Positions 1 through 64,000 of a DNA stretch of 64,000 nt are shown here, piece after piece. The position numbers and the translations under genes are program-made. The stretch spans positions 1 to 64,000 of the forward strand of contig DATJAY010000013.1 of NCBI GenBank assembly GCA_035515795.1. The letters run 5' to 3'. The stretch's first letter is position 1, and the number at the start of each line of letters is the position of its first letter. The notes beneath the pieces were generated by a model. The model saw only the letters and a program-made list of their open reading frames with translations, was not told the origin of the DNA and did not search any database. Source of the stretch: Candidatus Acidiferrales bacterium (GTDB lineage: Bacteria; Bacteroidota; Ignavibacteria; Kryptoniales; JAKASW01).

Positions 1-365
1 AAATTTCCTCTTGAAGGAATTTTTTTTTCGATGGCTGCCTGCGCAATCGGCGTGAATGCAACTAGGAGTCCCGTGATGAACGCGGACTTGGATGAAGTCG
101 TATATTTCAAACCGACCGTCTGGAAGGCAAATCCGATCATCAGCAAAAACCCCAGGAACAGGCCGCCCATCAACGTCGCCCTGTCCATCGAAAAATAATT
201 TTTCCGGTAGATCAGCGGAAAAACAACCGACGCGATACCAAACCTTATTGCAAGAAACATCAGCGGGGACGCGCTGTTCAGCGCAAACTTGACGACCGCA
301 AAAGTCCCGCCCCAGATAAACGTTATCGAGAGGAGAACTAATTCGGCTTTACTGAACCGGGACAT
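1..365 (-). CDS. EamA/DMT-family permease, N-terminal part only
   Basis: The gene is cut by the window edge: 121 codons from an ATG at 365 down to base 3 are open with no stop. The translation starts MSRFSKAELVLLSITFIWGG and continues with FAVVKFALNS, GGLFLGFLLMIGFAFQTVGL and YTTSSKSAFITGL. That pattern (an F-x-W-G-G-x-F first helix and a KSAFITGLLVAFTP helix) is typical of the EamA drug/metabolite transporter family, inner-membrane exporters with ten helices in two repeats; only about the first four helices are visible. The substrate cannot be told. Its start lies 17 bases inside the 3' end of the upstream prenyltransferase gene, so the two are probably co-transcribed and translationally coupled. 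Confidence 0.85.
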   Translation of the reverse strand, partial: MSRFSKAELVLLSITFIWGGTFAVVKFALNSASPLMFLAIRFGIASVVFPLIYRKNYFSMDRATLMGGLFLGFLLMIGFAFQTVGLKYTTSSKSAFITGLLVAFTPIAQAAIEKKIPSRGN

Positions 366-1290
366 ATCTCGAGATAATTCGGATCAGTTCATGCCTATAT
401 ATGATCGCAACAACGGATAGTATGAATAAAACGACAGTTATAACCATGGGCTTATCAGTGAGAAGCGCGTTCGTCGGGCTTTCGCCGAGCCGCGTCTTAT
501 GAATGAGATACATATACCTGAAGATTCCATAGACCACGAAAATGGTTGTGAATATCAAAGCCTCCGTGCCGAACGCGCGCACTGTTCGCTCCGAGACAGT
601 GTAGAGCGCATAGGCGATGATTACACTCGCTGCCGAAACTGAAAGAATCTGATCTATCAGGCTCAAATCGTAATCCTCCAGGACTTCCCGCGTCGAAGGC
701 AAAGCAGAATGCCCGTCCGATTCGCTGCTCATGTTAAGGAATTCGCTCCTTCGTTTTGCGACACCGAGGAAAATGGAGATGAAAAGAGTTGTCATTATGA
801 GCCAGCTTGATATCTTAACATCTATGGCGTAACCGCCTGCAACTATCCGAAGAATAAATCCTGCGGCAATGACGAACACGTCGATGAGAACGATCTTCTT
901 TAACCCGAACGAATATAGAAGATTCATGATGATGTAAAGGACGATCGGGATTGTCGCGGTCCAATGCACACGGCCGGCGAATAATAAAACGAATGATACA
1001 AATATCAAGGATACGGCGATTGTCCATCCTTCGCTTGTGTTGACTGCTCCTGCCGCAATGGGGCGGTTCTTTTTGATGGGATGGAGTTTGTCGAGCTCTC
1101 TGTCGGCAATATCGTTGATTATGTAAACGGAAGACGCAGCCAAACAAAACGAAAAGAAGGCGAGCGCGGAGCCGGAGAAAAGGGAAACGTTGAAAAGGTT
1201 TTTCGAAAAGATGAGCGGTACAACCACGAAGACATTTTTGACCCACTGCTCGGGTCTCATCAGTCTGAGGTAGTCAGGAATTCGTTTCAT
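349..1290 (-). CDS. UbiA-family prenyltransferase (decaprenyl-phosphate phosphoribosyltransferase-like)
   Basis: A 313-residue polytopic membrane protein of the UbiA superfamily. The first helix region begins LRLMRPEQWVKN, followed by the Asp-rich motif NDIADRELDKLHP and RPIAAG, the magnesium/diphosphate-binding signature, and a second conserved region near DVFVIAAGFILR. The N-terminal RPxQWxKN and the HPxKxxRPIA pattern match the branch annotated as decaprenyl-phosphate phosphoribosyltransferase (transfer of phosphoribose from PRPP to a polyprenyl phosphate) rather than menaquinone or heme prenyltransferases. That assignment rests on motif memory; the acceptor is uncertain. I chose the ATG at 1290 (MKRIPDYL) over an in-frame upstream start at 1323 because the family normally starts just before the RP-x-QW motif. 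Confidence 0.85.
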   Translation of the reverse strand: MKRIPDYLRLMRPEQWVKNVFVVVPLIFSKNLFNVSLFSGSALAFFSFCLAASSVYIINDIADRELDKLHPIKKNRPIAAGAVNTSEGWTIAVSLIFVSFVLLFAGRVHWTATIPIVLYIIMNLLYSFGLKKIVLIDVFVIAAGFILRIVAGGYAIDVKISSWLIMTTLFISIFLGVAKRRSEFLNMSSESDGHSALPSTREVLEDYDLSLIDQILSVSAASVIIAYALYTVSERTVRAFGTEALIFTTIFVVYGIFRYMYLIHKTRLGESPTNALLTDKPMVITVVLFILSVVAIIYRHELIRIISRYVPVQ

Positions 1291-1438
1291 TGCAACAAAT
1301 CTGATGAAAGTTGAACCGCCCAATATCCCGCAAAGACGGTAATTGACTATTATGCATGTAGCATGTTCTACTTAAACCAAGAAACTTCTTTGGCACAAAA
1401 AAGCCGATTGTAGATTGGTTTCATCAAAGTACTTTTCA

Positions 1439-1810
1439 TTATTTCATCAGCCATTCAAGAGCCTCGGTTTTGTCAGAGAAAATAAATAATTGCGACCCTC
1501 TGTTGTGTGCAACGGTTTCAGAAAATTTGTTGATCTGATCTTTTTTACCTATCACCGCCAATTTTATCCTGAAAGAAAACAACTTCGCTATCAACTCTCC
1601 AAGAACAAAGCGATCGAAATTCGGTATAATTCCGTCCTTCTTCGTGATATCGACAAGCAGTTTGTGAATCTTGTTTTCCATACAGTGATTATATATTTCT
1701 TCAATCATTTTCTTCCCTTCGTCCAGGGAATAAATGCCGGTAATCTCAAAGTATGAGTAATCCTCTTTGGTTTCTTTTAAGCTATATTTCATTTTGGAAC
1801 TCTTCAACAT
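1439..1810 (-). CDS. STAS/SpoIIAA-like domain protein
   Basis: A 123-residue soluble protein with alternating strands and helices. It has a central KLLVDITKKDG strand-turn and a second LAVIGKK strand, and ends in KTEALEWLMK, the usual C-terminal helix of SpoIIAA-like/STAS-like proteins. These often act as anti-sigma antagonists or ligand-binding modules, but no phosphorylatable serine motif (D-S-S-G) is evident, so a signalling role is not shown. The start could equally be the Met at residue 7 (MKYSLKET). It lies upstream of the UbiA gene on the same strand with a 148-base gap, and divergent from the TauE gene. Confidence 0.6.
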   Translation of the reverse strand: MLKSSKMKYSLKETKEDYSYFEITGIYSLDEGKKMIEEIYNHCMENKIHKLLVDITKKDGIIPNFDRFVLGELIAKLFSFRIKLAVIGKKDQINKFSETVAHNRGSQLFIFSDKTEALEWLMK

Positions 1811-2076
1811 TCTATCTCAACAATAAATTAGAGAATCAAAACATTTCCAAAAATGCGCTGCGGCGCGTCGAAAAGTGTTCATCCGGTCCTCGATTGAGCA
1901 TGTCATCTGACTATTGCAATACACACTGATTTTGTACCACGCAGCGGGAAAGCCAGACTCCTGTTTGTGCACCAACAAGGTGCCTCCTGTTCGCACAGTA
2001 AATTTATTTCTTCTATCTATGAAGTGCAAACGAGTTTTCCCCTTTGTTATTTGGGTCGGGCGAAATATATTTTGCC

Positions 2077-2964
2077 ATGCTCCTGTCGTATCTCCTGATG
2101 TTTCTCATAGCGGTCTTTGCAGGATTTTTCGGTGCCCTTGTCGGAATCGGCGGAGGGATCGTAATCGTCCCTGCATTGTCGGTCATCTTCCACCTTCCTA
2201 TCCACACGGCGATTGCCGCGAGCATAGTTTCAGTGATCGCCACCTCGATCGCCGGCGCGCGCTCGTACGTGGATCAGCAAATTACAAACGTGCGGCTCGG
2301 TATGTTTCTTGAAATTTCGACCACGCTTGGCGCACTACTCGGAGCGCTGATCGGCGTCATGGTACGCGGCTGGGTTCTTGCTTTGACATTTGCCGCGCTG
2401 GTTTTTTACATGGCGATAATTTCGTTCAGGACTCGTAAAACCGAAGACAAAATGATTCGGGCCGGCGTCTATGGCGAAGGAGTTTCCAGCGACACAATTT
2501 CATTATCTCTTAGATTGGCAGGCAACTATCATGATGCCGCGATGCAGACGGAGGTTAATTATATGGCGACGCGGACGGTCGAAGGAAGCTTGATCTCATC
2601 GTTTGCGGGCATTGCGTCCGGAATGCTTGGCGTTGGCGGCGGAATCATTAAAGTTGCCGCGATGAATTCACTCATGGGAATTCCGATGAAAGTCGCCGTC
2701 GCGACGAGCAAGTTTATGATCGGCGTTACCGCCGCAATCAGCGCTGTCGTCTATTTCATCGCGGGCGGAATAAACTTTTATGTCGTAGCTCCTGTCGCAC
2801 TTGGAACGATGCTGGGCGCAACTCTAGGGAGCGCAGTGATGAACAAGCTCCGGAGCCGCGTGATCAAAACGATTTTCTTCGTTCTCATGCTCTATCTCGG
2901 CTATCAAATGCTCGCGAGAGGATTGTCGTCGGGTTTCGGCATTAATCTGCCGGGAACATTATGA
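2077..2964 (+). CDS. TauE/SafE-family sulfite/sulfonate exporter-like permease
   Basis: An inner-membrane permease of about 295 residues with the two internal repeats of the TauE/SafE family: GALVGIGGGIVIVPAL in the first helix pair and GMLGVGGGIIKVAA in the second half, each followed by a helix containing the A-x-A-T/S-S motif (AIAASIVSVIATS and VAVATSKFMIGVT). The family moves sulfur-containing anions or other organic anions; the substrate here is unknown. I prefer the ATG at 2077 over an in-frame TTG at 2044, because the extra residues are polar and the helix begins right after the ATG. The stop overlaps the next gene by four bases, so the two are likely translated together. Confidence 0.88.
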   Translation: MLLSYLLMFLIAVFAGFFGALVGIGGGIVIVPALSVIFHLPIHTAIAASIVSVIATSIAGARSYVDQQITNVRLGMFLEISTTLGALLGALIGVMVRGWVLALTFAALVFYMAIISFRTRKTEDKMIRAGVYGEGVSSDTISLSLRLAGNYHDAAMQTEVNYMATRTVEGSLISSFAGIASGMLGVGGGIIKVAAMNSLMGIPMKVAVATSKFMIGVTAAISAVVYFIAGGINFYVVAPVALGTMLGATLGSAVMNKLRSRVIKTIFFVLMLYLGYQMLARGLSSGFGINLPGTL

Positions 2965-3392
2965 ATGGTTTTTTGAGATCTCACGAACGGCAGGTTGCTG
3001 AACTGGACCTCAGTCCCGACAAATCCGAAGTCCAGTTCATTAATAGAATTGTCATGTTCATTCTTTCCACGGGTATGTACGCCACCGTTGCATTTTATCT
3101 AATCGGATTATTTCTACTTTTTACAAAAGGAGATCCGGTGCCCGAGATTTCCAAACAGTACTTCAACTCGTTCGGATCATTTGTCTCGGGCATTTACTCA
3201 TTCAACCCGCGGCCGTTTTTTTATCTTGGCACAATCTCGCTTATTCTCACGCCGGTCAGCAGAGTATTGATTTCGATCTTTGCATTCTGGAAAGAGAATG
3301 ATAGAAAATTTGTCTATGTAACTGCCATGGTCTTTCTGATAATCCTTGCGAGTATTGTGGTCGGAAGTATTTTTAAGATAAATGTCGGATGA
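2961..3392 (+). CDS. DUF1634 membrane protein, partner of TauE/SafE permease
   Basis: A 143-residue protein with three predicted membrane helices: IVMFILSTGMYATVAFYLIG at about residues 30-50, FFYLGTISLILTPVSRVLIS at about 86-105, and FVYVTAMVFLIILASIVVG at the C-terminus. The P-V-S-R-V/LTP pattern before the second helix end is characteristic of DUF1634. This family is regularly found next to TauE/SafE permeases, and here its ATG overlaps the permease stop codon (ATGA). Function is unknown; the context suggests an accessory subunit of the transporter. Confidence 0.82.
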   Translation: MNGFLRSHERQVAELDLSPDKSEVQFINRIVMFILSTGMYATVAFYLIGLFLLFTKGDPVPEISKQYFNSFGSFVSGIYSFNPRPFFYLGTISLILTPVSRVLISIFAFWKENDRKFVYVTAMVFLIILASIVVGSIFKINVG

Positions 3393-3505
3393 ATCGGGTA
3401 GAAAAGTGGCAGGACCGCTGAGGCATCCCTGAAACGCGGAGGTGCCGGCAAAGAATATGGCGCGAAACCGGAGGAATTACATTCCGCTTTTTTTGATTTT
3501 GACCT

Positions 3506-3534
3506 TTGAATTTCATCCTCATAATTGCTAAAAT
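3506..3534 (+). promoter_or_regulatory. Putative sigma-70-type promoter for sppA
   Basis: TTGAAT (3506-3511), a 17-base spacer and TAAAAT (3529-3534) match the -35/-10 consensus at 4/6 and 5/6. Transcription would start near 3541, about 18 bases before the TTG start of sppA. This is pattern matching only. Confidence 0.45.
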
Positions 3535-3558
3535 GTTGTCTAACTAAGACTTACATCG

Positions 3559-4455
3559 TTGAAGAAATCGACGAAAATATTCATGTGGACGATTGGGATC
3601 GTCCTTGCTTTAGGCATTCTGATGATTGTCATTATAATAATGTCGGGAGGCGGAGCCGAAGAAGGAGAGTACGATCTTTCCGGGAGCGGGCAGAGAATTG
3701 CCGTCGTAAATATTACAGGTACGATTTTGTCATCGAGAGAAACAGTCTCGACACTGAAGAGCCTCGCAGAAAGTCCGAATGTAAGCGCAATCCTTCTTCG
3801 CGTCGATAGTCCGGGCGGCGGAGTTGCGGCGAGCCAGGAAATTTATGAAGAGATAAAATCGATTCGCGATTCCGGAAAACCGATCGTTGTGTCGATGGGT
3901 GCTCTTGCTGCGAGCGGTGGCTACTACGTCAGCTGCGGTGCATCAAGAATCGTGGCCAATCCGGGTACGGTTACCGGAAGTATCGGAGTCATCGCAACGT
4001 TTCCGAATTTTACAAAGCTGATGGAGAAAGTTGGGTTGCAGATGAACGTTGTAAAGAGCGGGGAATATAAAGACGCCGGTTCTCCTTTTAGACCGGCGAC
4101 TAAAGAGGACGAAGAAATTTTTCAGAATGTTGTGGACGACACCTACTCTCAATTTCTCAATGTAGTTTCGTCGGAAAGAAAACTCCCTCTCGAAAAACTG
4201 AGAAAGTTTGCCGATGGACGTGTCTTCACCGGCGTTCAAGCCTTGAAGCTGGGTCTGGTGGATACCCTCGGTTCTTATGAAGATGCGGTCAACGTTGCGG
4301 CGAAACTCGCGGGAGTGAAAGGGAAGCCGGTGGTCGTAGAAGCGCACAGACAAAGGACGCTTGCCGACCTTATCTTTGGGGATCTATTCTCGAATCTCCA
4401 TTTCTTCGAGAAGGATTTCATCGAGCAGCCGATATTACAGTACAAAATGAATTAG
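3559..4455 (+). CDS. sppA: Signal peptide peptidase SppA (short form)
   Basis: A 298-residue membrane-anchored serine protease of the S49 family that degrades cleaved signal peptides. Residues 8-28 form the single N-terminal membrane helix. The catalytic Ser119 lies in LAASGGYYVSC and the general-base Lys171 in SGEYKDAGSPF; their spacing of 52 residues equals that of the Bacillus enzyme (Ser147/Lys199). RVDSPGGGV (81-89) is the conserved substrate-binding/oxyanion segment. It is the short, single-domain form, not the 600-residue E. coli type. The chosen TTG start keeps the positively charged MKKSTK stretch ahead of the helix; the alternative ATG at 3583 would remove it. No good Shine-Dalgarno is seen for either start. 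Confidence 0.93.
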   Translation: MKKSTKIFMWTIGIVLALGILMIVIIIMSGGGAEEGEYDLSGSGQRIAVVNITGTILSSRETVSTLKSLAESPNVSAILLRVDSPGGGVAASQEIYEEIKSIRDSGKPIVVSMGALAASGGYYVSCGASRIVANPGTVTGSIGVIATFPNFTKLMEKVGLQMNVVKSGEYKDAGSPFRPATKEDEEIFQNVVDDTYSQFLNVVSSERKLPLEKLRKFADGRVFTGVQALKLGLVDTLGSYEDAVNVAAKLAGVKGKPVVVEAHRQRTLADLIFGDLFSNLHFFEKDFIEQPILQYKMN

Positions 4456-4485
4456 GAATGGGTCTTAACTGTTAGCGATCCGCTG

Positions 4486-4507
4486 TTTGTTAAAAACTAA
4501 TAACAAA
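4486..4507. promoter_or_regulatory. Operator-like dyad upstream of the HU gene
   Basis: TTTGTTA and its exact reverse complement TAACAAA are separated by eight bases, 27 bases before the HU start codon. It could be a regulator site or a weak AT-rich hairpin after sppA; there is no T-tract to make it a terminator. Confidence 0.3.
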
Positions 4508-4533
4508 TGGCTGACGACTAAAAAGGAGAAACG

Positions 4534-4890
4534 ATGAGCGTTACTAAAGCTGATATTGTCGAAGAGATAGCTCTTCAAACCGGTCTTACGAAAATTGAAA
4601 CCATGGCGGTTGTCGAAGGCTTCCTTGCATCGGTCAGGAATTCACTTGCAGAAGGAAAGACCATCGAGATAAGAGGATTCGGCAGTTTCAAAATCAGAAA
4701 GAGAAAGGGACGAATGGCGCGCAACCCCAAGACGGGACAGGCATATCCCGTCAAGGAGCAGTTTGTGCCGTACTTCAAAGTGTCGAAAGAATTCAAGGCA
4801 TTTGTGGACGAGCATCTCGGGAAAAATATTCCCGTCGAAAAAGAAACGGATGGCTCGCATGTGGCCGGAGAGGAAGCGGCGCAGAAGTGA
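4534..4890 (+). CDS. hup: HU/IHF-family DNA-binding protein
   Basis: A 118-residue nucleoid-associated protein. Residues 1-92 form the complete HU fold: N-terminal helices with KADIVEEIA, the GFGSF turn at 48-52, and the beta-arm tip motif RNPKTG at 63-68 whose proline intercalates into DNA. Dimers bend DNA in the nucleoid. A tail of about 25 residues beyond the usual length is acidic and polar (EKETDGSHVAGEEAAQK), so it is unlike the lysine-rich tails of some HU proteins. The start has a good AAGGAG ribosome binding site eight bases upstream. Its TGA overlaps the GTG start of the next gene. Confidence 0.95.
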   Translation: MSVTKADIVEEIALQTGLTKIETMAVVEGFLASVRNSLAEGKTIEIRGFGSFKIRKRKGRMARNPKTGQAYPVKEQFVPYFKVSKEFKAFVDEHLGKNIPVEKETDGSHVAGEEAAQK

Positions 4891-5825
4891 CAACAGTGTT
4901 TTGTCCGCATTGCGGGACAGAATTGTCGAGTGAATACAATTTTTGCCCGAAATGCGGTACAAAACTTCAATTGGCGAGCAGTCAGCAGCCGGCAATCAGT
5001 CAACCTTCCGTTATTACTTGTCCGACGTGCGGATTTCAAAACCCGGTCGGAAATAAATCGTGCGAATCTTGCGGCTCTTATCTCAAAAGTTCGGAAAGGA
5101 GCCAGTCGGAAATCTCGGGCGTGCCAGTGGCTCCTGTAAATATGCCTGGACCCGAACCACCCCGCTCGGTTGAAGCATCTTCCAGGAATGAAAAGCGCAA
5201 GGAGGTGAAATCGCAAAGTTCAGTGGCGCGATCACAGCAGAAATTTCGTCTCACCACGACACAGGTAGTATCTATCGTAGCCGCCGTACTGCTCGGGTCG
5301 ATATTGGTTTACGGGATCGTGTCCACGAAATCGGTCACTCCGCAGCAGGATAACACGGCAGGTCTGGATGCGCAGCAGCAGGCAACGGCAAACCAGCCGA
5401 GCGCGGATGTGCTCCATGAAATAGATCGTTTGAGGCAAGTGGTCGACAAGAATCCTGATGATCTAGTCTCAACTCTTCGACTCTCCAATATGCTTCAGGA
5501 CAACGGGTTCTACGATCAGGCGGTGGTTTATTACAAAAGATATCTCGCAAAAATTCCCGATAATGTTGATGCGAGAGTCGACTATGGGGTGACGCTTTTC
5601 GAAGGTGGTCATACTCAAGATGCAATCGAGCAGCTGACTCAGGCGCTGAAGATGAACCCGCGACATCAAATAGGTTATTATAATCTGGGCATTGTGTATT
5701 TGAATGCCGGAGAGTTTGACAAGGCGAATGCCGCTTTCAAGAAATGCGTTTCGCTGGATCCGAACAGCGACATCGGAAAAAAAGCTCAGCAAACGCTCGA
5801 ACAACATGCAAACCTAAAAAATTAG
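4887..5825 (+). CDS. Double zinc-ribbon, TPR-containing membrane protein
   Basis: A 312-residue protein of three parts. Two zinc ribbons sit at the N-terminus (Cys6/9/20/23 in CPHCG...CPKCG and Cys45/48/59/62 in CPTCG...CESCG). A Ser/Pro/Lys-rich linker is followed by one membrane helix at about residues 126-145 (VVSIVAAVLLGSILVYGIV). A tetratricopeptide-repeat domain fills about 190-310, with typical YDQAVVYYKRYLAKIPDN and AIEQLTQALKMNPRH units. The ribbons would be cytoplasmic and the TPRs periplasmic if the helix is oriented N-in. It starts with GTG overlapping the HU stop (GTGA) and sits directly before the small basic protein gene. Function unknown; a scaffold role is a guess. Confidence 0.85.
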   Translation: MTTVFCPHCGTELSSEYNFCPKCGTKLQLASSQQPAISQPSVITCPTCGFQNPVGNKSCESCGSYLKSSERSQSEISGVPVAPVNMPGPEPPRSVEASSRNEKRKEVKSQSSVARSQQKFRLTTTQVVSIVAAVLLGSILVYGIVSTKSVTPQQDNTAGLDAQQQATANQPSADVLHEIDRLRQVVDKNPDDLVSTLRLSNMLQDNGFYDQAVVYYKRYLAKIPDNVDARVDYGVTLFEGGHTQDAIEQLTQALKMNPRHQIGYYNLGIVYLNAGEFDKANAAFKKCVSLDPNSDIGKKAQQTLEQHANLKN

Positions 5826-5841
5826 GAGGTGATGTAATATG
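5823..5841 (+). promoter_or_regulatory. Very strong Shine-Dalgarno of the small basic protein
   Basis: AGGAGGTGAT is a ten-base uninterrupted match to the usual anti-Shine-Dalgarno end of 16S rRNA, ending six bases before the ATG at 5839. It begins inside the TAG stop of the preceding gene. It is the best ribosome binding site I noticed in the window and decides the start of the small gene. Confidence 0.85.
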
Positions 5842-5934
5842 CCGAGTGGTAAAAAGAGGAAACGTCACAAGATGGCAACTCACAAGCGCAAAAAACGTCT
5901 CCGCAAGATGCGTCACAAGAAAAAGATTCGTTAG
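5839..5934 (+). CDS. AURKAIP1/COX24-domain small basic protein (31 aa)
   Basis: A 31-residue protein beginning MPSGKKRKRHKMATHKRKK and ending in RHKKKIR, with more than half of its residues Lys, Arg or His. It matches the small bacterial proteins annotated as AURKAIP1/COX24 domain, whose mitochondrial relative is ribosomal protein mS38. Composition and the ideal Shine-Dalgarno suggest an abundant rRNA-binding protein, probably a ribosome component; this is inference. It lies 13 bases after the zinc-ribbon/TPR gene and is probably co-transcribed with it. It is too short for most automatic gene callers. Confidence 0.8.
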   Translation: MPSGKKRKRHKMATHKRKKRLRKMRHKKKIR

Positions 5935-6021
5935 TCAATTCAATATTCAAGCTGCGGTCCGCCGAAAATACTTGGCGGACTTGCAGATCTGATAATTCAT
6001 AACTAACTGGCTTAGGTTTCA

Positions 6022-6909
6022 ATGAGAACTTTCAAACGAGTTTCACTATTCATTTTTGTCTCAACATGTTTGATATTAGTATCCCAAGCTGCTTTCGGCT
6101 GGGGATTCTGGGCGCACAAAGTCATCAACAGGGAAGCTGCTGCCTTACTTCCGGAACCGTTGAAAGGTTTCTATGAGAAGAACCTCGACTACGTTGCCGA
6201 ACACGCATCGGATCCGGACCTTCGGAGGGACTTCGACAAGAGCGAAGGTTATCGTCATTACATCGACATCGATCGTTACGGCTCATATCCTAATTTTGAC
6301 GTTCCGCATTCTTATGAAGATGCCGTGAAAAAATACGGCGAGACCACTGTGATAAAAAATGGCACGGTGCCATGGACGGTCGGATTGGCGGTTGATAGTC
6401 TCGCAGCGGCGATGAAGACGGGAAATATCCCGCTGGTGCTTCATCTCTCGGCCGATCTCGGCCACTACGTCGGTGACATGAACGTGCCGTTGCATGTGAC
6501 TCAAAATTATGACGGGCAGATGACGGGCAATATCGGGGTTCACGCGAGATGGGAGAGCGGGATTCCGGAACACTTCGGTGAGAAATATGATTTTGCAGGA
6601 ATCGACAGTGTGTTCTATATTAAGAATCCGGTTGAGCATGCGTTTGAAATCCTGAATCACAGTTATTCATTGATCGATAGAATTTTCAGAGCCGACAGCA
6701 TGGCAAAAATCGGGATTCCGCGCGATTCGCTCTACCGCGTGGAGGAAAAAGATGGTCGAAAAGCATATATTTATTCCGAGCGCTATTACGACAAATTCAA
6801 TATAGAACTGGATGGTATGGTAGAATCACAGATGAGACGAGCGACAAGAGAAGTGGCCTCATACTGGTACACAGCCTGGGTGAACGCAGGTAAACCTAAA
6901 TTTTGGTGA
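6022..6909 (+). CDS. Secreted zinc-dependent phospholipase C / S1-P1 nuclease family protein
   Basis: A 295-residue exported hydrolase. Residues 1-26 are a signal peptide; cleavage after AAFG leaves Trp27 at the N-terminus with His32 five residues on. That is the W-x4-H arrangement in which the amino group of Trp1 and His6 bind zinc in P1 nuclease and in phospholipase C. Further metal-ligand motifs are YRHYIDID, LGHYVGDMNVPLH and GVHARWES, the last two matching the H-F-x-G-D-x-x-Q-P-L-H and H-x-x-W signatures of the superfamily. Substrate (phospholipid or nucleic acid) cannot be decided. The stop at 6907-6909 lies just ahead of the trpB2 start. Confidence 0.85.
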   Translation: MRTFKRVSLFIFVSTCLILVSQAAFGWGFWAHKVINREAAALLPEPLKGFYEKNLDYVAEHASDPDLRRDFDKSEGYRHYIDIDRYGSYPNFDVPHSYEDAVKKYGETTVIKNGTVPWTVGLAVDSLAAAMKTGNIPLVLHLSADLGHYVGDMNVPLHVTQNYDGQMTGNIGVHARWESGIPEHFGEKYDFAGIDSVFYIKNPVEHAFEILNHSYSLIDRIFRADSMAKIGIPRDSLYRVEEKDGRKAYIYSERYYDKFNIELDGMVESQMRRATREVASYWYTAWVNAGKPKFW

Positions 6910-6920
6910 GAAATATTTCA

Positions 6921-8309
6921 ATGAAATCGAAGCAAGTTCAAAACCGAATTTATTTGACAGAAAAAGAAATACCGAAGAAATGGTATAACATTACATTTAA
7001 CTTGAAGGAGAAACTTCTTCCGCCTCTCGATCCACAGACGCGTCAGCCCATAGGGCCGGATAAGCTGGCGGCAATTTTCCCGCAGAGACTGATCGAGCAG
7101 GAAGTCTACGACAAGCAATTCTTGAAAATTCCGGAGGATATTCTGAAGATTTATTTGAAGTGGCGTCCGACTCCGCTTGTTCGGGCCACGAGACTCGAGG
7201 AGATGCTCGAGACGACGGCGCACATTTATTACAAGAATGAGTCGGTTAGTCCGGCGGGAAGCCATAAGCCTAACACAGCTGTCGCGCAGGCGTACTACAA
7301 CAAGCTCGAAGGTGTCAAGCGTCTTGCTACCGAGACCGGCGCGGGTCAGTGGGGAAGTGCGCTTGCATTGGCGTGCAATTATTTTGATCTCGGGTGTAAA
7401 GTCTTCATGGTCAAATCATCGTACGACCAGAAGCCTTATCGTCGCAGCATGATGCAGCTCTGGGGAGCGGAAGTTACACCGAGTCCCAGCGAAGAGACGA
7501 AGTCCGGCAAGGAATTACTCGAAAGAGATCCGAACTCACCCGGCAGCCTCGGGATGGCCATCAGCGAGGCGGTTGAAGTGGCTGCGAGCGACCCCGATAC
7601 GAAATATTCTTTGGGAAGTGTTTTGAACCATGTTCTTCTTCACCAGACGATCATAGGCGAAGAGACGATCAAACAGCTGGAGAAAATCGGAGAATTCCCG
7701 AATATTATAATCGGATGTGTGGGAGGGGGATCAAATTTCGGAGGGTTTTCATTCCCGTTCATACGCGAAATTCTGGAAGAGAAACCGCGTGCCAAGAAGA
7801 TGAAAGTGATCGCAGTTGAGCCTGCCGCCTGTCCCACGATGACGCGCGGGGTTTTTACTTATGACTATGGCGACACCGTCGGTCTGACGCCGCTTCTTCC
7901 TATGCACACGCTCGGGCACGATTTTGTGCCTCCTGCGATTCACGCAGGCGGATTGAGGTATCATGGTGTATCGCCGCTCATATCCGCGCTGGTGAACCAG
8001 AAAATAATTCACCCGGTTTCATATTCTCAAAATGAAGTCTTCGATGCTGCCGTGAAATTTGCAAGGAGCGAAGGCATAGTACCTGCACCTGAATCGTCGC
8101 ACGCGATCCGCGCAACGATCGACGAGGCTTTACGCGCAAAGTCCGAAGGAAAAGAAGAAGTCATAGTTTTCAATTTGTCCGGTCACGGTCACTTTGACAT
8201 GAGCGCCTACGACGCTTACCTGCAGGGGCGGCTCGAGGATACTTCTCTCGATGAAGATGAGCTTCAGAAGTATTTGAGTCAGCTGAAGCATCAAGGGATC
8301 GCTGATTGA
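6921..8309 (+). CDS. trpB2: TrpB2-type tryptophan synthase beta subunit
   Basis: A 462-residue PLP enzyme of the TrpB2 class, longer than the roughly 400 residues of TrpB1. The PLP lysine is Lys116 in SPAGSHKPNTA, the phosphate-binding loop is CVGGGSNFGG, and the C-terminal serine motif is FNLSGHGHFD. TrpB2 condenses indole (or a related nucleophile) with serine or phosphoserine, often without a TrpA partner; no trpA is nearby, in keeping with that. The start is the ATG at 6921 (MKSKQVQNRIYL), just inside an in-frame TTG/GTG extension that overlaps the previous gene. No leader peptide or attenuator is seen. Confidence 0.93.
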   Translation: MKSKQVQNRIYLTEKEIPKKWYNITFNLKEKLLPPLDPQTRQPIGPDKLAAIFPQRLIEQEVYDKQFLKIPEDILKIYLKWRPTPLVRATRLEEMLETTAHIYYKNESVSPAGSHKPNTAVAQAYYNKLEGVKRLATETGAGQWGSALALACNYFDLGCKVFMVKSSYDQKPYRRSMMQLWGAEVTPSPSEETKSGKELLERDPNSPGSLGMAISEAVEVAASDPDTKYSLGSVLNHVLLHQTIIGEETIKQLEKIGEFPNIIIGCVGGGSNFGGFSFPFIREILEEKPRAKKMKVIAVEPAACPTMTRGVFTYDYGDTVGLTPLLPMHTLGHDFVPPAIHAGGLRYHGVSPLISALVNQKIIHPVSYSQNEVFDAAVKFARSEGIVPAPESSHAIRATIDEALRAKSEGKEEVIVFNLSGHGHFDMSAYDAYLQGRLEDTSLDEDELQKYLSQLKHQGIAD

Positions 8310-8535
8310 ATATGGTTGGCACTGGTTCTCTGCGATTTCTTGATCGAAGATAACGAATTCTGAACAGACCGGACGTTAGCCGATAGAAAGAGATAGTTCG
8401 GGCAGACTTGTTCAGCCTCGGTTGCGAAGATCATTTGAATCACTTTGCAGCAAGTTTTTGCGTTATCGGTCTTCTTGATTTTTACTCTATGCGTTGATAA
8501 CTTAAAAAAGCGTTTAAAATAATGGGAGGTATATC

Positions 8536-8916
8536 ATGGCACACGACGACAACGGTTTGACCAAGGGTTTGTTGCTCGGCTTTATCGCGGGAGGCGTGAT
8601 CGGGGCAGTGACCGCGTTACTGCTTGCGCCTAAGTCCGGAAAGGAACTTCGACAGGATATCAAAAAGAAAACAGACGAACTGAAAGAGGTTGCTCAAAAT
8701 CAGCTCCAACAGGCGCGTGAAAAAGCCGGCGATCTTGTAAATGAGGGGAGAAAGCGCTCCGAAGAAATGATAAGCCAGGCAAAACAGCGAGCGGAGACTC
8801 TGCTGTCCGATGCCGAAAAAGTCATCGATCAGGCAAAGGGCGAAGGGAGCAAGCTGAAAGCAGCTTTCAAAGCCGGCGCGGATGCTTTTCGCGAAGAGAG
8901 AAACAAAAATAGTTAA
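8536..8916 (+). CDS. YtxH domain-containing protein
   Basis: A 126-residue protein with a glycine-rich N-terminal membrane segment (GLLLGFIAGGVIGAVTALLLAPKSGKELR, residues about 12-40). A long amphipathic helix rich in Lys, Glu and Gln follows (DIKKKTDELKEVAQNQ onward), the layout of the YtxH/general-stress family. A GGGAGGT ribosome binding site precedes the ATG. The next gene encodes a DUF948 protein, as in the Bacillus ytxGH pair, where both are under general-stress control. Function is unknown; a role at the cell envelope under stress is inferred. Confidence 0.85.
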   Translation: MAHDDNGLTKGLLLGFIAGGVIGAVTALLLAPKSGKELRQDIKKKTDELKEVAQNQLQQAREKAGDLVNEGRKRSEEMISQAKQRAETLLSDAEKVIDQAKGEGSKLKAAFKAGADAFREERNKNS

Positions 8917-8927
8917 AAGGCGGCGAC

Positions 8928-9311
8928 ATGACATTTGTTTATATAGCGGCTTCGATTGCTTTACTGTCATTCGCAGCCGCGAGCATCTACATGATAGTTC
9001 TCATGAAGGACGCCAAGCAAGTGCTCAATCAGGTAGAGGCTTCGGTCAAAGAAATATCCGATAAATCTGGCCCCCTTCTCGAGAATTCCGGAGTCATCAC
9101 GGGAAAAATCAGAGAGATTGCCGAGAACGTCGACGGTGAAGTCACAAGTCTGAAGGGGGCTATGGATTCACTCGTCGGTGCAGTCGATGACCTTGTCGAG
9201 TTTGAGCGAAAAATCAAATCGAAAATCGAAGGACCAATCTTAGACACCGCGGGCATTGTTGCAGGAATTACAAGAGGAATAAGAACTTTCCTGCGGGTAC
9301 TTAAAAGTTAA
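8928..9311 (+). CDS. DUF948 (YtxG-like) membrane protein
   Basis: A 127-residue protein with one N-terminal membrane helix (FVYIAASIALLSFAAASIYMIV). It continues as a long, heptad-rich helical region (KDAKQVLNQVEASVKEI, then IREIAENVDGEVTSLKGAM) typical of DUF948, and ends GIRTFLRVLKS. It starts 12 bases after the YtxH gene with an AAGGCGG ribosome binding site, so the two form an operon. The pairing of YtxH and DUF948 proteins is conserved in distant phyla. Biochemical function is unknown. Confidence 0.82.
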   Translation: MTFVYIAASIALLSFAAASIYMIVLMKDAKQVLNQVEASVKEISDKSGPLLENSGVITGKIREIAENVDGEVTSLKGAMDSLVGAVDDLVEFERKIKSKIEGPILDTAGIVAGITRGIRTFLRVLKS

Positions 9312-9386
9312 TATTATAAGCCGAACGAAAATTGCATCCTGTGAAGTTCGGCTTCCCTGACTTCTTGTTCGGCAAAAGGAGATTCT

Positions 9387-11483
9387 ATGAAGGAGTATCT
9401 TTCATCAAATATAAGAAATGTTGCCCTGGTAGGCCATGGCGCTGCAGGCAAGACCACCTTCGCGGAGGCTGTGCTTTATGCGGCCGGCGTCACGAGCCGG
9501 ATGGGTTCAATCGCTGAAGGGAACACGGTTTCAGATTACAACCACGATGAGATTGAAAAGAAAATCTCGATAAGCACGTCGCTTCTTCATGTTGAATGGC
9601 GGGATTTGAAGTTTAATATAGTTGACCCGCCAGGCTACCCGGATTTCCTGGGTGAAGTGAAAGCGGCTTTAAGAGTTTCCGACGCTGCCCTGATTTTCGT
9701 CAAAGCCGTCGAAGGTATTGAGGTCGGGACGGAAATCGATTGGGGATTTACCAAGGAATATAAAAACCCGTCGATCTTTGTCATCAATAAAGTAGATGCC
9801 GAACACTCAAGCTTCAAAAAGGTTTTTCAGCAGATTCGGGATAAATTAACCCACGATGCCGCAGTGGTACAATTCCCGGCGAACGAGGGATTGACTGCAG
9901 ACAGCGTGGTTGATGTTTTGAAATTGAAGCTGTTAAAGTTTGATCGAAACGCAAAGGGGAAGTTTACCGAGAGTGAAATTCCGGGTACTCTGAAAACTGA
10001 GGCGGAAAAATATCGCGAGGAGCTGATCGAGCAGCTTTCTGAAACGGATGAGGAATTGCTGAATACCTTTCTAGAAAAGGGTGAACTTACTGAAGAACAA
10101 ATATTGTCGGGGTTGAGGAAGGCAATTGCAGAGCGAAAGATTTTTCCCGTGTTCGCGGTTGCAGGCCAGCAGCTCGTTGGTGTAGCTTCGATTCTCGATT
10201 TCCTGGCTGATTACGCTCCTTCGCCTGATGTCGTGCCGCAGAGTATTGCGTATAAGGCGGGAAATTCTAAAGAGGAAGTGAAAGTTCCATGCAGCCCCGG
10301 CGGCGACACCGCACTTTTTACATTCAAGACAATTTCTGAGCGCAACATAGGTGAGCTTTCTTTGTTCAGAGTATATTCGGGAATAGTCATGCCGGGTATG
10401 GATCTGGTGAATCAAACGAATGGAAAGAGCGAACGGCTCGGAACGTTGTACGTGCTGAACGGAAAAGATCGGAAAGAAATTTCGAAAGTAATAGCCGGTG
10501 ATATCGCTGCGGTTGTCAAGCTGAAGGATACCCACACCAACAATACGCTTAGCAGCAAGAATTTTCCAGTAGTGCTGAAAAAAATAGAATTTCCTGAGCC
10601 GATAATGCGCGTGGCAATCGTCTCCAAGAACAGGCATGACGAGGACAAAGTCGCTTCAGGACTGCACGCGCTTCACGAAGAAGATCCCACGTTTCTCATT
10701 GAAGTCGATCCTGAATTGAGCCAGACTGTTCTTAGCGGACAGGGTGAGACGCATTTACAGGTCGTGACCAAGCGGCTCAAAGAGCGCTATGGCGTCGATG
10801 TCGACATGGTCGAACCGGATATCCCTTACCGCGAGACTATCAAAGGTTCCATCCCCGACTCTGAATACAAACATAAGAAGCAATCGGGCGGACGCGGCCA
10901 GTACGGTCACGTACATTTAAAGATAGAGCATCTGCCGCGCGGCGGCGGATTCGAGTTCGTCGATGCGATTGTGGGTGGAGTTGTGCCGGGAAGGTTTGTT
11001 CCCGCCGTTGAGAAAGGTGTCGTTGAGGCAATGGAGCGCGGCGTGGTGTCGGGTCATAAAGTTGTCGACGTAAAAGTGACTTTGTTTGACGGGACATATC
11101 ATACCGTAGACTCGGATGAGGTCTCTTTCAAGATAGCCGGTTCGATGGCATTCAGAAAAGGCTTCAAGGAAGCCAAACCGATCCTCTTGGAACCAATTTA
11201 TGAACTCGAAGTGGTCGTGCCGGATGAGCATATGGGAGACATAATGGGCGACATCTCCGGCAGGCGCGGGAAGATCATGGGAATGGAAGCGGAAGGAAGT
11301 AATCAAAAGGTTCGTGCACAGGTTCCGCTGAAAGAGCTGTACAAATACGCGAACGTGGTGAGAAGCATGACTCAGGGACGCGGCGTCTTCAAGCAGAAAT
11401 TCTCCCACTATGAAGAAGTTCCGAAAGAGGTTGCCGAGAAGATTATCTCCGAAGCACAAAAGGACAAAGTAGAACAAGAGTAA
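9387..11483 (+). CDS. EF-G-like translational GTPase (EF-G2 class)
   Basis: A 698-residue protein with the five-domain plan of elongation factor G. The P-loop is GHGAAGKTT (16-24) where canonical EF-G has GHIDAGKTT. The G3 motif is DPPGY, with proline for threonine and tyrosine in place of the catalytic histidine, and G4 is NKVD. Domains III-V follow (GETHLQVVTKRLKERYGV, SGGRGQYGHV and ISGRRGKIMGMEAEG). A tyrosine in G3 is, as I recall, common in the EF-G2/EF-G-like subfamily, which is distinct from the main translocase and may act as a slow or specialised GTPase. It stands alone, without rpsL, rpsG or tuf, again unlike fusA. Confidence 0.9.
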   Translation: MKEYLSSNIRNVALVGHGAAGKTTFAEAVLYAAGVTSRMGSIAEGNTVSDYNHDEIEKKISISTSLLHVEWRDLKFNIVDPPGYPDFLGEVKAALRVSDAALIFVKAVEGIEVGTEIDWGFTKEYKNPSIFVINKVDAEHSSFKKVFQQIRDKLTHDAAVVQFPANEGLTADSVVDVLKLKLLKFDRNAKGKFTESEIPGTLKTEAEKYREELIEQLSETDEELLNTFLEKGELTEEQILSGLRKAIAERKIFPVFAVAGQQLVGVASILDFLADYAPSPDVVPQSIAYKAGNSKEEVKVPCSPGGDTALFTFKTISERNIGELSLFRVYSGIVMPGMDLVNQTNGKSERLGTLYVLNGKDRKEISKVIAGDIAAVVKLKDTHTNNTLSSKNFPVVLKKIEFPEPIMRVAIVSKNRHDEDKVASGLHALHEEDPTFLIEVDPELSQTVLSGQGETHLQVVTKRLKERYGVDVDMVEPDIPYRETIKGSIPDSEYKHKKQSGGRGQYGHVHLKIEHLPRGGGFEFVDAIVGGVVPGRFVPAVEKGVVEAMERGVVSGHKVVDVKVTLFDGTYHTVDSDEVSFKIAGSMAFRKGFKEAKPILLEPIYELEVVVPDEHMGDIMGDISGRRGKIMGMEAEGSNQKVRAQVPLKELYKYANVVRSMTQGRGVFKQKFSHYEEVPKEVAEKIISEAQKDKVEQE

Positions 11484-11554
11484 AGTGTAATTCTTGTTTT
11501 GAATTCTGAAATTCAGATTTAACATTCACAATTTAAAATTTAAGATCCTCCTTT

Positions 11555-12061
11555 ATGCAGCGTTTGTGGTCGCCGTGGCGATCAAAATATATTGAATCGA
11601 TCTCTGAAAAGAATGACGGAACGCAGAAGAAGTGTATCTTCTGCGAAAAGTTTTCAGAACACGATGACGAAAAAAGTCTCGTCGTCTATCGAGGGAGCCT
11701 TTCGGCGATTGTAATGAACCTTTATCCGTACAACAGCGGCCATCTGATGGTTGTCCCGTTCGCTCACAAGGGAGACTTCGAGGATTTAACGGATGAAGAA
11801 AATGCGGATGTGATGAGACAGGTGAGATTAGCGGTCAAACTGCTTCGGATGACCTGCCATCCGGATGGATTCAATTTCGGCGCGAATCTTGGGAAGGTCA
11901 GCGGCGCTGGGATCGCAGAGCACGTGCACTTCCATGTTGTACCACGATGGAACGGCGACACCAACTTCATGACGGTTCTTGACGACACCAAGATCATCTC
12001 TGAGGAGCTTCAGGACACGTACAAAAAGTTCAAGGCTGCTCTCGCCGCAATGAAGCCTTAG
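11555..12061 (+). CDS. HIT-family nucleotide hydrolase/transferase
   Basis: A 168-residue histidine-triad protein. The triad is HVHFHVVPRW (HxHxH followed by hydrophobics), the nucleotide alpha-phosphate site. The N-terminal LWSPWRSKYI and CIFCEK pair (a possible zinc-binding CxxC) match the AP4A phosphorylase-like/HIT subgroup of bacteria. Substrates in the family include diadenosine tetraphosphate and nucleotide conjugates. It is followed by a likely terminator at 12068-12107, so it ends its transcription unit. Confidence 0.88.
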   Translation: MQRLWSPWRSKYIESISEKNDGTQKKCIFCEKFSEHDDEKSLVVYRGSLSAIVMNLYPYNSGHLMVVPFAHKGDFEDLTDEENADVMRQVRLAVKLLRMTCHPDGFNFGANLGKVSGAGIAEHVHFHVVPRWNGDTNFMTVLDDTKIISEELQDTYKKFKAALAAMKP

Positions 12062-12067
12062 AAATAG

Positions 12068-12107
12068 GGCGCAAAAGGGGCAAATCTTTCAGTCTTTGCG
12101 TCTTTTC
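12068..12107 (+). terminator. Probable intrinsic terminator after the HIT gene
   Basis: GGCGCAAA (12068-12075) pairs with TTTGCGTC (12095-12102), eight pairs including one G-T, and the run TTTTCT follows at once. The 19-base loop is long, which lowers confidence. Confidence 0.45.
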
Positions 12108-12241
12108 TATCCTGGAATTTCAAACTTCGACATTTTTCGTCACGGACAAAAAAGGTAAATTATATAAAATCCAATTTCTTGCTCCATTCCGGCATGCATG
12201 GACGGCAGGCCGGGAGATACGTGATCTAACGTAGAATAAAA

Positions 12242-13390
12242 ATGACAAAGAAAATCTTATTTATTTTCGGCACTCGCCCTGAAGCCATCAAGATGGCTCC
12301 GCTGATAAAAGAAGTCGAAAAGCACAAAGACTTCGAAGCGAAGATTTGCGTTACCGCTCAGCATCGCCAAATGCTTGATCAGGTTTTGAAAATATTCGAC
12401 ATAAGACCTGATTACGACCTCAACATCATGACGAACAACCAGTCCCTCTTCGAAATTACCGCAAAGATCATCGTGAGAATGCAGGACGTCATCGCTCGGG
12501 AAAAACCCGACATCGTTGTCGTCCAGGGAGATACGACCACGACGTTTGCTGCATCGCTCGCAGCCTTTTATATGAGAACGGTTGTGGTACACCTCGAGGC
12601 AGGACTGAGAACGGGGAACAAGTTTGCTCCTTTTCCCGAAGAGATCAACAGGCGAATAACGAGCACGATAGCTGATATCCATCTTGCACCGACACCCTGG
12701 GCGAAGGATAATTTGCTGAAAGAAAACATTCCACCTGACAATATTTTTGTAACGGGGAACACGGTAATAGACGCACTGTTCCATGTTGCCGAAAAATTAA
12801 AAACGACAGGCTCGAACTTCGACGGACATTTCGACGGGATAGACTTTTCAAGGAGGGTGGTGTTGATCACCGGACACAGGCGGGAAAATTTCGGGGAAGG
12901 ATTCAAAAATATCTGCAACGCGATAAGGGATTTGGCAGCAAAATTTACGGACGCAGAATTCGTTTATCCGGTTCATTTCAATCCGAATGTCCGCAAACCC
13001 GTGAACGAAATCCTGCGGGGCTTCAAGAATGTGCATCTTACCGAGCCACTCGGCTACGAACCGTTTGTCTACGCGATGGAAAAATGTTATCTGATCCTTA
13101 CTGATTCCGGGGGCGTGCAGGAAGAAGCTCCGTCGCTTGGCAAACCGGTTCTTGTCATGCGCGAGACGACCGAACGCCCCGAGGCGGTCGAGGCAGGCAC
13201 GGTCAAGCTTGTCGGAACTGATCGAAAAAAGATCGTCGACAATGTTTCGATGCTGCTCACCGATTCAAAAGAATACCTTGCGATGAGCCGCGCTCACAAC
13301 CCGTACGGAGATGGAAAAGCCTCGCGAAGGATCGTGAAAATTTTTGAGGATTATTTTAAGCGAGAATCGATCGGAAAAATTGGAAAATAA
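12242..13390 (+). CDS. wecB: UDP-N-acetylglucosamine 2-epimerase (non-hydrolysing)
   Basis: A 382-residue cytosolic enzyme that interconverts UDP-GlcNAc and UDP-ManNAc for envelope polysaccharide synthesis. Motifs in order: IFGTRPEAIKMAPL at the N-terminus, GDTTTTFAASLAAFY, HLEAGLRTGN, TGNTVIDAL, TGHRRENFGEGF, and DSGGVQEEAPSLGKPVL with the ETTERPEA that follows. All match the WecB family and the length is as expected. It opens a run of genes (HAD phosphatase, membrane protein, Gfo/Idh/MocA oxidoreductase) that fits sugar-nucleotide or cell-surface glycan metabolism. Its stop lies inside the region where the next gene begins. Confidence 0.94.
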   Translation: MTKKILFIFGTRPEAIKMAPLIKEVEKHKDFEAKICVTAQHRQMLDQVLKIFDIRPDYDLNIMTNNQSLFEITAKIIVRMQDVIAREKPDIVVVQGDTTTTFAASLAAFYMRTVVVHLEAGLRTGNKFAPFPEEINRRITSTIADIHLAPTPWAKDNLLKENIPPDNIFVTGNTVIDALFHVAEKLKTTGSNFDGHFDGIDFSRRVVLITGHRRENFGEGFKNICNAIRDLAAKFTDAEFVYPVHFNPNVRKPVNEILRGFKNVHLTEPLGYEPFVYAMEKCYLILTDSGGVQEEAPSLGKPVLVMRETTERPEAVEAGTVKLVGTDRKKIVDNVSMLLTDSKEYLAMSRAHNPYGDGKASRRIVKIFEDYFKRESIGKIGK

Positions 13391-14033
13391 ATTGTCGCTT
13401 GTAATTTTTGATCTTGACGGCACTCTTGCCGATACTCATCAATTGATTTTTGACAGCTTTAATTTTGTGATGGGCAAGTACAAGTCTGTCGAGTTGAGCC
13501 CTCAGGAAATTATGTCGTACTTCGGTCCACCCGAAGAAGTGTGCATAAAGAATATGATCGGCACAGAAAACTTCGAGGGCGCGTGGCACGATTATCTTGA
13601 TTATTATGAAAGACATCTCGACGAGACCGTCATATTCTCCGGCATCCCAGAACTTCTTAATGACCTGAAAGCGTTGAAGATGCTCTTGGGTATTTTTACA
13701 GGGAAGGGTAAAGAGACGACGGAAATGACCTTGAAATTTCACCGCATACGGAGCTTTTTCGATATCGTGGTGACCGGGTCGGGCGTGAAAAATCACAAGC
13801 CGCATCCTGAGGGTGTCGAGCTGGCGCTCGCGAGATTGAATGTGCATGCGCAAAAAGCCGTGGTTGTGGGTGACTCGATGGCTGATTACAAAGCGGCGGT
13901 CTCCTCCGGCACGCACTTCATCGCCGCAATGTACGACCCGTTTCTCAGAGCTAAATTTGACGGCATCGATTGCAGACGTGTGAAATCCGTGCAAGAGCTT
14001 TCAGGGATGCTGCTGCATGATGGAGCGCGCTAG
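13380..14033 (+). CDS. HAD-family phosphatase (phosphoglycolate phosphatase-like)
   Basis: About 217 residues with all HAD motifs: the nucleophile motif DLDGTLADT, motif II FTGKGKETT, the Lys region NHKPHPEGV and motif IV GDSMADYKAA. The cap domain between motifs I and II is helical, as in phosphoglycolate phosphatase and beta-phosphoglucomutase. Substrate is not decided. The start is uncertain: TTG codons at 13344, 13380 and 13392 are in frame. I chose 13380 because the core strand LVIFDLDGT begins six residues later. It overlaps the wecB stop, so coupling is likely. Confidence 0.85.
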   Translation: MENKLSLVIFDLDGTLADTHQLIFDSFNFVMGKYKSVELSPQEIMSYFGPPEEVCIKNMIGTENFEGAWHDYLDYYERHLDETVIFSGIPELLNDLKALKMLLGIFTGKGKETTEMTLKFHRIRSFFDIVVTGSGVKNHKPHPEGVELALARLNVHAQKAVVVGDSMADYKAAVSSGTHFIAAMYDPFLRAKFDGIDCRRVKSVQELSGMLLHDGAR

Positions 14034-14041
14034 AACTGCCG

Positions 14042-15439
14042 ATGGATTTTAGTCGATTCGATAAGTATCATAAAGTTCTGTTGGCGGCCGCATTGTTGAT
14101 AGCGCTTCTCACTTACTGGAGATTTCGCGAGATCGACGTGTCGGAAGCTTATTCATATGTTGCCCAGCAGAATGTGATCCATCCAATTCTTCAGCAGAGT
14201 TTTGCGCGAATCGCTTCCTTCGAAACTCGGTCCATGGTCTGGGATTTCTTCGGCCTGTTGGGCAGAACATTTGTCCCTGATTCAATCATCGTGGTACGCC
14301 TTGCGGGGCTTCTGCTTACAGTTCTGAATTATTTCCTTCTTACAAGACTGTTGAACCAAATTCTCGATCAGCGCTTTTGGGGATTTCTAGGAGTGTTCTT
14401 GGTATCGCTGTCGCCGTTCATGACCGTTGCCGCCGTGTCCGGACTTCCTGCAGCGAGTGCCGTGACCATAACGCTACTTTATCTGATTGCGCTTTATAAA
14501 AATCAATATGTTTTTGCCGGAATGCTGTCGGGAATCGGAGTTGCCGCGAATTTGCCGGGATTGATTATGTTCTTGATATTAGTACTCGACCTCCTGCAGA
14601 ATTCCTTGACAGGAGACCTTCGAGCGGCCGGCAAGAAAAAGATCATACGGGAAATCTTATCTTCTGCAGCGGGATTTCTCGGAGTTATTCTGGTCGTGTT
14701 TCTTTATTCGGCTTACGCGGGAACCGCAAGACTCTCTTCAGTTCCTTTGCAGGAGCGAGATGTGCCATGGTCGCTGCTCGGTGCTGTTCCGCTCGTTGTC
14801 GTCGGCATCGTGGACATAGCAGGTATCATATATTTGATCGCTGCGAGACGTTTTGACATTTGTCGGATCCATTTTCATACGTTGATGCTGTGGATTTCGT
14901 TCGGTGCATTGTGTGTAGTTCAACCCACTGTGTTGAATCTCTCGACGGCATTCATAGTGTCCTCTCTCCTTGCAGTATATTTTGTACGGGGATTTGCCTC
15001 AATCTGGAATTTGAAATTCTTGTCGGTTGAAACTTTTGTTTTTCTTTTTGTCGTATCTTTCTTGTTCTCGGATATATATGCCAACAATAGGTTCCTGGGA
15101 GAAAAGGTTCTTGCCGATTGCAGGGAGAAGACGCAAGCGGTGAATGAATTAATAGATTCGCTCAAGACTGTTGACGATGATTCGCAGATTGTCAGCAACT
15201 TTGCGCCGTCGGAGCTGTCTGTGCGGCTCGTGAAGCCGGTTTTGGAAATCAACGGTGAACCATTTCCGCTGGAAAATGTAAATATCCCCGGAAGAAAGAC
15301 CATATATATCGTTGACAAAATTTCTAAAGTGGATTCGTCGTATCGAGGATGCAAACTGCTGGTCAGGACTAATTATGAATTCGAGGGACACGAACATTTT
15401 GTCGAAGTCATCCAATGCGAGGGAATGTCAAATGAGTGA
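14042..15439 (+). CDS. Multi-span membrane protein, possible GT-C-like glycosyltransferase
   Basis: A 465-residue integral membrane protein with roughly ten hydrophobic helices, then a C-terminal soluble region of about 100 residues (from SETVFLF-like helix end to the stop). The first loop after helix 1 has REIDVSEAYSYV, reminiscent of the acidic first-loop motif (D-E-A) of GT-C transferases such as the PMT/GT39 and ArnT families, and the helix RLAGLLLTVLNYFLLTRLL follows. I do not recognise a specific family. Its place between wecB/HAD phosphatase and a sugar oxidoreductase-like gene fits glycan assembly. It overlaps the next gene by eight bases. Confidence 0.6.
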   Translation: MDFSRFDKYHKVLLAAALLIALLTYWRFREIDVSEAYSYVAQQNVIHPILQQSFARIASFETRSMVWDFFGLLGRTFVPDSIIVVRLAGLLLTVLNYFLLTRLLNQILDQRFWGFLGVFLVSLSPFMTVAAVSGLPAASAVTITLLYLIALYKNQYVFAGMLSGIGVAANLPGLIMFLILVLDLLQNSLTGDLRAAGKKKIIREILSSAAGFLGVILVVFLYSAYAGTARLSSVPLQERDVPWSLLGAVPLVVVGIVDIAGIIYLIAARRFDICRIHFHTLMLWISFGALCVVQPTVLNLSTAFIVSSLLAVYFVRGFASIWNLKFLSVETFVFLFVVSFLFSDIYANNRFLGEKVLADCREKTQAVNELIDSLKTVDDDSQIVSNFAPSELSVRLVKPVLEINGEPFPLENVNIPGRKTIYIVDKISKVDSSYRGCKLLVRTNYEFEGHEHFVEVIQCEGMSNE

Positions 15440-16430
15440 GAATGTAAAGATTGGAGTTGTAGGTGTCGGTCATCTCGGACAGAGTCATGCCCGGCTTCTC
15501 AAACAAATAGGGAGCGCAGATCTGGCCGGCGTTTTTGATATCGATAAGTCGAAGTCGCAAAGTATAGCTGCTGAGTTGAACGTGAGATCGTTTGGCTCTG
15601 TCGAAGAAGTGCTCAATTCGGTGGAAGCCGTTTCGATAGCAGTCCCGACAAGCGTTCACTACGATCTGGCAGCAAGATTTATCGAAGAAGGTAAACATTG
15701 CTTCATTGAGAAGCCGGTAACTTCGACGGTGGAAGAGGCTGAAGCCATCTGCAGGCTGTCGAAAGAAAAAAAAGTGAAAGTGCAGGTTGGTCATATCGAA
15801 CGGTTTAATCCGGCGGTGTTGGCACTTTCGAATTTAAAACTCGATCCAATGTTCATAGAGTCGCATCGTCTTGCACAGTTTAAACCGCGGGCGCTTGATG
15901 TCGCCGTCGTGCTCGACTTAATGGTGCACGACATCGATTTGATATTGAACTTTGTGAAAAGTCCCGTGACGAGCATCGACGCGAGCGGAGTTGGAGTCAT
16001 TTCAGACACTATCGATATCGCGAATGCAAGGATCAAATTTAAGAACGGTACGGTTGCTAATTTGACCTCCAGCAGGATTTCGCAGAGGCAGATGAGGAAG
16101 ATGCGGCTCTTCCAGCGTGACGCATATATTTCGTTAGACTTCGCCGACGGAATCGCGGAGATCTACCGCGCTGTAAAGCCCGATAAAGTAATGCCTGTCG
16201 GTATGAACTTAGGGACCATTGGAATCGGAGATTCTACACGCGCAATAACCTACGAGCAGCCGGAGATTTCTCAAGTGAATTCGCTGAAAATGGAACTGGA
16301 GCTTTTTGTCAAGAGCATCATTGACGACACCCCCGCTGCGGTGAGTCCTGAGGAAGGTCTGAAGGTCCTTAAAGTTGCCGACACAATCCTCAGACAAATA
16401 GAAGAATCTAAAAAAATCTTGAATCTTTGA
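15432..16430 (+). CDS. Gfo/Idh/MocA-family oxidoreductase
   Basis: A 332-residue NAD(P)-dependent dehydrogenase. The Rossmann motif is VGVGHLGQSHA at the N-terminus, the EKPVT motif carries the conserved lysine, and VQVGHIERFNPAV begins the C-terminal domain. Family members act on sugars, inositols, sugar nucleotides or biliverdin. The start is the ATG at 15432 (MSENVKIG), overlapping the end of the preceding gene; longer in-frame starts would run back through that gene. In Bacteroidota and relatives such genes often lie near lipid A or surface-sugar genes, but no lpx gene is present here, so the substrate stays open. Confidence 0.9.
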   Translation: MSENVKIGVVGVGHLGQSHARLLKQIGSADLAGVFDIDKSKSQSIAAELNVRSFGSVEEVLNSVEAVSIAVPTSVHYDLAARFIEEGKHCFIEKPVTSTVEEAEAICRLSKEKKVKVQVGHIERFNPAVLALSNLKLDPMFIESHRLAQFKPRALDVAVVLDLMVHDIDLILNFVKSPVTSIDASGVGVISDTIDIANARIKFKNGTVANLTSSRISQRQMRKMRLFQRDAYISLDFADGIAEIYRAVKPDKVMPVGMNLGTIGIGDSTRAITYEQPEISQVNSLKMELELFVKSIIDDTPAAVSPEEGLKVLKVADTILRQIEESKKILNL

Positions 16431-16439
16431 TCGAACGAA

Positions 16440-17885
16440 ATGCTGCGCCGTAAAGAGCATAAAATAGATAATCCTATTCTTCTTCAGATAGGGAAACTTG
16501 CCGACAGCATCGGGATGCAATCTTATGTTGTGGGTGGATACGTTCGTGACCTAATTTTGTCCCGGAAGGATACATCCGGGAGGACCGAAAGCAAAGACAT
16601 TGACGTGATGGTGATAGGCGATCCGATTTCATTTGCAAGAGAGGTCCAGCGAGAGTTGAACGCGACTGCATTGGTGGTGTTCGAAAAATTTCGGACGGTG
16701 CAGATGATAGTCGGCGACGTGAAAGTGGAGATAGTCGGTGCGCGTAAGGAAAGTTACGATGCTGATTCACGAAAGCCTCATGTGAAAGAAGCGACGCTTG
16801 AAGAAGACCTGTCGCGCCGGGATTTCACGATCAATGCGATGGCAATAATGTTGAATCCGAAATTCGAAGCCCGGCATCCAAAATTGGATGTGATCGATCC
16901 TTTTGACGGGAAAGGTGCTCTTGCGAAAAAAATGATCGATACGCCGCTTGATCCGGAGGAAACGTTCAGCGAAGATCCCCTGAGAATACTTCGCGCGATC
17001 CGGTTTGCCTGCCGCTTTGATTTTGCCCTATCGCCGCGGGTCAAAGAAGCTATCGTAAAAATGAAAGATCGACTGGGCATAGTTTCGCAGGAAAGAATAA
17101 CCGAAGAGTTTCTTAAAATAATATCTGCATCGCGTCCGTCTTTAGGATTGAAACTTATGCAGGACACCGGCGTAATGACGATTGTGTTCAAAGAGATAAG
17201 CGATATGCCCGGAGTTGAACAGCGGCAGGATCATCATCATAAAGATGTGTTTCTACACACGATCTGTGTTGTGGATAATCTCGCCCAGAATTCGAACAAC
17301 ATATGGCTGCGGTTCGCCGGATTAGTACACGACATCGCGAAGCCGGAGACAAAAAAATTTGTCGAGGGTGTAGGATGGACATTCCATGGCCATGACGAGA
17401 TCGGCGCACGAAAGATAAAAAAAATTTTCCAGCGCATGAAATTTCCGATGGACAGTCTTCCTTACGTAGAAAAACTCGTTCGACTGCACCTGCGACCCAT
17501 GGCGCTGGCAGTGGAAGGCGTTACCGATTCCGCTGTCCGCCGGTTACTTTTTGACGCGGGCGATGACTTTGAAGATTTGATGAAGCTTTGCCGGGCTGAC
17601 ATAACCAGCAAGAACAGGGCTTTGATAAAAGAATATTCACGGAATTATGATTCGGTTGAACAGAGGGCCAAGACAGTCGAAGAAAAAGACAAGATACGAA
17701 ATTGGAAACCGCCTGTGAATGGCGACGAGATAATGGAGATTTTTAGATTGAAGCCGGGAAAAGAGGTGGGCATGCTGAAGAAAGCCGTGGAGACCGCGGT
17801 GCTCGACGGGATAATTCCGAATGACCATGATGCCGCGCTGGAGTTTTTGAAATCGAAATATGAGAGAATCCTGGCAGAAGGATGA
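16440..17885 (+). CDS. cca: CCA tRNA nucleotidyltransferase with HD domain
   Basis: A 481-residue class II nucleotidyltransferase that builds or repairs the 3'-CCA of tRNAs. The head has YVVGGYVRDLIL (29-40) and the catalytic Asp53/Asp55 in KDIDVMV. RRDFTINAMA follows, and the ERITEEFLKI helix is the nucleotide-selection neck. The C-terminal half contains the HD motif LVHDIAKPETK, as in E. coli-type CCA-adding enzymes with phosphohydrolase activity. The architecture could also be a poly(A) polymerase, which shares the head; the HD domain favours CCA addition. It starts nine bases after the preceding stop. Confidence 0.92.
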   Translation: MLRRKEHKIDNPILLQIGKLADSIGMQSYVVGGYVRDLILSRKDTSGRTESKDIDVMVIGDPISFAREVQRELNATALVVFEKFRTVQMIVGDVKVEIVGARKESYDADSRKPHVKEATLEEDLSRRDFTINAMAIMLNPKFEARHPKLDVIDPFDGKGALAKKMIDTPLDPEETFSEDPLRILRAIRFACRFDFALSPRVKEAIVKMKDRLGIVSQERITEEFLKIISASRPSLGLKLMQDTGVMTIVFKEISDMPGVEQRQDHHHKDVFLHTICVVDNLAQNSNNIWLRFAGLVHDIAKPETKKFVEGVGWTFHGHDEIGARKIKKIFQRMKFPMDSLPYVEKLVRLHLRPMALAVEGVTDSAVRRLLFDAGDDFEDLMKLCRADITSKNRALIKEYSRNYDSVEQRAKTVEEKDKIRNWKPPVNGDEIMEIFRLKPGKEVGMLKKAVETAVLDGIIPNDHDAALEFLKSKYERILAEG

Positions 17886-17965
17886 AACAGTGATTCATTT
17901 TATCCGTCTAAATAATGGAGGCATAAATTCAAGCCGCTCTATTTTAAATTCTGAGGAGTTATTAG

Positions 17966-19324
17966 ATGATTAAAAGAATAGTGTATATTTGTGCAATTGT
18001 TGTTTTCGCATCGACAGCATTCGGACAGGACAACAGTACGCCGAGGCAATTGTCGCTCGACGATTGCATAAAAATCGCTCTTGAAAGAAATACAACAGTT
18101 TTACAGTCACAATATCAGGCGGAGAGCCAGGATGCCAGAGTTCTCAGCGCCTATGGTGGATTGTTGCCGTCATTAAACGCCAGCGGAGAATTTAACTACA
18201 CCGACCTCCACTCCCCGCCGGGTTCTTACACCGTTGGTACGACCGTGATACAGACTAATGGAATCAGTATAAACAGACGCTACTCGGCTGGGGTCGAGGC
18301 AAATTACACTTTGTTTAATGGATTTGCGAATTATGCGACGGTGAATCAGGCGAGCTCCGCGAGTCAGGCTGCGGATTTAGGCTTTGGACGCTCAAAACAA
18401 ACTGGCGCATATCAAGCTACTGTGAACTATTTGGCGGTCTTCAACGCAAGAGATCAGCTGAAAATTAGTCAGGACAATCTTACCAGGGATCAGCAGCAGC
18501 TGGAAACGATCAAAGAACAAAATAGCGTCGGCTCCGCATCACTTGCTCAAGTCTATCAGCAGCAATCCGTTGTAGCCGCCGATGAATATTTGCTCGTGCA
18601 GGCAAAGAATACTTATGATCAGGCGCAGGCTTCTCTTAAATTTTTTCTCGGCATTCCCGTTACAGATAACGCGGTTTTTGCCGATTCGACCGTGAAGAGT
18701 GACATCGATACCACGGAATTTGTACAAATAAATCGGCAGTTCAGCGAAACCGCAGCAGTAATAGATAAAGCACTTCAGGCACGTTCGGATTATCAGGCAG
18801 CAGTTGCAGATCTGAATGCTTCTAAATCGTCTTTGACAATCGCAGAGGCAGCGTACTCGCCTGTGATCAGCGCCTCTCTGCAGTACGGGATATACGGACC
18901 TGAATTAGCAAACAGTGGAATTAGCCAGAATAAGAATTTATCTGGCTTACTCAGCGTCTCACTCCCGATCTTCAACGGTTTTCAAACTCAATCGAATATT
19001 GAAGAAGCCGGTGTTGCCGTAAAGTCATCGGAACAAACTCTCGATGCCGCGCAGCGGCAGGTGGCGCTCGATGTATATCAGGCTTTGCTTAATCTTAACG
19101 CTTCCGAAAAAGGTTACGAAGCTGCTGTAAACTCAGTTGCGTCCGCCAAGATCAATTTGGAAACTGCTCAGGAAAAATTCAGGATCGGCGGAGCTACACT
19201 TCTGGATGTCTTGACTGCAAACGCGCAATATACACAGGCATTGTCCAATCAGGTCATTGCTGCTTATACTTATATTCAGGCAAAGAAACAGATAGAGTAC
19301 GCTATCGGAACAATAAATTATTGA
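17966..19324 (+). CDS. TolC-family outer-membrane efflux channel
   Basis: A 452-residue protein with a signal peptide (IVYICAIVVFASTAFG, cleaved near residue 20). It has the two TolC repeats of long coiled coils: LSLDDCIKIALERN at the start of the first and QTLDAAQRQVALDVYQALLN and KFRIGGATLLDVLTANAQY in the second. The motif VGSASLAQVYQQQ is the counterpart in the first repeat. It forms the trimeric exit duct of a tripartite exporter. A GAGGAG ribosome binding site precedes the ATG, and the adaptor gene starts eight bases after its stop, so it heads a five-gene operon through 23846. Confidence 0.93.
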   Translation: MIKRIVYICAIVVFASTAFGQDNSTPRQLSLDDCIKIALERNTTVLQSQYQAESQDARVLSAYGGLLPSLNASGEFNYTDLHSPPGSYTVGTTVIQTNGISINRRYSAGVEANYTLFNGFANYATVNQASSASQAADLGFGRSKQTGAYQATVNYLAVFNARDQLKISQDNLTRDQQQLETIKEQNSVGSASLAQVYQQQSVVAADEYLLVQAKNTYDQAQASLKFFLGIPVTDNAVFADSTVKSDIDTTEFVQINRQFSETAAVIDKALQARSDYQAAVADLNASKSSLTIAEAAYSPVISASLQYGIYGPELANSGISQNKNLSGLLSVSLPIFNGFQTQSNIEEAGVAVKSSEQTLDAAQRQVALDVYQALLNLNASEKGYEAAVNSVASAKINLETAQEKFRIGGATLLDVLTANAQYTQALSNQVIAAYTYIQAKKQIEYAIGTINY

Positions 19325-19332
19325 GGTAAATA

Positions 19333-20616
19333 ATGGCAACTAATAGAAAGAAAAAAAGAATTTTCATTTTATCCGGGGCCGGGCTATTGGTGGTGATCCT
19401 TGTTGCCGCAATAGTTATCGGCGGGAAGAAAGAGCCCGTCATAATGGTCCAAACTGAAAAGGTTGTTCGCCGTACGATCACTCAGGTAGTTACCGCTTCG
19501 GGCGATGTTGAACCCAAGGTGCTCGTGAAAATCAGTCCTGAGGTAAGCGGTGAGATCGTAGACCTTCCTGTGGTGGAAGGACAGCGAGTAGACAAGGGAC
19601 AAGTCATCGTTAAGATACGTCCGGATACATATATCGCCCAGCTCCAGCAAAGTCAGGCGAACCTCCAATCGATGCTCGGGCAACAGGACTTAGCCAAGGC
19701 GAATTACGACAACTCTTCTTCCACGTATAAGCGTGCGCAGGAGCTCTACAAGAAAAACTTAATGAGCGACCAGGATCTCGAGTCTGCAAAGACTCAATAT
19801 GATGTCAACAAAGCGACATATGAGTCTGCCAAGGCGAATGTCGCGTCCGCAAAAGCGCTGCTTGACCAGACACAGGATGCTCTTAGTAAGACCACCATTC
19901 ATGCGCCGATGGACGGAATCGTGAGCGTTCTCAATTCGAAACTCGGTGAGCGTGTTGTCGGCACAAGCATGATGGCGGGCACTGAAATCATGGACGTAGC
20001 CGACATGAAAAGCATGGAAGCCCAGGTGAACGTCGACGAAAACGATGTGGTCCTCGTTGCTGTCGGCGATACTTCTACGTTGTCCGTCGACGCTTTTCCC
20101 GACAAGAAAATAAAAGGAGTCGTATATCAGATAGCATCTTCCGGAACCACGACCGGTGCTGGGACGCAGGACCAGGTGACAAACTTTTTGGTGAAAATAA
20201 GAATTATTCAAAGCGAGGTCGATTTGAAGCCGGCAATGTCGGTGACTGCCGACATCCAGACGGCAACTCATCTTAATGTCCTCTCGGTTCCGATCCAGAG
20301 CGTGACGGTAAGGATGCCGAAGGCATCGGAAGGCAAGGGACAAGGTGAAGCGTCGAGCGTTAGCGATTCAAAGGCAAATGCAAAGCACGAGACAGTGAAC
20401 GAATGCGTGTTTATCGTTGACAAAGGTGTCGCAAAAACGGTGACGGTAAAGCGGGGAATTGCAGACGATAATTATGTTGAGATAACCTCGGGGCTAAAAG
20501 GTGATGAAGAAGTAGTCAGCGGCAACTTCGTCGCCATCAGCCGGGAACTTAATGACGGATCGAAGGTTAGAATAGATAATAATAAATCTATGGCGACAAA
20601 GGCGATCGGAGGATAA
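19333..20616 (+). CDS. MacA/HlyD-type periplasmic adaptor of an ABC exporter
   Basis: A 427-residue membrane-fusion protein. The N-terminal helix ([22 protein letters not shown]) anchors it. The lipoyl half-motifs [20 protein letters not shown] and [15 protein letters not shown]-like [11 protein letters not shown] bracket a coiled-coil hairpin (about residues 95-185), and a beta-barrel and membrane-proximal domain follow. An insertion rich in Ser, Lys and Glu at about 335-355 is unusual. It links the TolC-type channel encoded upstream with the MacB-like ATPase/permeases encoded downstream. The next gene begins after four bases. Confidence 0.92.
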
Positions 20617-20620
20617 AATA

Positions 20621-21358
20621 ATGTCGGGTAATGTTATTGAGCTGATCAAGGTAAATAAAGTTTACGACATGGGTGCAGAAGTCCAGGTCCAGGCACTTAA
20701 GGACATAGATCTCACTATCAAGAAGGGAGAATACGTATCGATAATGGGACCGTCCGGTTCCGGGAAGACGACGCTCATGAATATTCTCGGCTGTCTTGAC
20801 ACTCCGACCAGCGGCAAATATCTGTTCGACGGCGTAAACGTCAGCGACATGGATGACAACGAGCTTGCGAAAATTCGCAACCAGGGGATAGGATTTGTAT
20901 TTCAGACTTTCAATTTGATTCCTCGCTCTGACGCCCTGCATAACGTCGAACTCCCTCTGATCTACAGCGGAGTTCCGGCGGCTGACAGAAAAGAACGGGC
21001 AAAAAAAACGCTCGAAATGGTTGGTCTCGCCGAGCGTGTCCATCATAAGCCGAATGAGCTTTCCGGCGGGCAGCGCCAGCGTGTTGCGATCGCGCGGGCA
21101 CTTATTAATAACCCATCGATTATCCTTGCTGACGAACCGACGGGGAATTTAGATTCGAAGACAGGCGACGAGATAATGTTGTTCATGGAGGAATTGCACA
21201 ACAAAGGGATCACGATAATTCTTGTCACTCACGAAGAATACATCGCCGAGCATTCGAAGAGAATAATCAGGATAAGGGATGGAATGATAGAAAGCGATTT
21301 GCCGTTGGAAAAGAACGGTAAGGTTCACGCATTCCACGAGGCGGAAAAGGTTCATTAA
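20621..21358 (+). CDS. MacB-type ABC transporter ATP-binding protein
   Basis: A 245-residue ATPase of the LolD/MacB/FtsE class. Walker A is GPSGSGKTT (43-51), the Q-loop region [10 protein letters not shown], the signature [15 protein letters not shown], Walker [14 protein letters not shown], and the H-loop [14 protein letters not shown]. The L-x-L-I-P-R after the Q-loop and the D-E-P-T-G-N-L-D-S run are typical of this exporter class. The ATPase is separate from the permeases, unlike E. coli MacB where they are fused. Its stop shares one base with the next start. Confidence 0.94.
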
Positions 21359-22584
21359 TGTCCTTTTTGAGCGAGCTACAAGAAGGTTTGAAACTCTCGT
21401 TCGCCGCATTAATGGCCAACAAGATCAGAGCGGCACTGACGATGGTCAGTATTTTTATCGGTATCGTCGCGGTGACACTGATGGGCGCGGCAATAACGGG
21501 TCTTACTAACTCGTTCAACAAGAGCTTTCAATTCATGGGTGCCGATGTCCTGTATGTTGACAAATGGCAATGGGGTTTTAGCGGCGGAGAATGGTGGAAG
21601 TATCGAAATCGGAAAGACCTGAAACCTGAATATGCCGAGAGAATACAGAGAGAAGCGACGTTAGCTGCCGCTGTTGCACCGGAAACCGATCGAAACGGGA
21701 TTGTGAAATATAAAAATAAGGTTGCAAACAACGTCGATATCGTGGGGACTACTGCGTCTTATCCGGATGTGACTAACATGAGCCTCGACGCGGGAAGGTT
21801 TTTCACCCTTGAAGAAGATCGCGGGAATAGACCCATGGTAATCATAGGCGGTGACGTCGCAGATGCCCTTTTCCCCAATCAGGATCCGATAGGACAGTCG
21901 ATCAAGATTAACGGTTTATCTTTCCGCGTCGTCGGTGTCAGAAGTAAAGAGGGAAGTTTTCTCGGAATGTTCAGTCTTGATAACGTTGTATTCATTCCCA
22001 TCGGACAATTCCAGGACATTTACGGAACTCGTTTTTCCGCCACGATAGATGTCCGAGCCTCTAATGAAAAAGACTTAGATGACTCAAAGGAAGAGTTGAG
22101 AGGAATAATGAGAAAGATCAGGGGTCTGGCCCCCTATCAAGAGGACGATTTTTCAATCAATCAACAGGATCAATTCACGAATGCGTTTGATCAGATGATA
22201 ATGTATGTAGGAGCGATCGGGATCTTTGTTACCGCACTTTCTTTATTCGTCGGCGGTATCGGCATTATGAATATAATGTTCGTCAGTGTTACTGAACGGA
22301 CGAAGGAGATTGGAATCAGAAAGGCGCTCGGTGCGCCGAGGCGCGCGATCCTGGCACAGTTCTTGCTCGAAGCGGTATTGATTTGTTTAAGCGGAGGATT
22401 GATTGGCCTCGGAGCTTCATATCCGCTGAGCATGCTCGTTGACAAAGTGCTCCCTACGTCTATGCCGGTATCGATTGCAATCACGGGAATCTTGATATCG
22501 CTCGTGGTTGGTGTCATCTCAGGAATTGTACCCGCGCTGAGGGCATCCAGGCTCGATCCGGTTGATGCACTGCGATATGAGTAA
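21358..22584 (+). CDS. MacB/FtsX-type ABC transporter permease 1
   Basis: A 408-residue permease: helix 1 (RAALTMVSIFIGIVAVTLMG), a large periplasmic MacB core domain (about residues 50-270), then three C-terminal helices of the FtsX domain with the motif SVTERTKEIGIRKALGA and GIVPALRASRLDPVDALRYE at the end. It works mechanically with the ATPase to pass substrate from the periplasm to the TolC channel. The R-K-D-L-K-P stretch in the core is shared in outline with the second permease, which suggests an old duplication. Confidence 0.93.
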   Translation: MSFLSELQEGLKLSFAALMANKIRAALTMVSIFIGIVAVTLMGAAITGLTNSFNKSFQFMGADVLYVDKWQWGFSGGEWWKYRNRKDLKPEYAERIQREATLAAAVAPETDRNGIVKYKNKVANNVDIVGTTASYPDVTNMSLDAGRFFTLEEDRGNRPMVIIGGDVADALFPNQDPIGQSIKINGLSFRVVGVRSKEGSFLGMFSLDNVVFIPIGQFQDIYGTRFSATIDVRASNEKDLDDSKEELRGIMRKIRGLAPYQEDDFSINQQDQFTNAFDQMIMYVGAIGIFVTALSLFVGGIGIMNIMFVSVTERTKEIGIRKALGAPRRAILAQFLLEAVLICLSGGLIGLGASYPLSMLVDKVLPTSMPVSIAITGILISLVVGVISGIVPALRASRLDPVDALRYE

Positions 22585-22613
22585 CCAAAAATTGTGGATG
22601 AAGAATTTGAACT

Positions 22614-23846
22614 ATGAATAAGAATTTCATCTTGTCTGAATGGAGAGAGAGTTTTGCGATGGCGTTGTCCGCCATACGAGCTAACAAGCTTCGCTCAAGT
22701 CTCACTCTGCTTGGAATCGTTGTCGGCGTCTTCTCGATCATTGCGGTCAACACGGCTATGACAGTTCTTCAGGACTACGTAGTATCCAAATTGAATTCCA
22801 TGGGCTCAAACACTTTTATGGTTCGGAAGTTTCCAGCTTTCTTTACGGACTGGGACAAATATAGAAATCGAAAGGATCTCACCTATGAACAGGCCATGGA
22901 ATTGAAGGAACGCGCTACGCTGGCATCGAGTGTCGGCGTGCTGGCAGGTAAGTGGGGGAAGATCGTCGAGTATCGTGACCAGAAGACGAATCCAAATGTG
23001 AACCTGTTGGGAATTACCCCCGATATTTCTACGGCGCGGAATGAGGTGATGGAGGAAGGAAGATCGGTAAGTGAAAGCGACGTCGAGACGGGACGTCTTG
23101 TTTGCGTTCTCGATCCAAATTTAGCAAAGGCTCTGTTTGTCCACTCCGATCCGCTTGGAGCAGTGGTGACAGTGGACGGTATCGGATACACCGTTGTTGG
23201 GGTCATTGAAGACCAGGGAAACATGATCGGACAGCAATACTATCTGGAGATACCGATCTCGGCTTTTTTCGCTCGGTACGGAAAAGAAAGAAGCATGAAC
23301 ATTTATATCCAGGCGAAGAGCCAGAATCTATTCGATGCAGCCCAGGAGCAAGCCATAGGAATTCTGCGCACGGTCCGGCAGGTGCCGCCCGGAAAAGACA
23401 ACGACTTTGATATCATCTCGAATGCGTCGTTGGTTGGACAATTCGATAAGGTGACCTTCTACGTAAAGATCGGTGCGATAGTGGTGAGCGCTATCGCGTT
23501 GCTCGCGGCGGGTGTCGGAATCATGAATATCATGCTCGTCGGTGTCACCGAACGCACGAGAGAGATCGGCGTCAGAAAATCCGTAGGCGCGACGAAGCGA
23601 AACATATTAATCCAGTTTTTGTTGGAAGCCATCGTGCTGTGTGAAGTCGGAGGAGTTGTAGGAATTATTCTTGGTTTGATTGGAGGAAACTTAGCAGCGG
23701 TTGTGTTGCACCTGAAAGGTGCTTTCCCCGTAGATTGGGCAATAATCGGACTTGTCGTATGTTCGCTCGTCGGCATCACATTCGGGGTCTATCCTGCATA
23801 CAAAGCGGCGAGCGTAGACCCGATCGAGTCGTTGAGATATGAATGA
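22614..23846 (+). CDS. MacB/FtsX-type ABC transporter permease 2
   Basis: A 410-residue paralogue of the previous permease: helix 1 (LRSSLTLLGIVVGVFSIIAV), a periplasmic MacB core domain containing KYRNRKDLTYEQAMEL, and a C-terminal FtsX domain with GVTERTREIGVRKSVGA and the ending ASVDPIESLRYE. Together with permease 1 it could form a heterodimer driven by one ATPase, as in several Gram-positive and Bacteroidota exporters; MacB of E. coli is a homodimer. It starts 29 bases after the stop of permease 1 and ends the operon. Confidence 0.93.
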   Translation: MNKNFILSEWRESFAMALSAIRANKLRSSLTLLGIVVGVFSIIAVNTAMTVLQDYVVSKLNSMGSNTFMVRKFPAFFTDWDKYRNRKDLTYEQAMELKERATLASSVGVLAGKWGKIVEYRDQKTNPNVNLLGITPDISTARNEVMEEGRSVSESDVETGRLVCVLDPNLAKALFVHSDPLGAVVTVDGIGYTVVGVIEDQGNMIGQQYYLEIPISAFFARYGKERSMNIYIQAKSQNLFDAAQEQAIGILRTVRQVPPGKDNDFDIISNASLVGQFDKVTFYVKIGAIVVSAIALLAAGVGIMNIMLVGVTERTREIGVRKSVGATKRNILIQFLLEAIVLCEVGGVVGIILGLIGGNLAAVVLHLKGAFPVDWAIIGLVVCSLVGITFGVYPAYKAASVDPIESLRYE

Positions 23847-23860
23847 CGGGGTCAGACCTC

Positions 23861-23905
23861 AAAAGTCAGAGATACATGTCAAATATTTCCGAGCTGTGAC
23901 TTTTT
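23861..23905. terminator. Possible bidirectional terminator between convergent genes
   Basis: AAAAGTCA (23861-23868) and TGACTTTT (23897-23904) form an eight-pair stem with A- and T-rich flanks on either strand. It sits between the ABC permease gene (plus) and the lemA gene (minus). The 28-base loop is large. Confidence 0.4.
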
Positions 23906-23969
23906 GATATTCCTTCTCTCATGCCATTCTCCTGAGTCGTTTTTCTTGTCAAGTGTAAACCGCATTGGA

Positions 23970-24527
23970 TCAAAACCTCACCGCGACGTCCTGTTTGTCT
24001 GCGTCTGCGGCCTTGAAAAATTCCTGGGGCGTGTAGTTGAGTAATCTGGCGATGAATACGTATGGTATTTGAGCTATGCGTATGTTAAATGTGTTCACTG
24101 AATCATTGTAAAATTCCCGCCTATCGGCAATTTGGCTTTCTATTTCGGATATTCTGTTCTGAAATTGGACGAACATCTCATCCGCCTTCAACTCGGGATA
24201 ATTTTCAGAGACGGCAAAAAGAGATTTCAGAGCTGAGGTCATCATATTATCCGCCTGCGCTTTTTCCGGTATTGTCTTCGCCTGAGCATACGCCGACCGC
24301 GCTTGCGTTACCCGTATCAAAACGTCCCTTTCAAAGTTCATATATCCTTTCACGGAATCCATCAACTTTGTCAATTCATCATGGCGCTGTTTTAACAAGA
24401 CATCAATATTGCTCCAGGCTTTTGAAATATTGTTTTTCAGAAAAATGAGACTGTTGTAAATAGAAACAAGAGATCCAACGAGCACGATAACAATAAGGAG
24501 AACGATTACAAGTATTACGATTTCCAT
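23970..24527 (-). CDS. LemA family protein
   Basis: A 185-residue membrane protein. The N-terminal helix is VILVIVLLIVIVLVGSLVSIYNSLI, followed by the LemA core KNNISKAWSNIDVLLKQRHDEL and the conserved MMTSALKSLFAVSENYPELKA. ENYP-L-KA and F-x-x-Q-x-x-I-S-x-x-E-x-x-I are family hallmarks, and IAQIPYVFIARLLNY closes it. LemA folds as a four-helix bundle and is of unknown function. It starts ten bases after the stop of the GIDE-domain gene, so the two are one operon; the same pairing occurs in other bacteria. Confidence 0.92.
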   Translation of the reverse strand: MEIVILVIVLLIVIVLVGSLVSIYNSLIFLKNNISKAWSNIDVLLKQRHDELTKLMDSVKGYMNFERDVLIRVTQARSAYAQAKTIPEKAQADNMMTSALKSLFAVSENYPELKADEMFVQFQNRISEIESQIADRREFYNDSVNTFNIRIAQIPYVFIARLLNYTPQEFFKAADADKQDVAVRF

Positions 24528-24537
24528 GATGATATCC

Positions 24538-25623
24538 TCACAATAAATTTGATAGATAAAGTATTCCTGAGAATCCCGTAAGAAAAATTATCGCTCCATA
24601 AGAGAGGCCGGCAATCATTCCCCATTTTTCCTGATGGAGTGTGTACTGCTCGCGGCTCTCTGAGATTACAAAAGGGGTTTCAGCTCCTTCTTGAATAACA
24701 AGCTGCTCTGTTGTACCATCTTTTCTGACGGTAGCTGTTCCTAGAATGAATACGGGGTCGTTCGGTGCCAGAAATTGCTCGATGTAATGTTTATCGCCGG
24801 CCTTGGGAGAAAAATCTGCCGAATAGACATCGCTGGTATCGTTCGGAGTTCCATCTGCATTCAACATTCCGAACTCTCTGTCGGAAATCTTAACTTCAGC
24901 GTCCTGAGGGTCCACCATGATTTCTCCTGTGTCGTCTTTGACCCAAAAGGGAACCTTGTACGTCGGACCGGGCATTTTCTGCCAGTCATTGTATTCGTCG
25001 GAATGTTGATCCTCGCTGCCAGTGCATATTTCCAGTGAACTCGTGCAATAGACACAGGGCGACTTGGAATATGGAGTCGTAAGAACATTTCTCGATACAA
25101 TCGTGCCGCTTATTTCCACCGGTCCTATTGCCACCGATCGGATCTTTGAGCGAGGGATATTTTGCATGACTTGGAGTTCATGCATTTTCCCAAAGCCGGA
25201 TTGGAAAAGAATAGAGCCAATAATTGCAAGGAAAAATGAGACCATGATCGAAGCGGTGGATATTACGGAGTGAAGAGCTTTCATGTAGGATGTCAAAGAC
25301 GTGTAAGACATACTTATTACCATAGCTACAATTATTGCACAAATTAGGAATATCCCGGCGATGACTCTCCTTTGAGGAAGAAACAGGAGACTAAAACCGA
25401 CAAATAAATAAAAGATAACTACGGAAGTAAAATATCCAACGGAGAGCATAACTGCCGGGATAATAATCGAGGCTATGAGACCGAAGATAAATCTACCGGC
25501 TGAATTCACAAGCGCAAAGAATTTATCTTCTAAGCTGCCGTCGGCAAAAAATCTTTTATATAAGTACCACGATAGAAATAGACACAAGAAAAAAGCCAAA
25601 AAATACAGAACAGCAGGATCCAT
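24538..25623 (-). CDS. GIDE-domain (E3 ubiquitin ligase-like) membrane protein
   Basis: A 361-residue protein. About the first 140 residues hold several membrane helices (AVLYFLAFFLCLFLSWYLYK, FIFGLIASIIIPAVMLSVGY and others). The soluble part has SVAIGPVEISGTIVSRNVLTTPYSKSPCVYC and the block WQKMPGPTYKVPFWVKDDTGEI then VDPQDAEVKI, matching the GIDE domain of the mitochondrial ligase MUL1/MAPL, without any RING finger. A last helix lies at the C-terminus (IAGLSYGAIIFLTGFSGILYL). Bacterial members commonly sit beside lemA, as here. No ubiquitin-ligase activity is implied; the function is unknown. Confidence 0.8.
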   Translation of the reverse strand: MDPAVLYFLAFFLCLFLSWYLYKRFFADGSLEDKFFALVNSAGRFIFGLIASIIIPAVMLSVGYFTSVVIFYLFVGFSLLFLPQRRVIAGIFLICAIIVAMVISMSYTSLTSYMKALHSVISTASIMVSFFLAIIGSILFQSGFGKMHELQVMQNIPRSKIRSVAIGPVEISGTIVSRNVLTTPYSKSPCVYCTSSLEICTGSEDQHSDEYNDWQKMPGPTYKVPFWVKDDTGEIMVDPQDAEVKISDREFGMLNADGTPNDTSDVYSADFSPKAGDKHYIEQFLAPNDPVFILGTATVRKDGTTEQLVIQEGAETPFVISESREQYTLHQEKWGMIAGLSYGAIIFLTGFSGILYLSNLL

Positions 25624-25689
25624 TTTCTAGAGCCCTTCTAATATTATTCCACGCGTGCCACTTTGTTTTGCGCTTCGATGAAATATAAG

Positions 25690-25727
25690 CCGGGGATGCT
25701 GCAGAAAAAAATTTCTCTGTGCCCCGG
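25690..25727 (-). terminator. Nested hairpin between the Rossmann-protein and GIDE genes
   Basis: CCGGGG and CCCCGG (25690-25695, 25722-25727) enclose an inner AGAAA/TTTCT hairpin. It lies just beyond the stop of the 571-residue protein gene in its reading direction, with the T-rich TTATATTT beyond. It is probably a terminator or mRNA 3'-end structure. Confidence 0.4.
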
Positions 25728-25740
25728 GATATCAGTGTCC

Positions 25741-27456
25741 TTACGCCTTCATCCTCAGCCCTTTTTCCTCATACGAGAAAATCCAGCCGACGATTTTCCC
25801 GGGCTCGATCGATTCGAAGTTGTTCCAGTATTCCTTTGTATAAATGAATCTGGAGCTCGTCTCGTTAACCGGGATCGGCTCGACGGACTTTCTTATTTCA
25901 TCGAATCTTTTTTTCCATAACTCCATATTCTTGACGCGCAGATCGACCCATCCATCGTGTGCCCACGCGTCAATAGTTTTCTGATTTGCCGGAAGAATTT
26001 CTTCCCCTCTGAACGGCGGAATCTTTATCTCGTTTCCTCGCAGCAGGCTGTTTCCATCCGGAAGCAAAATCGGAATGCCTATCGATATGATCTCCGAGCG
26101 GAGGCTTTTATTTTCTTTTATCATTTCGCTCAACTCCTCGGACATTTTCCCTGCGGAAGTTTTTTCGACCTTATCAAGAGTGCTGTAGCGCTTCGACAGC
26201 AAATAGCTTTCGTAGAGCAGCTTGGAGAGCCGGGGCGGTCCGAGAAGCTCGAACGCTACACTGTCAACATTGTGTTCCTGTTCGAGCTCCCGCATTTTCT
26301 TGAAGGCAGAATGAAATAGATAGCCTGCCCTGTAAGTCGGCGCGAGTGTCGCATTATCGAGGGCATTGATGATGTCGTGGCCTGTGTTGCCGCCTTTGAT
26401 TTCAAAGACTACATCTTCTGCAATCTCTTCGGGCGTCACATACTCCATTTGGCCGGGCGCAGTTATCGCCTCAAATTCGTCCAAGGAGAAGAGTCCATTT
26501 TCACCGGTGTCTATGAAAACGGAGCGGAGAGGCTCGTTGCTCTTTACCACCTTGCTCGAATTCTTCAATTCCAGTTTGCTGTCTATCTTATATGGATCAT
26601 CCGGAGAGCAATCCTGAAGCAATATAGGTTTGCCTCGTTTCATTATCTCGCCGAAACCGATTCGTTTCCACGCGATTGCTGCCGTCGGCTTGATTTCCTT
26701 TGTGATCGGCGCGTCCGGAGTTCGTCCCATCAGAAACATCAGCAGCGTGTGTGCTCCGGCAACTGCAGATTTCGAGAGGAGGACGCTGCTCGGTTTTTCT
26801 TCGCTGTGAGTATAAGGAATGTTCAGTCCCATTCCGCCGGTTCCGCTTGTACCTATTTTCATGTAGATTTGTGTGCCGGCATCGTGCATCGAACGATAGA
26901 GGATCTGGATATGCCTGATCAGCTGCGGGGTATAAAGCGTGCATAAAAGTTTTTCCACGGTATCAAATAGCTCGTGGCCCTTGGTTGACGAATCATGTTT
27001 TGCCCTGTCAAGCTCCTTCAACAGCGTGCGGCTCGATTGAAACAAATCTTGATAAGCGATTGCGGTTGCTGAATTGATGCAGTCGATGATGACTTCCGGC
27101 CTGTAATCGGTAAGGAGATTATAAATTGTGCTTGATTTGAGAATATCTTCGGACAATTCGCCGAGCGTGTCGTTGATGAGAGCGCGGCGATTCTCGGAAT
27201 TATTCAGGATCTCCTCGCGCGGCAGGTCTTTGAACTCCTCTCTAACGAAAATGTTGCCATGATATGGGATGAAAAAGTCGGCGTCATGTCCGGCAAACTC
27301 TTTTCCGAGCTGCGCAACCGCATCGATTGCTTCCGATTTCAAGAGAGACGTGACAATTATTTTGTCCGGTTTCTCCGGAACAAGCTTCCGGCAGATTGCG
27401 GAGCCAACCAAGCCCCACCCGCCAAGAACAAGGACTGTTTTTCCTTTGATCTCCAT
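25741..27456 (-). CDS. Large Rossmann-fold (SDR-like) protein of unknown function
   Basis: A 571-residue protein beginning with a clear dinucleotide-binding motif LVLGGWGLVGSAIC (9-22), as in extended short-chain dehydrogenases/epimerases. A later segment, IGTSGTGGMGLNIPYTH and VLLSKSAVAGAH (about 201-235), looks like the SDR serine and Lys regions, with Lys229 present, but the position four residues before it is Val225 instead of the catalytic tyrosine. The C-terminal 250 residues have no family I recognise. AAGGAGGA precedes the ATG. The product could be an inactive or differently acting dehydrogenase. It precedes the GIDE-lemA pair on the same strand with a hairpin between. Confidence 0.7.
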   Translation of the reverse strand: MEIKGKTVLVLGGWGLVGSAICRKLVPEKPDKIIVTSLLKSEAIDAVAQLGKEFAGHDADFFIPYHGNIFVREEFKDLPREEILNNSENRRALINDTLGELSEDILKSSTIYNLLTDYRPEVIIDCINSATAIAYQDLFQSSRTLLKELDRAKHDSSTKGHELFDTVEKLLCTLYTPQLIRHIQILYRSMHDAGTQIYMKIGTSGTGGMGLNIPYTHSEEKPSSVLLSKSAVAGAHTLLMFLMGRTPDAPITKEIKPTAAIAWKRIGFGEIMKRGKPILLQDCSPDDPYKIDSKLELKNSSKVVKSNEPLRSVFIDTGENGLFSLDEFEAITAPGQMEYVTPEEIAEDVVFEIKGGNTGHDIINALDNATLAPTYRAGYLFHSAFKKMRELEQEHNVDSVAFELLGPPRLSKLLYESYLLSKRYSTLDKVEKTSAGKMSEELSEMIKENKSLRSEIISIGIPILLPDGNSLLRGNEIKIPPFRGEEILPANQKTIDAWAHDGWVDLRVKNMELWKKRFDEIRKSVEPIPVNETSSRFIYTKEYWNNFESIEPGKIVGWIFSYEEKGLRMKA

Positions 27457-27606
27457 CGGTCCTCCTTTTTTTGAGTGCCTATAAATTAATTCCTATGTGT
27501 CGGTTGAACAAGCGGCGAGTCGTCAATAATGGATCGCCAGATTCATGGATCATTTGGACCGTAGAATCTGCAAGATGATCGCTGGTCCCTAAAGCTATTA
27601 AATCAT

Positions 27607-27635
27607 TTGACTTTATGTCCCGCATGATTTAAACT
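27607..27635 (+). promoter_or_regulatory. Putative promoter of the FadL-lipoprotein operon
   Basis: TTGACT (27607-27612), a 17-base spacer and TAAACT (27630-27635) match the sigma-70 consensus at 5/6 and 4/6. Transcription would begin near 27642 and leave a leader of about 27 bases with a GGGAGGT ribosome binding site. Confidence 0.45.
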
Positions 27636-27668
27636 TACCCGTTACCGAAACTAAAAAGGGAGGTATCT

Positions 27669-28922
27669 GTGGCTTCCAGGAAAAAAGCCTTGCTTGGTAC
27701 TGTTGCCGCTTTTGCCGCAACTGTGCTGTCCGCTTCGACGGCATTTTCGAGCGGCTATCAACTCAACGAACATGGATCTAGTGCGGTTGCAATGGGCGGC
27801 GCGTTTGTCGCTCGCGCGTGGGATCCATCTTCTATTTACTTCAATCCTGCAGGATTAAGTTACGTGAAAGGTTTTAATATTATGCTTGGAGGTACGCTCA
27901 TTCTTCCGAGCACAACCTTTACCGATCCTAACGACACTCAGTGGAAGATGAATTCACTAACATTCTTCCCGCCGAATGCTTATGTGACCTATAATTTCGA
28001 TAACGGTCTGGCGGCCGGGATCGGAGTTTTCACTCCGGAAGGGCTTGGCACAAGCTGGCCGCAGGATTGGAGAGGGAAATTCATAATCACAAAAATCAAT
28101 TTACAGTCCTTCGACATCAATCCGACGCTCTCCTATTCTTTTTTAGGCGACATGGTTTCAGTCGGTGTGGGGTTCGATTACGTGCTGGGCAGCGTGCTTC
28201 TCGAAAGGTACAACCCGACGGTAATCATTGATACTGCCGGAAATTCTGTCGACCCATTCGTTCACATGACAGGAAATGCAAAAGGTACCGGATTCAATTT
28301 CGGGGTAATGTTGAAGCCATACGAGAATATCTCACTCGGCTTTTCTTATCGGAGCAAGATCACTTACAAGGTGGATAACGGGACGACAACGTATACCGGT
28401 GCTGATGGGCTGACCGCCGAACTTCCTAGCGGTGCCGCTTCCACGTCTCTTCCTCTACCTGAGACATGGTACGCCGGGATCGCCTACAACGGATCTACTT
28501 ACTCCATCGAAGCTGACTATCAATTTGTAGGGTGGAGCGCTTACAAGGAGCTGTCAATTACATTTCAAAACCCCGGACCCAACGGCAATCCCTCCCCGGT
28601 CATCGGAGACTACAGTAACAGTTACATCATTCGCATCGGCGGCGAGTATATGCTTAACGACATGTGGACGTTGCGAGCAGGCGTGTTTTACGACAAGAAT
28701 CCTATTCCAGATGCTTATGACTTGCCGATACTTCCCGATGCAGACCGGCTTGGACTGAATGTCGGCTTTGGAGTAAGTGTAACCAATAACATTTCTGTTG
28801 ATGCTTCGTATATGTTCCTCCCGTTTAAGCAAAGGACTATCACTAATTCCGCCCTGCAATTTAACGGAACCTATAATACGACGGCCAATCTTCTCGGCAT
28901 CGACATCAGCTATAAATTATGA
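27669..28922 (+). CDS. FadL/OmpP1/TodX-family outer-membrane transporter
   Basis: A 417-residue outer-membrane beta-barrel with a signal peptide (residues 1-28, ending SASTAFSSG). The N-terminal plug motif is LNEHGSSAVAMGGAFVARA then SIYFNPAGLSYVKG, whose NPAG is the hallmark of the FadL family. The barrel ends in an aromatic strand (LLGIDISYKL). Members carry hydrophobic substrates such as long-chain fatty acids or aromatics across the outer membrane. The GTG start is supported by the AAAGGGAGGT ribosome binding site. The SGNH-hydrolase lipoprotein gene follows 11 bases after the stop. Confidence 0.93.
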   Translation: MASRKKALLGTVAAFAATVLSASTAFSSGYQLNEHGSSAVAMGGAFVARAWDPSSIYFNPAGLSYVKGFNIMLGGTLILPSTTFTDPNDTQWKMNSLTFFPPNAYVTYNFDNGLAAGIGVFTPEGLGTSWPQDWRGKFIITKINLQSFDINPTLSYSFLGDMVSVGVGFDYVLGSVLLERYNPTVIIDTAGNSVDPFVHMTGNAKGTGFNFGVMLKPYENISLGFSYRSKITYKVDNGTTTYTGADGLTAELPSGAASTSLPLPETWYAGIAYNGSTYSIEADYQFVGWSAYKELSITFQNPGPNGNPSPVIGDYSNSYIIRIGGEYMLNDMWTLRAGVFYDKNPIPDAYDLPILPDADRLGLNVGFGVSVTNNISVDASYMFLPFKQRTITNSALQFNGTYNTTANLLGIDISYKL

Positions 28923-28933
28923 GAGGAGACAAA

Positions 28934-30340
28934 ATGAAAAATTTTTATTCCAGGCTGACAGATATCCTAGTCATTGCAATTGTGGCCTTTTTAGCTGCAT
29001 CGTGCGGGGACTTCAAAAAGACCAACGTCGTAACTCCGCCTTCAACCAACGGAAAAGTTGATTTCACCCGCTACGTGTCGCTCGGCAATTCGCTGGTTGC
29101 CGGGTACGAAAGCGGGGCGCTGTATGAGTCTGCTCAAAGATACAGTTATCCAAACCAGATTGCCCAGCAGGCTTCGCTCGCAACGGGATCGACTATGGTT
29201 TTCAACCAACCGTTGATCAGCGACCCGGGGTTCGGCATACTGGGAACGACGCCGATCGGTCGTTTGCAAATAGTGGATCTTTCAACAAATCCACCTAAGA
29301 TCGAACCTGCCATAAGCGCCTCGCCGACCCCGATCAACGCCACGACGGTCATGCAGCCGTACAACAACTTAGGGATTCCAGGCGCTATACTTTCTGATAT
29401 GATGGATACAACGAACCTTTCCAGTCCTTATCCTTACCTCGGTTCCAATAATAACCCGTACTTCGGTATTGTTTTGAGAAATCCTCTATTGGGAAAGAGC
29501 TGCGTTCAGCAGGCTCTCAACCTTCATCCGACATTCGTGACCGTTGAAATTGGAGACAACGACATTCTTGGATATGCGACGAGCGGCGGCATATCGGGGT
29601 ACACTTCGGCACAAGATTTTGAGAGCAAGTACACCGCTTTGATAGATACTCTGTTGGCAGATGCGCCGACCGCGAAGATTGCAATAGCAAATATTCCCGA
29701 CGTAACGGCGATTCCGTTCTTTACGACAATATTGCCGTTTATCTATGGCCTCAACGGACAGCCCACCCATGTGCGCATGTTTGTTCAGCGGCACCACGCA
29801 GACGGGAGTCTCTATGCTGGACCCGCCGATACACTTCACGATTTCATATTGTTGACGGCAGCTGATTCATTAGCCGCTCTCGCCGGTACTTCACTTTCGC
29901 ATCCCATGCCGGACGAGTTCGTCCTCGATTCGTCTGAAGTTGCGACTGCACGCGTACAAATCAGCGGCTACAATGACGCGCTTCGACGGATTGCCGATGC
30001 ACATTCCGATCGCATAGCTCTTGTCGATGTGCACACTCTGTTAAACAACATAGCTCAGCAAGGCTATGTGAGCGACGGTATAGTCTTCACATCAGCGTTT
30101 ATATCAGGAGGTCTTTTCGGACTCGATGGGATTCACCCGACTGCACAAGGATATGGAATCGTGGCCAACGAATTCATAAGAACAATAAATGCAAAATTCG
30201 GTTCGAATATTCCGTTGGTGGCGATATCCTCGATCCCCAGTTCGATTGTCCTGGCGAAGAGTTCGATTCAGCCAAATGTTCTGCCTGACATCAGCTACAA
30301 GGATCTAAAATCGGTGCTGCAACTTTTTGACAGACGCTGA
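28934..30340 (+). CDS. SGNH/GDSL-family hydrolase lipoprotein
   Basis: A 468-residue protein with a lipoprotein signal (AFLAASC, Cys24 as lipidation site). The SGNH blocks are visible: block I SLGNSLVAGYESG with the nucleophile serine, block III VEIGDNDILGYA with the conserved Gly and Asn, and block V DGIHPTAQGYGI with the catalytic Asp-x-x-His. Such enzymes hydrolyse ester bonds in lipids or acylated glycans. I moved the start from 28919 to the ATG at 28934 because a GAGGAG site precedes it. Its pairing with the FadL porin suggests that ester cleavage at the cell surface feeds fatty-acid uptake; this is inference. Confidence 0.9.
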   Translation: MKNFYSRLTDILVIAIVAFLAASCGDFKKTNVVTPPSTNGKVDFTRYVSLGNSLVAGYESGALYESAQRYSYPNQIAQQASLATGSTMVFNQPLISDPGFGILGTTPIGRLQIVDLSTNPPKIEPAISASPTPINATTVMQPYNNLGIPGAILSDMMDTTNLSSPYPYLGSNNNPYFGIVLRNPLLGKSCVQQALNLHPTFVTVEIGDNDILGYATSGGISGYTSAQDFESKYTALIDTLLADAPTAKIAIANIPDVTAIPFFTTILPFIYGLNGQPTHVRMFVQRHHADGSLYAGPADTLHDFILLTAADSLAALAGTSLSHPMPDEFVLDSSEVATARVQISGYNDALRRIADAHSDRIALVDVHTLLNNIAQQGYVSDGIVFTSAFISGGLFGLDGIHPTAQGYGIVANEFIRTINAKFGSNIPLVAISSIPSSIVLAKSSIQPNVLPDISYKDLKSVLQLFDRR

Positions 30341-30381
30341 TTCCTTTAACGTAGATCTTATTCCAGAGAAAACTTTGAACG

Positions 30382-30409
30382 AGCCCCGTTTTTTACGGGG
30401 CTTTTTTTT
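30382..30409 (+). terminator. Intrinsic terminator after the SGNH lipoprotein
   Basis: AGCCCCGT (30382-30389) and ACGGGGCT (30395-30402) form a perfect eight-pair GC-rich stem with a five-base T loop, followed by TTTTTTT. This is the clearest Rho-independent terminator in the window and closes the FadL-lipoprotein unit. Confidence 0.9.
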
Positions 30410-30431
30410 CGTAAATTATTCATGAAATCAT

Positions 30432-30728
30432 ATGTCGACGATAATTTGTCCGAATTGCCATTCGAGCAATATTCGACGAAGTCATACGCATGGCATCAAA
30501 GAAAAATTTTTCAAGTTACTGGGCAGGAAAGCTTTCCGTTGCAGAGATTGCGGTTGGCGTGGATTGATGTTTGCTTCAGGTGAGCAGCGGTCTCGTGTCA
30601 AGAAGAAACAAAGCTATATTTTCGCGCTGATTCTCGGCATAATTATCGTTGTCCTGATCTTAGTTTTTAACTTTCGCGACGAACAAATAGAAAAGCTTGC
30701 AAGAACTATTTTTGGAGTTCCTAAATGA
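30432..30728 (+). CDS. Small zinc-ribbon membrane protein coupled to purL
   Basis: A 98-residue protein with an N-terminal zinc ribbon (Cys6/Cys9 in [12 protein letters not shown] and a CRDCGWRG pair near residues 37-40). A basic linker (SRVKKKQ) follows, then one membrane helix ([18 protein letters not shown], about 62-79) and a short C-terminal tail. I do not recognise a named family. Its stop overlaps the purL start by four bases (ATGA), so the two are translated together, which is a strange partnership for a purine enzyme and may only mark operon packing. Confidence 0.75.
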
Positions 30729-32977
30729 TAGAAGTCAGCCTTCAAGTCGCCCAGGAAATGGGTTTGAATGAAGAAGAATTTCAAAAGATAAAAGAAATAC
30801 TTGGACGCACTCCGACTTACACGGAGCTAGGCGTTTACTCAGTGATGTGGTCGGAACATGCGAGCTACAAGAATTCGATCCTGCAGCTGAAGAAGCTCCC
30901 GCGCTCGGGGAGGAATCTGCTTGTAAGTGCTGGAGAAGAGAACGCGGGCCTCGTCGATATCGGCGACGGACTTGCCGTAGCTTTCAAAATAGAAAGTCAT
31001 AATCATCCCAGTGCAGTGGAGCCTTACCAGGGTGCCGCAACCGGTGTCGGCGGAATATTACGGGATATTTTCACGATGGGTGCACGGCCTGTCGCTGCTC
31101 TTGATTCTCTCCGATTCGGGAACCCCGATAGCCCTCGCGTGAAGTATCTCCATGAGAATGTCGTCAAGGGAATTGCAGATTACGGAAATGCTTTTGGCGT
31201 TCCCACGGTGGCGGGTGAAATTTATTTCGACGAGTGCTACGATGAAAATCCTCTCGTGAATGCAATGGCAGTCGGCATCGTCAGGCATGACCGTGTTGCG
31301 AAAGCGGCGGCGAAAGGTGTCGGAAATCTTGTGATGATCGTGGGCTCTTCAACCGGTCGGGATGGAATCCACGGTGCAACATTCGCTTCGGAAGATATTT
31401 CTGAAGCGTCGGAGGCAAAAAGACCTTCCGTTCAAGTCGGCGATCCTTTCACCGAGAAACTCCTGCTCGAGGCGACACTCGAAGCGATCGAAGCTGGCTT
31501 AGTCGTCGGGATTCAGGATATGGGCGCCGCAGGAATTGCATGTTCCACCTCAGAGATGAGTGCGAAAGGGAGCACGGGGATGGACGTAAATTTAGATCTC
31601 GTTCCTCTTCGTGAGGCGGACATGTCTGCTTACGAGATAATGCTTTCGGAATCTCAGGAGAGAATGCTTGTCGTTGTGAAACCCGAGGATGAGGCGGCGA
31701 TAAAAAATATCTTTACGAAATGGGATTTGAACGCCGAGGTGGTCGGCAAGGTCACGCGCGATGGCGTCCTCAGAATTCGGCGCTCTGGAAAAATCGAGGC
31801 TGAAATCCCGTCCGACACTCTTGTTCTCGGCGGCGGCGCACCGGTTTATGTCCGTGAAAGCCGCAGGCCGGACTACCTTGACAACTTAGCGGAATTTGAC
31901 CCGAAAACTCTGCCGGAACCACGCGATTACAATGAAGTTCTTAAGAAGCTTCTATCGTCTCCCAATGTTGCAAGCAAGAAATATGTTTATGAGCAGTACG
32001 ATTTCATGGTCGGGACCGATACTGTGGTGCAGCCGGGTGACGGCGACGCCGCAGTCATAAGACTTGAAAGATGGGCAAAAAGCGGGATAGGAAAGAAGCG
32101 CGGCCTCGTTGTTAAGACAGACTGTAATGCGAGGTATGTTTATCTCGATCCGATGCTCGGTGCCGAACATGCAGTAGTTGAAGCTGCGAGAAATGTTGCA
32201 TGCGTGGGCGGGAAACCGGTCGCGATTACGAACTGCCTCAACTTCGGAAATCCTTACAAACCGGATGTTTATTACCAATTTGAACAGGCTGTCAAGGGAA
32301 TTGCGAAAGCCTGCATTGAACTGGAAACGCCGGTGACAGGAGGCAACGTCAGCTTTTACAACGAGAGTCCGAATCGCACGGTCTATCCTACTCCGGTCAT
32401 CGGCATGTTAGGAATAATAGATGACGTTTCAAAAGCTGCGCGATCCGCATTCAAAAATGACGGCGACATAATTGCGGTCGTCGGCCCGTCGGTAAGCGAA
32501 ATGGGCGGAAGTGAATACCTGAAGGTGATTCACGATGTCGTTTCCGGAAAGATTCCGCCGGTAGATTATGAATATGAAAGAAATCTGCACGAGTTCCTCC
32601 GAAAGGCTATCATGGCTGACATGGTACGCTCGGTGCACGATGTTTCCGAAGGAGGTCTCGCTGCGGCCTTGGCTGAATGCTGCATCATGGATCATGAAAG
32701 TATTCACGGTTTGAACGCCGACCTTGACGTTAAAGTTAGAAGGGACATCGACTTGTTTGGCGAAGGCGGCGGCAGGGTCGTGATTTCGTTCGATCATATC
32801 AACGCCGACAGAATTTCTTCGTTAGCCGGGTCGAGGGGCATGCAGATTGAGAAAATAGGAGTTGTCGGCGGAGAAAAATTCGAGTTGAATGGTGTCATCA
32901 GTCTCGGTGCGGCGGAGCTGGCCTCGATTTATTATAATGTTCTTCCCTCAAAGTTTGCGATTTCGTTCGCAGCATGA
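30725..32977 (+). CDS. purL: Phosphoribosylformylglycinamidine synthase subunit PurL
   Basis: A 750-residue enzyme for the fourth step of purine synthesis (FGAR to FGAM, ATP-dependent). Its length is that of the small-PurL type that needs separate PurQ and PurS, which are not in this window. Motifs include [14 protein letters not shown], the ATP-binding [24 protein letters not shown] and [18 protein letters not shown]. The second half repeats the fold with [12 protein letters not shown] and [11 protein letters not shown]. Start ATG overlaps the zinc-ribbon gene stop. Other purine genes (purN, purH) are 30 kb away. Confidence 0.96.
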
Positions 32978-32997
32978 CGTCAAGCTCCGAATGCCGC

Positions 32998-33014
32998 GTT
33001 CCTTGTGAAGGAAC
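32998..33014 (+). repeat. Hairpin enclosing an in-frame GTG of the YihY gene
   Basis: GTTCCTT-GTG-AAGGAAC is a perfect seven-pair stem with a three-base loop. The loop is the GTG at 33005, an alternative start for the YihY protein. No T-tract follows, so a terminator is unlikely. Confidence 0.55.
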
Positions 33015-33064
33015 TTGTTGACAGCGTGAGACTCCCTCCGTCGAGAGTGATTTTCCAGCAATTC

Positions 33065-33928
33065 ATGAGGCTTACTCAGAGTTTATCTTTTTATGTAAAG
33101 GCTGTCTCGCGAAACCTCGGTGCGCATGATATTTTTTTTTACGCTTCGTCGTTATCGTTCCAGATGGTGCTCTGTCTTGTGCCGACAGTATTCTTGATAA
33201 TCTGGCTGCTCGGCAATTTCTTCTCCCGCGAGGCGCTGCTCAACCAGCTCGAGGTTATAATCCGTCACTTGCTGCCGCGCGAGATTAGTTTTGCAGACGA
33301 GACTAGAAAATTCTTTATGAATCGTGCGAGAGTTTTCACCGGCCACAGACGAATTTTCGGAATTATCAGCATCATAGGATTTTTGTGGACGTCCTTAGCC
33401 TTGATGGGGACGTTGAGAAAAACGGTGTTCCATGTTATTGGCGTCGTAAGAAGCCGGTCCTTTCTGCGTCAGACGTTTTATGATTTGCGGGTTTTATTGA
33501 TAGCAGGCTTTTTCTTGACGGCAAGCACAATTGTCACCACGATATTCGCGGGTGTGCGACAAGCGGCAATGCAGCTGCCTGCGGGTCAGATGAGGCTTGC
33601 TTTAATAAGATTTGGTGTGCCGATTCTTTTTGCGCTTGTCCTGACTTTCTTCTTATATTTTTTCATTTATAGGTTTCTTTCTTACGGAAAAATAAAATCG
33701 AAGGCTGCCGTGTTTGGCGCATTCTGGGCTGCCGTTCTGTATGAGGCGGCCAAGAATTTATTTGCATTGTATATGGCTCGAATCGGAAATCTCTGGGAAA
33801 CCTACGGTGCTTTCGAGGCGATCTTCGGAACACTCTTGTGGATTTTCTACTCAACCTTTGTTTTTATTTTGGGAGTCGAGTTGTGTAGCGCATACTCAAG
33901 GAAGAGATCATTAGAAAAGTTATTGTGA
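33065..33928 (+). CDS. YihY/BrkB-family inner-membrane protein
   Basis: About 287 residues with six predicted helices. Family features are HDIFFYASSLSFQMVLCLVP (first helix, the A-x-x-L-x-x-F pattern), a central amphipathic stretch, SKAAVFGAFWAAVLYEAAKN and the C-terminal YGAFEAIFGTLLWIFYSTFVFILGVEL. This last region is the best conserved part of YihY proteins. The family was once called RNase BN in error; its function is unknown. I prefer the ATG at 33065 to the GTG at 33005, which sits in the loop of a hairpin; neither has a good ribosome binding site. Its stop lies about 40 bases ahead of the phosphorylase gene. Confidence 0.85.
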   Translation: MRLTQSLSFYVKAVSRNLGAHDIFFYASSLSFQMVLCLVPTVFLIIWLLGNFFSREALLNQLEVIIRHLLPREISFADETRKFFMNRARVFTGHRRIFGIISIIGFLWTSLALMGTLRKTVFHVIGVVRSRSFLRQTFYDLRVLLIAGFFLTASTIVTTIFAGVRQAAMQLPAGQMRLALIRFGVPILFALVLTFFLYFFIYRFLSYGKIKSKAAVFGAFWAAVLYEAAKNLFALYMARIGNLWETYGAFEAIFGTLLWIFYSTFVFILGVELCSAYSRKRSLEKLL

Positions 33929-33966
33929 AGCATGGAAATGAATATAAATCTAAGTCGGGAGATATA

Positions 33967-36081
33967 ATGGCCCCAAAGACATTTCATTTTGCCAGAGAAC
34001 GGAAGAAAGTTTACGATCTCGCGTACAACCTGCGATGGTCGTACGATTGTCCGACGCAGGAGTTTTTTGCGAGGTTGAGCGCGCGCGCTTGGGATCGCTC
34101 TAATCACAATCCGATCGCTGTCCTGAGTGAGATCAGCGAAGAAGAGCTGCGCACGAGGCTGAGAGATACGAGCCTGCACGATGATCTCGACAGATGCTAC
34201 GGGTCTTTGCAGGACTATTTAAAATCCGTCAACAAGCAGATCCCGGCTTACCGGCATCTTGAAAAGCATCCGGTTGCATATTTCAGTGCGGAGATAGGAA
34301 TTCATGAGAGTCTTCCAATTTATTCGGGCGGACTCGGAATACTTTCCGGCGATCATACCAAGAGCGCGAGCGACATAGGACTGAATTTTGTCGGCGTTAC
34401 TCTTTTTTATCGTCAAGGATATTTCGTGCAGCGGGTAAACAGCGAAGGTGCACAGCTTGAGGAATACAGCCAGCAGGATTACCGTTGTCTTCCGATCGTG
34501 CCGGTCACGGATGAAGGCGGAAACCTTGTGAAAGTTCAAGTGCAAATCGGACGAAGCACCGTTTCGGTGGCAGCTTACAAAGCCGTAGTAGGCAGATCTG
34601 TCCTTTATTTCCTTGAGACGAATCTGCCGGAGAACGAAGAGCATTACCGCGATCTGACAGCGAGAGTCTACGGAGGCGACAGTACGACCCGAATTTCCCA
34701 GGAAATAATTCTCGGGGTCGGCGGCGCAAAATTCTTGAAGGAGCTTGAATATGATCCTGCCGTCTACCATATGAACGAGGGGCACTCGGCGTTCCTGACT
34801 CTTGAGCTTTTGCACGAACAGCTGCTCGCAGGCAAGAGTACCAGCCGCGCGGTCGAAGAGGTGAAAAAGAAATGTGTTTTCACTACGCACACTCCCGTGG
34901 CGGCGGGCCATGATAGGTTCACGCAGGACTTGATTAATTTCAGCCTGAGCGGCTTCGTCACATCTCTCGGAATTTCTTTAGATGAGTTTATGAAATTCGG
35001 AAGAGTGAACCCGGACGACAAGAACGAGACTTTTTGTATGACGGTTCTCGCGCTCAAGATGAGCAGAGCGGCAAATGCCGTCAGTGAGTTGAACGGGCAG
35101 GTGAGCAGACAAATGTGGACCCCGCTTTATCCAGGGAGGAAGACGGAACAGGTGCCGATAGGTCACGTCACGAACGGCATTCACAGCTTGACCTGGCTGC
35201 ACGGTGAAGCACGGAAGTTTTATGAGAACCATGTGGGCATGAATTGGATCAACAAGCTGGAAAGCTATTCGCAGTGGCAGTCGGCGGTGAACAAAATCCA
35301 AGATGAAGAACTCTGGGCTCTGCGCTATTTGTTGAGAAGAAGGTTGATTGAATTTGTTAGGGAGAGATTGAAACGCCAGCAGATAAGATTCGGCAATTCG
35401 TCCGGCTGGGTCGAAAAAGTCCTCTGTCCGGACGCTCTGACTATAGGATTTTCCCGTCGGTTTGCAACATACAAACGCGCGCCGCTTTTGTTCACGGATA
35501 TTGAAAGGGCCGCCCAGCTTCTCGGCGACAACAAGCGGCAGGTTCAAATAATTTTCAGCGGCAAGGCGCATCCAAGGGACGATGCGGGCAAATCTTTCAT
35601 CCAGCAGATCATCCATCTTAGCCGGGATCCACATTTTGCCGGCAAGATTGTTTTTGCTGAAGACTACGACATGGGAGTCGCCGGGCAGCTGGTCGCGGGC
35701 TGCGATGTTTGGCTGAACAATCCACGACGTCCTCTGGAAGCAAGCGGAACCAGCGGAGAGAAAGTCATCTTGAACGGCGGACTCAACTGTTCCATCATGG
35801 ATGGATGGTGGCGCGAAGCGTATAACGGCAAGAACGGATTTGCGATCGGAGAAGACAAAGATTCAAATGTTTCGATCGAAGAACAGGATCGGATAGATTC
35901 ACAAAATCTGTACGATGTAATCGAGAATAAAGTCGTACCGATTTTCTATGACCGCGACGGATCGGGAATCCCGTTAAAGTGGATTAAAATGATCAAGGAG
36001 TCTGTAAAAACAATCGCTCCGGTTTACAATACGAACCGGATGGTGAAGGAATATGCGGATAAGTACTATTTACAAAGATAA
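33967..36081 (+). CDS. glgP: Alpha-glucan phosphorylase (GT35)
   Basis: A 704-residue enzyme of the short, non-allosteric alpha-glucan phosphorylase subfamily, which releases glucose-1-phosphate from glycogen or maltodextrin. The PLP lysine lies in EASGTSGEKVILNGG (the counterpart of the T-G-N-M-K-F-M-L-N-G motif of classical phosphorylase), followed by NCSIMDGWW. YFSAEIGIHESLPIYSGGLG and HMNEGHSAFLTLELL are typical of this subfamily. The start is the ATG at 33967, with CGGGAG eight bases before; a GTG at 33925 is in frame but overlaps the YihY stop. It opens a run of carbohydrate enzymes (tkt, pgi). Confidence 0.93.
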   Translation: MAPKTFHFARERKKVYDLAYNLRWSYDCPTQEFFARLSARAWDRSNHNPIAVLSEISEEELRTRLRDTSLHDDLDRCYGSLQDYLKSVNKQIPAYRHLEKHPVAYFSAEIGIHESLPIYSGGLGILSGDHTKSASDIGLNFVGVTLFYRQGYFVQRVNSEGAQLEEYSQQDYRCLPIVPVTDEGGNLVKVQVQIGRSTVSVAAYKAVVGRSVLYFLETNLPENEEHYRDLTARVYGGDSTTRISQEIILGVGGAKFLKELEYDPAVYHMNEGHSAFLTLELLHEQLLAGKSTSRAVEEVKKKCVFTTHTPVAAGHDRFTQDLINFSLSGFVTSLGISLDEFMKFGRVNPDDKNETFCMTVLALKMSRAANAVSELNGQVSRQMWTPLYPGRKTEQVPIGHVTNGIHSLTWLHGEARKFYENHVGMNWINKLESYSQWQSAVNKIQDEELWALRYLLRRRLIEFVRERLKRQQIRFGNSSGWVEKVLCPDALTIGFSRRFATYKRAPLLFTDIERAAQLLGDNKRQVQIIFSGKAHPRDDAGKSFIQQIIHLSRDPHFAGKIVFAEDYDMGVAGQLVAGCDVWLNNPRRPLEASGTSGEKVILNGGLNCSIMDGWWREAYNGKNGFAIGEDKDSNVSIEEQDRIDSQNLYDVIENKVVPIFYDRDGSGIPLKWIKMIKESVKTIAPVYNTNRMVKEYADKYYLQR

Positions 36082-36165
36082 GTTTGTGAGCTAATGACTT
36101 TTGTTTAAATTCTTCGAACGAGTGGGGATATTTTTGGAATCAAACAATGAAGGTGAGAATTTCTA

Positions 36166-38160
36166 ATGACTAAACTTGATGAACTCTGTATAAATACAAT
36201 TCGGTTTCTGTCGGTCGACGCGGTGCAGAAAGCAAACGCCGGCCACCCCGGAATGCCGATGGGTACTGCCCCGATCGGCTACACGGTGTGGACAAAATAT
36301 CTCAAACATAATCCGCGAAACCCGAAATGGTTCAACCGTGACCGTTTCGTCCTGTCGGCGGGCCATGGCTCGATGCTCCTTTATTCACTTTTGCATCTAA
36401 CCGGCTACGACGTTTCGGTGGACGATTTGAAGCAGTTCAGGCAATTCGGGAGCAAAACGCCGGGGCATCCTGAATACGGACTTACTCCCGGCGTCGAGAC
36501 CACAACGGGTCCGCTCGGACAGGGTGTGGGCAATGCGATCGGCATGGCAATCGCCGAGGCTTTTCTCGCGGCGAATTTTAACCGCGACGGCTATAATATC
36601 ATGGATCATTATGTCTATGTCATCGCGGGAGATGGAGATATGATGGAGGGCGTGACGAGCGAGGCGAGTTCGATCGCCGGCCATCTCAAACTCGGGAAGC
36701 TAATTGTTTTTTATGATGACAACCATATAACCATCGAGGGCAAAACCGATCTTGCATTCAGCGAGAACGTCCTGGCGAGATATGCTGCTTACAGCTGGCA
36801 TACGCAGCGCGTCGAGGATGGAAATGATCTTGAGGGAATTTCAAAAGCGATCGAGGCGGCAAAAAGCGTAACCGACAAGCCGTCGGTCATCGCCGTGCGG
36901 ACTCACATCGGCTTCGGGTCCCCGAACAAACAGGACACGGCCGAGGCTCACGGTTCGCCGCTTGGAGACAAGGAAGTCGAGCTGACAAAAAAGAATTTAG
37001 GATGGCCTCTTGAACCGAAGTTTTTGATCCCGGACGAGGCACTTCCTGTTTTCAGAAAATCGATTGAGAACGGAAAGAAATTCGAAGAGGAATGGAATAA
37101 TCTTTTCAAGGAATATGAGAAAAAATATCCTGAGCTCGCGAAAGAATTCAGGTCATGGATGTCGGGCGATGTTTCTGCGGACGTCTTAAATAATCTCCCG
37201 AAGTTCGATCCGACTGCCGGGGCGGTCGCGACCCGCTCAGCATCCGGAAAGGTGATCAATGCATTTGCTCCGAAGGTAAAGAATTTCCTCGGCGGTGCCG
37301 CTGATCTTTCTCCGTCCACGGATACTCTGATGAAGGACACCACTTCTTTCTCCGCCACAGACCGCTGCGGCCGCAACTTCCATTTCGGAATTCGCGAGCA
37401 TGGCATGGGCGCAATTCTAAATGGCATGGCCGTTCACGGCGGGCTTATTCCGTTTGGCGCGACGTTTCTAGTCTTTGCCGATTACATGCGGCCGCCAATT
37501 CGTCTTGCCGCGCTTTCGCATTTCAGGACAATCTATGTCTTCACGCATGACAGCGTCGGTCTCGGCGAAGATGGACCAACCCACCAGCCGATCGAGCACT
37601 TCATGGCACTAAGAGCGATCCCGAATTTGATTTTCATTCGTCCGGCAGATGCAAACGAGACTTCGGAGGCATGGAAATTTGTTCTCGGATATAAGAAAGG
37701 GCCTGCAGTAATTGCACTTACCAGGCAAAAGCTTCCCGTGATCGACAGGAAAAAATATTCGAGCGAGACCGGGCTGCAGCGCGGCGGTTACGTCCTCGCC
37801 GAGACGGGGAGCCCGGAGGCAATCGTTATCGCGACAGGAAGTGAAGTGGGTGTCGCGTTGAACGCTTACGAAGCGCTTGCATCTAAAGGAAAAAAGGTGC
37901 GACTCGTCAGCATGCCGAGCTGGGAGATTTTCGACATGCAGGATGAAAAATATCGCGAGTCGGTCTTGCCTGCAAATGTCTGGTGCCGTGTTTCGATTGA
38001 AGCCGGAATTACTAAAGGCTGGAGCCGGTATGTCGGCGACAAAGGAATCTCGATCGGCATCGACCGCTTCGGCGCTTCCGCACCCGGCGATGTCGTCATG
38101 AAAGAATTCGGTATAACTGCTGAGGCAGTTGCGGCGGCGGTAGAGAAGCTGCTGAAGTAG
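36166..38160 (+). CDS. tkt: Transketolase
   Basis: A 664-residue thiamine-diphosphate enzyme of the pentose phosphate pathway. It has the expected [11 protein letters not shown] near the N-terminus and the ThDP motif [19 protein letters not shown] then [11 protein letters not shown]. The pyrimidine-domain segment [15 protein letters not shown] supplies the catalytic glutamate, and [19 protein letters not shown] is the substrate-phosphate region. Length and order are those of the full single-chain type. An AAGGTGAG site precedes the ATG. It lies between glucan phosphorylase and phosphoglucose isomerase. Confidence 0.96.
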
Positions 38161-38215
38161 AAATTTGCCAAAATCTTGTCAACGTAGGAAGAAATTCCCG
38201 TTGAACTATCTCAGA

Positions 38216-38233
38216 CATCTCGAGGTCGAGATG
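38216..38233. promoter_or_regulatory. Operator-like palindrome between tkt and pgi
   Basis: CATCTCGA-GG-TCGAGATG is a perfect eight-base inverted repeat about 58 bases before the pgi start. It lies inside a wider pair, CTTGTCAA (38175-38182) and TTGACAAG (38250-38257). No T-tract follows, so a regulator site or 5'-leader fold is more likely than a terminator. Confidence 0.4.
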
Positions 38234-38290
38234 GCACAACGGCGGTCCCTTGACAAGGATCAATAAAGTCACAATGGAATCGGAAGTCAA

Positions 38291-39979
38291 ATGTCAATCA
38301 AGTATCAATTCGAAGCCGGGAATCATCGGAAAACATTTTTTGAAGGCCTGAAGCAAATCGCGGGATCAAAATTCCTCGAACGCCTGTGGAAGAAGGATGG
38401 TTCGCTGTGGTCGGACGATCCGGCACATCATGCCGTCGCCCTGAACAGACTGGGATGGCTCGGTCTTCCTTCCGGAATGAAGAGGGAAGCCGGACAACTC
38501 GAAGAGTTTGCGTCAACGAAAGCCTTCCGGAAATTCAAGCACGTAGTCCATCTTGGAATGGGTGGAAGCAGCCTCGCGCCGGAAGTTTTCTTCAGGACGT
38601 TCGGCAATGCCGCGGATTTTCCTGAACTCATCGTCCTTGATTCGACGGATCCCGATCAGATAGACGACGTGCTGAATGCCATCGAGCTCGACGCGACCCT
38701 GTTTATCGTTGCATCGAAATCCGGTTCAACGATCGAGACCTCTTCGCTCGCGAAATTCTTTTACGATCGGCTCACCCGGTTAAAGCCGGCAACTGCTCAT
38801 GAACACTTTATAGCCATTACCGATCCGGGCACGGTTCTTCAGGATGAGGCTGAGAAAAAGTACAGCAGGGCTTTTCTGAATCCTCCCGACATCGGCGGAA
38901 GATATTCGGCACTGAGCTTCTTCGGACTTGTACCGTTTGCCTTGCTTGGAAAAGACGTGTCGAGGTTTCTCGAGAAGGCAGAAGAACAAGAGAGAGCGTG
39001 TGCCATGGATGCACCTGTGGAATCGTGCGATGCCGTCAAGCTGGGTGCCTTTCTGGGAAAGCTCGCAGATTCCGGAATCAACAAGATGACGCTTCAGACG
39101 AGTCGTTCTCTCTCCACGGTCGGCTGGTGGATCGAGCAGCTCGTCGCAGAGAGTACCGGTAAGGAAGGAAAGGGAATTCTTCCTGTCAACGGCGAAGAGA
39201 TAACTGCTTCTAATTTGTATTCATCGGATAGAGTCTTCGTTTATATGAAGGTTCAGGGCGATATCGATCTCGACAAGGAAGAGAAATTGAATGCGCTGAG
39301 ACTCAACGGATTTCCAGTGGTTGTTGTTGAGATGGATGATCTTTATGACTTAAGCGGACTTTTCTATGACTGGGAGATCGCGACAGCGGCGGCAGCTTCT
39401 ATAATTCGCATCGATCCATTCGACGAGCCGAATGTAAAGGAAAGCAAAGACAACACGAGGCGGGTGCTGGATGACTATAAGTCAACAGGCAAAATGGAAT
39501 TTGATTCGTCACCGATCGCCGATGGAGAAACAAAAATTTACGGGAACGTCGCGGTTGCAGGAGATACAATCGGGGTTTTGAATAGCCTCTTCGCCGGAAG
39601 AAAGCCGGGAGATTATCTTGCTGTCATGGCATATCTTCCCAGAAGGAGCAAGGTTGAAGAGTTTCTCGTGAGACTCCAGGCTTCGCTGCGTGACAGGCTG
39701 CGGATTCCGGTGACGATCGGATTTGGTCCGCGGTTTCTTCACTCGACCGGGCAGTTCCATAAAGGCGGCACAAAGAACGGACTCTTTCTGCAATTCGTCC
39801 ATGAACCTCGAAAGGATTTTGAGATCCCGGGAGAAAATTATTCATTCAAGAGTTTGTTCCGCGCTCAGGCAATCGGGGATTATGTTTCTCTGAAGTCTAA
39901 GCAGAAACCGGTAGTGTCAGTGGAATTGAACGGAGATCCTGTCGTCCAGCTCGAGGAAATTTTCAAAAAGGTAGTCTAG
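38291..39979 (+). CDS. pgi: Glucose-6-phosphate isomerase, type found in transaldolase-PGI fusions
   Basis: A 562-residue isomerase with two SIS domains: VVHLGMGGSSLAPEVFFR then IVASKSGSTIETSSLAKFF in the first and the C-terminal TIGFGPRFLHSTGQFHKGG with the catalytic region. The N-terminal ALNRLGWL-type lead-in and length match the PGI half of bifunctional transaldolase/phosphoglucose isomerases, from memory of the family, yet no transaldolase domain is attached and the upstream 130 bases do not code for one. It interconverts glucose-6-phosphate and fructose-6-phosphate, feeding transketolase encoded just upstream. Confidence 0.9.
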   Translation: MSIKYQFEAGNHRKTFFEGLKQIAGSKFLERLWKKDGSLWSDDPAHHAVALNRLGWLGLPSGMKREAGQLEEFASTKAFRKFKHVVHLGMGGSSLAPEVFFRTFGNAADFPELIVLDSTDPDQIDDVLNAIELDATLFIVASKSGSTIETSSLAKFFYDRLTRLKPATAHEHFIAITDPGTVLQDEAEKKYSRAFLNPPDIGGRYSALSFFGLVPFALLGKDVSRFLEKAEEQERACAMDAPVESCDAVKLGAFLGKLADSGINKMTLQTSRSLSTVGWWIEQLVAESTGKEGKGILPVNGEEITASNLYSSDRVFVYMKVQGDIDLDKEEKLNALRLNGFPVVVVEMDDLYDLSGLFYDWEIATAAAASIIRIDPFDEPNVKESKDNTRRVLDDYKSTGKMEFDSSPIADGETKIYGNVAVAGDTIGVLNSLFAGRKPGDYLAVMAYLPRRSKVEEFLVRLQASLRDRLRIPVTIGFGPRFLHSTGQFHKGGTKNGLFLQFVHEPRKDFEIPGENYSFKSLFRAQAIGDYVSLKSKQKPVVSVELNGDPVVQLEEIFKKVV

Positions 39980-40044
39980 CGACAACCGTCGATTCATTCC
40001 TTATGCGTCGGGTTAGAAGGTCAATATTTAACTTATCTGGAATT

Positions 40045-41559
40045 TTAGAGAAATATGAGCGGGAACGTGACCGCTCCTGCAACGCTCGCGGCAAAGTTCA
40101 CCACGTCATTATTAATCCATCTGTATCCCCGGACTAACACTGTCTCCTGATTGCCGCAATGCTTCCTGCGTTCAGTGATCTTGTCACAGACTGTGCATCT
40201 GTATTGCGATTGAATCGTGCCGCCGATCAGGCTGTCTATGAAACTCCCGATCATGCCGCTGACGGCCCCCGCAACGACAAATCGAAGCGGGAACAAAGCG
40301 TAGCTCCCTGCAACCGGCAACGTCAATGATGCTAACACTGCTGCCGATGCCATTCCTGTAAAAGTGCCCAGAGAGGAGACTCCGCCTGAAATTCCTTTCT
40401 CAACTCTTTTCCAGGTCGGGATCGAAAACGGATTGTTGCGCGAGAAGACGCCGATTTCAGTCGCGAGCGTGTCGGCGGTGACGGCAGACAGTGCACCGAG
40501 ATATGCGAGGAACCAATGATAATTCGGAAGAAGGATGCTGCATACCAACATCAACAGAGGAAGGCCGCCGTTCGCAAATACTTGTGCCGAATCGCGCTGG
40601 TGACTTTTCTCATAGAGCAAATTGTAATTTACTTTCTGTTTCGAAAACATTTTTGAGGCTACGCTGCCGATGATGAAAAAAAGAAGAATCGGCAAAGACC
40701 ACTGCCACCCGCCGAACCCGAATATGAAACTGCCGAGTATGAACGTCGCAACTGCGCCGTCATTTGAAAGGAGCTTCAGTCTCGCAGATGCGACGGCCAC
40801 GAGGAGTGCAAGAAATTCTCCGACCATGAACGAATCGAATAGAGGCGGAGCGCTTACGGCTATGAAAAGGAGAAGTCCGGACGAAAGCGGAACCGTCAGA
40901 TTGTCCGTCGCTTTCGGCGAGATAAGCTCGATCGCGGCAGCCGTGAGGCCGATGGAAACGGAGATGTTGAGAAGAGTTGTAAGATTTGAAGTTGCCGAAA
41001 TATGGATGCCGAAGAACAAGAGTCCGATCATGATGGCGATGGAGGCGACGATGAACATCCCTGCACTCCCCTCGAATGTTTTTCGCCCGCCGCCCGCCGA
41101 CACCTCATGGGTGTTCTTCAGCGATGAGCCGATTACTGCCGCGGCCGGATCGGCAAGTCCCATCACAAGCATCGCGGTCGATACTATGAATGGATACCTG
41201 TCCCAGACGAGGAGGACAAGAATGAGAAAAGAGAGCGGGTAATAGACCGTGCCGAGGTTCTTCTTGTCGGCATTTATCCCCTTGAACATTCCGAGTTTTA
41301 TCGAAATTAAATTAACTACAACGAATATGGAGGCGAGTAATGCGGGGTACAGTCTTCCCGTGAACAGCCATGGAGCGAAGAAGATGACGACCGCTACGGA
41401 AATGTGGACGAACATACGGGTACTTTTCGAGTCGATCGTGAAGAACTTCCTGGCCAGGTCCGCCGCCACCACGAGAGCAGTTAGACTCGCGAGTATCAAG
41501 AAAAATTTGATGAGCTCACTCACGCTGAAGAAGCTAACTACCGGAGGATGAAGATACAA
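40045..41559 (-). CDS. Fused polyprenol kinase-like (SEC59/VTE5) and DUF92 (VTE6-like) membrane protein
   Basis: A 504-residue membrane protein of two parts. Residues 1-230 resemble the cytidylyltransferase/dolichol-kinase family (GTVYYPLSFLILVLL, MGLADPAAAVIGS, GRKTFEGSAGMF, then a helix with AIELISPKATDNLTVPL). Residues 240-504 match DUF92/TMEM19 (SNDGAVATFILGSFIFGFGG, RDSAQVFANGGLPLLM, TADTLATEIGVFSR, and KGISGGVSSLGTFTG). In plants VTE5 phosphorylates phytol and VTE6, a DUF92 protein, phosphorylates phytyl-phosphate. A single chain with both domains suggests two-step conversion of a polyprenol to its diphosphate; substrate unproven. It is convergent with pgi. Confidence 0.82.
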   Translation of the reverse strand: MYLHPPVVSFFSVSELIKFFLILASLTALVVAADLARKFFTIDSKSTRMFVHISVAVVIFFAPWLFTGRLYPALLASIFVVVNLISIKLGMFKGINADKKNLGTVYYPLSFLILVLLVWDRYPFIVSTAMLVMGLADPAAAVIGSSLKNTHEVSAGGGRKTFEGSAGMFIVASIAIMIGLLFFGIHISATSNLTTLLNISVSIGLTAAAIELISPKATDNLTVPLSSGLLLFIAVSAPPLFDSFMVGEFLALLVAVASARLKLLSNDGAVATFILGSFIFGFGGWQWSLPILLFFIIGSVASKMFSKQKVNYNLLYEKSHQRDSAQVFANGGLPLLMLVCSILLPNYHWFLAYLGALSAVTADTLATEIGVFSRNNPFSIPTWKRVEKGISGGVSSLGTFTGMASAAVLASLTLPVAGSYALFPLRFVVAGAVSGMIGSFIDSLIGGTIQSQYRCTVCDKITERRKHCGNQETVLVRGYRWINNDVVNFAASVAGAVTFPLIFL

Positions 41560-41728
41560 GTTTGAAATTTCATGGAGCGGTGGTTAGATTTGAATGCAGA
41601 TGTTCAGGTGAAGTGGAGAAAAACGAAACACAGTTCGCGGCAATAATGTGCCTTCGGAACATTGTCGGATCTCCGCATTTTTATATCGTCAAAATCAGAT
41701 CAAAGTTTTCTGCGCGCCACTTTCTCGC

Positions 41729-41742
41729 GTGTCCCGGGACAC
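41729..41742. promoter_or_regulatory. Perfect 14-bp palindrome abutting a -35 element
   Basis: GTGTCCCGGGACAC is exactly self-complementary and directly precedes the TTGACA at 41743. This is where an activator or repressor dimer often sits. Confidence 0.6.
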
Positions 41743-41771
41743 TTGACAATTCGAGTAGGGGCGGGTATATT
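41743..41771 (+). promoter_or_regulatory. Near-consensus sigma-70 promoter of the T9SS cargo gene
   Basis: TTGACA (41743-41748, 6/6), 17-base spacer, TATATT (41766-41771, 5/6). Predicted start near 41778, giving a leader of about 142 bases before the ATG at 41920. Confidence 0.75.
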
Positions 41772-41800
41772 TCTCCGTTCATAAACTAGAGAGACGGAGG

Positions 41801-41923
41801 ATGACCGCAGTCGTGCACAGCGAAAATGTTCGGGAGTGTGTCAGAGTAAGAACGATTGCTCTCTCGTCCTCTATTGAATCCCGACTCAATTATTCCAGCA
41901 AAAAATTCACGGGTGTGCCATGA
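41801..41923 (+). CDS. Small leader ORF (40 aa) ending in the next start codon
   Basis: From the ATG at 41801 an open frame of 40 codons (MTAVVHSENVRECV to KKFTGVP) ends in a TGA that overlaps the ATG of the T9SS cargo gene (ATGA). A GGAGG precedes its ATG but with no spacer, which is too close for normal initiation. Whether it is translated is unknown; if it is, the overlap could couple the two genes. The sequence matches no family I know and may be fortuitous. Confidence 0.3.
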   Translation: MTAVVHSENVRECVRVRTIALSSSIESRLNYSSKKFTGVP

Positions 41924-43203
41924 AAAGAATCGCAAGATCTATTTTCTGCTTATTCATAATTATGATTCCTTCTCACCATGCAAACGCACAATGGAGCTTT
42001 GTAACCGGCTCCTGGGACTCTTATAATACACAAGGGTGTTTGAGCCTCGCAGTCGTCGGCAACACGATCCTTGCGGGGACATGGGTGGACACCGTCGTTT
42101 ACCTATCAAACGACAGCGGAGCGACCTGGACTAAAAGCGCTGCAAATGCTCAATGCACCATGAGGTTTCTTGTCGTACCCGGGACAAACCCCGTAAAAGT
42201 CCTTGCGGCAACCTATGGCGGCGGGATTTTTGCTTCCACCGACACGGGAAAGACCTGGACTCCGGCAGACAGCGGCCTTGGGAGACCCCACGCTGATCCA
42301 CAGACGTGGGTCATTGATTTTGCAATCCACGGAAATTTTATATTCGCGGCTACATTAGACGGCATGTTTCGCTCATCTGACAAGGGAGTGAGTTGGACCG
42401 GGGTAAACATAGGCATACCTGCATGGAGTCAATTACGATGTCTCTATGTCTATGGCGACAAGATTTTTGCCGGATCTGATAATTATACCGATTATGAGTC
42501 CACCGATGACGGCGACGATTGGTCCACTGTCGATACGAGCAGAGGTTTGGCAAATGGCAGAGTTGTTAAAGGATTTACTTCTGTTGGGAGTCATCTTTTT
42601 GCCGGCTCAAATGGAAGCGGCGTCTTCGCTTCCACCGACAGCGGAGCTACCTGGACTGCTGTCAATAACGGAATTCCAATAGGTTGGGAAGATGTATTTT
42701 GCGTGTGGACGAACGGAACAACAGTCTATGCCGGGACCGTCCTCTTCATTTATCAGACAACGGATTACGGAAAAACATGGACAATGGTGGATACAACGGG
42801 ATGGAACGGTTCTTCTCAAGTTGAGTGCTCCGTGAATTGTGGAAAATATGTCCTTGTAGGCACATTAGGAGGAATTTTGCGACGCCAGATGTCGCAAGTT
42901 TATACGGCGGTCGATTCAAAATCAGCTGTCGAAATTCCAAAGGATTATTCTCTTGAGCAGAACTATCCAAACCCTTTTAATCCTTCGACCACTATAACAT
43001 ACAAACTGCCGGTCGCTAGCCCAGTGACAATGAAGCTTTACGATGCGTTAGGCAGGTTGGTCGGAACATTGGTCGATGAGCGCCAGAATGCCGGTGACCA
43101 TTCTGTGAAATTTGACGGGTCAAATCTGCCAAGTGGAGTATACTTCTGCAGACTTGAAGCTGGAGTGTTCCATGATACCAAGAAACTTCTCTTGCTTAAA
43201 TGA
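41920..43203 (+). CDS. Secreted Asp-box/beta-propeller protein with T9SS type A sorting domain
   Basis: A 427-residue exported protein. Residues 1-23 form a signal peptide (FCLFIIMIPSHHANA). The body holds a series of BNR/Asp-box repeats of the S-x-D-x-G-x-T-W type (LSNDSGATWT, STDTGKTWT, SSDKGVSWT, STDSGATWT, TTDYGKTWT), forming a beta-propeller as in sialidase-like or photosystem-assembly proteins. The last 80 residues are a T9SS type A sorting domain (LEQNYPNPFNPSTTITYKLP to KKLLLLK), which directs export across the outer membrane by the type IX system and is then usually removed. The ligand or substrate is unknown. It has its own strong promoter. Confidence 0.92.
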   Translation: MKRIARSIFCLFIIMIPSHHANAQWSFVTGSWDSYNTQGCLSLAVVGNTILAGTWVDTVVYLSNDSGATWTKSAANAQCTMRFLVVPGTNPVKVLAATYGGGIFASTDTGKTWTPADSGLGRPHADPQTWVIDFAIHGNFIFAATLDGMFRSSDKGVSWTGVNIGIPAWSQLRCLYVYGDKIFAGSDNYTDYESTDDGDDWSTVDTSRGLANGRVVKGFTSVGSHLFAGSNGSGVFASTDSGATWTAVNNGIPIGWEDVFCVWTNGTTVYAGTVLFIYQTTDYGKTWTMVDTTGWNGSSQVECSVNCGKYVLVGTLGGILRRQMSQVYTAVDSKSAVEIPKDYSLEQNYPNPFNPSTTITYKLPVASPVTMKLYDALGRLVGTLVDERQNAGDHSVKFDGSNLPSGVYFCRLEAGVFHDTKKLLLLK

Positions 43204-43240
43204 CGGACAAGTGTACGTAACAAGCGTGAAGGAGATGCCT

Positions 43241-43278
43241 CCCGATCAAAGCGATATCGGGATAAGCTGCCTTTTTAT
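43241..43278 (+). terminator. Possible terminator after the T9SS cargo gene
   Basis: CCCGAT and ATCGGG (43241-43246, 43256-43261) form a six-pair stem; a CTTTTT run follows nine bases later, further than usual. Confidence 0.3.
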
Positions 43279-43358
43279 GTTTCGTCCTCGCTTCATAGAC
43301 CTACGATGGATGAATTTACTTGCATGTGATATAAATGTGTCATCTTTGAGATCAACAA

Positions 43359-43889
43359 ATGAAAACCTCAGTCTTCATAGCGACAAGTCTTGACGGATTC
43401 ATCGCGCGCAAAGATGGGAACATCGACTGGCTGGTCGAATTTGAAAATCCCGACGTGAATTCTGCTTATGCAGAATTTATCGGCAAGATTGACTCAATTG
43501 TAATTGGAAGAGGTACTTTCGAAACTGCCCTTGCCTTTCCTTCATGGCCTTACGACAGGAAAGTATTTGTCCTGAGCACGACGATGCGCAACGTCCCCGA
43601 AAGACTGAAGCGGAAGATTGAGATCGTCGCGATGAAGCCGAAGGAGTTGCTGAACTACATTTCTAGGGGAGGCTATTCAAATCTCTACATTGATGGCGGA
43701 AAAGTGATACAGAGTTTCCTGACCGAAGATTTGATAGACGAAATGACTATTACAAGAGTGCCTGTTCTCCTTGGGAGCGGTATCCCGCTGTTCGATAGTC
43801 TTGACCGCGAATATAGGTTCGAGCACCTGGAAACGAAGGTGTATCCGAACGGACTGGTAAGAAGTCGGTATGAAAGGAAGAGAGGTTGA
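43359..43889 (+). CDS. Dihydrofolate reductase-family (RibD C-terminal type) protein
   Basis: A 176-residue NADPH-dependent reductase-like protein of the RibD-C family. Family features are SVFIATSLDGFIARKDGNIDWL at the start, IDSIVIGRGTFETALAF and the NADPH-binding YSNLYIDGGKVIQSFL. ITRVPVLLGSGIPLFDSL follows near the C-terminus. Stand-alone members are numerous and mostly of unknown substrate, although YwjB/YyaP-like annotation is common. It is not a true folA: the YSNLYIDGG pattern replaces the canonical DHFR loop. It has no close operon partner. Confidence 0.87.
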   Translation: MKTSVFIATSLDGFIARKDGNIDWLVEFENPDVNSAYAEFIGKIDSIVIGRGTFETALAFPSWPYDRKVFVLSTTMRNVPERLKRKIEIVAMKPKELLNYISRGGYSNLYIDGGKVIQSFLTEDLIDEMTITRVPVLLGSGIPLFDSLDREYRFEHLETKVYPNGLVRSRYERKRG

Positions 43890-44015
43890 TGTGAGGAGCG
43901 GCGCAATAGAGGTGGTAATGGATTAGACGATAGATACATAAATGCAATCCCTTTCCCGCAAATGCATCATACCCTGACTCATTGTTCTTCCCGATTTTCT
44001 TGATTAACTTTTTAA

Positions 44016-44039
44016 AAAGAAACCATCAAAGAAACCATC
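44016..44039 (+). repeat. Tandem 12-base duplication just before hutH
   Basis: The unit AAAGAAACCATC occurs twice in a row, ending exactly at the ATG at 44040. No Shine-Dalgarno is visible there. Confidence 0.8.
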
Positions 44040-45614
44040 ATGCCTCATCTTCTTTCCCGCGTGAGGGATCTTCGACTTGACGGCAATTCGCTCACGATCG
44101 AGGACACTTTTCTTGCCGAGAAAAACAGGAAGAAGGTGTCGCTGTCGAAGTCTGCCGCTAAGAAGATGGAAAGGTCACGCAGCCTGGTTGAAAAGTGGCT
44201 CGTCGGTGGCGAGGTTATTTACGGAGTAACGACGGGGTTCGGTGAGTTTGCTACCGTGAAAATCCCGCATGAGAAAATAAAACAGCTTCAAGTAAATCTA
44301 ATACGAAGTCATTCTGCGGGTACAGGCGATCCGCTTCCGGCGAATATCGTGCGGCTGATAATTTTGCTTCGTGCGAACGCTCTGGCGAAAGGTTACAGCG
44401 GCGTGAGACCCGAGGTGGTGCAGCTGCTTCTGGAAATCTTCAATCTCAACCTGGTTCCGTTTATTCCCGAGAAAGGCTCCGTCGGAAGCAGCGGCGATCT
44501 TGTGCAGCTTGCGCATCTCGTGCTAGCTCTCATTGGAGAAGGGAGCTTCATCGCGAACGGAAAGCTTAGTCCGGCGGAAGAAGTGCTTCGGAAGCACCAT
44601 TTGAAGCCGCTTGAACTCACGGCCAAGGAAGGTCTCGCGTTGGTGAATGGTACGCAGATGATGGGTGCATTTGCGGTCCATTGTATTTACGAAGCGGCTC
44701 AACTTGCAAAGATATTTGATATTGTCGGTGCACTCAGCGTCGAAGCGCTCCGCGGGACGGATGTAGCGTTCGATGCCCGCATCCATAAACTGAGGCCGTA
44801 CCATGGTCAAAAGGTTTCTGCAAAGAATGTAAGGCGCCTTCTCGTGGGAAGCGAGATCAGAAAATCTCATTTGCATAACGATCCGCGCGTCCAGGATGCA
44901 TACTCACTAAGATGCATGCCGCAGGTCCATGGTGCGGTCCGGGATACGATTGAGTTTTGCGAGAAGCAGGTGAACGTCGAGATAAACTCTGCCACGGATA
45001 ACCCTTTGATCTTTGCAGATGACAGAGTTCATCTTGAAGGTGGAAATTTTCACGGTGAACCTCTGGCGCTGGCATGTGATTTCTTAGCCATCGGGCTAAG
45101 CGAGTTTGCGAGTATTTCGGAGCGGCGCACAGAACGCATGGTTAACTGGCAGCTGAGCGGCCTGCCGAAATTCTTGATCGAGGATGGTGGATTGAATTCC
45201 GGCATGATGATCGCTCAATATACCGCGGCATCGCTCGTAAGTGAGAACAAGGTCCTTTCGCATCCCGGGAGCGTCGATTCGATTCCTACGAGCGCAAATC
45301 AGGAAGACCATAATTCGATGGGGTCGGTCTCGGCACAGAAGTGTTACAGAGTCCTGGAAAATGTCTGGCGCGTCGCCGCTATAGAACTTTTGGTTGCATG
45401 TCAGGCGATAGATTTTTCAAGACGGATTGGCGGCGATGGTACGCCGCTGAAATGCGGCGGCGGAACGGAATCCGTCTATCAACTTGTGAGGACAAATATA
45501 AAACACCTTGATAGCGATAGGGTTTTGTACAAAGATATCGAGGCAGCTCTGCAGCTTCTGAAATCAGGAGAGGTGATCACCGCTGCTGAGAAAGTCGTCG
45601 GTAAACTTGATTGA
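44040..45614 (+). CDS. hutH: Histidine ammonia-lyase (HAL/PAL family) with variant MIO triad
   Basis: A 524-residue member of the aromatic amino acid lyase family, which uses the self-made cofactor MIO. The catalytic Tyr61 is in YGVTTGFG. The substrate-selectivity pair is Ser90-His91 in NLIRSHSAG, as in histidine lyase (Phe-Leu in PAL, His-Leu in TAL). The C-terminal SANQEDHNSMGS and IELLVACQAIDF agree with HutH. The MIO triad, normally Ala-Ser-Gly, is here Ser150-Ser151-Gly152 in EKGSVGSSGDLVQLAH. The reaction is histidine to urocanate and ammonia; no urocanase or imidazolonepropionase gene is nearby, so a complete Hut pathway is not shown. Confidence 0.87.
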   Translation: MPHLLSRVRDLRLDGNSLTIEDTFLAEKNRKKVSLSKSAAKKMERSRSLVEKWLVGGEVIYGVTTGFGEFATVKIPHEKIKQLQVNLIRSHSAGTGDPLPANIVRLIILLRANALAKGYSGVRPEVVQLLLEIFNLNLVPFIPEKGSVGSSGDLVQLAHLVLALIGEGSFIANGKLSPAEEVLRKHHLKPLELTAKEGLALVNGTQMMGAFAVHCIYEAAQLAKIFDIVGALSVEALRGTDVAFDARIHKLRPYHGQKVSAKNVRRLLVGSEIRKSHLHNDPRVQDAYSLRCMPQVHGAVRDTIEFCEKQVNVEINSATDNPLIFADDRVHLEGGNFHGEPLALACDFLAIGLSEFASISERRTERMVNWQLSGLPKFLIEDGGLNSGMMIAQYTAASLVSENKVLSHPGSVDSIPTSANQEDHNSMGSVSAQKCYRVLENVWRVAAIELLVACQAIDFSRRIGGDGTPLKCGGGTESVYQLVRTNIKHLDSDRVLYKDIEAALQLLKSGEVITAAEKVVGKLD

Positions 45615-45634
45615 ATTTTTTTGAAAGGGAAAAA

Positions 45635-45904
45635 ATGGAAGTTACTTTTCAGGTTAGTCTTTATCCGATTGCGAAGGAAGATTTCAAGACACCAATAAAC
45701 AGATTCATTTTGGAATTGAAAAAAGGAAGACTGGATGTCGATGTCCATGAGACCTCTACGATCGGAAACGGTGAAATAGAAAATGTTTTTGACACTTTGA
45801 AGAAAGCGTACATGTCCGCGGCGAAAAACGGAGACGCAGTGATGATTTTGACCGTTGTCAACGGCGCTCCGACGAAGGAAGAACTAACCGAATTGAATAG
45901 GTGA
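45635..45904 (+). CDS. YkoF/MTH1187-like thiamine-binding-family protein
   Basis: An 89-residue protein with the ferredoxin-like pattern EVTFQVSLYPIAKEDFKTPI, then KGRLDVDVHETSTIG and DAVMILTVVNGAPTKEEL. In YkoF and MTH1187 relatives this fold binds thiamine or its hydroxymethylpyrimidine part. The start is the ATG at 45635 with GAAAGGG upstream; an earlier in-frame start would overlap the hutH stop. It is placed between hutH and add with no space. The ligand is inferred from family resemblance only. Confidence 0.7.
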   Translation: MEVTFQVSLYPIAKEDFKTPINRFILELKKGRLDVDVHETSTIGNGEIENVFDTLKKAYMSAAKNGDAVMILTVVNGAPTKEELTELNR

Positions 45905-45910
45905 CCGAAT

Positions 45911-46999
45911 ATGAATCCGATGCCGAATCTTTCGAAAGCGATTCATGAAATGCCGAAGGTGATGTTACATGATCACCTCGACGGCGGCCTGCGTCCGGAA
46001 ACCGTGATAGAACTGGCGAAAGATCAGAAGTATGACAAACTCCCGACGAAGGATCCGGGTGAGCTTGCCGAATGGTTTCGCCGCGGTGCAAATAGGGGGA
46101 GCCTGCCGTTGTATCTTGAGGGGTTCACTCACACGTGCGGCGTTATGCAGACTTCGGAGGCGCTTGAGCGCGCTGCTTACGAGATGATGGAGGACATGAA
46201 GGAAGACGGCGTCGTTTATGTCGAGACAAGATTTGCTCCTGCGTTCCATACGGACAAAGGATTGCACTGGGAAGAAGTGGTCGGCTCGGTGCTTCGCGGT
46301 CTTGAGCGCGGGAAGAGAGAATTCCGAGTCGGATATGGATTGATAATCTGTGCAATGAGGAACATGAACCTGACCGAAGAGATGGCACAGCTTGCGGTCG
46401 ACTTCCGCGACCGCGGCGTCGTCGGGTTCGATCTCGCCGGCGAAGAGGGAGGCTATCCTCCGAAGAAGCATGTCGAAGCGTTTGAATATATTCAGCGGCA
46501 AAATTTTAATATTACAATACACGCCGGCGAAGGTTTTGGCAAGGAGTCGATCTGGCAGGCGATCCAATGGTGCGGCGCTCATCGCATCGGACATGCAACG
46601 AGGTTGATTGAAGATATAATCATATCCGAGGGGAAAGTTATAAAGCTCGGGACCCTTGCCCAATATGTTCTTGATAAAAGGATCCCGCTTGAGATCTGTC
46701 TCAGCTCGAATGTCCATACCGGCGCGGTCAAAAATCTTCAAGAACATCCGTTTGGAATTTATTACGAGAAAAAGTTCAGGGTGACATTGAACACCGACAA
46801 CCGCCTTATGAGTGCAACGACTTTATCCAAAGAATTCCAAATTGCCGAAGAAGTGTTCCACCTTAGTTTTGCCGAGATGGAAAAGCTCACTATCAATGCG
46901 ATGAAGAGTGCATTCCAGCCATACGACGAGAGAATAAGATACATCTATGATTGGATAAAACCGGGGTTTCAGAAATTGAGGGAGAAGTACGGACTTTAG
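45911..46999 (+). CDS. add: Adenosine deaminase
   Basis: A 362-residue zinc amidohydrolase that converts adenosine to inosine. The zinc ligands His20 and His22 are in LHDHLDGG, His204 in ITIHAGEG with Glu207 as proton donor, His228 in RIGHATR, and the last ligand Asp296 in LNTDNRLMS. The residue after it is asparagine where E. coli and mammalian enzymes have a second aspartate; the TDN form is common, as I recall, in actinobacterial-type enzymes. It starts seven bases after the YkoF-like gene and is part of that unit, followed closely by an alpha/beta hydrolase gene. Confidence 0.92.
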   Translation: MNPMPNLSKAIHEMPKVMLHDHLDGGLRPETVIELAKDQKYDKLPTKDPGELAEWFRRGANRGSLPLYLEGFTHTCGVMQTSEALERAAYEMMEDMKEDGVVYVETRFAPAFHTDKGLHWEEVVGSVLRGLERGKREFRVGYGLIICAMRNMNLTEEMAQLAVDFRDRGVVGFDLAGEEGGYPPKKHVEAFEYIQRQNFNITIHAGEGFGKESIWQAIQWCGAHRIGHATRLIEDIIISEGKVIKLGTLAQYVLDKRIPLEICLSSNVHTGAVKNLQEHPFGIYYEKKFRVTLNTDNRLMSATTLSKEFQIAEEVFHLSFAEMEKLTINAMKSAFQPYDERIRYIYDWIKPGFQKLREKYGL

Positions 47000-47028
47000 T
47001 TGTCTCCAATCAAATATGATCCGTTAGC

Positions 47029-47796
47029 ATGAAACTCTATTTCCACGCAGTCGGTCATGGCCACCCGCTCGTCATTCTTCATGGCTTGTTCGGCTCAAGC
47101 GACAACTGGTTTACTCTATCAAAATTTTTCGGGGAGAAATATAAAGTCTATGCGGTAGACCAGCGTAATCATGGCCGATCGCCGCACAGCGATGAATTTA
47201 GTTATCGTATCATGGCCGACGATATCAACGATCTGCTGATCCATGAAGGCATCCAGTCAGTTTATTTAATGGGGCATTCGATGGGCGGAAAAACCGCAAT
47301 GCAATTTGCTTTGATGTATACGGATAAGGTGGACAGGCTGATAGTCGTCGACATCGCACCAAAAGCTTATCCGAGAAAACATGACGCGATTTTTGAGGCG
47401 CTGTTCTCTTTGGATCTGGACAAATATAAGACGAGATCGGAGCTTGATTCTGCACTTTCCCGGCATATAAGCGATTACGCGGTCCGCCAGCTCTTGTTGA
47501 AAAATGTTTTCAGGGATGATGGCGGAAACTTTAAATGGAGAATCGATGTGGCGTCACTTGATAGAAACTACGACAGAATTAATGAGGGTGTAAACGATAC
47601 ACGCCAATTCGAAAAGCCCGCTCTTTTTATCCGGGGGGCGAAATCGTCTTACATTCTTGATAGTGATCTCCCGAAAATTAAATCTCTTTTTCCATCGGCA
47701 AAGGTTGTTTCAATAGAGGGCGCAGGCCATTGGGTGCATGCAGAGGCGCCGCGGAAATTTAGTGAAGCGGTGATGGAATTTTTAGATCGGCGTTAA
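47029..47796 (+). CDS. Alpha/beta hydrolase (YbfF-like esterase)
   Basis: A 255-residue hydrolase. The oxyanion motif is LHGLFGSSDNW, the nucleophile elbow is MGHSMGGK, and the acid/base pair lies near the C-terminus (a late Asp and the His of EGAGHWVHAEAP). LFGSSDNWFT and RNHGRSPHSDEFSY resemble YbfF/acyl-CoA-type esterases and the proteins annotated as abhydrolase domain 11. Substrate unknown. It starts 30 bases after add. Confidence 0.88.
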   Translation: MKLYFHAVGHGHPLVILHGLFGSSDNWFTLSKFFGEKYKVYAVDQRNHGRSPHSDEFSYRIMADDINDLLIHEGIQSVYLMGHSMGGKTAMQFALMYTDKVDRLIVVDIAPKAYPRKHDAIFEALFSLDLDKYKTRSELDSALSRHISDYAVRQLLLKNVFRDDGGNFKWRIDVASLDRNYDRINEGVNDTRQFEKPALFIRGAKSSYILDSDLPKIKSLFPSAKVVSIEGAGHWVHAEAPRKFSEAVMEFLDRR

Positions 47797-48017
47797 CGTT
47801 ACACATGATGGTCGATTTACCGGTCGACCGATGTTGCTTACCGAGTTTCTGTTCTTGGCCTTGTTGAGGATAAAATGAAATCGTTCAGGTGTGTATCAGT
47901 GGAACGTGTAGGTGAAGCCCCGACGCGGTTTTTAGACAAGTTTGAAACTCTTTTTATTAAATCTTAATTTATTTTCCCCGAGGGAATCTCTTCGGGATGA
48001 GAAAAACAGGAGGAAAA

Positions 48018-48491
48018 ATGTCAGTCGAGATTGGAAATAAAGCCCCCGACTTTAAGCTTTATGATACCGATAGAAAAGAGAGGAGTCTCTCGGAATTTGC
48101 AGGGAAGAAAGTGGTGCTCGCGTTTTATCCGGGCGCCTTTACCGGAGTCTGCACAAAAGAACTATGTAACTTTCGAGATTCGTTGAGCAAATTCAACAAC
48201 GTAAGCGCGCAGGTGGTTGGGATCAGCGTCGACCCGCCGTTTTCCAACAAGGCATTTGCTGACCAGAACAAATTGAATTTCCCGATCCTGTCGGATTTTA
48301 ACCGGCAGGTAGTCAAAACTTATGACGCGTACCATGAAAACTTTGCCGGCCTGAACGGCTACACGGCCGCGAAGAGATCGGTGTTCGTTCTCGACAAGAA
48401 TGGGATTGTAAGATACAAATGGGTTTCAGATAACCCCACTGTCGAGCCAAATTACGACGAAGTTCTTAAGTCGGTGGAATCCATGAAATGA
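48018..48491 (+). CDS. Peroxiredoxin (AhpE-like)
   Basis: A 157-residue thiol peroxidase: the peroxidatic cysteine is Cys45 in PGAFTGVCTKELC with a second cysteine at 50, and the strand-helix pattern IGNKAPDFKLYDTD is typical. Its GLNGYTAAKRSVFVLDKNGIV and the F-T-x-V-C-x-x-E-L-C motif fit the AhpE subgroup. It reduces peroxides with thioredoxin-type donors. The start is the ATG at 48018, eight bases after AGGAGG. A second peroxiredoxin of a different class follows about 110 bases later. Confidence 0.92.
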   Translation: MSVEIGNKAPDFKLYDTDRKERSLSEFAGKKVVLAFYPGAFTGVCTKELCNFRDSLSKFNNVSAQVVGISVDPPFSNKAFADQNKLNFPILSDFNRQVVKTYDAYHENFAGLNGYTAAKRSVFVLDKNGIVRYKWVSDNPTVEPNYDEVLKSVESMK

Positions 48492-48600
48492 GCGAGATGC
48501 ATTACGCAACATCTTACAAGATATCATTACGTCAGAACGACAAAAGAGGCATTTTGAAGTCATGACCTGGAAACTAATCTGAGGGAGGAGGATCAAAAAG

Positions 48601-49095
48601 ATGGCTAAAGCTACCAAGACATCGACGAAGAAAACTAGGAGTACCTTGGACCTTGGGAACAAAGCTCCGGATTTCTCTCTAAAAAACGACAATGGCGAGC
48701 CTGTAAAACTTTCGAATTACAAAGGCAAAAAAATTGTCTTATATTTTTATCCGAAGGATGATACACCCGGATGCACGGCAGAAGCCTGTTCATTCAGAGA
48801 TGGAATATCTGAGATCCAGAAGAAAGGCGCCGTCATTTTTGGAGTCAGTACCGACTCCGTTGAATCCCATAAAAAATTTAAGGAGAAGTATCATCTGAAC
48901 TTCCCGCTCCTGAGCGATGTCGACAAAAAGGTCGTCAACGCATACGGTGTGTGGAAAGAAAAAAATATGTACGGGAAAAAATATATGGGAATCGAGCGAA
49001 CGACGTTCGTAATTGATGAAGAAGGCAATATCAAGAGAGTATTCCCGAAAGTGAAAGTGGAAGGGCATTACGACGAAGTTCTGGCTGAGCTCTAA
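48601..49095 (+). CDS. bcp: Thioredoxin-dependent peroxiredoxin BCP/PrxQ
   Basis: A 164-residue peroxiredoxin. The peroxidatic Cys58 and the resolving Cys63 are in KDDTPGCTAEACSFRD, the hallmark of PrxQ/BCP, and IGVSTDSVESHKKF-like FGVSTDSVESHKKF follows. The first 14 residues (MAKATKTSTKKTRS) are a basic extension beyond the usual family start; GGGAGG at 48583-48591 supports this ATG. It presumably acts alongside the AhpE-like gene upstream in peroxide defence. Confidence 0.94.
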   Translation: MAKATKTSTKKTRSTLDLGNKAPDFSLKNDNGEPVKLSNYKGKKIVLYFYPKDDTPGCTAEACSFRDGISEIQKKGAVIFGVSTDSVESHKKFKEKYHLNFPLLSDVDKKVVNAYGVWKEKNMYGKKYMGIERTTFVIDEEGNIKRVFPKVKVEGHYDEVLAEL

Positions 49096-49181
49096 GATTT
49101 TGGCCGCCGGCTTCGCAAATCATATTTGTTCATGAAGGAATTTTTTGAATTTGTGGCTCATAAACTCAAGAGGACAATTTA

Positions 49182-49754
49182 ATGAATGAAGTAAAAGTCG
49201 AATTAGAACTTGAAGATTTGATACGCGAGATGCTCGTTAAACTCGAAGAGGATCCCGATCGCGAGGGTCTGAAGAAAACTCCATATCGTGTCGCGCGGGC
49301 GTATGAGTTTCTTACAAAGGGGTATAACCAGGATATCGAGTCTGTCATGAACAATGCCATCTTCGAAGAAAAGTACAGCTCGATGGTTCTGGTCAAGGAT
49401 ATCGACTTCTTCAGCTTATGTGAACACCATCTGCTTCCGTTCTTTGGAAAGGTGCATGTGGCGTATATACCGGACGGAAAGATAGTCGGTCTCTCCAAGA
49501 TGCCCCGCATCGTGGAGGTATTTGCAAGACGCCTGCAAGTTCAGGAAAGGATGACGCAGCAGATTGCGGACACTTTGTACGATTACCTTTCGCCTCGCGG
49601 GGTTGGCGTCGTCATCGAAGCGCAGCATCTTTGTATGATGATGCGGGGAGTCGAGAAACAGAATTCGATTGCGACTACGAGCGCGATGCTTGGCGAATTC
49701 CGTGAAGATGTGAAGACGAGGGATGAATTTCTGAATCTCATTAACCGAAGGTAA
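49182..49754 (+). CDS. folE: GTP cyclohydrolase I
   Basis: A 190-residue type IB-free, classical FolE: zinc ligands are in [20 protein letters not shown] (Cys and His) and [16 protein letters not shown] (second Cys). [18 protein letters not shown] at the N-terminus and [12 protein letters not shown] are typical. It opens GTP to dihydroneopterin triphosphate, the first step of folate synthesis. The SDR gene starts seven bases on, as is common where folE is followed by a pteridine or other reductase. Confidence 0.95.
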
Positions 49755-49760
49755 GCGCCT

Positions 49761-50468
49761 TTGGGGCTCAGAGGCAAAGTAGCAATTATAACGGGTGCCA
49801 GCAAAGGCATCGGCAAGGCAATTGCGGAACATTACGGGCGTGAGGGCGCAAAGCTGATCATCTCGGCCAGACACGGGGAAATGCTTCACAAAACAAACGA
49901 TGAATTGAAATCGAACGGAGTGGAGTCGATGGCTGTCATCGCCGACATGGCGAGAGAGGACGACGTAAAAAAGCTGGTTAAGACGGCAGCCGACACTTTT
50001 GGACGAATTGATGTGCTAGTAAACAATGCCGGCTTCGGGGTATTTAAACCTGTTTCTGAAATGACCACCGGAGAGTATGACGAACTCTTTGATGTCAATA
50101 TGCGGGGAACATTTATAGCGACCCGCGAAGTGTTGAAATACATGACCGGACAAAACGACGGTGTCATAATTAACATTGCTTCTCTCGCGGGAAAAAACGC
50201 CGTCGAGAACGGCGCTGCATATGCGGCAACGAAGTGGGCAATGCTCGGATTCGGCAAGAGTCTCATGCTGGAGGTCCGCAAGTATAATATCCGAGTAATT
50301 ACGATTTGTCCGGGTTCGGTCGATACGGATTTTTCATTTGGACACTCTCCAAACCGGGATAGAGTCTTAAAGCCTGAGGATGTAGCAGAAGCTGCAGTTC
50401 TAGCCGCATCACTTCCCGCACGAGCCATGATGAGTGAAATTGATCTGAGGCCTACGAACCCAAAGTAA
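49761..50468 (+). CDS. Short-chain dehydrogenase/reductase
   Basis: A 235-residue SDR: the cofactor motif is TGASKGIGKAIAEHYG, NNAGFG is the structural NNAG motif, a catalytic serine precedes YAATKWAMLGF, and PGSVDTDF follows, all of the classical family with the Tyr-x3-Lys intact. The TTG start is eight bases after AAGGTAAG. Location after folE is consistent with a pteridine or general carbonyl reductase (sepiapterin-reductase-like annotations are common), but the substrate cannot be read from sequence. Confidence 0.88.
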   Translation: MGLRGKVAIITGASKGIGKAIAEHYGREGAKLIISARHGEMLHKTNDELKSNGVESMAVIADMAREDDVKKLVKTAADTFGRIDVLVNNAGFGVFKPVSEMTTGEYDELFDVNMRGTFIATREVLKYMTGQNDGVIINIASLAGKNAVENGAAYAATKWAMLGFGKSLMLEVRKYNIRVITICPGSVDTDFSFGHSPNRDRVLKPEDVAEAAVLAASLPARAMMSEIDLRPTNPK

Positions 50469-50602
50469 TCGACTTCTTCGAAAACTCTCCGGTATATTCA
50501 AGCAGGATGTGATCGAGGAAGTGCGGCGGCTGAAAAGTCTGCCGAGATGATTACCTAATCCGAATGCGGCTTTGTATATTGTAGTCAAAAAGATTTTTCG
50601 AA

Positions 50603-51898
50603 TTGACGAAACTGTTTCTCCTGCGCGTTAGATCCCGAATAAGAAAAAACTTCAAGTCGCTGCGGCATTATAATTATCGGCTGTACTGGATTGCGCAGCT
50701 TATTTCTGTTTCCGGCACATGGATGCAGAACGTCGCCCTTGCATGGCTTGTCGTAACACTTACCGGTTCAGCTGTCGCGCTCGGTACCGCGACCGCGCTG
50801 CAATTTCTCCCCACACTTTTTCTGTCCCTCTTCGCAGGGGTCCTGATCGATCGTCTGCCGAAAAGAAAAATCATAATCCTTACTCAATCGGTTTCTGCAA
50901 TCCAGGCTTTCATCCTCTGGGGGTTAGTCGCGTTCAAAGCGATCACTCTGTGGGAAATCTATGCTCTCTCGCTTCTGATTGGTCTCGCAAATGCGTTCGA
51001 CCAGCCGGGGCGGCAGGCTTTTGTTGCAGAGATGGTGCCCGACGAAGACGTCGGGAATGCGATTGCATTGAATTCGCTTCTCTTCAATGCGGCAAGGACT
51101 GTCGGGCCGGCAATCGCGGGGTTTACAATTGCGGCAATCGGAGTGGCGTCAAGTTTTTTTCTCAACGGTGTAAGTTTCCTTGCGATAATCGTAGCATTGC
51201 TCATGATGAGGAAACCTCAGCTCAGAATCTTTGGCTCAAAGGTTGACTTCAGCATGAAGGATGGGCTGAGAGAAGGGATCTCATTCGCAGTCCACGAGCC
51301 GACAATCGCATCACTTCTGATTGTGCTTTCCTTCCTCGGGACTTTTGGTTTTAATTTCAGCACCGTCCTGCCTCTTCTCACAAAATTCGTGATGAACGGA
51401 GGGCCGGAGATGTTCGGAGTCCTTACCTCGTCGCTCGGCATCGGTTCGATGCTGGGCGCGCTGATCATAGCGGGAAGGCAAAAACCGACGAGAAAGTTTA
51501 TCTATTTTTTCGCAGCGGTGTTTGGGGTTATGGATATTGCAATCTCGTTTTCCCGCAGTTACGTCTTTACGATAATCTTTCTTGTTTCGCTCGGTATCGC
51601 AAGCATAGCGTACATAGCATCAACCAATACTTCACTTCAGATGAACAGCCCGAAAGAATTACGGGGGAGGATAATGGGATTGTATGTGGTGATTTTTGCT
51701 GGTAGCACTCCGATCGGTGCAATGTTCACGGGGTTTATGGCAGATCTGCTCGGGACGGCAATGATGATTTTGGTCGAGGGTCTGTTGTGTTTGATGGGAG
51801 TTGGCGTCGGGACACTTTACATCAGGAGGAGAACCGTTGCAGGCGCGAGGAGAATTGAGGAAAAACCTTGCGAAAGCTCTGAGCCTTCGCAAGGCTAG
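50603..51898 (+). CDS. MFS transporter (EntS/MFS_3-type)
   Basis: A 431-residue transporter with twelve predicted helices. The N-terminal YRLYWIAQLISVSGTWMQN and the loop 2-3 motif GVLIDRLPKRKIIIL, then LANAFDQPGRQAFVAEMV, are typical of the MFS_3/EntS group that exports siderophores or drugs. The TTG start is assumed; no ATG lies nearby and the first 25 residues are basic. Its last codons carry a nine-pair hairpin that can serve as the terminator for the opposite gene. Confidence 0.9.
   Translation: MTKLFLLRVRSRIRKNFKSLRHYNYRLYWIAQLISVSGTWMQNVALAWLVVTLTGSAVALGTATALQFLPTLFLSLFAGVLIDRLPKRKIIILTQSVSAIQAFILWGLVAFKAITLWEIYALSLLIGLANAFDQPGRQAFVAEMVPDEDVGNAIALNSLLFNAARTVGPAIAGFTIAAIGVASSFFLNGVSFLAIIVALLMMRKPQLRIFGSKVDFSMKDGLREGISFAVHEPTIASLLIVLSFLGTFGFNFSTVLPLLTKFVMNGGPEMFGVLTSSLGIGSMLGALIIAGRQKPTRKFIYFFAAVFGVMDIAISFSRSYVFTIIFLVSLGIASIAYIASTNTSLQMNSPKELRGRIMGLYVVIFAGSTPIGAMFTGFMADLLGTAMMILVEGLLCLMGVGVGTLYIRRRTVAGARRIEEKPCESSEPSQG
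51861..51894 (-). terminator. Terminator for the Spy-like gene inside the MFS gene
   Basis: On the minus strand CCTTGCGAA and TTCGCAAGG form a perfect nine-pair stem with an 11-base loop and then TTTTT. It lies within the final codons of the MFS gene and 26 bases beyond the stop of the minus-strand gene. A second dyad, TCCGGATT/AATCCGGA, overlaps that stop. Confidence 0.75.
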
Positions 51899-51919
51899 TC
51901 GTCCTCATAACTTCCGGAT

Positions 51920-52696
51920 TTATTTCGATGAATCCGGAGTCTGCTCTTCGGGGCTCCGATTCATCATATCCTTCATCATTTCGGCTCTATTTCTCATAAA
52001 TTCCGCCGATCCTGTAATGTCCATATTGTCCATCATCGGTGCGTCGAACATTTCCACGTCATCAGGGGAAGAATCGTCGTCAAACAATATATCGGCATCT
52101 GCCGTCGACCCCAAATAATCCATGTCGTCGGCACCGGGATCGTTGTCCAATCCTTCGCCGAGCATCGGTCCTTCGTTTGTCATCGGACCCACGCCGAGAC
52201 GTTGCTTTCTCATCTGCATCATCCCGTTCCTTCCGTTCGTTCGCATTCTAATCATCATCCTTCTCTTCTGCATTGCCATCCCAGGATGCTGTAGAACCTT
52301 TTTCCAAATCTTTTGTTGATCGGGTGTCAAGATTTTGTTTATTGCGAACCACCCATCGAGAAGATTTTTGCGAATCTGAACCTGCAATTTTGCAATGTCG
52401 TCGAGTTTATCCGCTATTGCACTCTCATCAGGAGTCTCTGCGGAAGCCAGTCGCTCGTAGTCTAAACGATCATGTGCAATTTGAGCGCGGAGATCGATTT
52501 GCTTCTGCATAATGCCGAATCTAATTTTTTGAACGGTCGCTTTTTGCTCGTCGGTGAGTTTAAGTCCGTTGCGGGCGTGCATCATGGTCCGGTGCCTTCC
52601 CCAGGTCGAATCGTCAGGGGAACCCTGAGGCTGGGCCATCACGCTGCCGGCCGCAGCCATAATACAAAAGGACGTGATCAACAATTCTATTCTCAT
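51920..52696 (-). CDS. Periplasmic Spy/CpxP-like (LTxxQ-type) protein
   Basis: A 258-residue exported protein with a signal peptide (IELLITSFCIMAAAGSVMA). The helical core has LKLTDEQKATVQKIRFGIM and the second half-repeat ILTPDQQKIWKKVL, two L-T-x-x-Q-type motifs of the Spy/CpxP/heavy-metal-sensor family. The C-terminal third is acidic and rich in Met and Asp (DDDSSPDDVEMFDAPMMDN) and low in complexity, which is unusual for Spy. It could be a chaperone or a metal-responsive protein. AAGGAG precedes the start. Confidence 0.8.
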   Translation of the reverse strand: MRIELLITSFCIMAAAGSVMAQPQGSPDDSTWGRHRTMMHARNGLKLTDEQKATVQKIRFGIMQKQIDLRAQIAHDRLDYERLASAETPDESAIADKLDDIAKLQVQIRKNLLDGWFAINKILTPDQQKIWKKVLQHPGMAMQKRRMMIRMRTNGRNGMMQMRKQRLGVGPMTNEGPMLGEGLDNDPGADDMDYLGSTADADILFDDDSSPDDVEMFDAPMMDNMDITGSAEFMRNRAEMMKDMMNRSPEEQTPDSSK

Positions 52697-52931
52697 GTCT
52701 TTTTACTCCTTTGATTGAATTCTATTGTTTGACACAACTTGAATCCTTTAGGTTTAAAGTGAATCGTGAATTGATAAGCTTGCGAGCTCTTTTAATGGCA
52801 TATGCGCATCAGTCCAAAGGACGGATAAGCGGCGGAAATATTTCATAGGATGGTTTTCAAAGCCAAGGTAGGAACATTCGTACATGGCGATGCTTTAGCT
52901 TGAAGAGCTTTTTATCCTTTTTTATATTCAA
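52697..52931. other. Divergent intergenic region
   Basis: Between the Spy-like gene (minus) and the amidohydrolase gene (plus). Apart from the promoter-like element at 52900-52928, I see no gene, clear hairpin or RNA in it. Confidence 0.5.
52900..52928 (+). promoter_or_regulatory. Promoter-like element very close to the amidohydrolase start
   Basis: TTGAAG, 17-base spacer, TATATT (5/6 in the -10). The -10 ends three bases before the ATG at 52932, so transcription would start at or within the gene; the mRNA might be leaderless. Confidence 0.3.
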
Positions 52932-54121
52932 ATGGTGAAAACAATTCTTCGAAGCAGAATACTCGCCGGAAATTCACAGACGATCGCTGAGGACGCGGGC
53001 ATTGTTGTGGAGAACGGATTTGTGACGGGAGTCGGGAAATTTGCGGAAGTGAAGCAAGGGATTGTTGGTGCCCGTACCCTTGAGTTTGACGGAATAATCT
53101 GTCCGGCTTTGATCAATTCCCACACTCATCTGGAATTGTCCCCCTTCAAGAAGATTCCTCATAAAGACTTCGTCGATTGGGTGCTGCATCTGGTCTCCGT
53201 AAGATATTCGCGGCAATACAGCGATGTGCGGTCCGAATGTGTGGAGGCGAAGTGCCAGTCTGAAAAATTGGGGACGTCATATTTTGTCAATGTCGGAAAC
53301 GACTTCGAGCTCAACGAATTCCTCGGCAAGAATCAGCTCTTTCAATTTGAGCAGATCGGGATGAATGTCACCGCAGCGGAGGACATTTTTAAAAAGGCGG
53401 TATCATTTCTTTCGGGAAAAAACGAGATTCAAGCTGCGCTCGCAATACACGGACCGTATTCGACATCGGCACAGTTGATGAAAAAGATCAAGACGTTCAA
53501 CAACAGCAGGAATCTGATTACTTCTGTGCATCTTGCAGAGACCGAGAGTGAAGTCGAGTTCATAAGGTTCGGGAGGGGAAGAATGACTGACCTTCTGAAT
53601 ATGCGACTGGGTACGGGCAGCTGGTCATTCCGCGGAACGGGATTGTCTCCCGTCGAGTATGTTGACTCGCTTGGGATACTCGACGAAAAGACTCTTTGCG
53701 TGCATTGTGTATTTGTCGAGGAAAAGGACCTGGAGATATTGAAGAAACGTAACTGCGGAATCGTTGTTTGTGTCCGCAGCAATCGCAACCTCAGCGGTTC
53801 GATCCCTGATATTTCTAGATTTATGAAGAGTGGAATCAGGGTGATGCTGGGCACCGACAGCCTGGCGAGTTCACCCGACCTTGACATGTTCGCGGAGATG
53901 TCATCGTTCTACGGAGAGTACCATGATGTACTCAATCCATCCGCAGTTTTCCGGATGGCGACAACGGATCCCTCTGAATTTCTGGGAATAAAAAATCTTT
54001 ACGGCGAGATTGCACCGGGGAAAAGCGCATCGGTAGTTTTTGCGCCGTTCGCGGAAAAAAAAGAGAACGTATTCGAGTTTTTGGTTTCGGAAGCTAAGGG
54101 AAAGACGCAGGTTGTCAGCTG

Positions 54122-54125
<4 letters not shown>
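52932..54125 (+). CDS. Amidohydrolase (aminodeoxyfutalosine/MTA deaminase-like)
   Basis: A 397-residue metal-dependent deaminase-type protein: the HxH metal motif is LINSHTHLELS, the third and fourth His positions are in VHLAETESE and CVHCVFVEE, and the last metal Asp is in MLGTDSLASSPDLDM. The family covers cytosine, methylthioadenosine and aminodeoxyfutalosine deaminases; TDSLASSP is common in the aminodeoxyfutalosine group (menaquinone by the futalosine route). No other mqn gene is here, so that remains possible and unproven. Its stop overlaps the next start. Confidence 0.82.
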
Positions 54126-55985
<1,860 letters not shown>

Positions 55986-55997
55986 TCGGAGATCCCG

Positions 55998-57227
55998 ATG
56001 CGGGAACAGTTTAAGTTTGATGACATCGAAGCTGCCGTCGAAGACATTCGACAGGGCAAAATCATAATCGTTGTCGATGATGAGGAGCGCGAAAACGAGG
56101 GCGACTTTGTTGTCGCGGCCGAGAAGATTTCGCCCGAGATAATAAATTTTTTTGCAAAGCATGCGCGCGGAATAATTTGCGTGGCGTTGCTGCCGGAACG
56201 AGCCGACGAACTTCAGCTGGATATGATGGTCGGGGAAAACACTTCGCTGCACCAGACCGCTTTCACCGTAAGCGTCGATGTGCTGAAGGGAACGACCACC
56301 GGAGTCTCGGCCTCTGATCGCGCAGCTACGATTAGAGCGCTCGTCAGTCGCGATACCAAGCCTTCGGATCTGGGAAGACCCGGTCATATCTTCCCGCTTC
56401 GTGCGATGAAAGAAGGCGTCCTGAGAAGGGCCGGACATACCGAGGCGGGGATTGATTTGGCAGGATTAGCTTCACTTTATCCTGCCGCAGTTTTGTGCGA
56501 GATAATGAACGACGACGGTACGATGGCGCGTGTTCCGCAGCTCATAAAGATTGCGCGGGAATTCGGACTTCATATTGTAACGATTCGCGACTTGATCCAT
56601 TACAGGATGCAGCGCGAAAAAATGGTGAAACAGATCGTGTCAACGAAGTTGCCGACGAAGTACGGAAATTTCAATTTGCATCTTTATCAGAGCACCATCG
56701 ACAAAAAGGAACACCTTGCACTGGTCAAAGGGGAAATAACTGCCGATGTGCCGGTTCTAGTTCGCGTACATTCCGAGTGCCTCACGGGAGATGTGTTTGC
56801 GTCCCGGAGATGCGATTGCGGTGAACAGCTTCATCGCGCCATGATGATGGTTGAGCAAGAGGGTACAGGTGTAGTTCTCTATATGCGCCAGGAAGGCCGC
56901 GGAATCGGGCTGGTCAACAAGATCAAAGCATATAAACTTCAAGACGACGGGCATGATACTGTAGAGGCGAATGAAAAACTGGGATTTAAAGCAGACTTGC
57001 GCGATTACGGAATCGGGGCGCAGATATTGGTTGACCTGGGTGTCAAGAAGATGCGCCTGATGACGAATAATCCCAAGAAGATAGTCGGGCTTGAAGGATA
57101 TGGGCTCGAGGTTGTGGAGAGAGTGCCGATTGAAGTAGAACCCAATGAGATAAATCAGAGATATCTCGAAACCAAACGTGATAAATTAGGTCATTTCATC
57201 CTCGATTCTGAGGATGAGAATCTTTAG
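55998..57227 (+). CDS. ribBA: Bifunctional DHBP synthase / GTP cyclohydrolase II RibBA
   Basis: A 409-residue two-domain enzyme of riboflavin synthesis. Residues 1-205 are 3,4-dihydroxy-2-butanone-4-phosphate synthase ([14 protein letters not shown], then [25 protein letters not shown]). Residues 206-409 are GTP cyclohydrolase II, with the zinc-binding [21 protein letters not shown] and [19 protein letters not shown]. Both active sites look intact. It starts 12 bases after yajC and ends before a hairpin. Confidence 0.96.
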
Positions 57228-57250
57228 AGAAAATTTGTTATATTAAAGTC

Positions 57251-57290
57251 AAGCCATTTTGCTCAGCATCCCTGGGCAAATGGCTTTCGT
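57251..57290 (+). terminator. Hairpin between ribBA and greA, probable terminator
   Basis: AAGCCATTTTGC (57251-57262) pairs with GCAAATGGCTT (57276-57286) with one bulged T, an 11-pair stem, and then CGTATTTTAG. The T-tract is interrupted, so termination may be partial, letting greA be read through. Confidence 0.5.
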
Positions 57291-57320
57291 ATTTTAGTGA
57301 AACGATTTCTGGAGGTGCAG

Positions 57321-57797
57321 ATGTCAAATAACTCGATTTATTTGACAAAGGAAAAATTGGTGGAGCTCGAATCGCAGCTCAAGGAGATGAAGACGAAGGG
57401 ACGTCAGGAGGCGGCGCGCAAGATTGCCGAGGCGAGGGGCCATGGCGACCTTTCCGAAAATTCCGAGTATGATGCCGCAAAGGAGGAGATGGCGATGCTC
57501 GAACTTCGCATCTCCCAGCTTGAACAGACTCTCACTAGGGCGCGAGTGATGGATCCAACTGAGGTAAGAACGGATAAGGTTTATATTTTCAGCAAAGTTC
57601 AGCTCCTCGACATGCTGTCAAACAAAACCATCGAGTACCAGCTCGTCTCAACAGAGGAAGCCGACCTTCTAAAGGGGAAGATTTCGACGGACTCACCGAT
57701 CGGGAAAAGTCTTCTTGGCAAGACCGTCGGTGAGATGGTCAGCGTGAAAGTTCCAGCGGGGATGAAACAGTACAAGATTCTTCAAATAGGAAAGTAG
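57321..57797 (+). CDS. greA: Transcription elongation factor GreA
   Basis: A 158-residue factor that rescues backtracked RNA polymerase by inserting its coiled coil into the secondary channel. The N-terminal coiled coil holds AEARGHGDLSENSEYDAAKEEM, with the acidic tip residues that bind the catalytic magnesium (D-L-S-E-N-x-E-Y). The C-terminal FKBP-like domain ends in SPIGKSLLGKTVGEMVSVKVP. The ATG at 57321 has GGAGGTG seven bases upstream, which is why I prefer it to an in-frame start at 57297. Confidence 0.95.
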   Translation: MSNNSIYLTKEKLVELESQLKEMKTKGRQEAARKIAEARGHGDLSENSEYDAAKEEMAMLELRISQLEQTLTRARVMDPTEVRTDKVYIFSKVQLLDMLSNKTIEYQLVSTEEADLLKGKISTDSPIGKSLLGKTVGEMVSVKVPAGMKQYKILQIGK

Positions 57798-57879
57798 TCG
57801 CAGGCTTCAGGTTTGCGAACACTAATTGACAGATTTTCGTTTTACAGGCGCTGGCCATGTTGCTGAGGGAAAACTGCTT

Positions 57880-58392
57880 GTGGCGAGAAATCTAGAATTC
57901 AAAGCGAAGGTCGGGGATTTACCCGCGCTTGAGGGGCTTTTCAAAGAGAACGGTGCAGTCTTCATCGAGGATTTGAACCAGATGGATGTCTACTTTTGCG
58001 TCCCAAAAGGGAGACTGAAATACCGGGAAATACTTGGCCACAGATCCGAGCTGATTTTTTACGAGAGAGATGAAAACTCTTCTGCCAGCATGCAAAGCAA
58101 CTACGATATTCTGTGCATCGATGACTCATCGTTAAAGGACTTCCTTGTCAAGGCGCTCGGCGTAAAAGTGGTCGTACAGAAAAAACGGCGGTTGTTGAAA
58201 CTGAAAAATGGCCGTATTCACCTCGACCGGGTCGAGAGTTTAGGACAATTCCTCGAGTTTGAGGTCGTTTCGGAAGGCGACGATGCAGGTGACGTGAAGT
58301 TGCTGGATAGGCTGAAAAAATTGGCGCAGCCATTTGTCACTCAGGAAATTAATGCTTCGTATAGCGACCTGATGCTATTAGAAAATTATTAG
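57880..58392 (+). CDS. CYTH-domain protein (class IV adenylate cyclase/thiamine-triphosphatase-like)
   Basis: About 170 residues with the CYTH fold: the N-terminal strand ARNLEFKAKVGDLPAL has a variant E-x-K-x-K version of the E-x-E-x-K motif, as often in class IV adenylate cyclase-like proteins. Further conserved charged strands are RLKYREILGHRSELIFYER, KKRRLLKLKNGRIHLD and FLEFEVVSEG. Family members bind triphosphates with metals; the substrate is not decided. The GTG start at 57880 has GAGGGA nine bases upstream; longer in-frame starts reach back toward greA without homology. It converges with dusB, and their stop codons overlap. Confidence 0.8.
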   Translation: MARNLEFKAKVGDLPALEGLFKENGAVFIEDLNQMDVYFCVPKGRLKYREILGHRSELIFYERDENSSASMQSNYDILCIDDSSLKDFLVKALGVKVVVQKKRRLLKLKNGRIHLDRVESLGQFLEFEVVSEGDDAGDVKLLDRLKKLAQPFVTQEINASYSDLMLLENY

Positions 58393-59384
58393 AAAGCCAC
58401 GGGATTCTCGTTAACGGAGTAGTTCTCGGAGAATTCTCGAATAGTTTTCTCTATCTCGGGAAGTGTTTCCACTCGTACGAGTTTAGATCTTAGCGCCGAT
58501 CCATTCCTGATTCCGTGGAAATATCCGTGGTAGTATTTCCTGAATTCCAAGATCCCCCGCCGCGCACCCTTCAATTCAATCTCCATTTCGAGATGCCGGA
58601 GACAAATTGCGGCCCGCTCTTCAAAGCTCGGCTCAGCAGGGAGTGTGCCATGATCTCTTAAATGCTTGATGTCTCTGAAGATCCAAGGATTGGTGACGGC
58701 GCCCCGCGCGACCATGACGCCGTCGCAATTCGTATAGTCAAACATATCAATCGCGTCCTGGGGTACTCTGATATCGCCGTTTCCGATGATCGGCAACTCG
58801 GCAGTTTCTTTAACTTGCCTGATCCAATCCCAATTTGCCTCTCCATCATGGTGCTGGTCTCTCGTCCGCGCGTGGATCGTCAACGCGGACAGTCCTTCCC
58901 CGGCACAGATATTGGCCACCTCAAATATTGTAATCGAATTTGAATCCCAGCCGAGCCGGGTCTTTAAAGTGACAGGGATCGACACGGCCGTCCTGACCGC
59001 ATGAATGATTGCACGCATTTGTTTCATGTCCTTCAGGAGTCCTGCGCCTGCGCCGCGTTGAGCCACCTTCGGAACCCAGCAGCCGGCGTTGATGTCGATG
59101 AAATCGGGCCCGGCACTCTCGGCAATTCTCGCAGCCTCTGCCATTACGTTCGGGTCCCCGCCGAATATTTGAATGCCGACTGGCCGCTCTTTTTCGTCGT
59201 TCGCAAGTTTCGCCAGACTTTTCCTTGCGGACCGGATCAATCCATCGGAACTTATGAACTCACTATAGACGATGTCTGCGCCGAATTCCTTGCAAATAAG
59301 ACGAAAACCGAGGTCAGTCACGTCTTCCATGGGCGCGAGAGCGATCGGTTTTTCTAATTCATGGCTGCCGAACCTAATTTTCAT
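58389..59384 (-). CDS. dusB: tRNA-dihydrouridine synthase B
   Basis: A 331-residue FMN-dependent enzyme that reduces uridines in the tRNA D-loop. Signatures are LAPMEDVTDLGFRLICKEFG, IQIFGGDPNVMAEAAR and the catalytic Cys in DINAGCWVPKVAQRGAGAGLL (a Trp replaces the usual Pro after Cys). The FMN phosphate region GNGDIRVPQDAI and VMVARGAVTNPWIF follow. The C-terminal helical domain is present. It follows hisG on the same strand with a gap of about 95 bases that carries a strong inverted repeat. Confidence 0.95.
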   Translation of the reverse strand: MKIRFGSHELEKPIALAPMEDVTDLGFRLICKEFGADIVYSEFISSDGLIRSARKSLAKLANDEKERPVGIQIFGGDPNVMAEAARIAESAGPDFIDINAGCWVPKVAQRGAGAGLLKDMKQMRAIIHAVRTAVSIPVTLKTRLGWDSNSITIFEVANICAGEGLSALTIHARTRDQHHDGEANWDWIRQVKETAELPIIGNGDIRVPQDAIDMFDYTNCDGVMVARGAVTNPWIFRDIKHLRDHGTLPAEPSFEERAAICLRHLEMEIELKGARRGILEFRKYYHGYFHGIRNGSALRSKLVRVETLPEIEKTIREFSENYSVNENPVAF

Positions 59385-59410
59385 GAATTAATTTCACCCG
59401 AAGATCCAAC

Positions 59411-59440
59411 TTTGTCAAGGTCAAAAGAAATCTTGACAAA
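59411..59440. promoter_or_regulatory. Inverted repeat between hisG and dusB
   Basis: TTTGTCAAG (59411-59419) and CTTGACAAA (59432-59440) are perfect reverse complements with a 12-base spacer. There is no T-tract in either direction. It may be an operator, or an mRNA hairpin separating hisG from dusB. Confidence 0.5.
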
Positions 59441-59480
59441 TGCTCCAATCAGTCACTCTATCCCTATACATGACTCTGCA

Positions 59481-60365
59481 TCATGGTACGATCTTGTTGA
59501 GCGGATATTCGATGATTCCCTCGGCTCCGTTTCTTTTCAATTCCGGAACGAGGAGCCGAACAATTCGCTCTTCAATTATTGTTTCTATCGCAACCCAATC
59601 GTCGTCGGCAAGCGGAGAGACCGTCGGTCTCCGCAGCGCGGGGATGATTCCGATTACCTTTTGAAGGTCTAATTTTCTGATATTCATTTTCAACCCGACC
59701 TTCCCTTCCGCGGCGATCGCTGCCTTCAGAAGAAGCGCGATCGTGTCGATCTTTTCTTTTTTCCACGGGTCGCGATAGGCTTCTTTGTTCGCAATCAACC
59801 GCGTGGATGATTCGAGAACCGTGTCGATAATCCTTAAATGGTTCGCTCTCAACGAGCTTCCCGTCTCCGTCACTTCAACTATCGCATCGGCAAGTTCAGG
59901 CACTTTGGCTTCGGTTGCTCCCCACGAAAACTCTACCGAGGCTTCTACATTATGCTTCTTAAGATATTGCTTTGCTATGTTTACAACTTCCGTCGAAATC
60001 CTTTTTCCCCGAAGGTCCAGCGGGGATTTGAAAGAAGAATCTTCTTGAACCGCGAGGACCCATTTCACCGGACGCATACTTTGCTTTGCATACACGAGTT
60101 CGGCGACTTCGACGACGTCGCTGCCGGTTTCTAAAATCCAGTCTTTCCCGGTTATACCCGCATCGAAGGTACCGAGTTCGACGTATCGAGCCATCTCCTG
60201 CGCGCGCACCAGCATAGGCTTAATCTCCTCGTCTTCGATGTTCGGTACATAGCTTCTGGATGATACCGAAATGCCGTAGCCTGCTTTTTGAAAAAGGGTG
60301 AACGTCGATTCCTGAAGGCTCCCTTTCGGTAAACCGAGTTTCAGAATTTTTTTGTCGTCTGGCAT
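59481..60365 (-). CDS. hisG: ATP phosphoribosyltransferase (long form HisG)
   Basis: A 294-residue enzyme for the first step of histidine synthesis (ATP plus PRPP). It is the long form that carries a C-terminal regulatory ACT-like domain for histidine feedback (about residues 220-294) and needs no HisZ. Features: [20 protein letters not shown], the catalytic-domain [15 protein letters not shown] and the PRPP-binding [18 protein letters not shown]. Other his genes are absent here, so it is an isolated copy on the minus strand. Confidence 0.95.
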
Positions 60366-60426
60366 TTTTCCTCTTCAAAGTTTCTTGATGATCGATTACT
60401 TACGATAACTAGTAGCTATGGGTGGA

Positions 60427-61341
60427 CTATTTTCTTATTACGAATTCTACGCTGTCAGGATGAACGGATATTACCTGGAATGCTGAAGGAGCTTTGATGT
60501 CCGGATCTATGTGCGGAAATCGAGAATGTATGAGACTATTGTAGTCCAAAGTCGCTGTCAAGGAATCTGCGGTTATGGCGGACATCGCGTTGATTCCTCC
60601 CCGGATAGTGATGTCGACAGTTGGCGGAAGAAGCAATATCCCGACAGAGTCTGCGTTGTTCAAAATTTTTATCGGAATATTCTTATATGTGTTCTCTGCA
60701 ATTTGTTCGACATCGATCTTCACTTCCGCCTGTGCGGCATCGAATTTTATCAGGCCGCCAAGCGAATCATCCAAAGCAATTTTCGTATCGATTGGATTGA
60801 TAGCGTTCCTGAATCTCTTCGGCTCGGTGAACCATGAGTTGATTCCTTCGAGCAATTTCTTAGCACCGGAGATTGTGACGGAATCTGGATCCACCTCAGG
60901 CTTTCCTCCGATCATGAATCCATCATGCGGGATGACATACGCTCTGGACAACAATGGAATTTTTTTGGCGATCACCGTATCGAGAATTATCACAATGGAG
61001 TCGGGAGTGAAGCTCAAGACCTCTGCCGACGAGCCTATGTCTAGTGAGTAGGCAAGCTCCTTACCCGTCAAAAGTATCCTTTTCCTTTCTAAACTTGAGG
61101 CGTCGAAGTCTATGTTCGAGGCAGTTGAAAGATAGGACGAAGCAAGCTGCCATCCGGTGCCGCGGACTCTGACCAGGATACTGTGGGGCACGGGGCTTGC
61201 CGGGGATATGTTCTGAGGAAGTCCGCTGAGCCTGAATGGAACTCGGATCGCTACCGAATATTGGCTGTTCATTGAAACCGACAACCAAACTAGGACTGAA
61301 AGTACTACGGAAGCAATTATGACGTGCGTTTTCTTTTCCAT
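60427..61341 (-). CDS. YbbR (CdaR-like) domain protein
   Basis: A 304-residue protein. The N-terminal helix (HVIIASVVLSVLVWLSVSM) anchors it in the inner membrane, then several YbbR repeats of about 80 residues follow, with the family's VRVRGTGWQL, SRAYVIPHDGFMIGGKPEVDPDSVTISG and ending VISVHPDSVEFVIRK. In Firmicutes CdaR controls the c-di-AMP cyclase CdaA, encoded next to it; no cdaA gene is seen in the bases available here. It is divergent from purN. Confidence 0.88.
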   Translation of the reverse strand: MEKKTHVIIASVVLSVLVWLSVSMNSQYSVAIRVPFRLSGLPQNISPASPVPHSILVRVRGTGWQLASSYLSTASNIDFDASSLERKRILLTGKELAYSLDIGSSAEVLSFTPDSIVIILDTVIAKKIPLLSRAYVIPHDGFMIGGKPEVDPDSVTISGAKKLLEGINSWFTEPKRFRNAINPIDTKIALDDSLGGLIKFDAAQAEVKIDVEQIAENTYKNIPIKILNNADSVGILLLPPTVDITIRGGINAMSAITADSLTATLDYNSLIHSRFPHIDPDIKAPSAFQVISVHPDSVEFVIRK

Positions 61342-61386
61342 TAGAATGAAACTAGAATTTACGGATCAAACTACCGACAGAGTCAA

Positions 61387-61398
61387 AATTTCGAAATT
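61387..61398. promoter_or_regulatory. 12-bp palindrome in the ybbR-purN divergent region
   Basis: AATTTCGAAATT is perfectly self-complementary and lies 46 bases upstream of the YbbR start. Short AT-rich palindromes occur by chance, so support is weak. Confidence 0.25.
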
Positions 61399-61511
61399 CC
61401 CGTGCCGGCCAATATCTTGCCCGAACATTGCCATGGGGATTCCCGACGGAAATGTTTGGCAAAGACAGTTATCAGGAATTTGGATGTCAATTTCGACTGC
61501 AGGCAGCTTCA

Positions 61512-61623
61512 CTTTGGAATTTTTCCACAGGAAAATTTAAACTTGTTGGCACAGAATTCCAAAGAAAAGAGACCTTTTTCAAGAAATTGATTGCTATTTG
61601 TCCGTTCCTTTGGTAATTTTTTT
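61512..61623 (+). promoter_or_regulatory. Candidate cis-acting RNA/attenuator before purN-purH
   Basis: CTTTGGAATT (61512-61521) and AATTCCAAAG (61555-61564) are a perfect 10-base inverted repeat. An inner TTTTCC-ACA-GGAAAA hairpin lies at 61521-61535. The same AATTCCAAAG can instead pair with CTTTGGTAATT (61608-61618, one bulged T), which runs directly into a T-tract of seven. The purN ATG follows at 61628 with no Shine-Dalgarno. The geometry resembles a terminator/antiterminator switch, but the 43-base loop of the second stem is large. Confidence 0.4.
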
Positions 61624-61627
61624 ACGA

Positions 61628-62239
61628 ATGAAACTTGCGGTACTTGTGTCTGGCAGAGGCACAAACCTTCTTAATATCATTAAAAAGCACGAAGATGGAT
61701 TTCTCAAGTCGGAAGTGGTGCTGGTAATTTCCGATCATCAATGTGAAGCTATTGAAAGGTCGAAGCATGCCGATATTCACGCCGAGGTGATTGACCCAAA
61801 GAGTTTCATTGCTGAAGTTGAATTTGGGAATGCATTGATAAACATTTTGCGTGAATGTAAAATCGATTTTGTTGTGCTCGCAGGTTTCTTAAAAAAAATT
61901 CCGGATGTTGTCATCGAAGGTTTTAAGAATAAAATTCTCAATATCCATCCTGCACTTCTTCCGTCGTTTGGCGGAAAAGGGATGTACGGCATGAGAGTTC
62001 ACCAGGCGGTCATCGATTATGGTTGCAGGGTAAGCGGCGTCACGGTTCACATAGTGGACAGCGATTACGATCATGGTCCCGTCGTTCTGCAGAAGTGTGT
62101 GCCGATTGAGTTCACGGATACGGCCGAGAGTCTTGCCGCAAAGATTCATCAGATAGAATATCAGATTCTGCCGGAGGCAATAAAACTCTTCGAGGATGAC
62201 AGAATAAAAATAGAAGGGAGAAGAGTTTTTCTTTTGTGA
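61628..62239 (+). CDS. purN: Phosphoribosylglycinamide formyltransferase PurN
   Basis: A 203-residue enzyme for the third purine step (GAR plus 10-formyl-THF to FGAR). Motifs: LAVLVSGRGTNLLNIIKKH, the catalytic Asn and His in ILNIHPALLPSFGGKGMYG, and the catalytic Asp in HIVDSDYDHGPVVLQ. Length is as expected. The start is the ATG at 61628, since MKLAVLVSGRG is the true family N-terminus. There is no visible ribosome binding site, only a T-tract. Its stop overlaps the purH start by four bases (GTGA). Confidence 0.95.
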   Translation: MKLAVLVSGRGTNLLNIIKKHEDGFLKSEVVLVISDHQCEAIERSKHADIHAEVIDPKSFIAEVEFGNALINILRECKIDFVVLAGFLKKIPDVVIEGFKNKILNIHPALLPSFGGKGMYGMRVHQAVIDYGCRVSGVTVHIVDSDYDHGPVVLQKCVPIEFTDTAESLAAKIHQIEYQILPEAIKLFEDDRIKIEGRRVFLL

Positions 62240-63762
62240 AAATAAGACGAGCATTGATCAGCGTTACGGATAAAACGGGGCTTATCGATTTTGCTTCAAC
62301 TTTGACCAAGAGCGGGGCTGAAATTTTCAGTACGGGCGGAACATTGAGGGTTCTGCAAGAAGCCGGAGTCCCGGCTAAGAGCATAACCGAAATCACCAAG
62401 TTTCCCGAGATTCTCGATGGCAGGGTCAAGACGCTTCACCCGGCAATATTCGCCGGAATATTGGCGAGAAAAAATGTGCCCGAACACATCGATGAGATCA
62501 AGAAACTAAGCCTCTCATTATTTGATTTGGTCGTCGTCAATCTCTACCGCTTCGAAGAGACTGTCGCGTCGGGTGCCAATCTTGAAACAGTCGTCGAGAA
62601 TATCGACATCGGCGGACCATCTTTGATACGTGCGGCGGCGAAAAATTATGAAAGCGTTGCGGTCGTCGTGGATCCGTCTCAATACGGTGAGGTGGCTTCC
62701 GCGATCGACAGCAAGGGAGAAGTCGGTTTCGAATTGATGAGGGAACTCGCGGCCAAGGCGTTTGAGAAAGTGGCCGGGTACGATGTCGCAATCGCTGATT
62801 TTTTCGGAGGAAAATTTCTTGGTGATTCTCCGCCCGGGAAATCTATTTTCGTCGCCGAGGCTAAGACCATGGAAATGCGTTACGGGGAAAACCCGCATCA
62901 GACAGCAGGCTTCTACGGAAATCTCGAGGAATATTTTCAAAAACTCCACGGGAAAGAATTATCATACAATAACCTGGTCGACGTCGACGCCGCACAGAGA
63001 CTCATTCAAGAGTTTGATCAACCTGCGGCGGTGATTATCAAGCATACCAATCCGTGCGGCGTGGCAATGGGAAACGATATTCATGAAGCATACACCAAGG
63101 CGCTGCAGACTGACCCGAAGAGCGCATTCGGCGGCATCGTTGCGGTGAACGGCAGAGTTGGCGTGGAATTAGCGGAGTTGTTGAACCAAATTTTCCTTGA
63201 AGTTTTGATCGCGCCGGAATTTTCCAGTGATGCACTCGATTTATTGAAAAAGAAAAAAGACAGACGGCTCATTCAAAACCGAAAGAGATTGCCGAATGAT
63301 ATCCAGATCCGTTCGTCCTGCGGCGGTTTTCTCGGACAAACTGCGGACGATGTTGTTTTGAATGAAAACGATTTGAAAGTGGTGACCAGCCGCGCACCGA
63401 CGGAACATGAACTGACCGATCTGAAATTCGCTTATAAAGTCTGCAAGCATGTGAAGTCAAATGCGATAGTATTTGTTAAAGACGGGATGACGCTCGGCAC
63501 CGGGGCCGGGCAAATGTCCCGTGTCGATTCCGTGAAAATCGCACGCATGAAAGCCGACGAGGCCGGATTGGACTTGAAGGGAAGCTGCGTCGCTTCAGAC
63601 GCATACTTCCCGTTTTCAGACAATGTCGAAGAGGTTTCAAAAGCAGGTGCGACGGCGATAATCCAACCCGGCGGGTCTGTTAGGGATTCGGAATCAATCG
63701 AAGCAGCGAACCGACTGAATATTTCTATGGTTTTCACAGGCATTAGACATTTCAAACACTAA
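62236..63762 (+). CDS. purH: Bifunctional AICAR formyltransferase/IMP cyclohydrolase PurH
   Basis: A 508-residue enzyme for the last two purine steps, ending in IMP. The N-terminal IMP cyclohydrolase (MGS-like) domain has ALISVTDKTGLIDFASTL, SGAEIFSTGGTLRVL and DGRVKTLHPAIFAGIL. The C-terminal AICAR transformylase domain carries RYGENPHQTAGFYGN, IIKHTNPCGVAMG with the catalytic Lys-His, and SDAYFPFSDNVEE. The GTG start overlaps the purN stop, showing one operon with purN. mreB follows 18 bases after the stop. Confidence 0.96.
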   Translation: MKIRRALISVTDKTGLIDFASTLTKSGAEIFSTGGTLRVLQEAGVPAKSITEITKFPEILDGRVKTLHPAIFAGILARKNVPEHIDEIKKLSLSLFDLVVVNLYRFEETVASGANLETVVENIDIGGPSLIRAAAKNYESVAVVVDPSQYGEVASAIDSKGEVGFELMRELAAKAFEKVAGYDVAIADFFGGKFLGDSPPGKSIFVAEAKTMEMRYGENPHQTAGFYGNLEEYFQKLHGKELSYNNLVDVDAAQRLIQEFDQPAAVIIKHTNPCGVAMGNDIHEAYTKALQTDPKSAFGGIVAVNGRVGVELAELLNQIFLEVLIAPEFSSDALDLLKKKKDRRLIQNRKRLPNDIQIRSSCGGFLGQTADDVVLNENDLKVVTSRAPTEHELTDLKFAYKVCKHVKSNAIVFVKDGMTLGTGAGQMSRVDSVKIARMKADEAGLDLKGSCVASDAYFPFSDNVEEVSKAGATAIIQPGGSVRDSESIEAANRLNISMVFTGIRHFKH

Positions 63763-63777
63763 AAAGAAGAAGAGTAA

Positions 63778-64000
<223 letters not shown>

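Follow-up and report, generated by a model that had tools for sequence, protein, structure and literature searches.

A single gene from a Candidatus Acidiferrales bacterium encodes a SEC59/VTE5-like domain joined to a DUF92 domain, and its product is probably a bifunctional CTP-dependent prenol kinase and prenyl-phosphate kinase, the best explanation of the evidence, in which we infer both activity and substrate. The gene lies in the first 64,000 nucleotides of contig DATJAY010000013.1 (assembly GCA_035515795.1), the whole stretch of DNA that was analyzed and that we call the window. The protein would be a polytopic inner-membrane enzyme of two tandem CTP-transferase-superfamily domains. Its N-half (SEC59/VTE5-like) would convert a free prenol and CTP to the monophosphate, and its C-half (DUF92/VTE6-like) would add a second phosphate to give a prenyl diphosphate, which could then re-enter isoprenoid metabolism toward ether lipids, menaquinone, or longer prenyls. 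The monophosphate may be passed from one site to the other, with CTP use, kinase activity, and the order of the steps likewise predicted, and the favored substrate would be a C15-C20 prenol. This two-step role from prenol to diphosphate had been proposed in a first-pass annotation of the window; the pairing of VTE5-like and VTE6-like domains, each with invariant residues, agrees with it and leaves the role as the best inference.

The minus strand of positions 40045 to 41559 is a single intact open frame of 504 codons with its stop at 40045, and the plus strand of the same interval holds many stops. As first reported, the frame began at a TTG at 41559; comparison with relatives favors a GTG at 41523, 12 codons inside that frame, because the frames of two relatives (L034 and L009) have no earlier start. 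The fusion gene is therefore placed at 40045..41523 on the minus strand and encodes 492 aa. Neighbors on both sides are on the plus strand (38291 to 39979, phosphoglucose-isomerase-like, and 41920 to 43203, secreted-protein-like; product names of these and other flanking genes are our readings of their sequences), so the fusion gene is alone on its strand here, and no operon pointing to isoprenoids surrounds it within the window. Across relatives, the genes adjoining the fusion look like housekeeping genes and vary between phyla: an enolase-like gene follows it at four KSB1/Calditrichota loci, and at Ignavibacteria-like loci a lone DUF92 gene is often upstream of two long genes. Elsewhere in the window, two tandem genes that we read as peroxiredoxin-like (47997 to 49095) cluster together by sequence and are found again close to the fusion at several loci of the same genus, and a UbiA-family protein at about 352 to 1323 falls near decaprenyl-phosphate phosphoribosyltransferase (NCBIfam NF008977, 253 bits versus a cutoff of 234).

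On its sequence, the C-half (residues 226 to 492; 40048..40848, minus strand; delimited by PF01940, model, and conservation) is beyond doubt a DUF92/COG1836 domain of the VTE6 family, as the first-pass annotation had held. PF01940 matches residues 250 to 496 of the 504-aa frame over profile positions 2 to 251 of 251 (E = 3.5e-63; 213.7 bits versus a cutoff of 27.5), and it matches all 41 aligned fusions. The NCBIfam model of a DUF92 subgroup, TIGR00297, also matches all 41 fusion members at E ≤ 1; its curated cutoff was missed by the window protein (136 bits versus 205.85), and we therefore file the protein as DUF92 and not as TIGR00297. Residues R310, Q314, N318, D351, T352, T355, E356, G377, G380, D430, S431, Q438, N472, D473, V475, and N476 do not vary among the 41 aligned fusions, and when lone DUF92 proteins are added (68 rows), D473, T352, T355, E356, and S431 are each conserved in at least 90%. 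The loop joining the final two helices (residues 437 to 471; 40111..40215, minus strand) carries a zinc-knuckle-like CxxC...HC motif, with C443, C446, H455, and C456 (about 40156 to 40197) each present in 40 of 41 fusions. This loop may bind zinc; the motif has no counterpart in either of the two green sulfur bacterial fusions looked at, making it a possible site of zinc binding gained or lost. Modeled alone, the C-half reached a pLDDT of 93.2, and Foldseek placed CdsA at ranks 1 and 2 (E = 0.21 and 0.31). The five best VIA rows include CarS (5guf, Z = 6.6), a TRIC channel (Z = 6.6), and CdsA (4q2e and 4q2g, Z = 5.8 and 5.7); with TRIC channels scoring near CarS and CdsA, the fold match of this half is suggestive. 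A PDB sequence search with the C-half profile returned zinc fingers only.

The N-half (residues 1 to 225; 40849..41523, minus strand) is SEC59/VTE5-like and of the CTP-transferase superfamily, and profiles, motifs, and the model together group it with SEC59/VTE5 and CdsA despite its divergence from PF01148. The window protein had no match to PF01148 (CTP_transf_1; curated cutoff, 24 bits) even at E ≤ 1, and a Pfam and NCBIfam search with the single N-half likewise gave no match. At E ≤ 1, 2 of 41 fusions matched PF01148 (best, 0.0016); in the larger set of N-halves and lone relatives, 28 of 61 did so at E ≤ 0.1 (best, 6.3e-5). Because the cutoff was missed, we name the N-half SEC59-like and not a PF01148 member. 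An HMM built from the 41 N-halves recovered 20 lone SEC59-like genes (E = 4e-36 to 2e-10) and brought 23 of 31 CdsA genes over the inclusion threshold (best, 4e-8), and hhalign aligned the N-half with the lone SEC59-like set at 99.6% probability (E = 8.9e-24) and with CdsA at 95.2% (E = 2.6e-8). A domain search, which had been suggested as a check on this half, thus gave a divided answer: homology to SEC59-like genes and CdsA at the level of profiles, and a single sequence that stays under the Pfam threshold for PF01148.

Conservation within the N-half follows the same families. Invariant in all 41 aligned fusions are R36, H40, G91, D125, A128, G132, K148, G152, E199, D207, N208, and P212; with the lone SEC59-like set included, R36, H40, G91, D125, G132, G152, E199, D207, and P212 stay the same in all 61 sequences, and A129, K148, and N208 are present in at least 90% of the 61. 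We take the motifs of the SEC59/VTE5 group (COG0170) to be R..H, D, K...G, E, and DN...P, all of which the N-half matches. In the profile alignment, D125 stands opposite a conserved CdsA aspartate (D-S-A-A-Y in the CdsA of the window's own genome), and K148-T-F-E-G stands opposite K-T-W-E-G. The first-pass reading depended on an N-half of the SEC59 family with its conserved residues in place, and the hhalign result and the residues shared by all 61 sequences uphold that assignment. An AlphaFold2 model of the whole protein reached a pLDDT of 89.6 and a pTM of 0.89. For residues 43 to 225 of this model, the best domain-length match was CdsA (4q2g; first among the 990 chains compared, with Z = 8.7 and an rmsd of 4.8 over 164 residues), with a designed helical cage at Z = 8.4, so that such a Z alone does not fix a helical fold. 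Foldseek with the whole-protein model found nothing at E ≤ 0.001 and had CdsA at rank 5 (E = 0.27), and a PDB sequence search with the N-half profile reached CdsA at E = 0.1 to 0.3. Structure prediction of both halves, the other check originally proposed, gave confident models with CdsA among the matches, at scores that alone do not settle the fold.

Judging from the models, the two halves look like one eight-helix fold repeated. Eight helices per half were counted in two models (with the long helix 254 to 292 split and short pieces omitted), and D125/D351, a short hairpin, E199/D430, and D207/D473 occupy matching places across the halves. Likeness between DUF92 and PF01148 has already been found by HHpred (PMC5898192). 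In our comparison of the N-half with the C-half, the profile score of 33.5 exceeded 60 of 60 block-shuffles (maximum, 25.4) and the reversed control (22.7), with an hhalign probability of 34.8% and an E of 4e-4 for a single comparison; profiles of lone SEC59-like and DUF92 proteins also scored above their reversed controls (28.8 versus 17.6 and 27.5 versus 19.2). CdsA showed no gain over the reversed control against lone DUF92 (24.5 each) and scored 21.8 versus 18.7 against the fused C-half, and the homology of the C-half therefore rests on the profile controls, the modest fold matches, and the HHpred comparison in PMC5898192. An even number of helices would place both halves in the same orientation. 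Over the 41 fusions, the loops of one face hold a mean of 28.7 lysines and arginines in sum and those of the opposite face 4.1. In the models, D207 and D473 sit at helix ends on the positive face, which also carries the zinc-knuckle-like loop and the hairpins. That face, with both predicted active sites, is presumably cytosolic.

Among the window genome and 40 relatives, 24 of 41 carry a full fusion and 7 a lone DUF92, a label also given to G039, whose DUF92 match is split in two between contigs. One genome (G006) has a broken fragment, and the other 9 have none of these. With identical loci counted once, 41 distinct fusions could be aligned over their full length; the alignment omits L052 (cut at a contig end) and the fragments L028 and L081 and keeps L013, which is cut near its C terminus. 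Recurrence in 24 of 41 close genomes and in 41 aligned fusions rules out chance joining and an assembly artifact as the source of the fusion, and the original observation that one protein joins both domains is borne out by a continuous frame retained among close relatives. The relatives carrying fusions come from bins assigned to Candidatus Kryptoniota, Calditrichota, KSB1, Neomarinimicrobiota, and Ignavibacteria and from Bacteroidetes-labeled bins. In the broken copy, from the same genus as the window (G006:C17:22600-23347), the first 134 and the last 101 fusion residues lie 43 bases apart in different frames, which may reflect either deletion or misassembly.

DUF92 was found in 211 of 392 genomes of the phylum. 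Among the best 150 of these 211 matches, 114 have open frames of at least 450 aa, the length taken as fused in the phylum count, and 36 have frames under 350 aa. Of 30 loci fetched, 29 have a frame of at least 450 aa, all 29 with the N-half, and the thirtieth is a lone 282-aa frame. The FMO protein was present in 11 of 25 genomes tested, which are all from families f30, f32, and f45 and comprise every tested member of those families, identifying them as green sulfur bacteria; the window's own genome was negative. All 11 FMO-positive genomes, which were picked from DUF92-positive ones, have DUF92 in a long frame. In a Spirochaetales MAG (L079), the two halves are separate ORFs (7917 to 8609 and 8606 to 9460) that overlap by 4 bases and keep the order of the fusion, preceded by an argininosuccinate-synthase-like gene. 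An 81-row tree of DUF92, whose bootstrap had not settled, has 8 switches between the fused and lone labels, at least 3 of them forced by well-supported branches. A separate lone SEC59-like gene is present in 40 of the 41 close genomes, the exception being G033 (88% complete). In the window's own genome it is L114 (about 5477 to 6145; G000:C20:106515-107144), which falls outside the 20-gene set used above because its common-start frame is under 150 aa. With this gene nearly universal and lone DUF92 in 7 of 41, the fused N-half is not the sole possible first kinase.

The fusion architecture is unsurprising, having been described from archaea and being frequent across the wider bacterial group. 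Plant VTE5 and VTE6 are encoded by separate genes. The plant and cyanobacterial pair shares both domain types with the fusion, and the two proteins are thought to act successively, a likeness drawn by family assignment and not from plant sequences; DUF92 was also found in Synechococcus elongatus, used as a control genome. The VTE5/VTE6 substrate is phytol from chlorophyll, whereas the window genome lacks the FMO protein. VTE5 is described as a phytol kinase and VTE6 as a phytyl-phosphate kinase (PMC9782597, PMC10849223), with CTP preferred and VTE6 likened to COG1836 in the first of these accounts, and another account places COG1836, together with Arabidopsis At1g78620, in phytol-phosphate metabolism and marks it as essential for Synechocystis (PMC3223725). 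For archaea, Makarova et al. (2015; PMC5898192) describe a SEC59-like domain ahead of DUF92 in Methanosarcina barkeri Mbar_A3310, one of the two-domain proteins of arCOG02245, report a uppS neighborhood, and propose a kinase step in isoprenoid biosynthesis, with no assay in that account. Within the literature examined, with subscription papers mostly outside the search, the fusion is described solely there, and no report of kinase activity for a bacterial fusion appeared in the literature searched. The archaeal protein shares with ours an N-terminal SEC59-like domain followed by DUF92/COG1836, the cytidylyltransferase superfamily, and conserved acidic residues; it differs in its archaeal host, and the likeness is by published description and not by sequence. 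The green sulfur bacterial fusions (such as L140 of f30 and L142 of f32) share the architecture, a length of about 525 to 545 aa, and aligned catalytic-type residues, but the CxxC...HC motif is missing from the two looked at, as noted above, and their FMO-bearing hosts have chlorophyll alcohols as the obvious substrate.

Other functions for this domain pair have to be weighed against the two-step kinase. The SEC59 family also contains kinases of other lipids, such as yeast DGK1 and dolichol kinase, and the window's own genome has no DgkA (PF01219), so that the N-half might be a CTP-dependent diacylglycerol or undecaprenol kinase of the DGK1/SEC59 type with DUF92 acting on a different lipid in a step that does not follow on. 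We consider this unlikely: the nearly universal lone SEC59-like gene would fit that kind of housekeeping function better, and fusion of the halves across several phyla, together with their adjacency in the Spirochaetales genome, suggests a shared pathway. It is also quite improbable that DUF92 alone is catalytic, performing one or both phosphorylations beside an N-half reduced to a structural or substrate-binding remnant. The lone DUF92 proteins of close relatives and the repeated switches between fused and lone forms on the tree would make the N-half dispensable, and a suggestion that VTE6 might itself phosphorylate phytol is noted in PMC5694494, yet R36, H40, D125, K148, E199, D207, and N208 are invariant in every aligned fusion, which would be unexpected in a remnant. 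That the protein is a CDP-lipid synthase, with both halves CdsA/CarS-like in fold, can be given very little credence. CdsA and CarS are indeed the top-ranked plausible solved relatives, but the genome already has a clear CdsA (G000:C1:3536-4348, E = 2e-60), and the nearest characterized families (VTE5, VTE6, and dolichol kinase) transfer phosphate.

The window's own genome encodes a MenA together with a UbiA-like polyprenyltransferase that resembles MqnP, each over the curated cutoff of some model. Neither is specific to the fusion, and the menaquinone side chains raised in the first-pass annotation are neither favored nor disfavored as its role. Below cutoffs, the genome also encodes proteins like heme O synthase and geranylgeranylglycerol-phosphate geranylgeranyltransferase; none of its six UbiA-family matches reached the chlorophyll-synthase cutoff. 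GGGP synthase (PF01884) is also encoded (G000:C30:57326-58021), in a neighborhood that was uninformative. Of the 41 close genomes, 21 of the 24 fused ones have GGGP synthase, compared with 2 of the 7 whose DUF92 is alone and 2 of the 9 that lack DUF92; the genome with the fragment has it too. In the phylum count, with green sulfur families f30, f32, and f45 set apart, the synthase is encoded by 36 of 41 fused versus 8 of 34 lone-DUF92 genomes among the best 150 of 211 DUF92 matches, or, by genus within the same 150, in 27 of 31 versus 8 of 23. When labels were permuted within families, this association had a p of 0.009, for which f10 alone is informative (6 of 6 fused versus 1 of 6 lone genera). 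The fused state thus tracks GGGP synthase, a correlation that hints at archaeal-type ether lipids. There are counter-cases, namely, f32 green sulfur genomes that have the fusion but no GGGP synthase and the many GGGP-synthase genomes without DUF92. We also rejected the idea that GGGP synthase simply travels with DUF92: none of the 133 positives is from f32, despite the mostly long frames of that family, and in f36 the synthase occurs with no DUF92.

Archaeal ether-lipid potential has been described in the FCB group (PMC7852524, whose main text does not contain the word DUF92). As a speculative and rather doubtful extension of the kinase reading, the fusion in nonphototrophic FCB bacteria might be a salvage enzyme that feeds geranylgeranyl (or related) diphosphate to archaeal-type glycerol-1-phosphate ether lipids, with the monophosphate handed between the repeats, the fused form kept where GGGP synthase is present, and DUF92 left alone where the synthase was lost.

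A 2022 review counts few known prenol-salvage kinases, from plants and cyanobacteria, and presents the pathway as two independent enzymes (PMC9782597); a malaria prenol kinase was added in 2024 (PMC10849223). The widespread bacterial fusion makes the pairing of SEC59-like and DUF92 domains concrete and offers, in a single gene, a test bed for the two-step pathway. If the link to GGGP synthase is true, it would tie prenol salvage to archaea-like lipids in bacteria.
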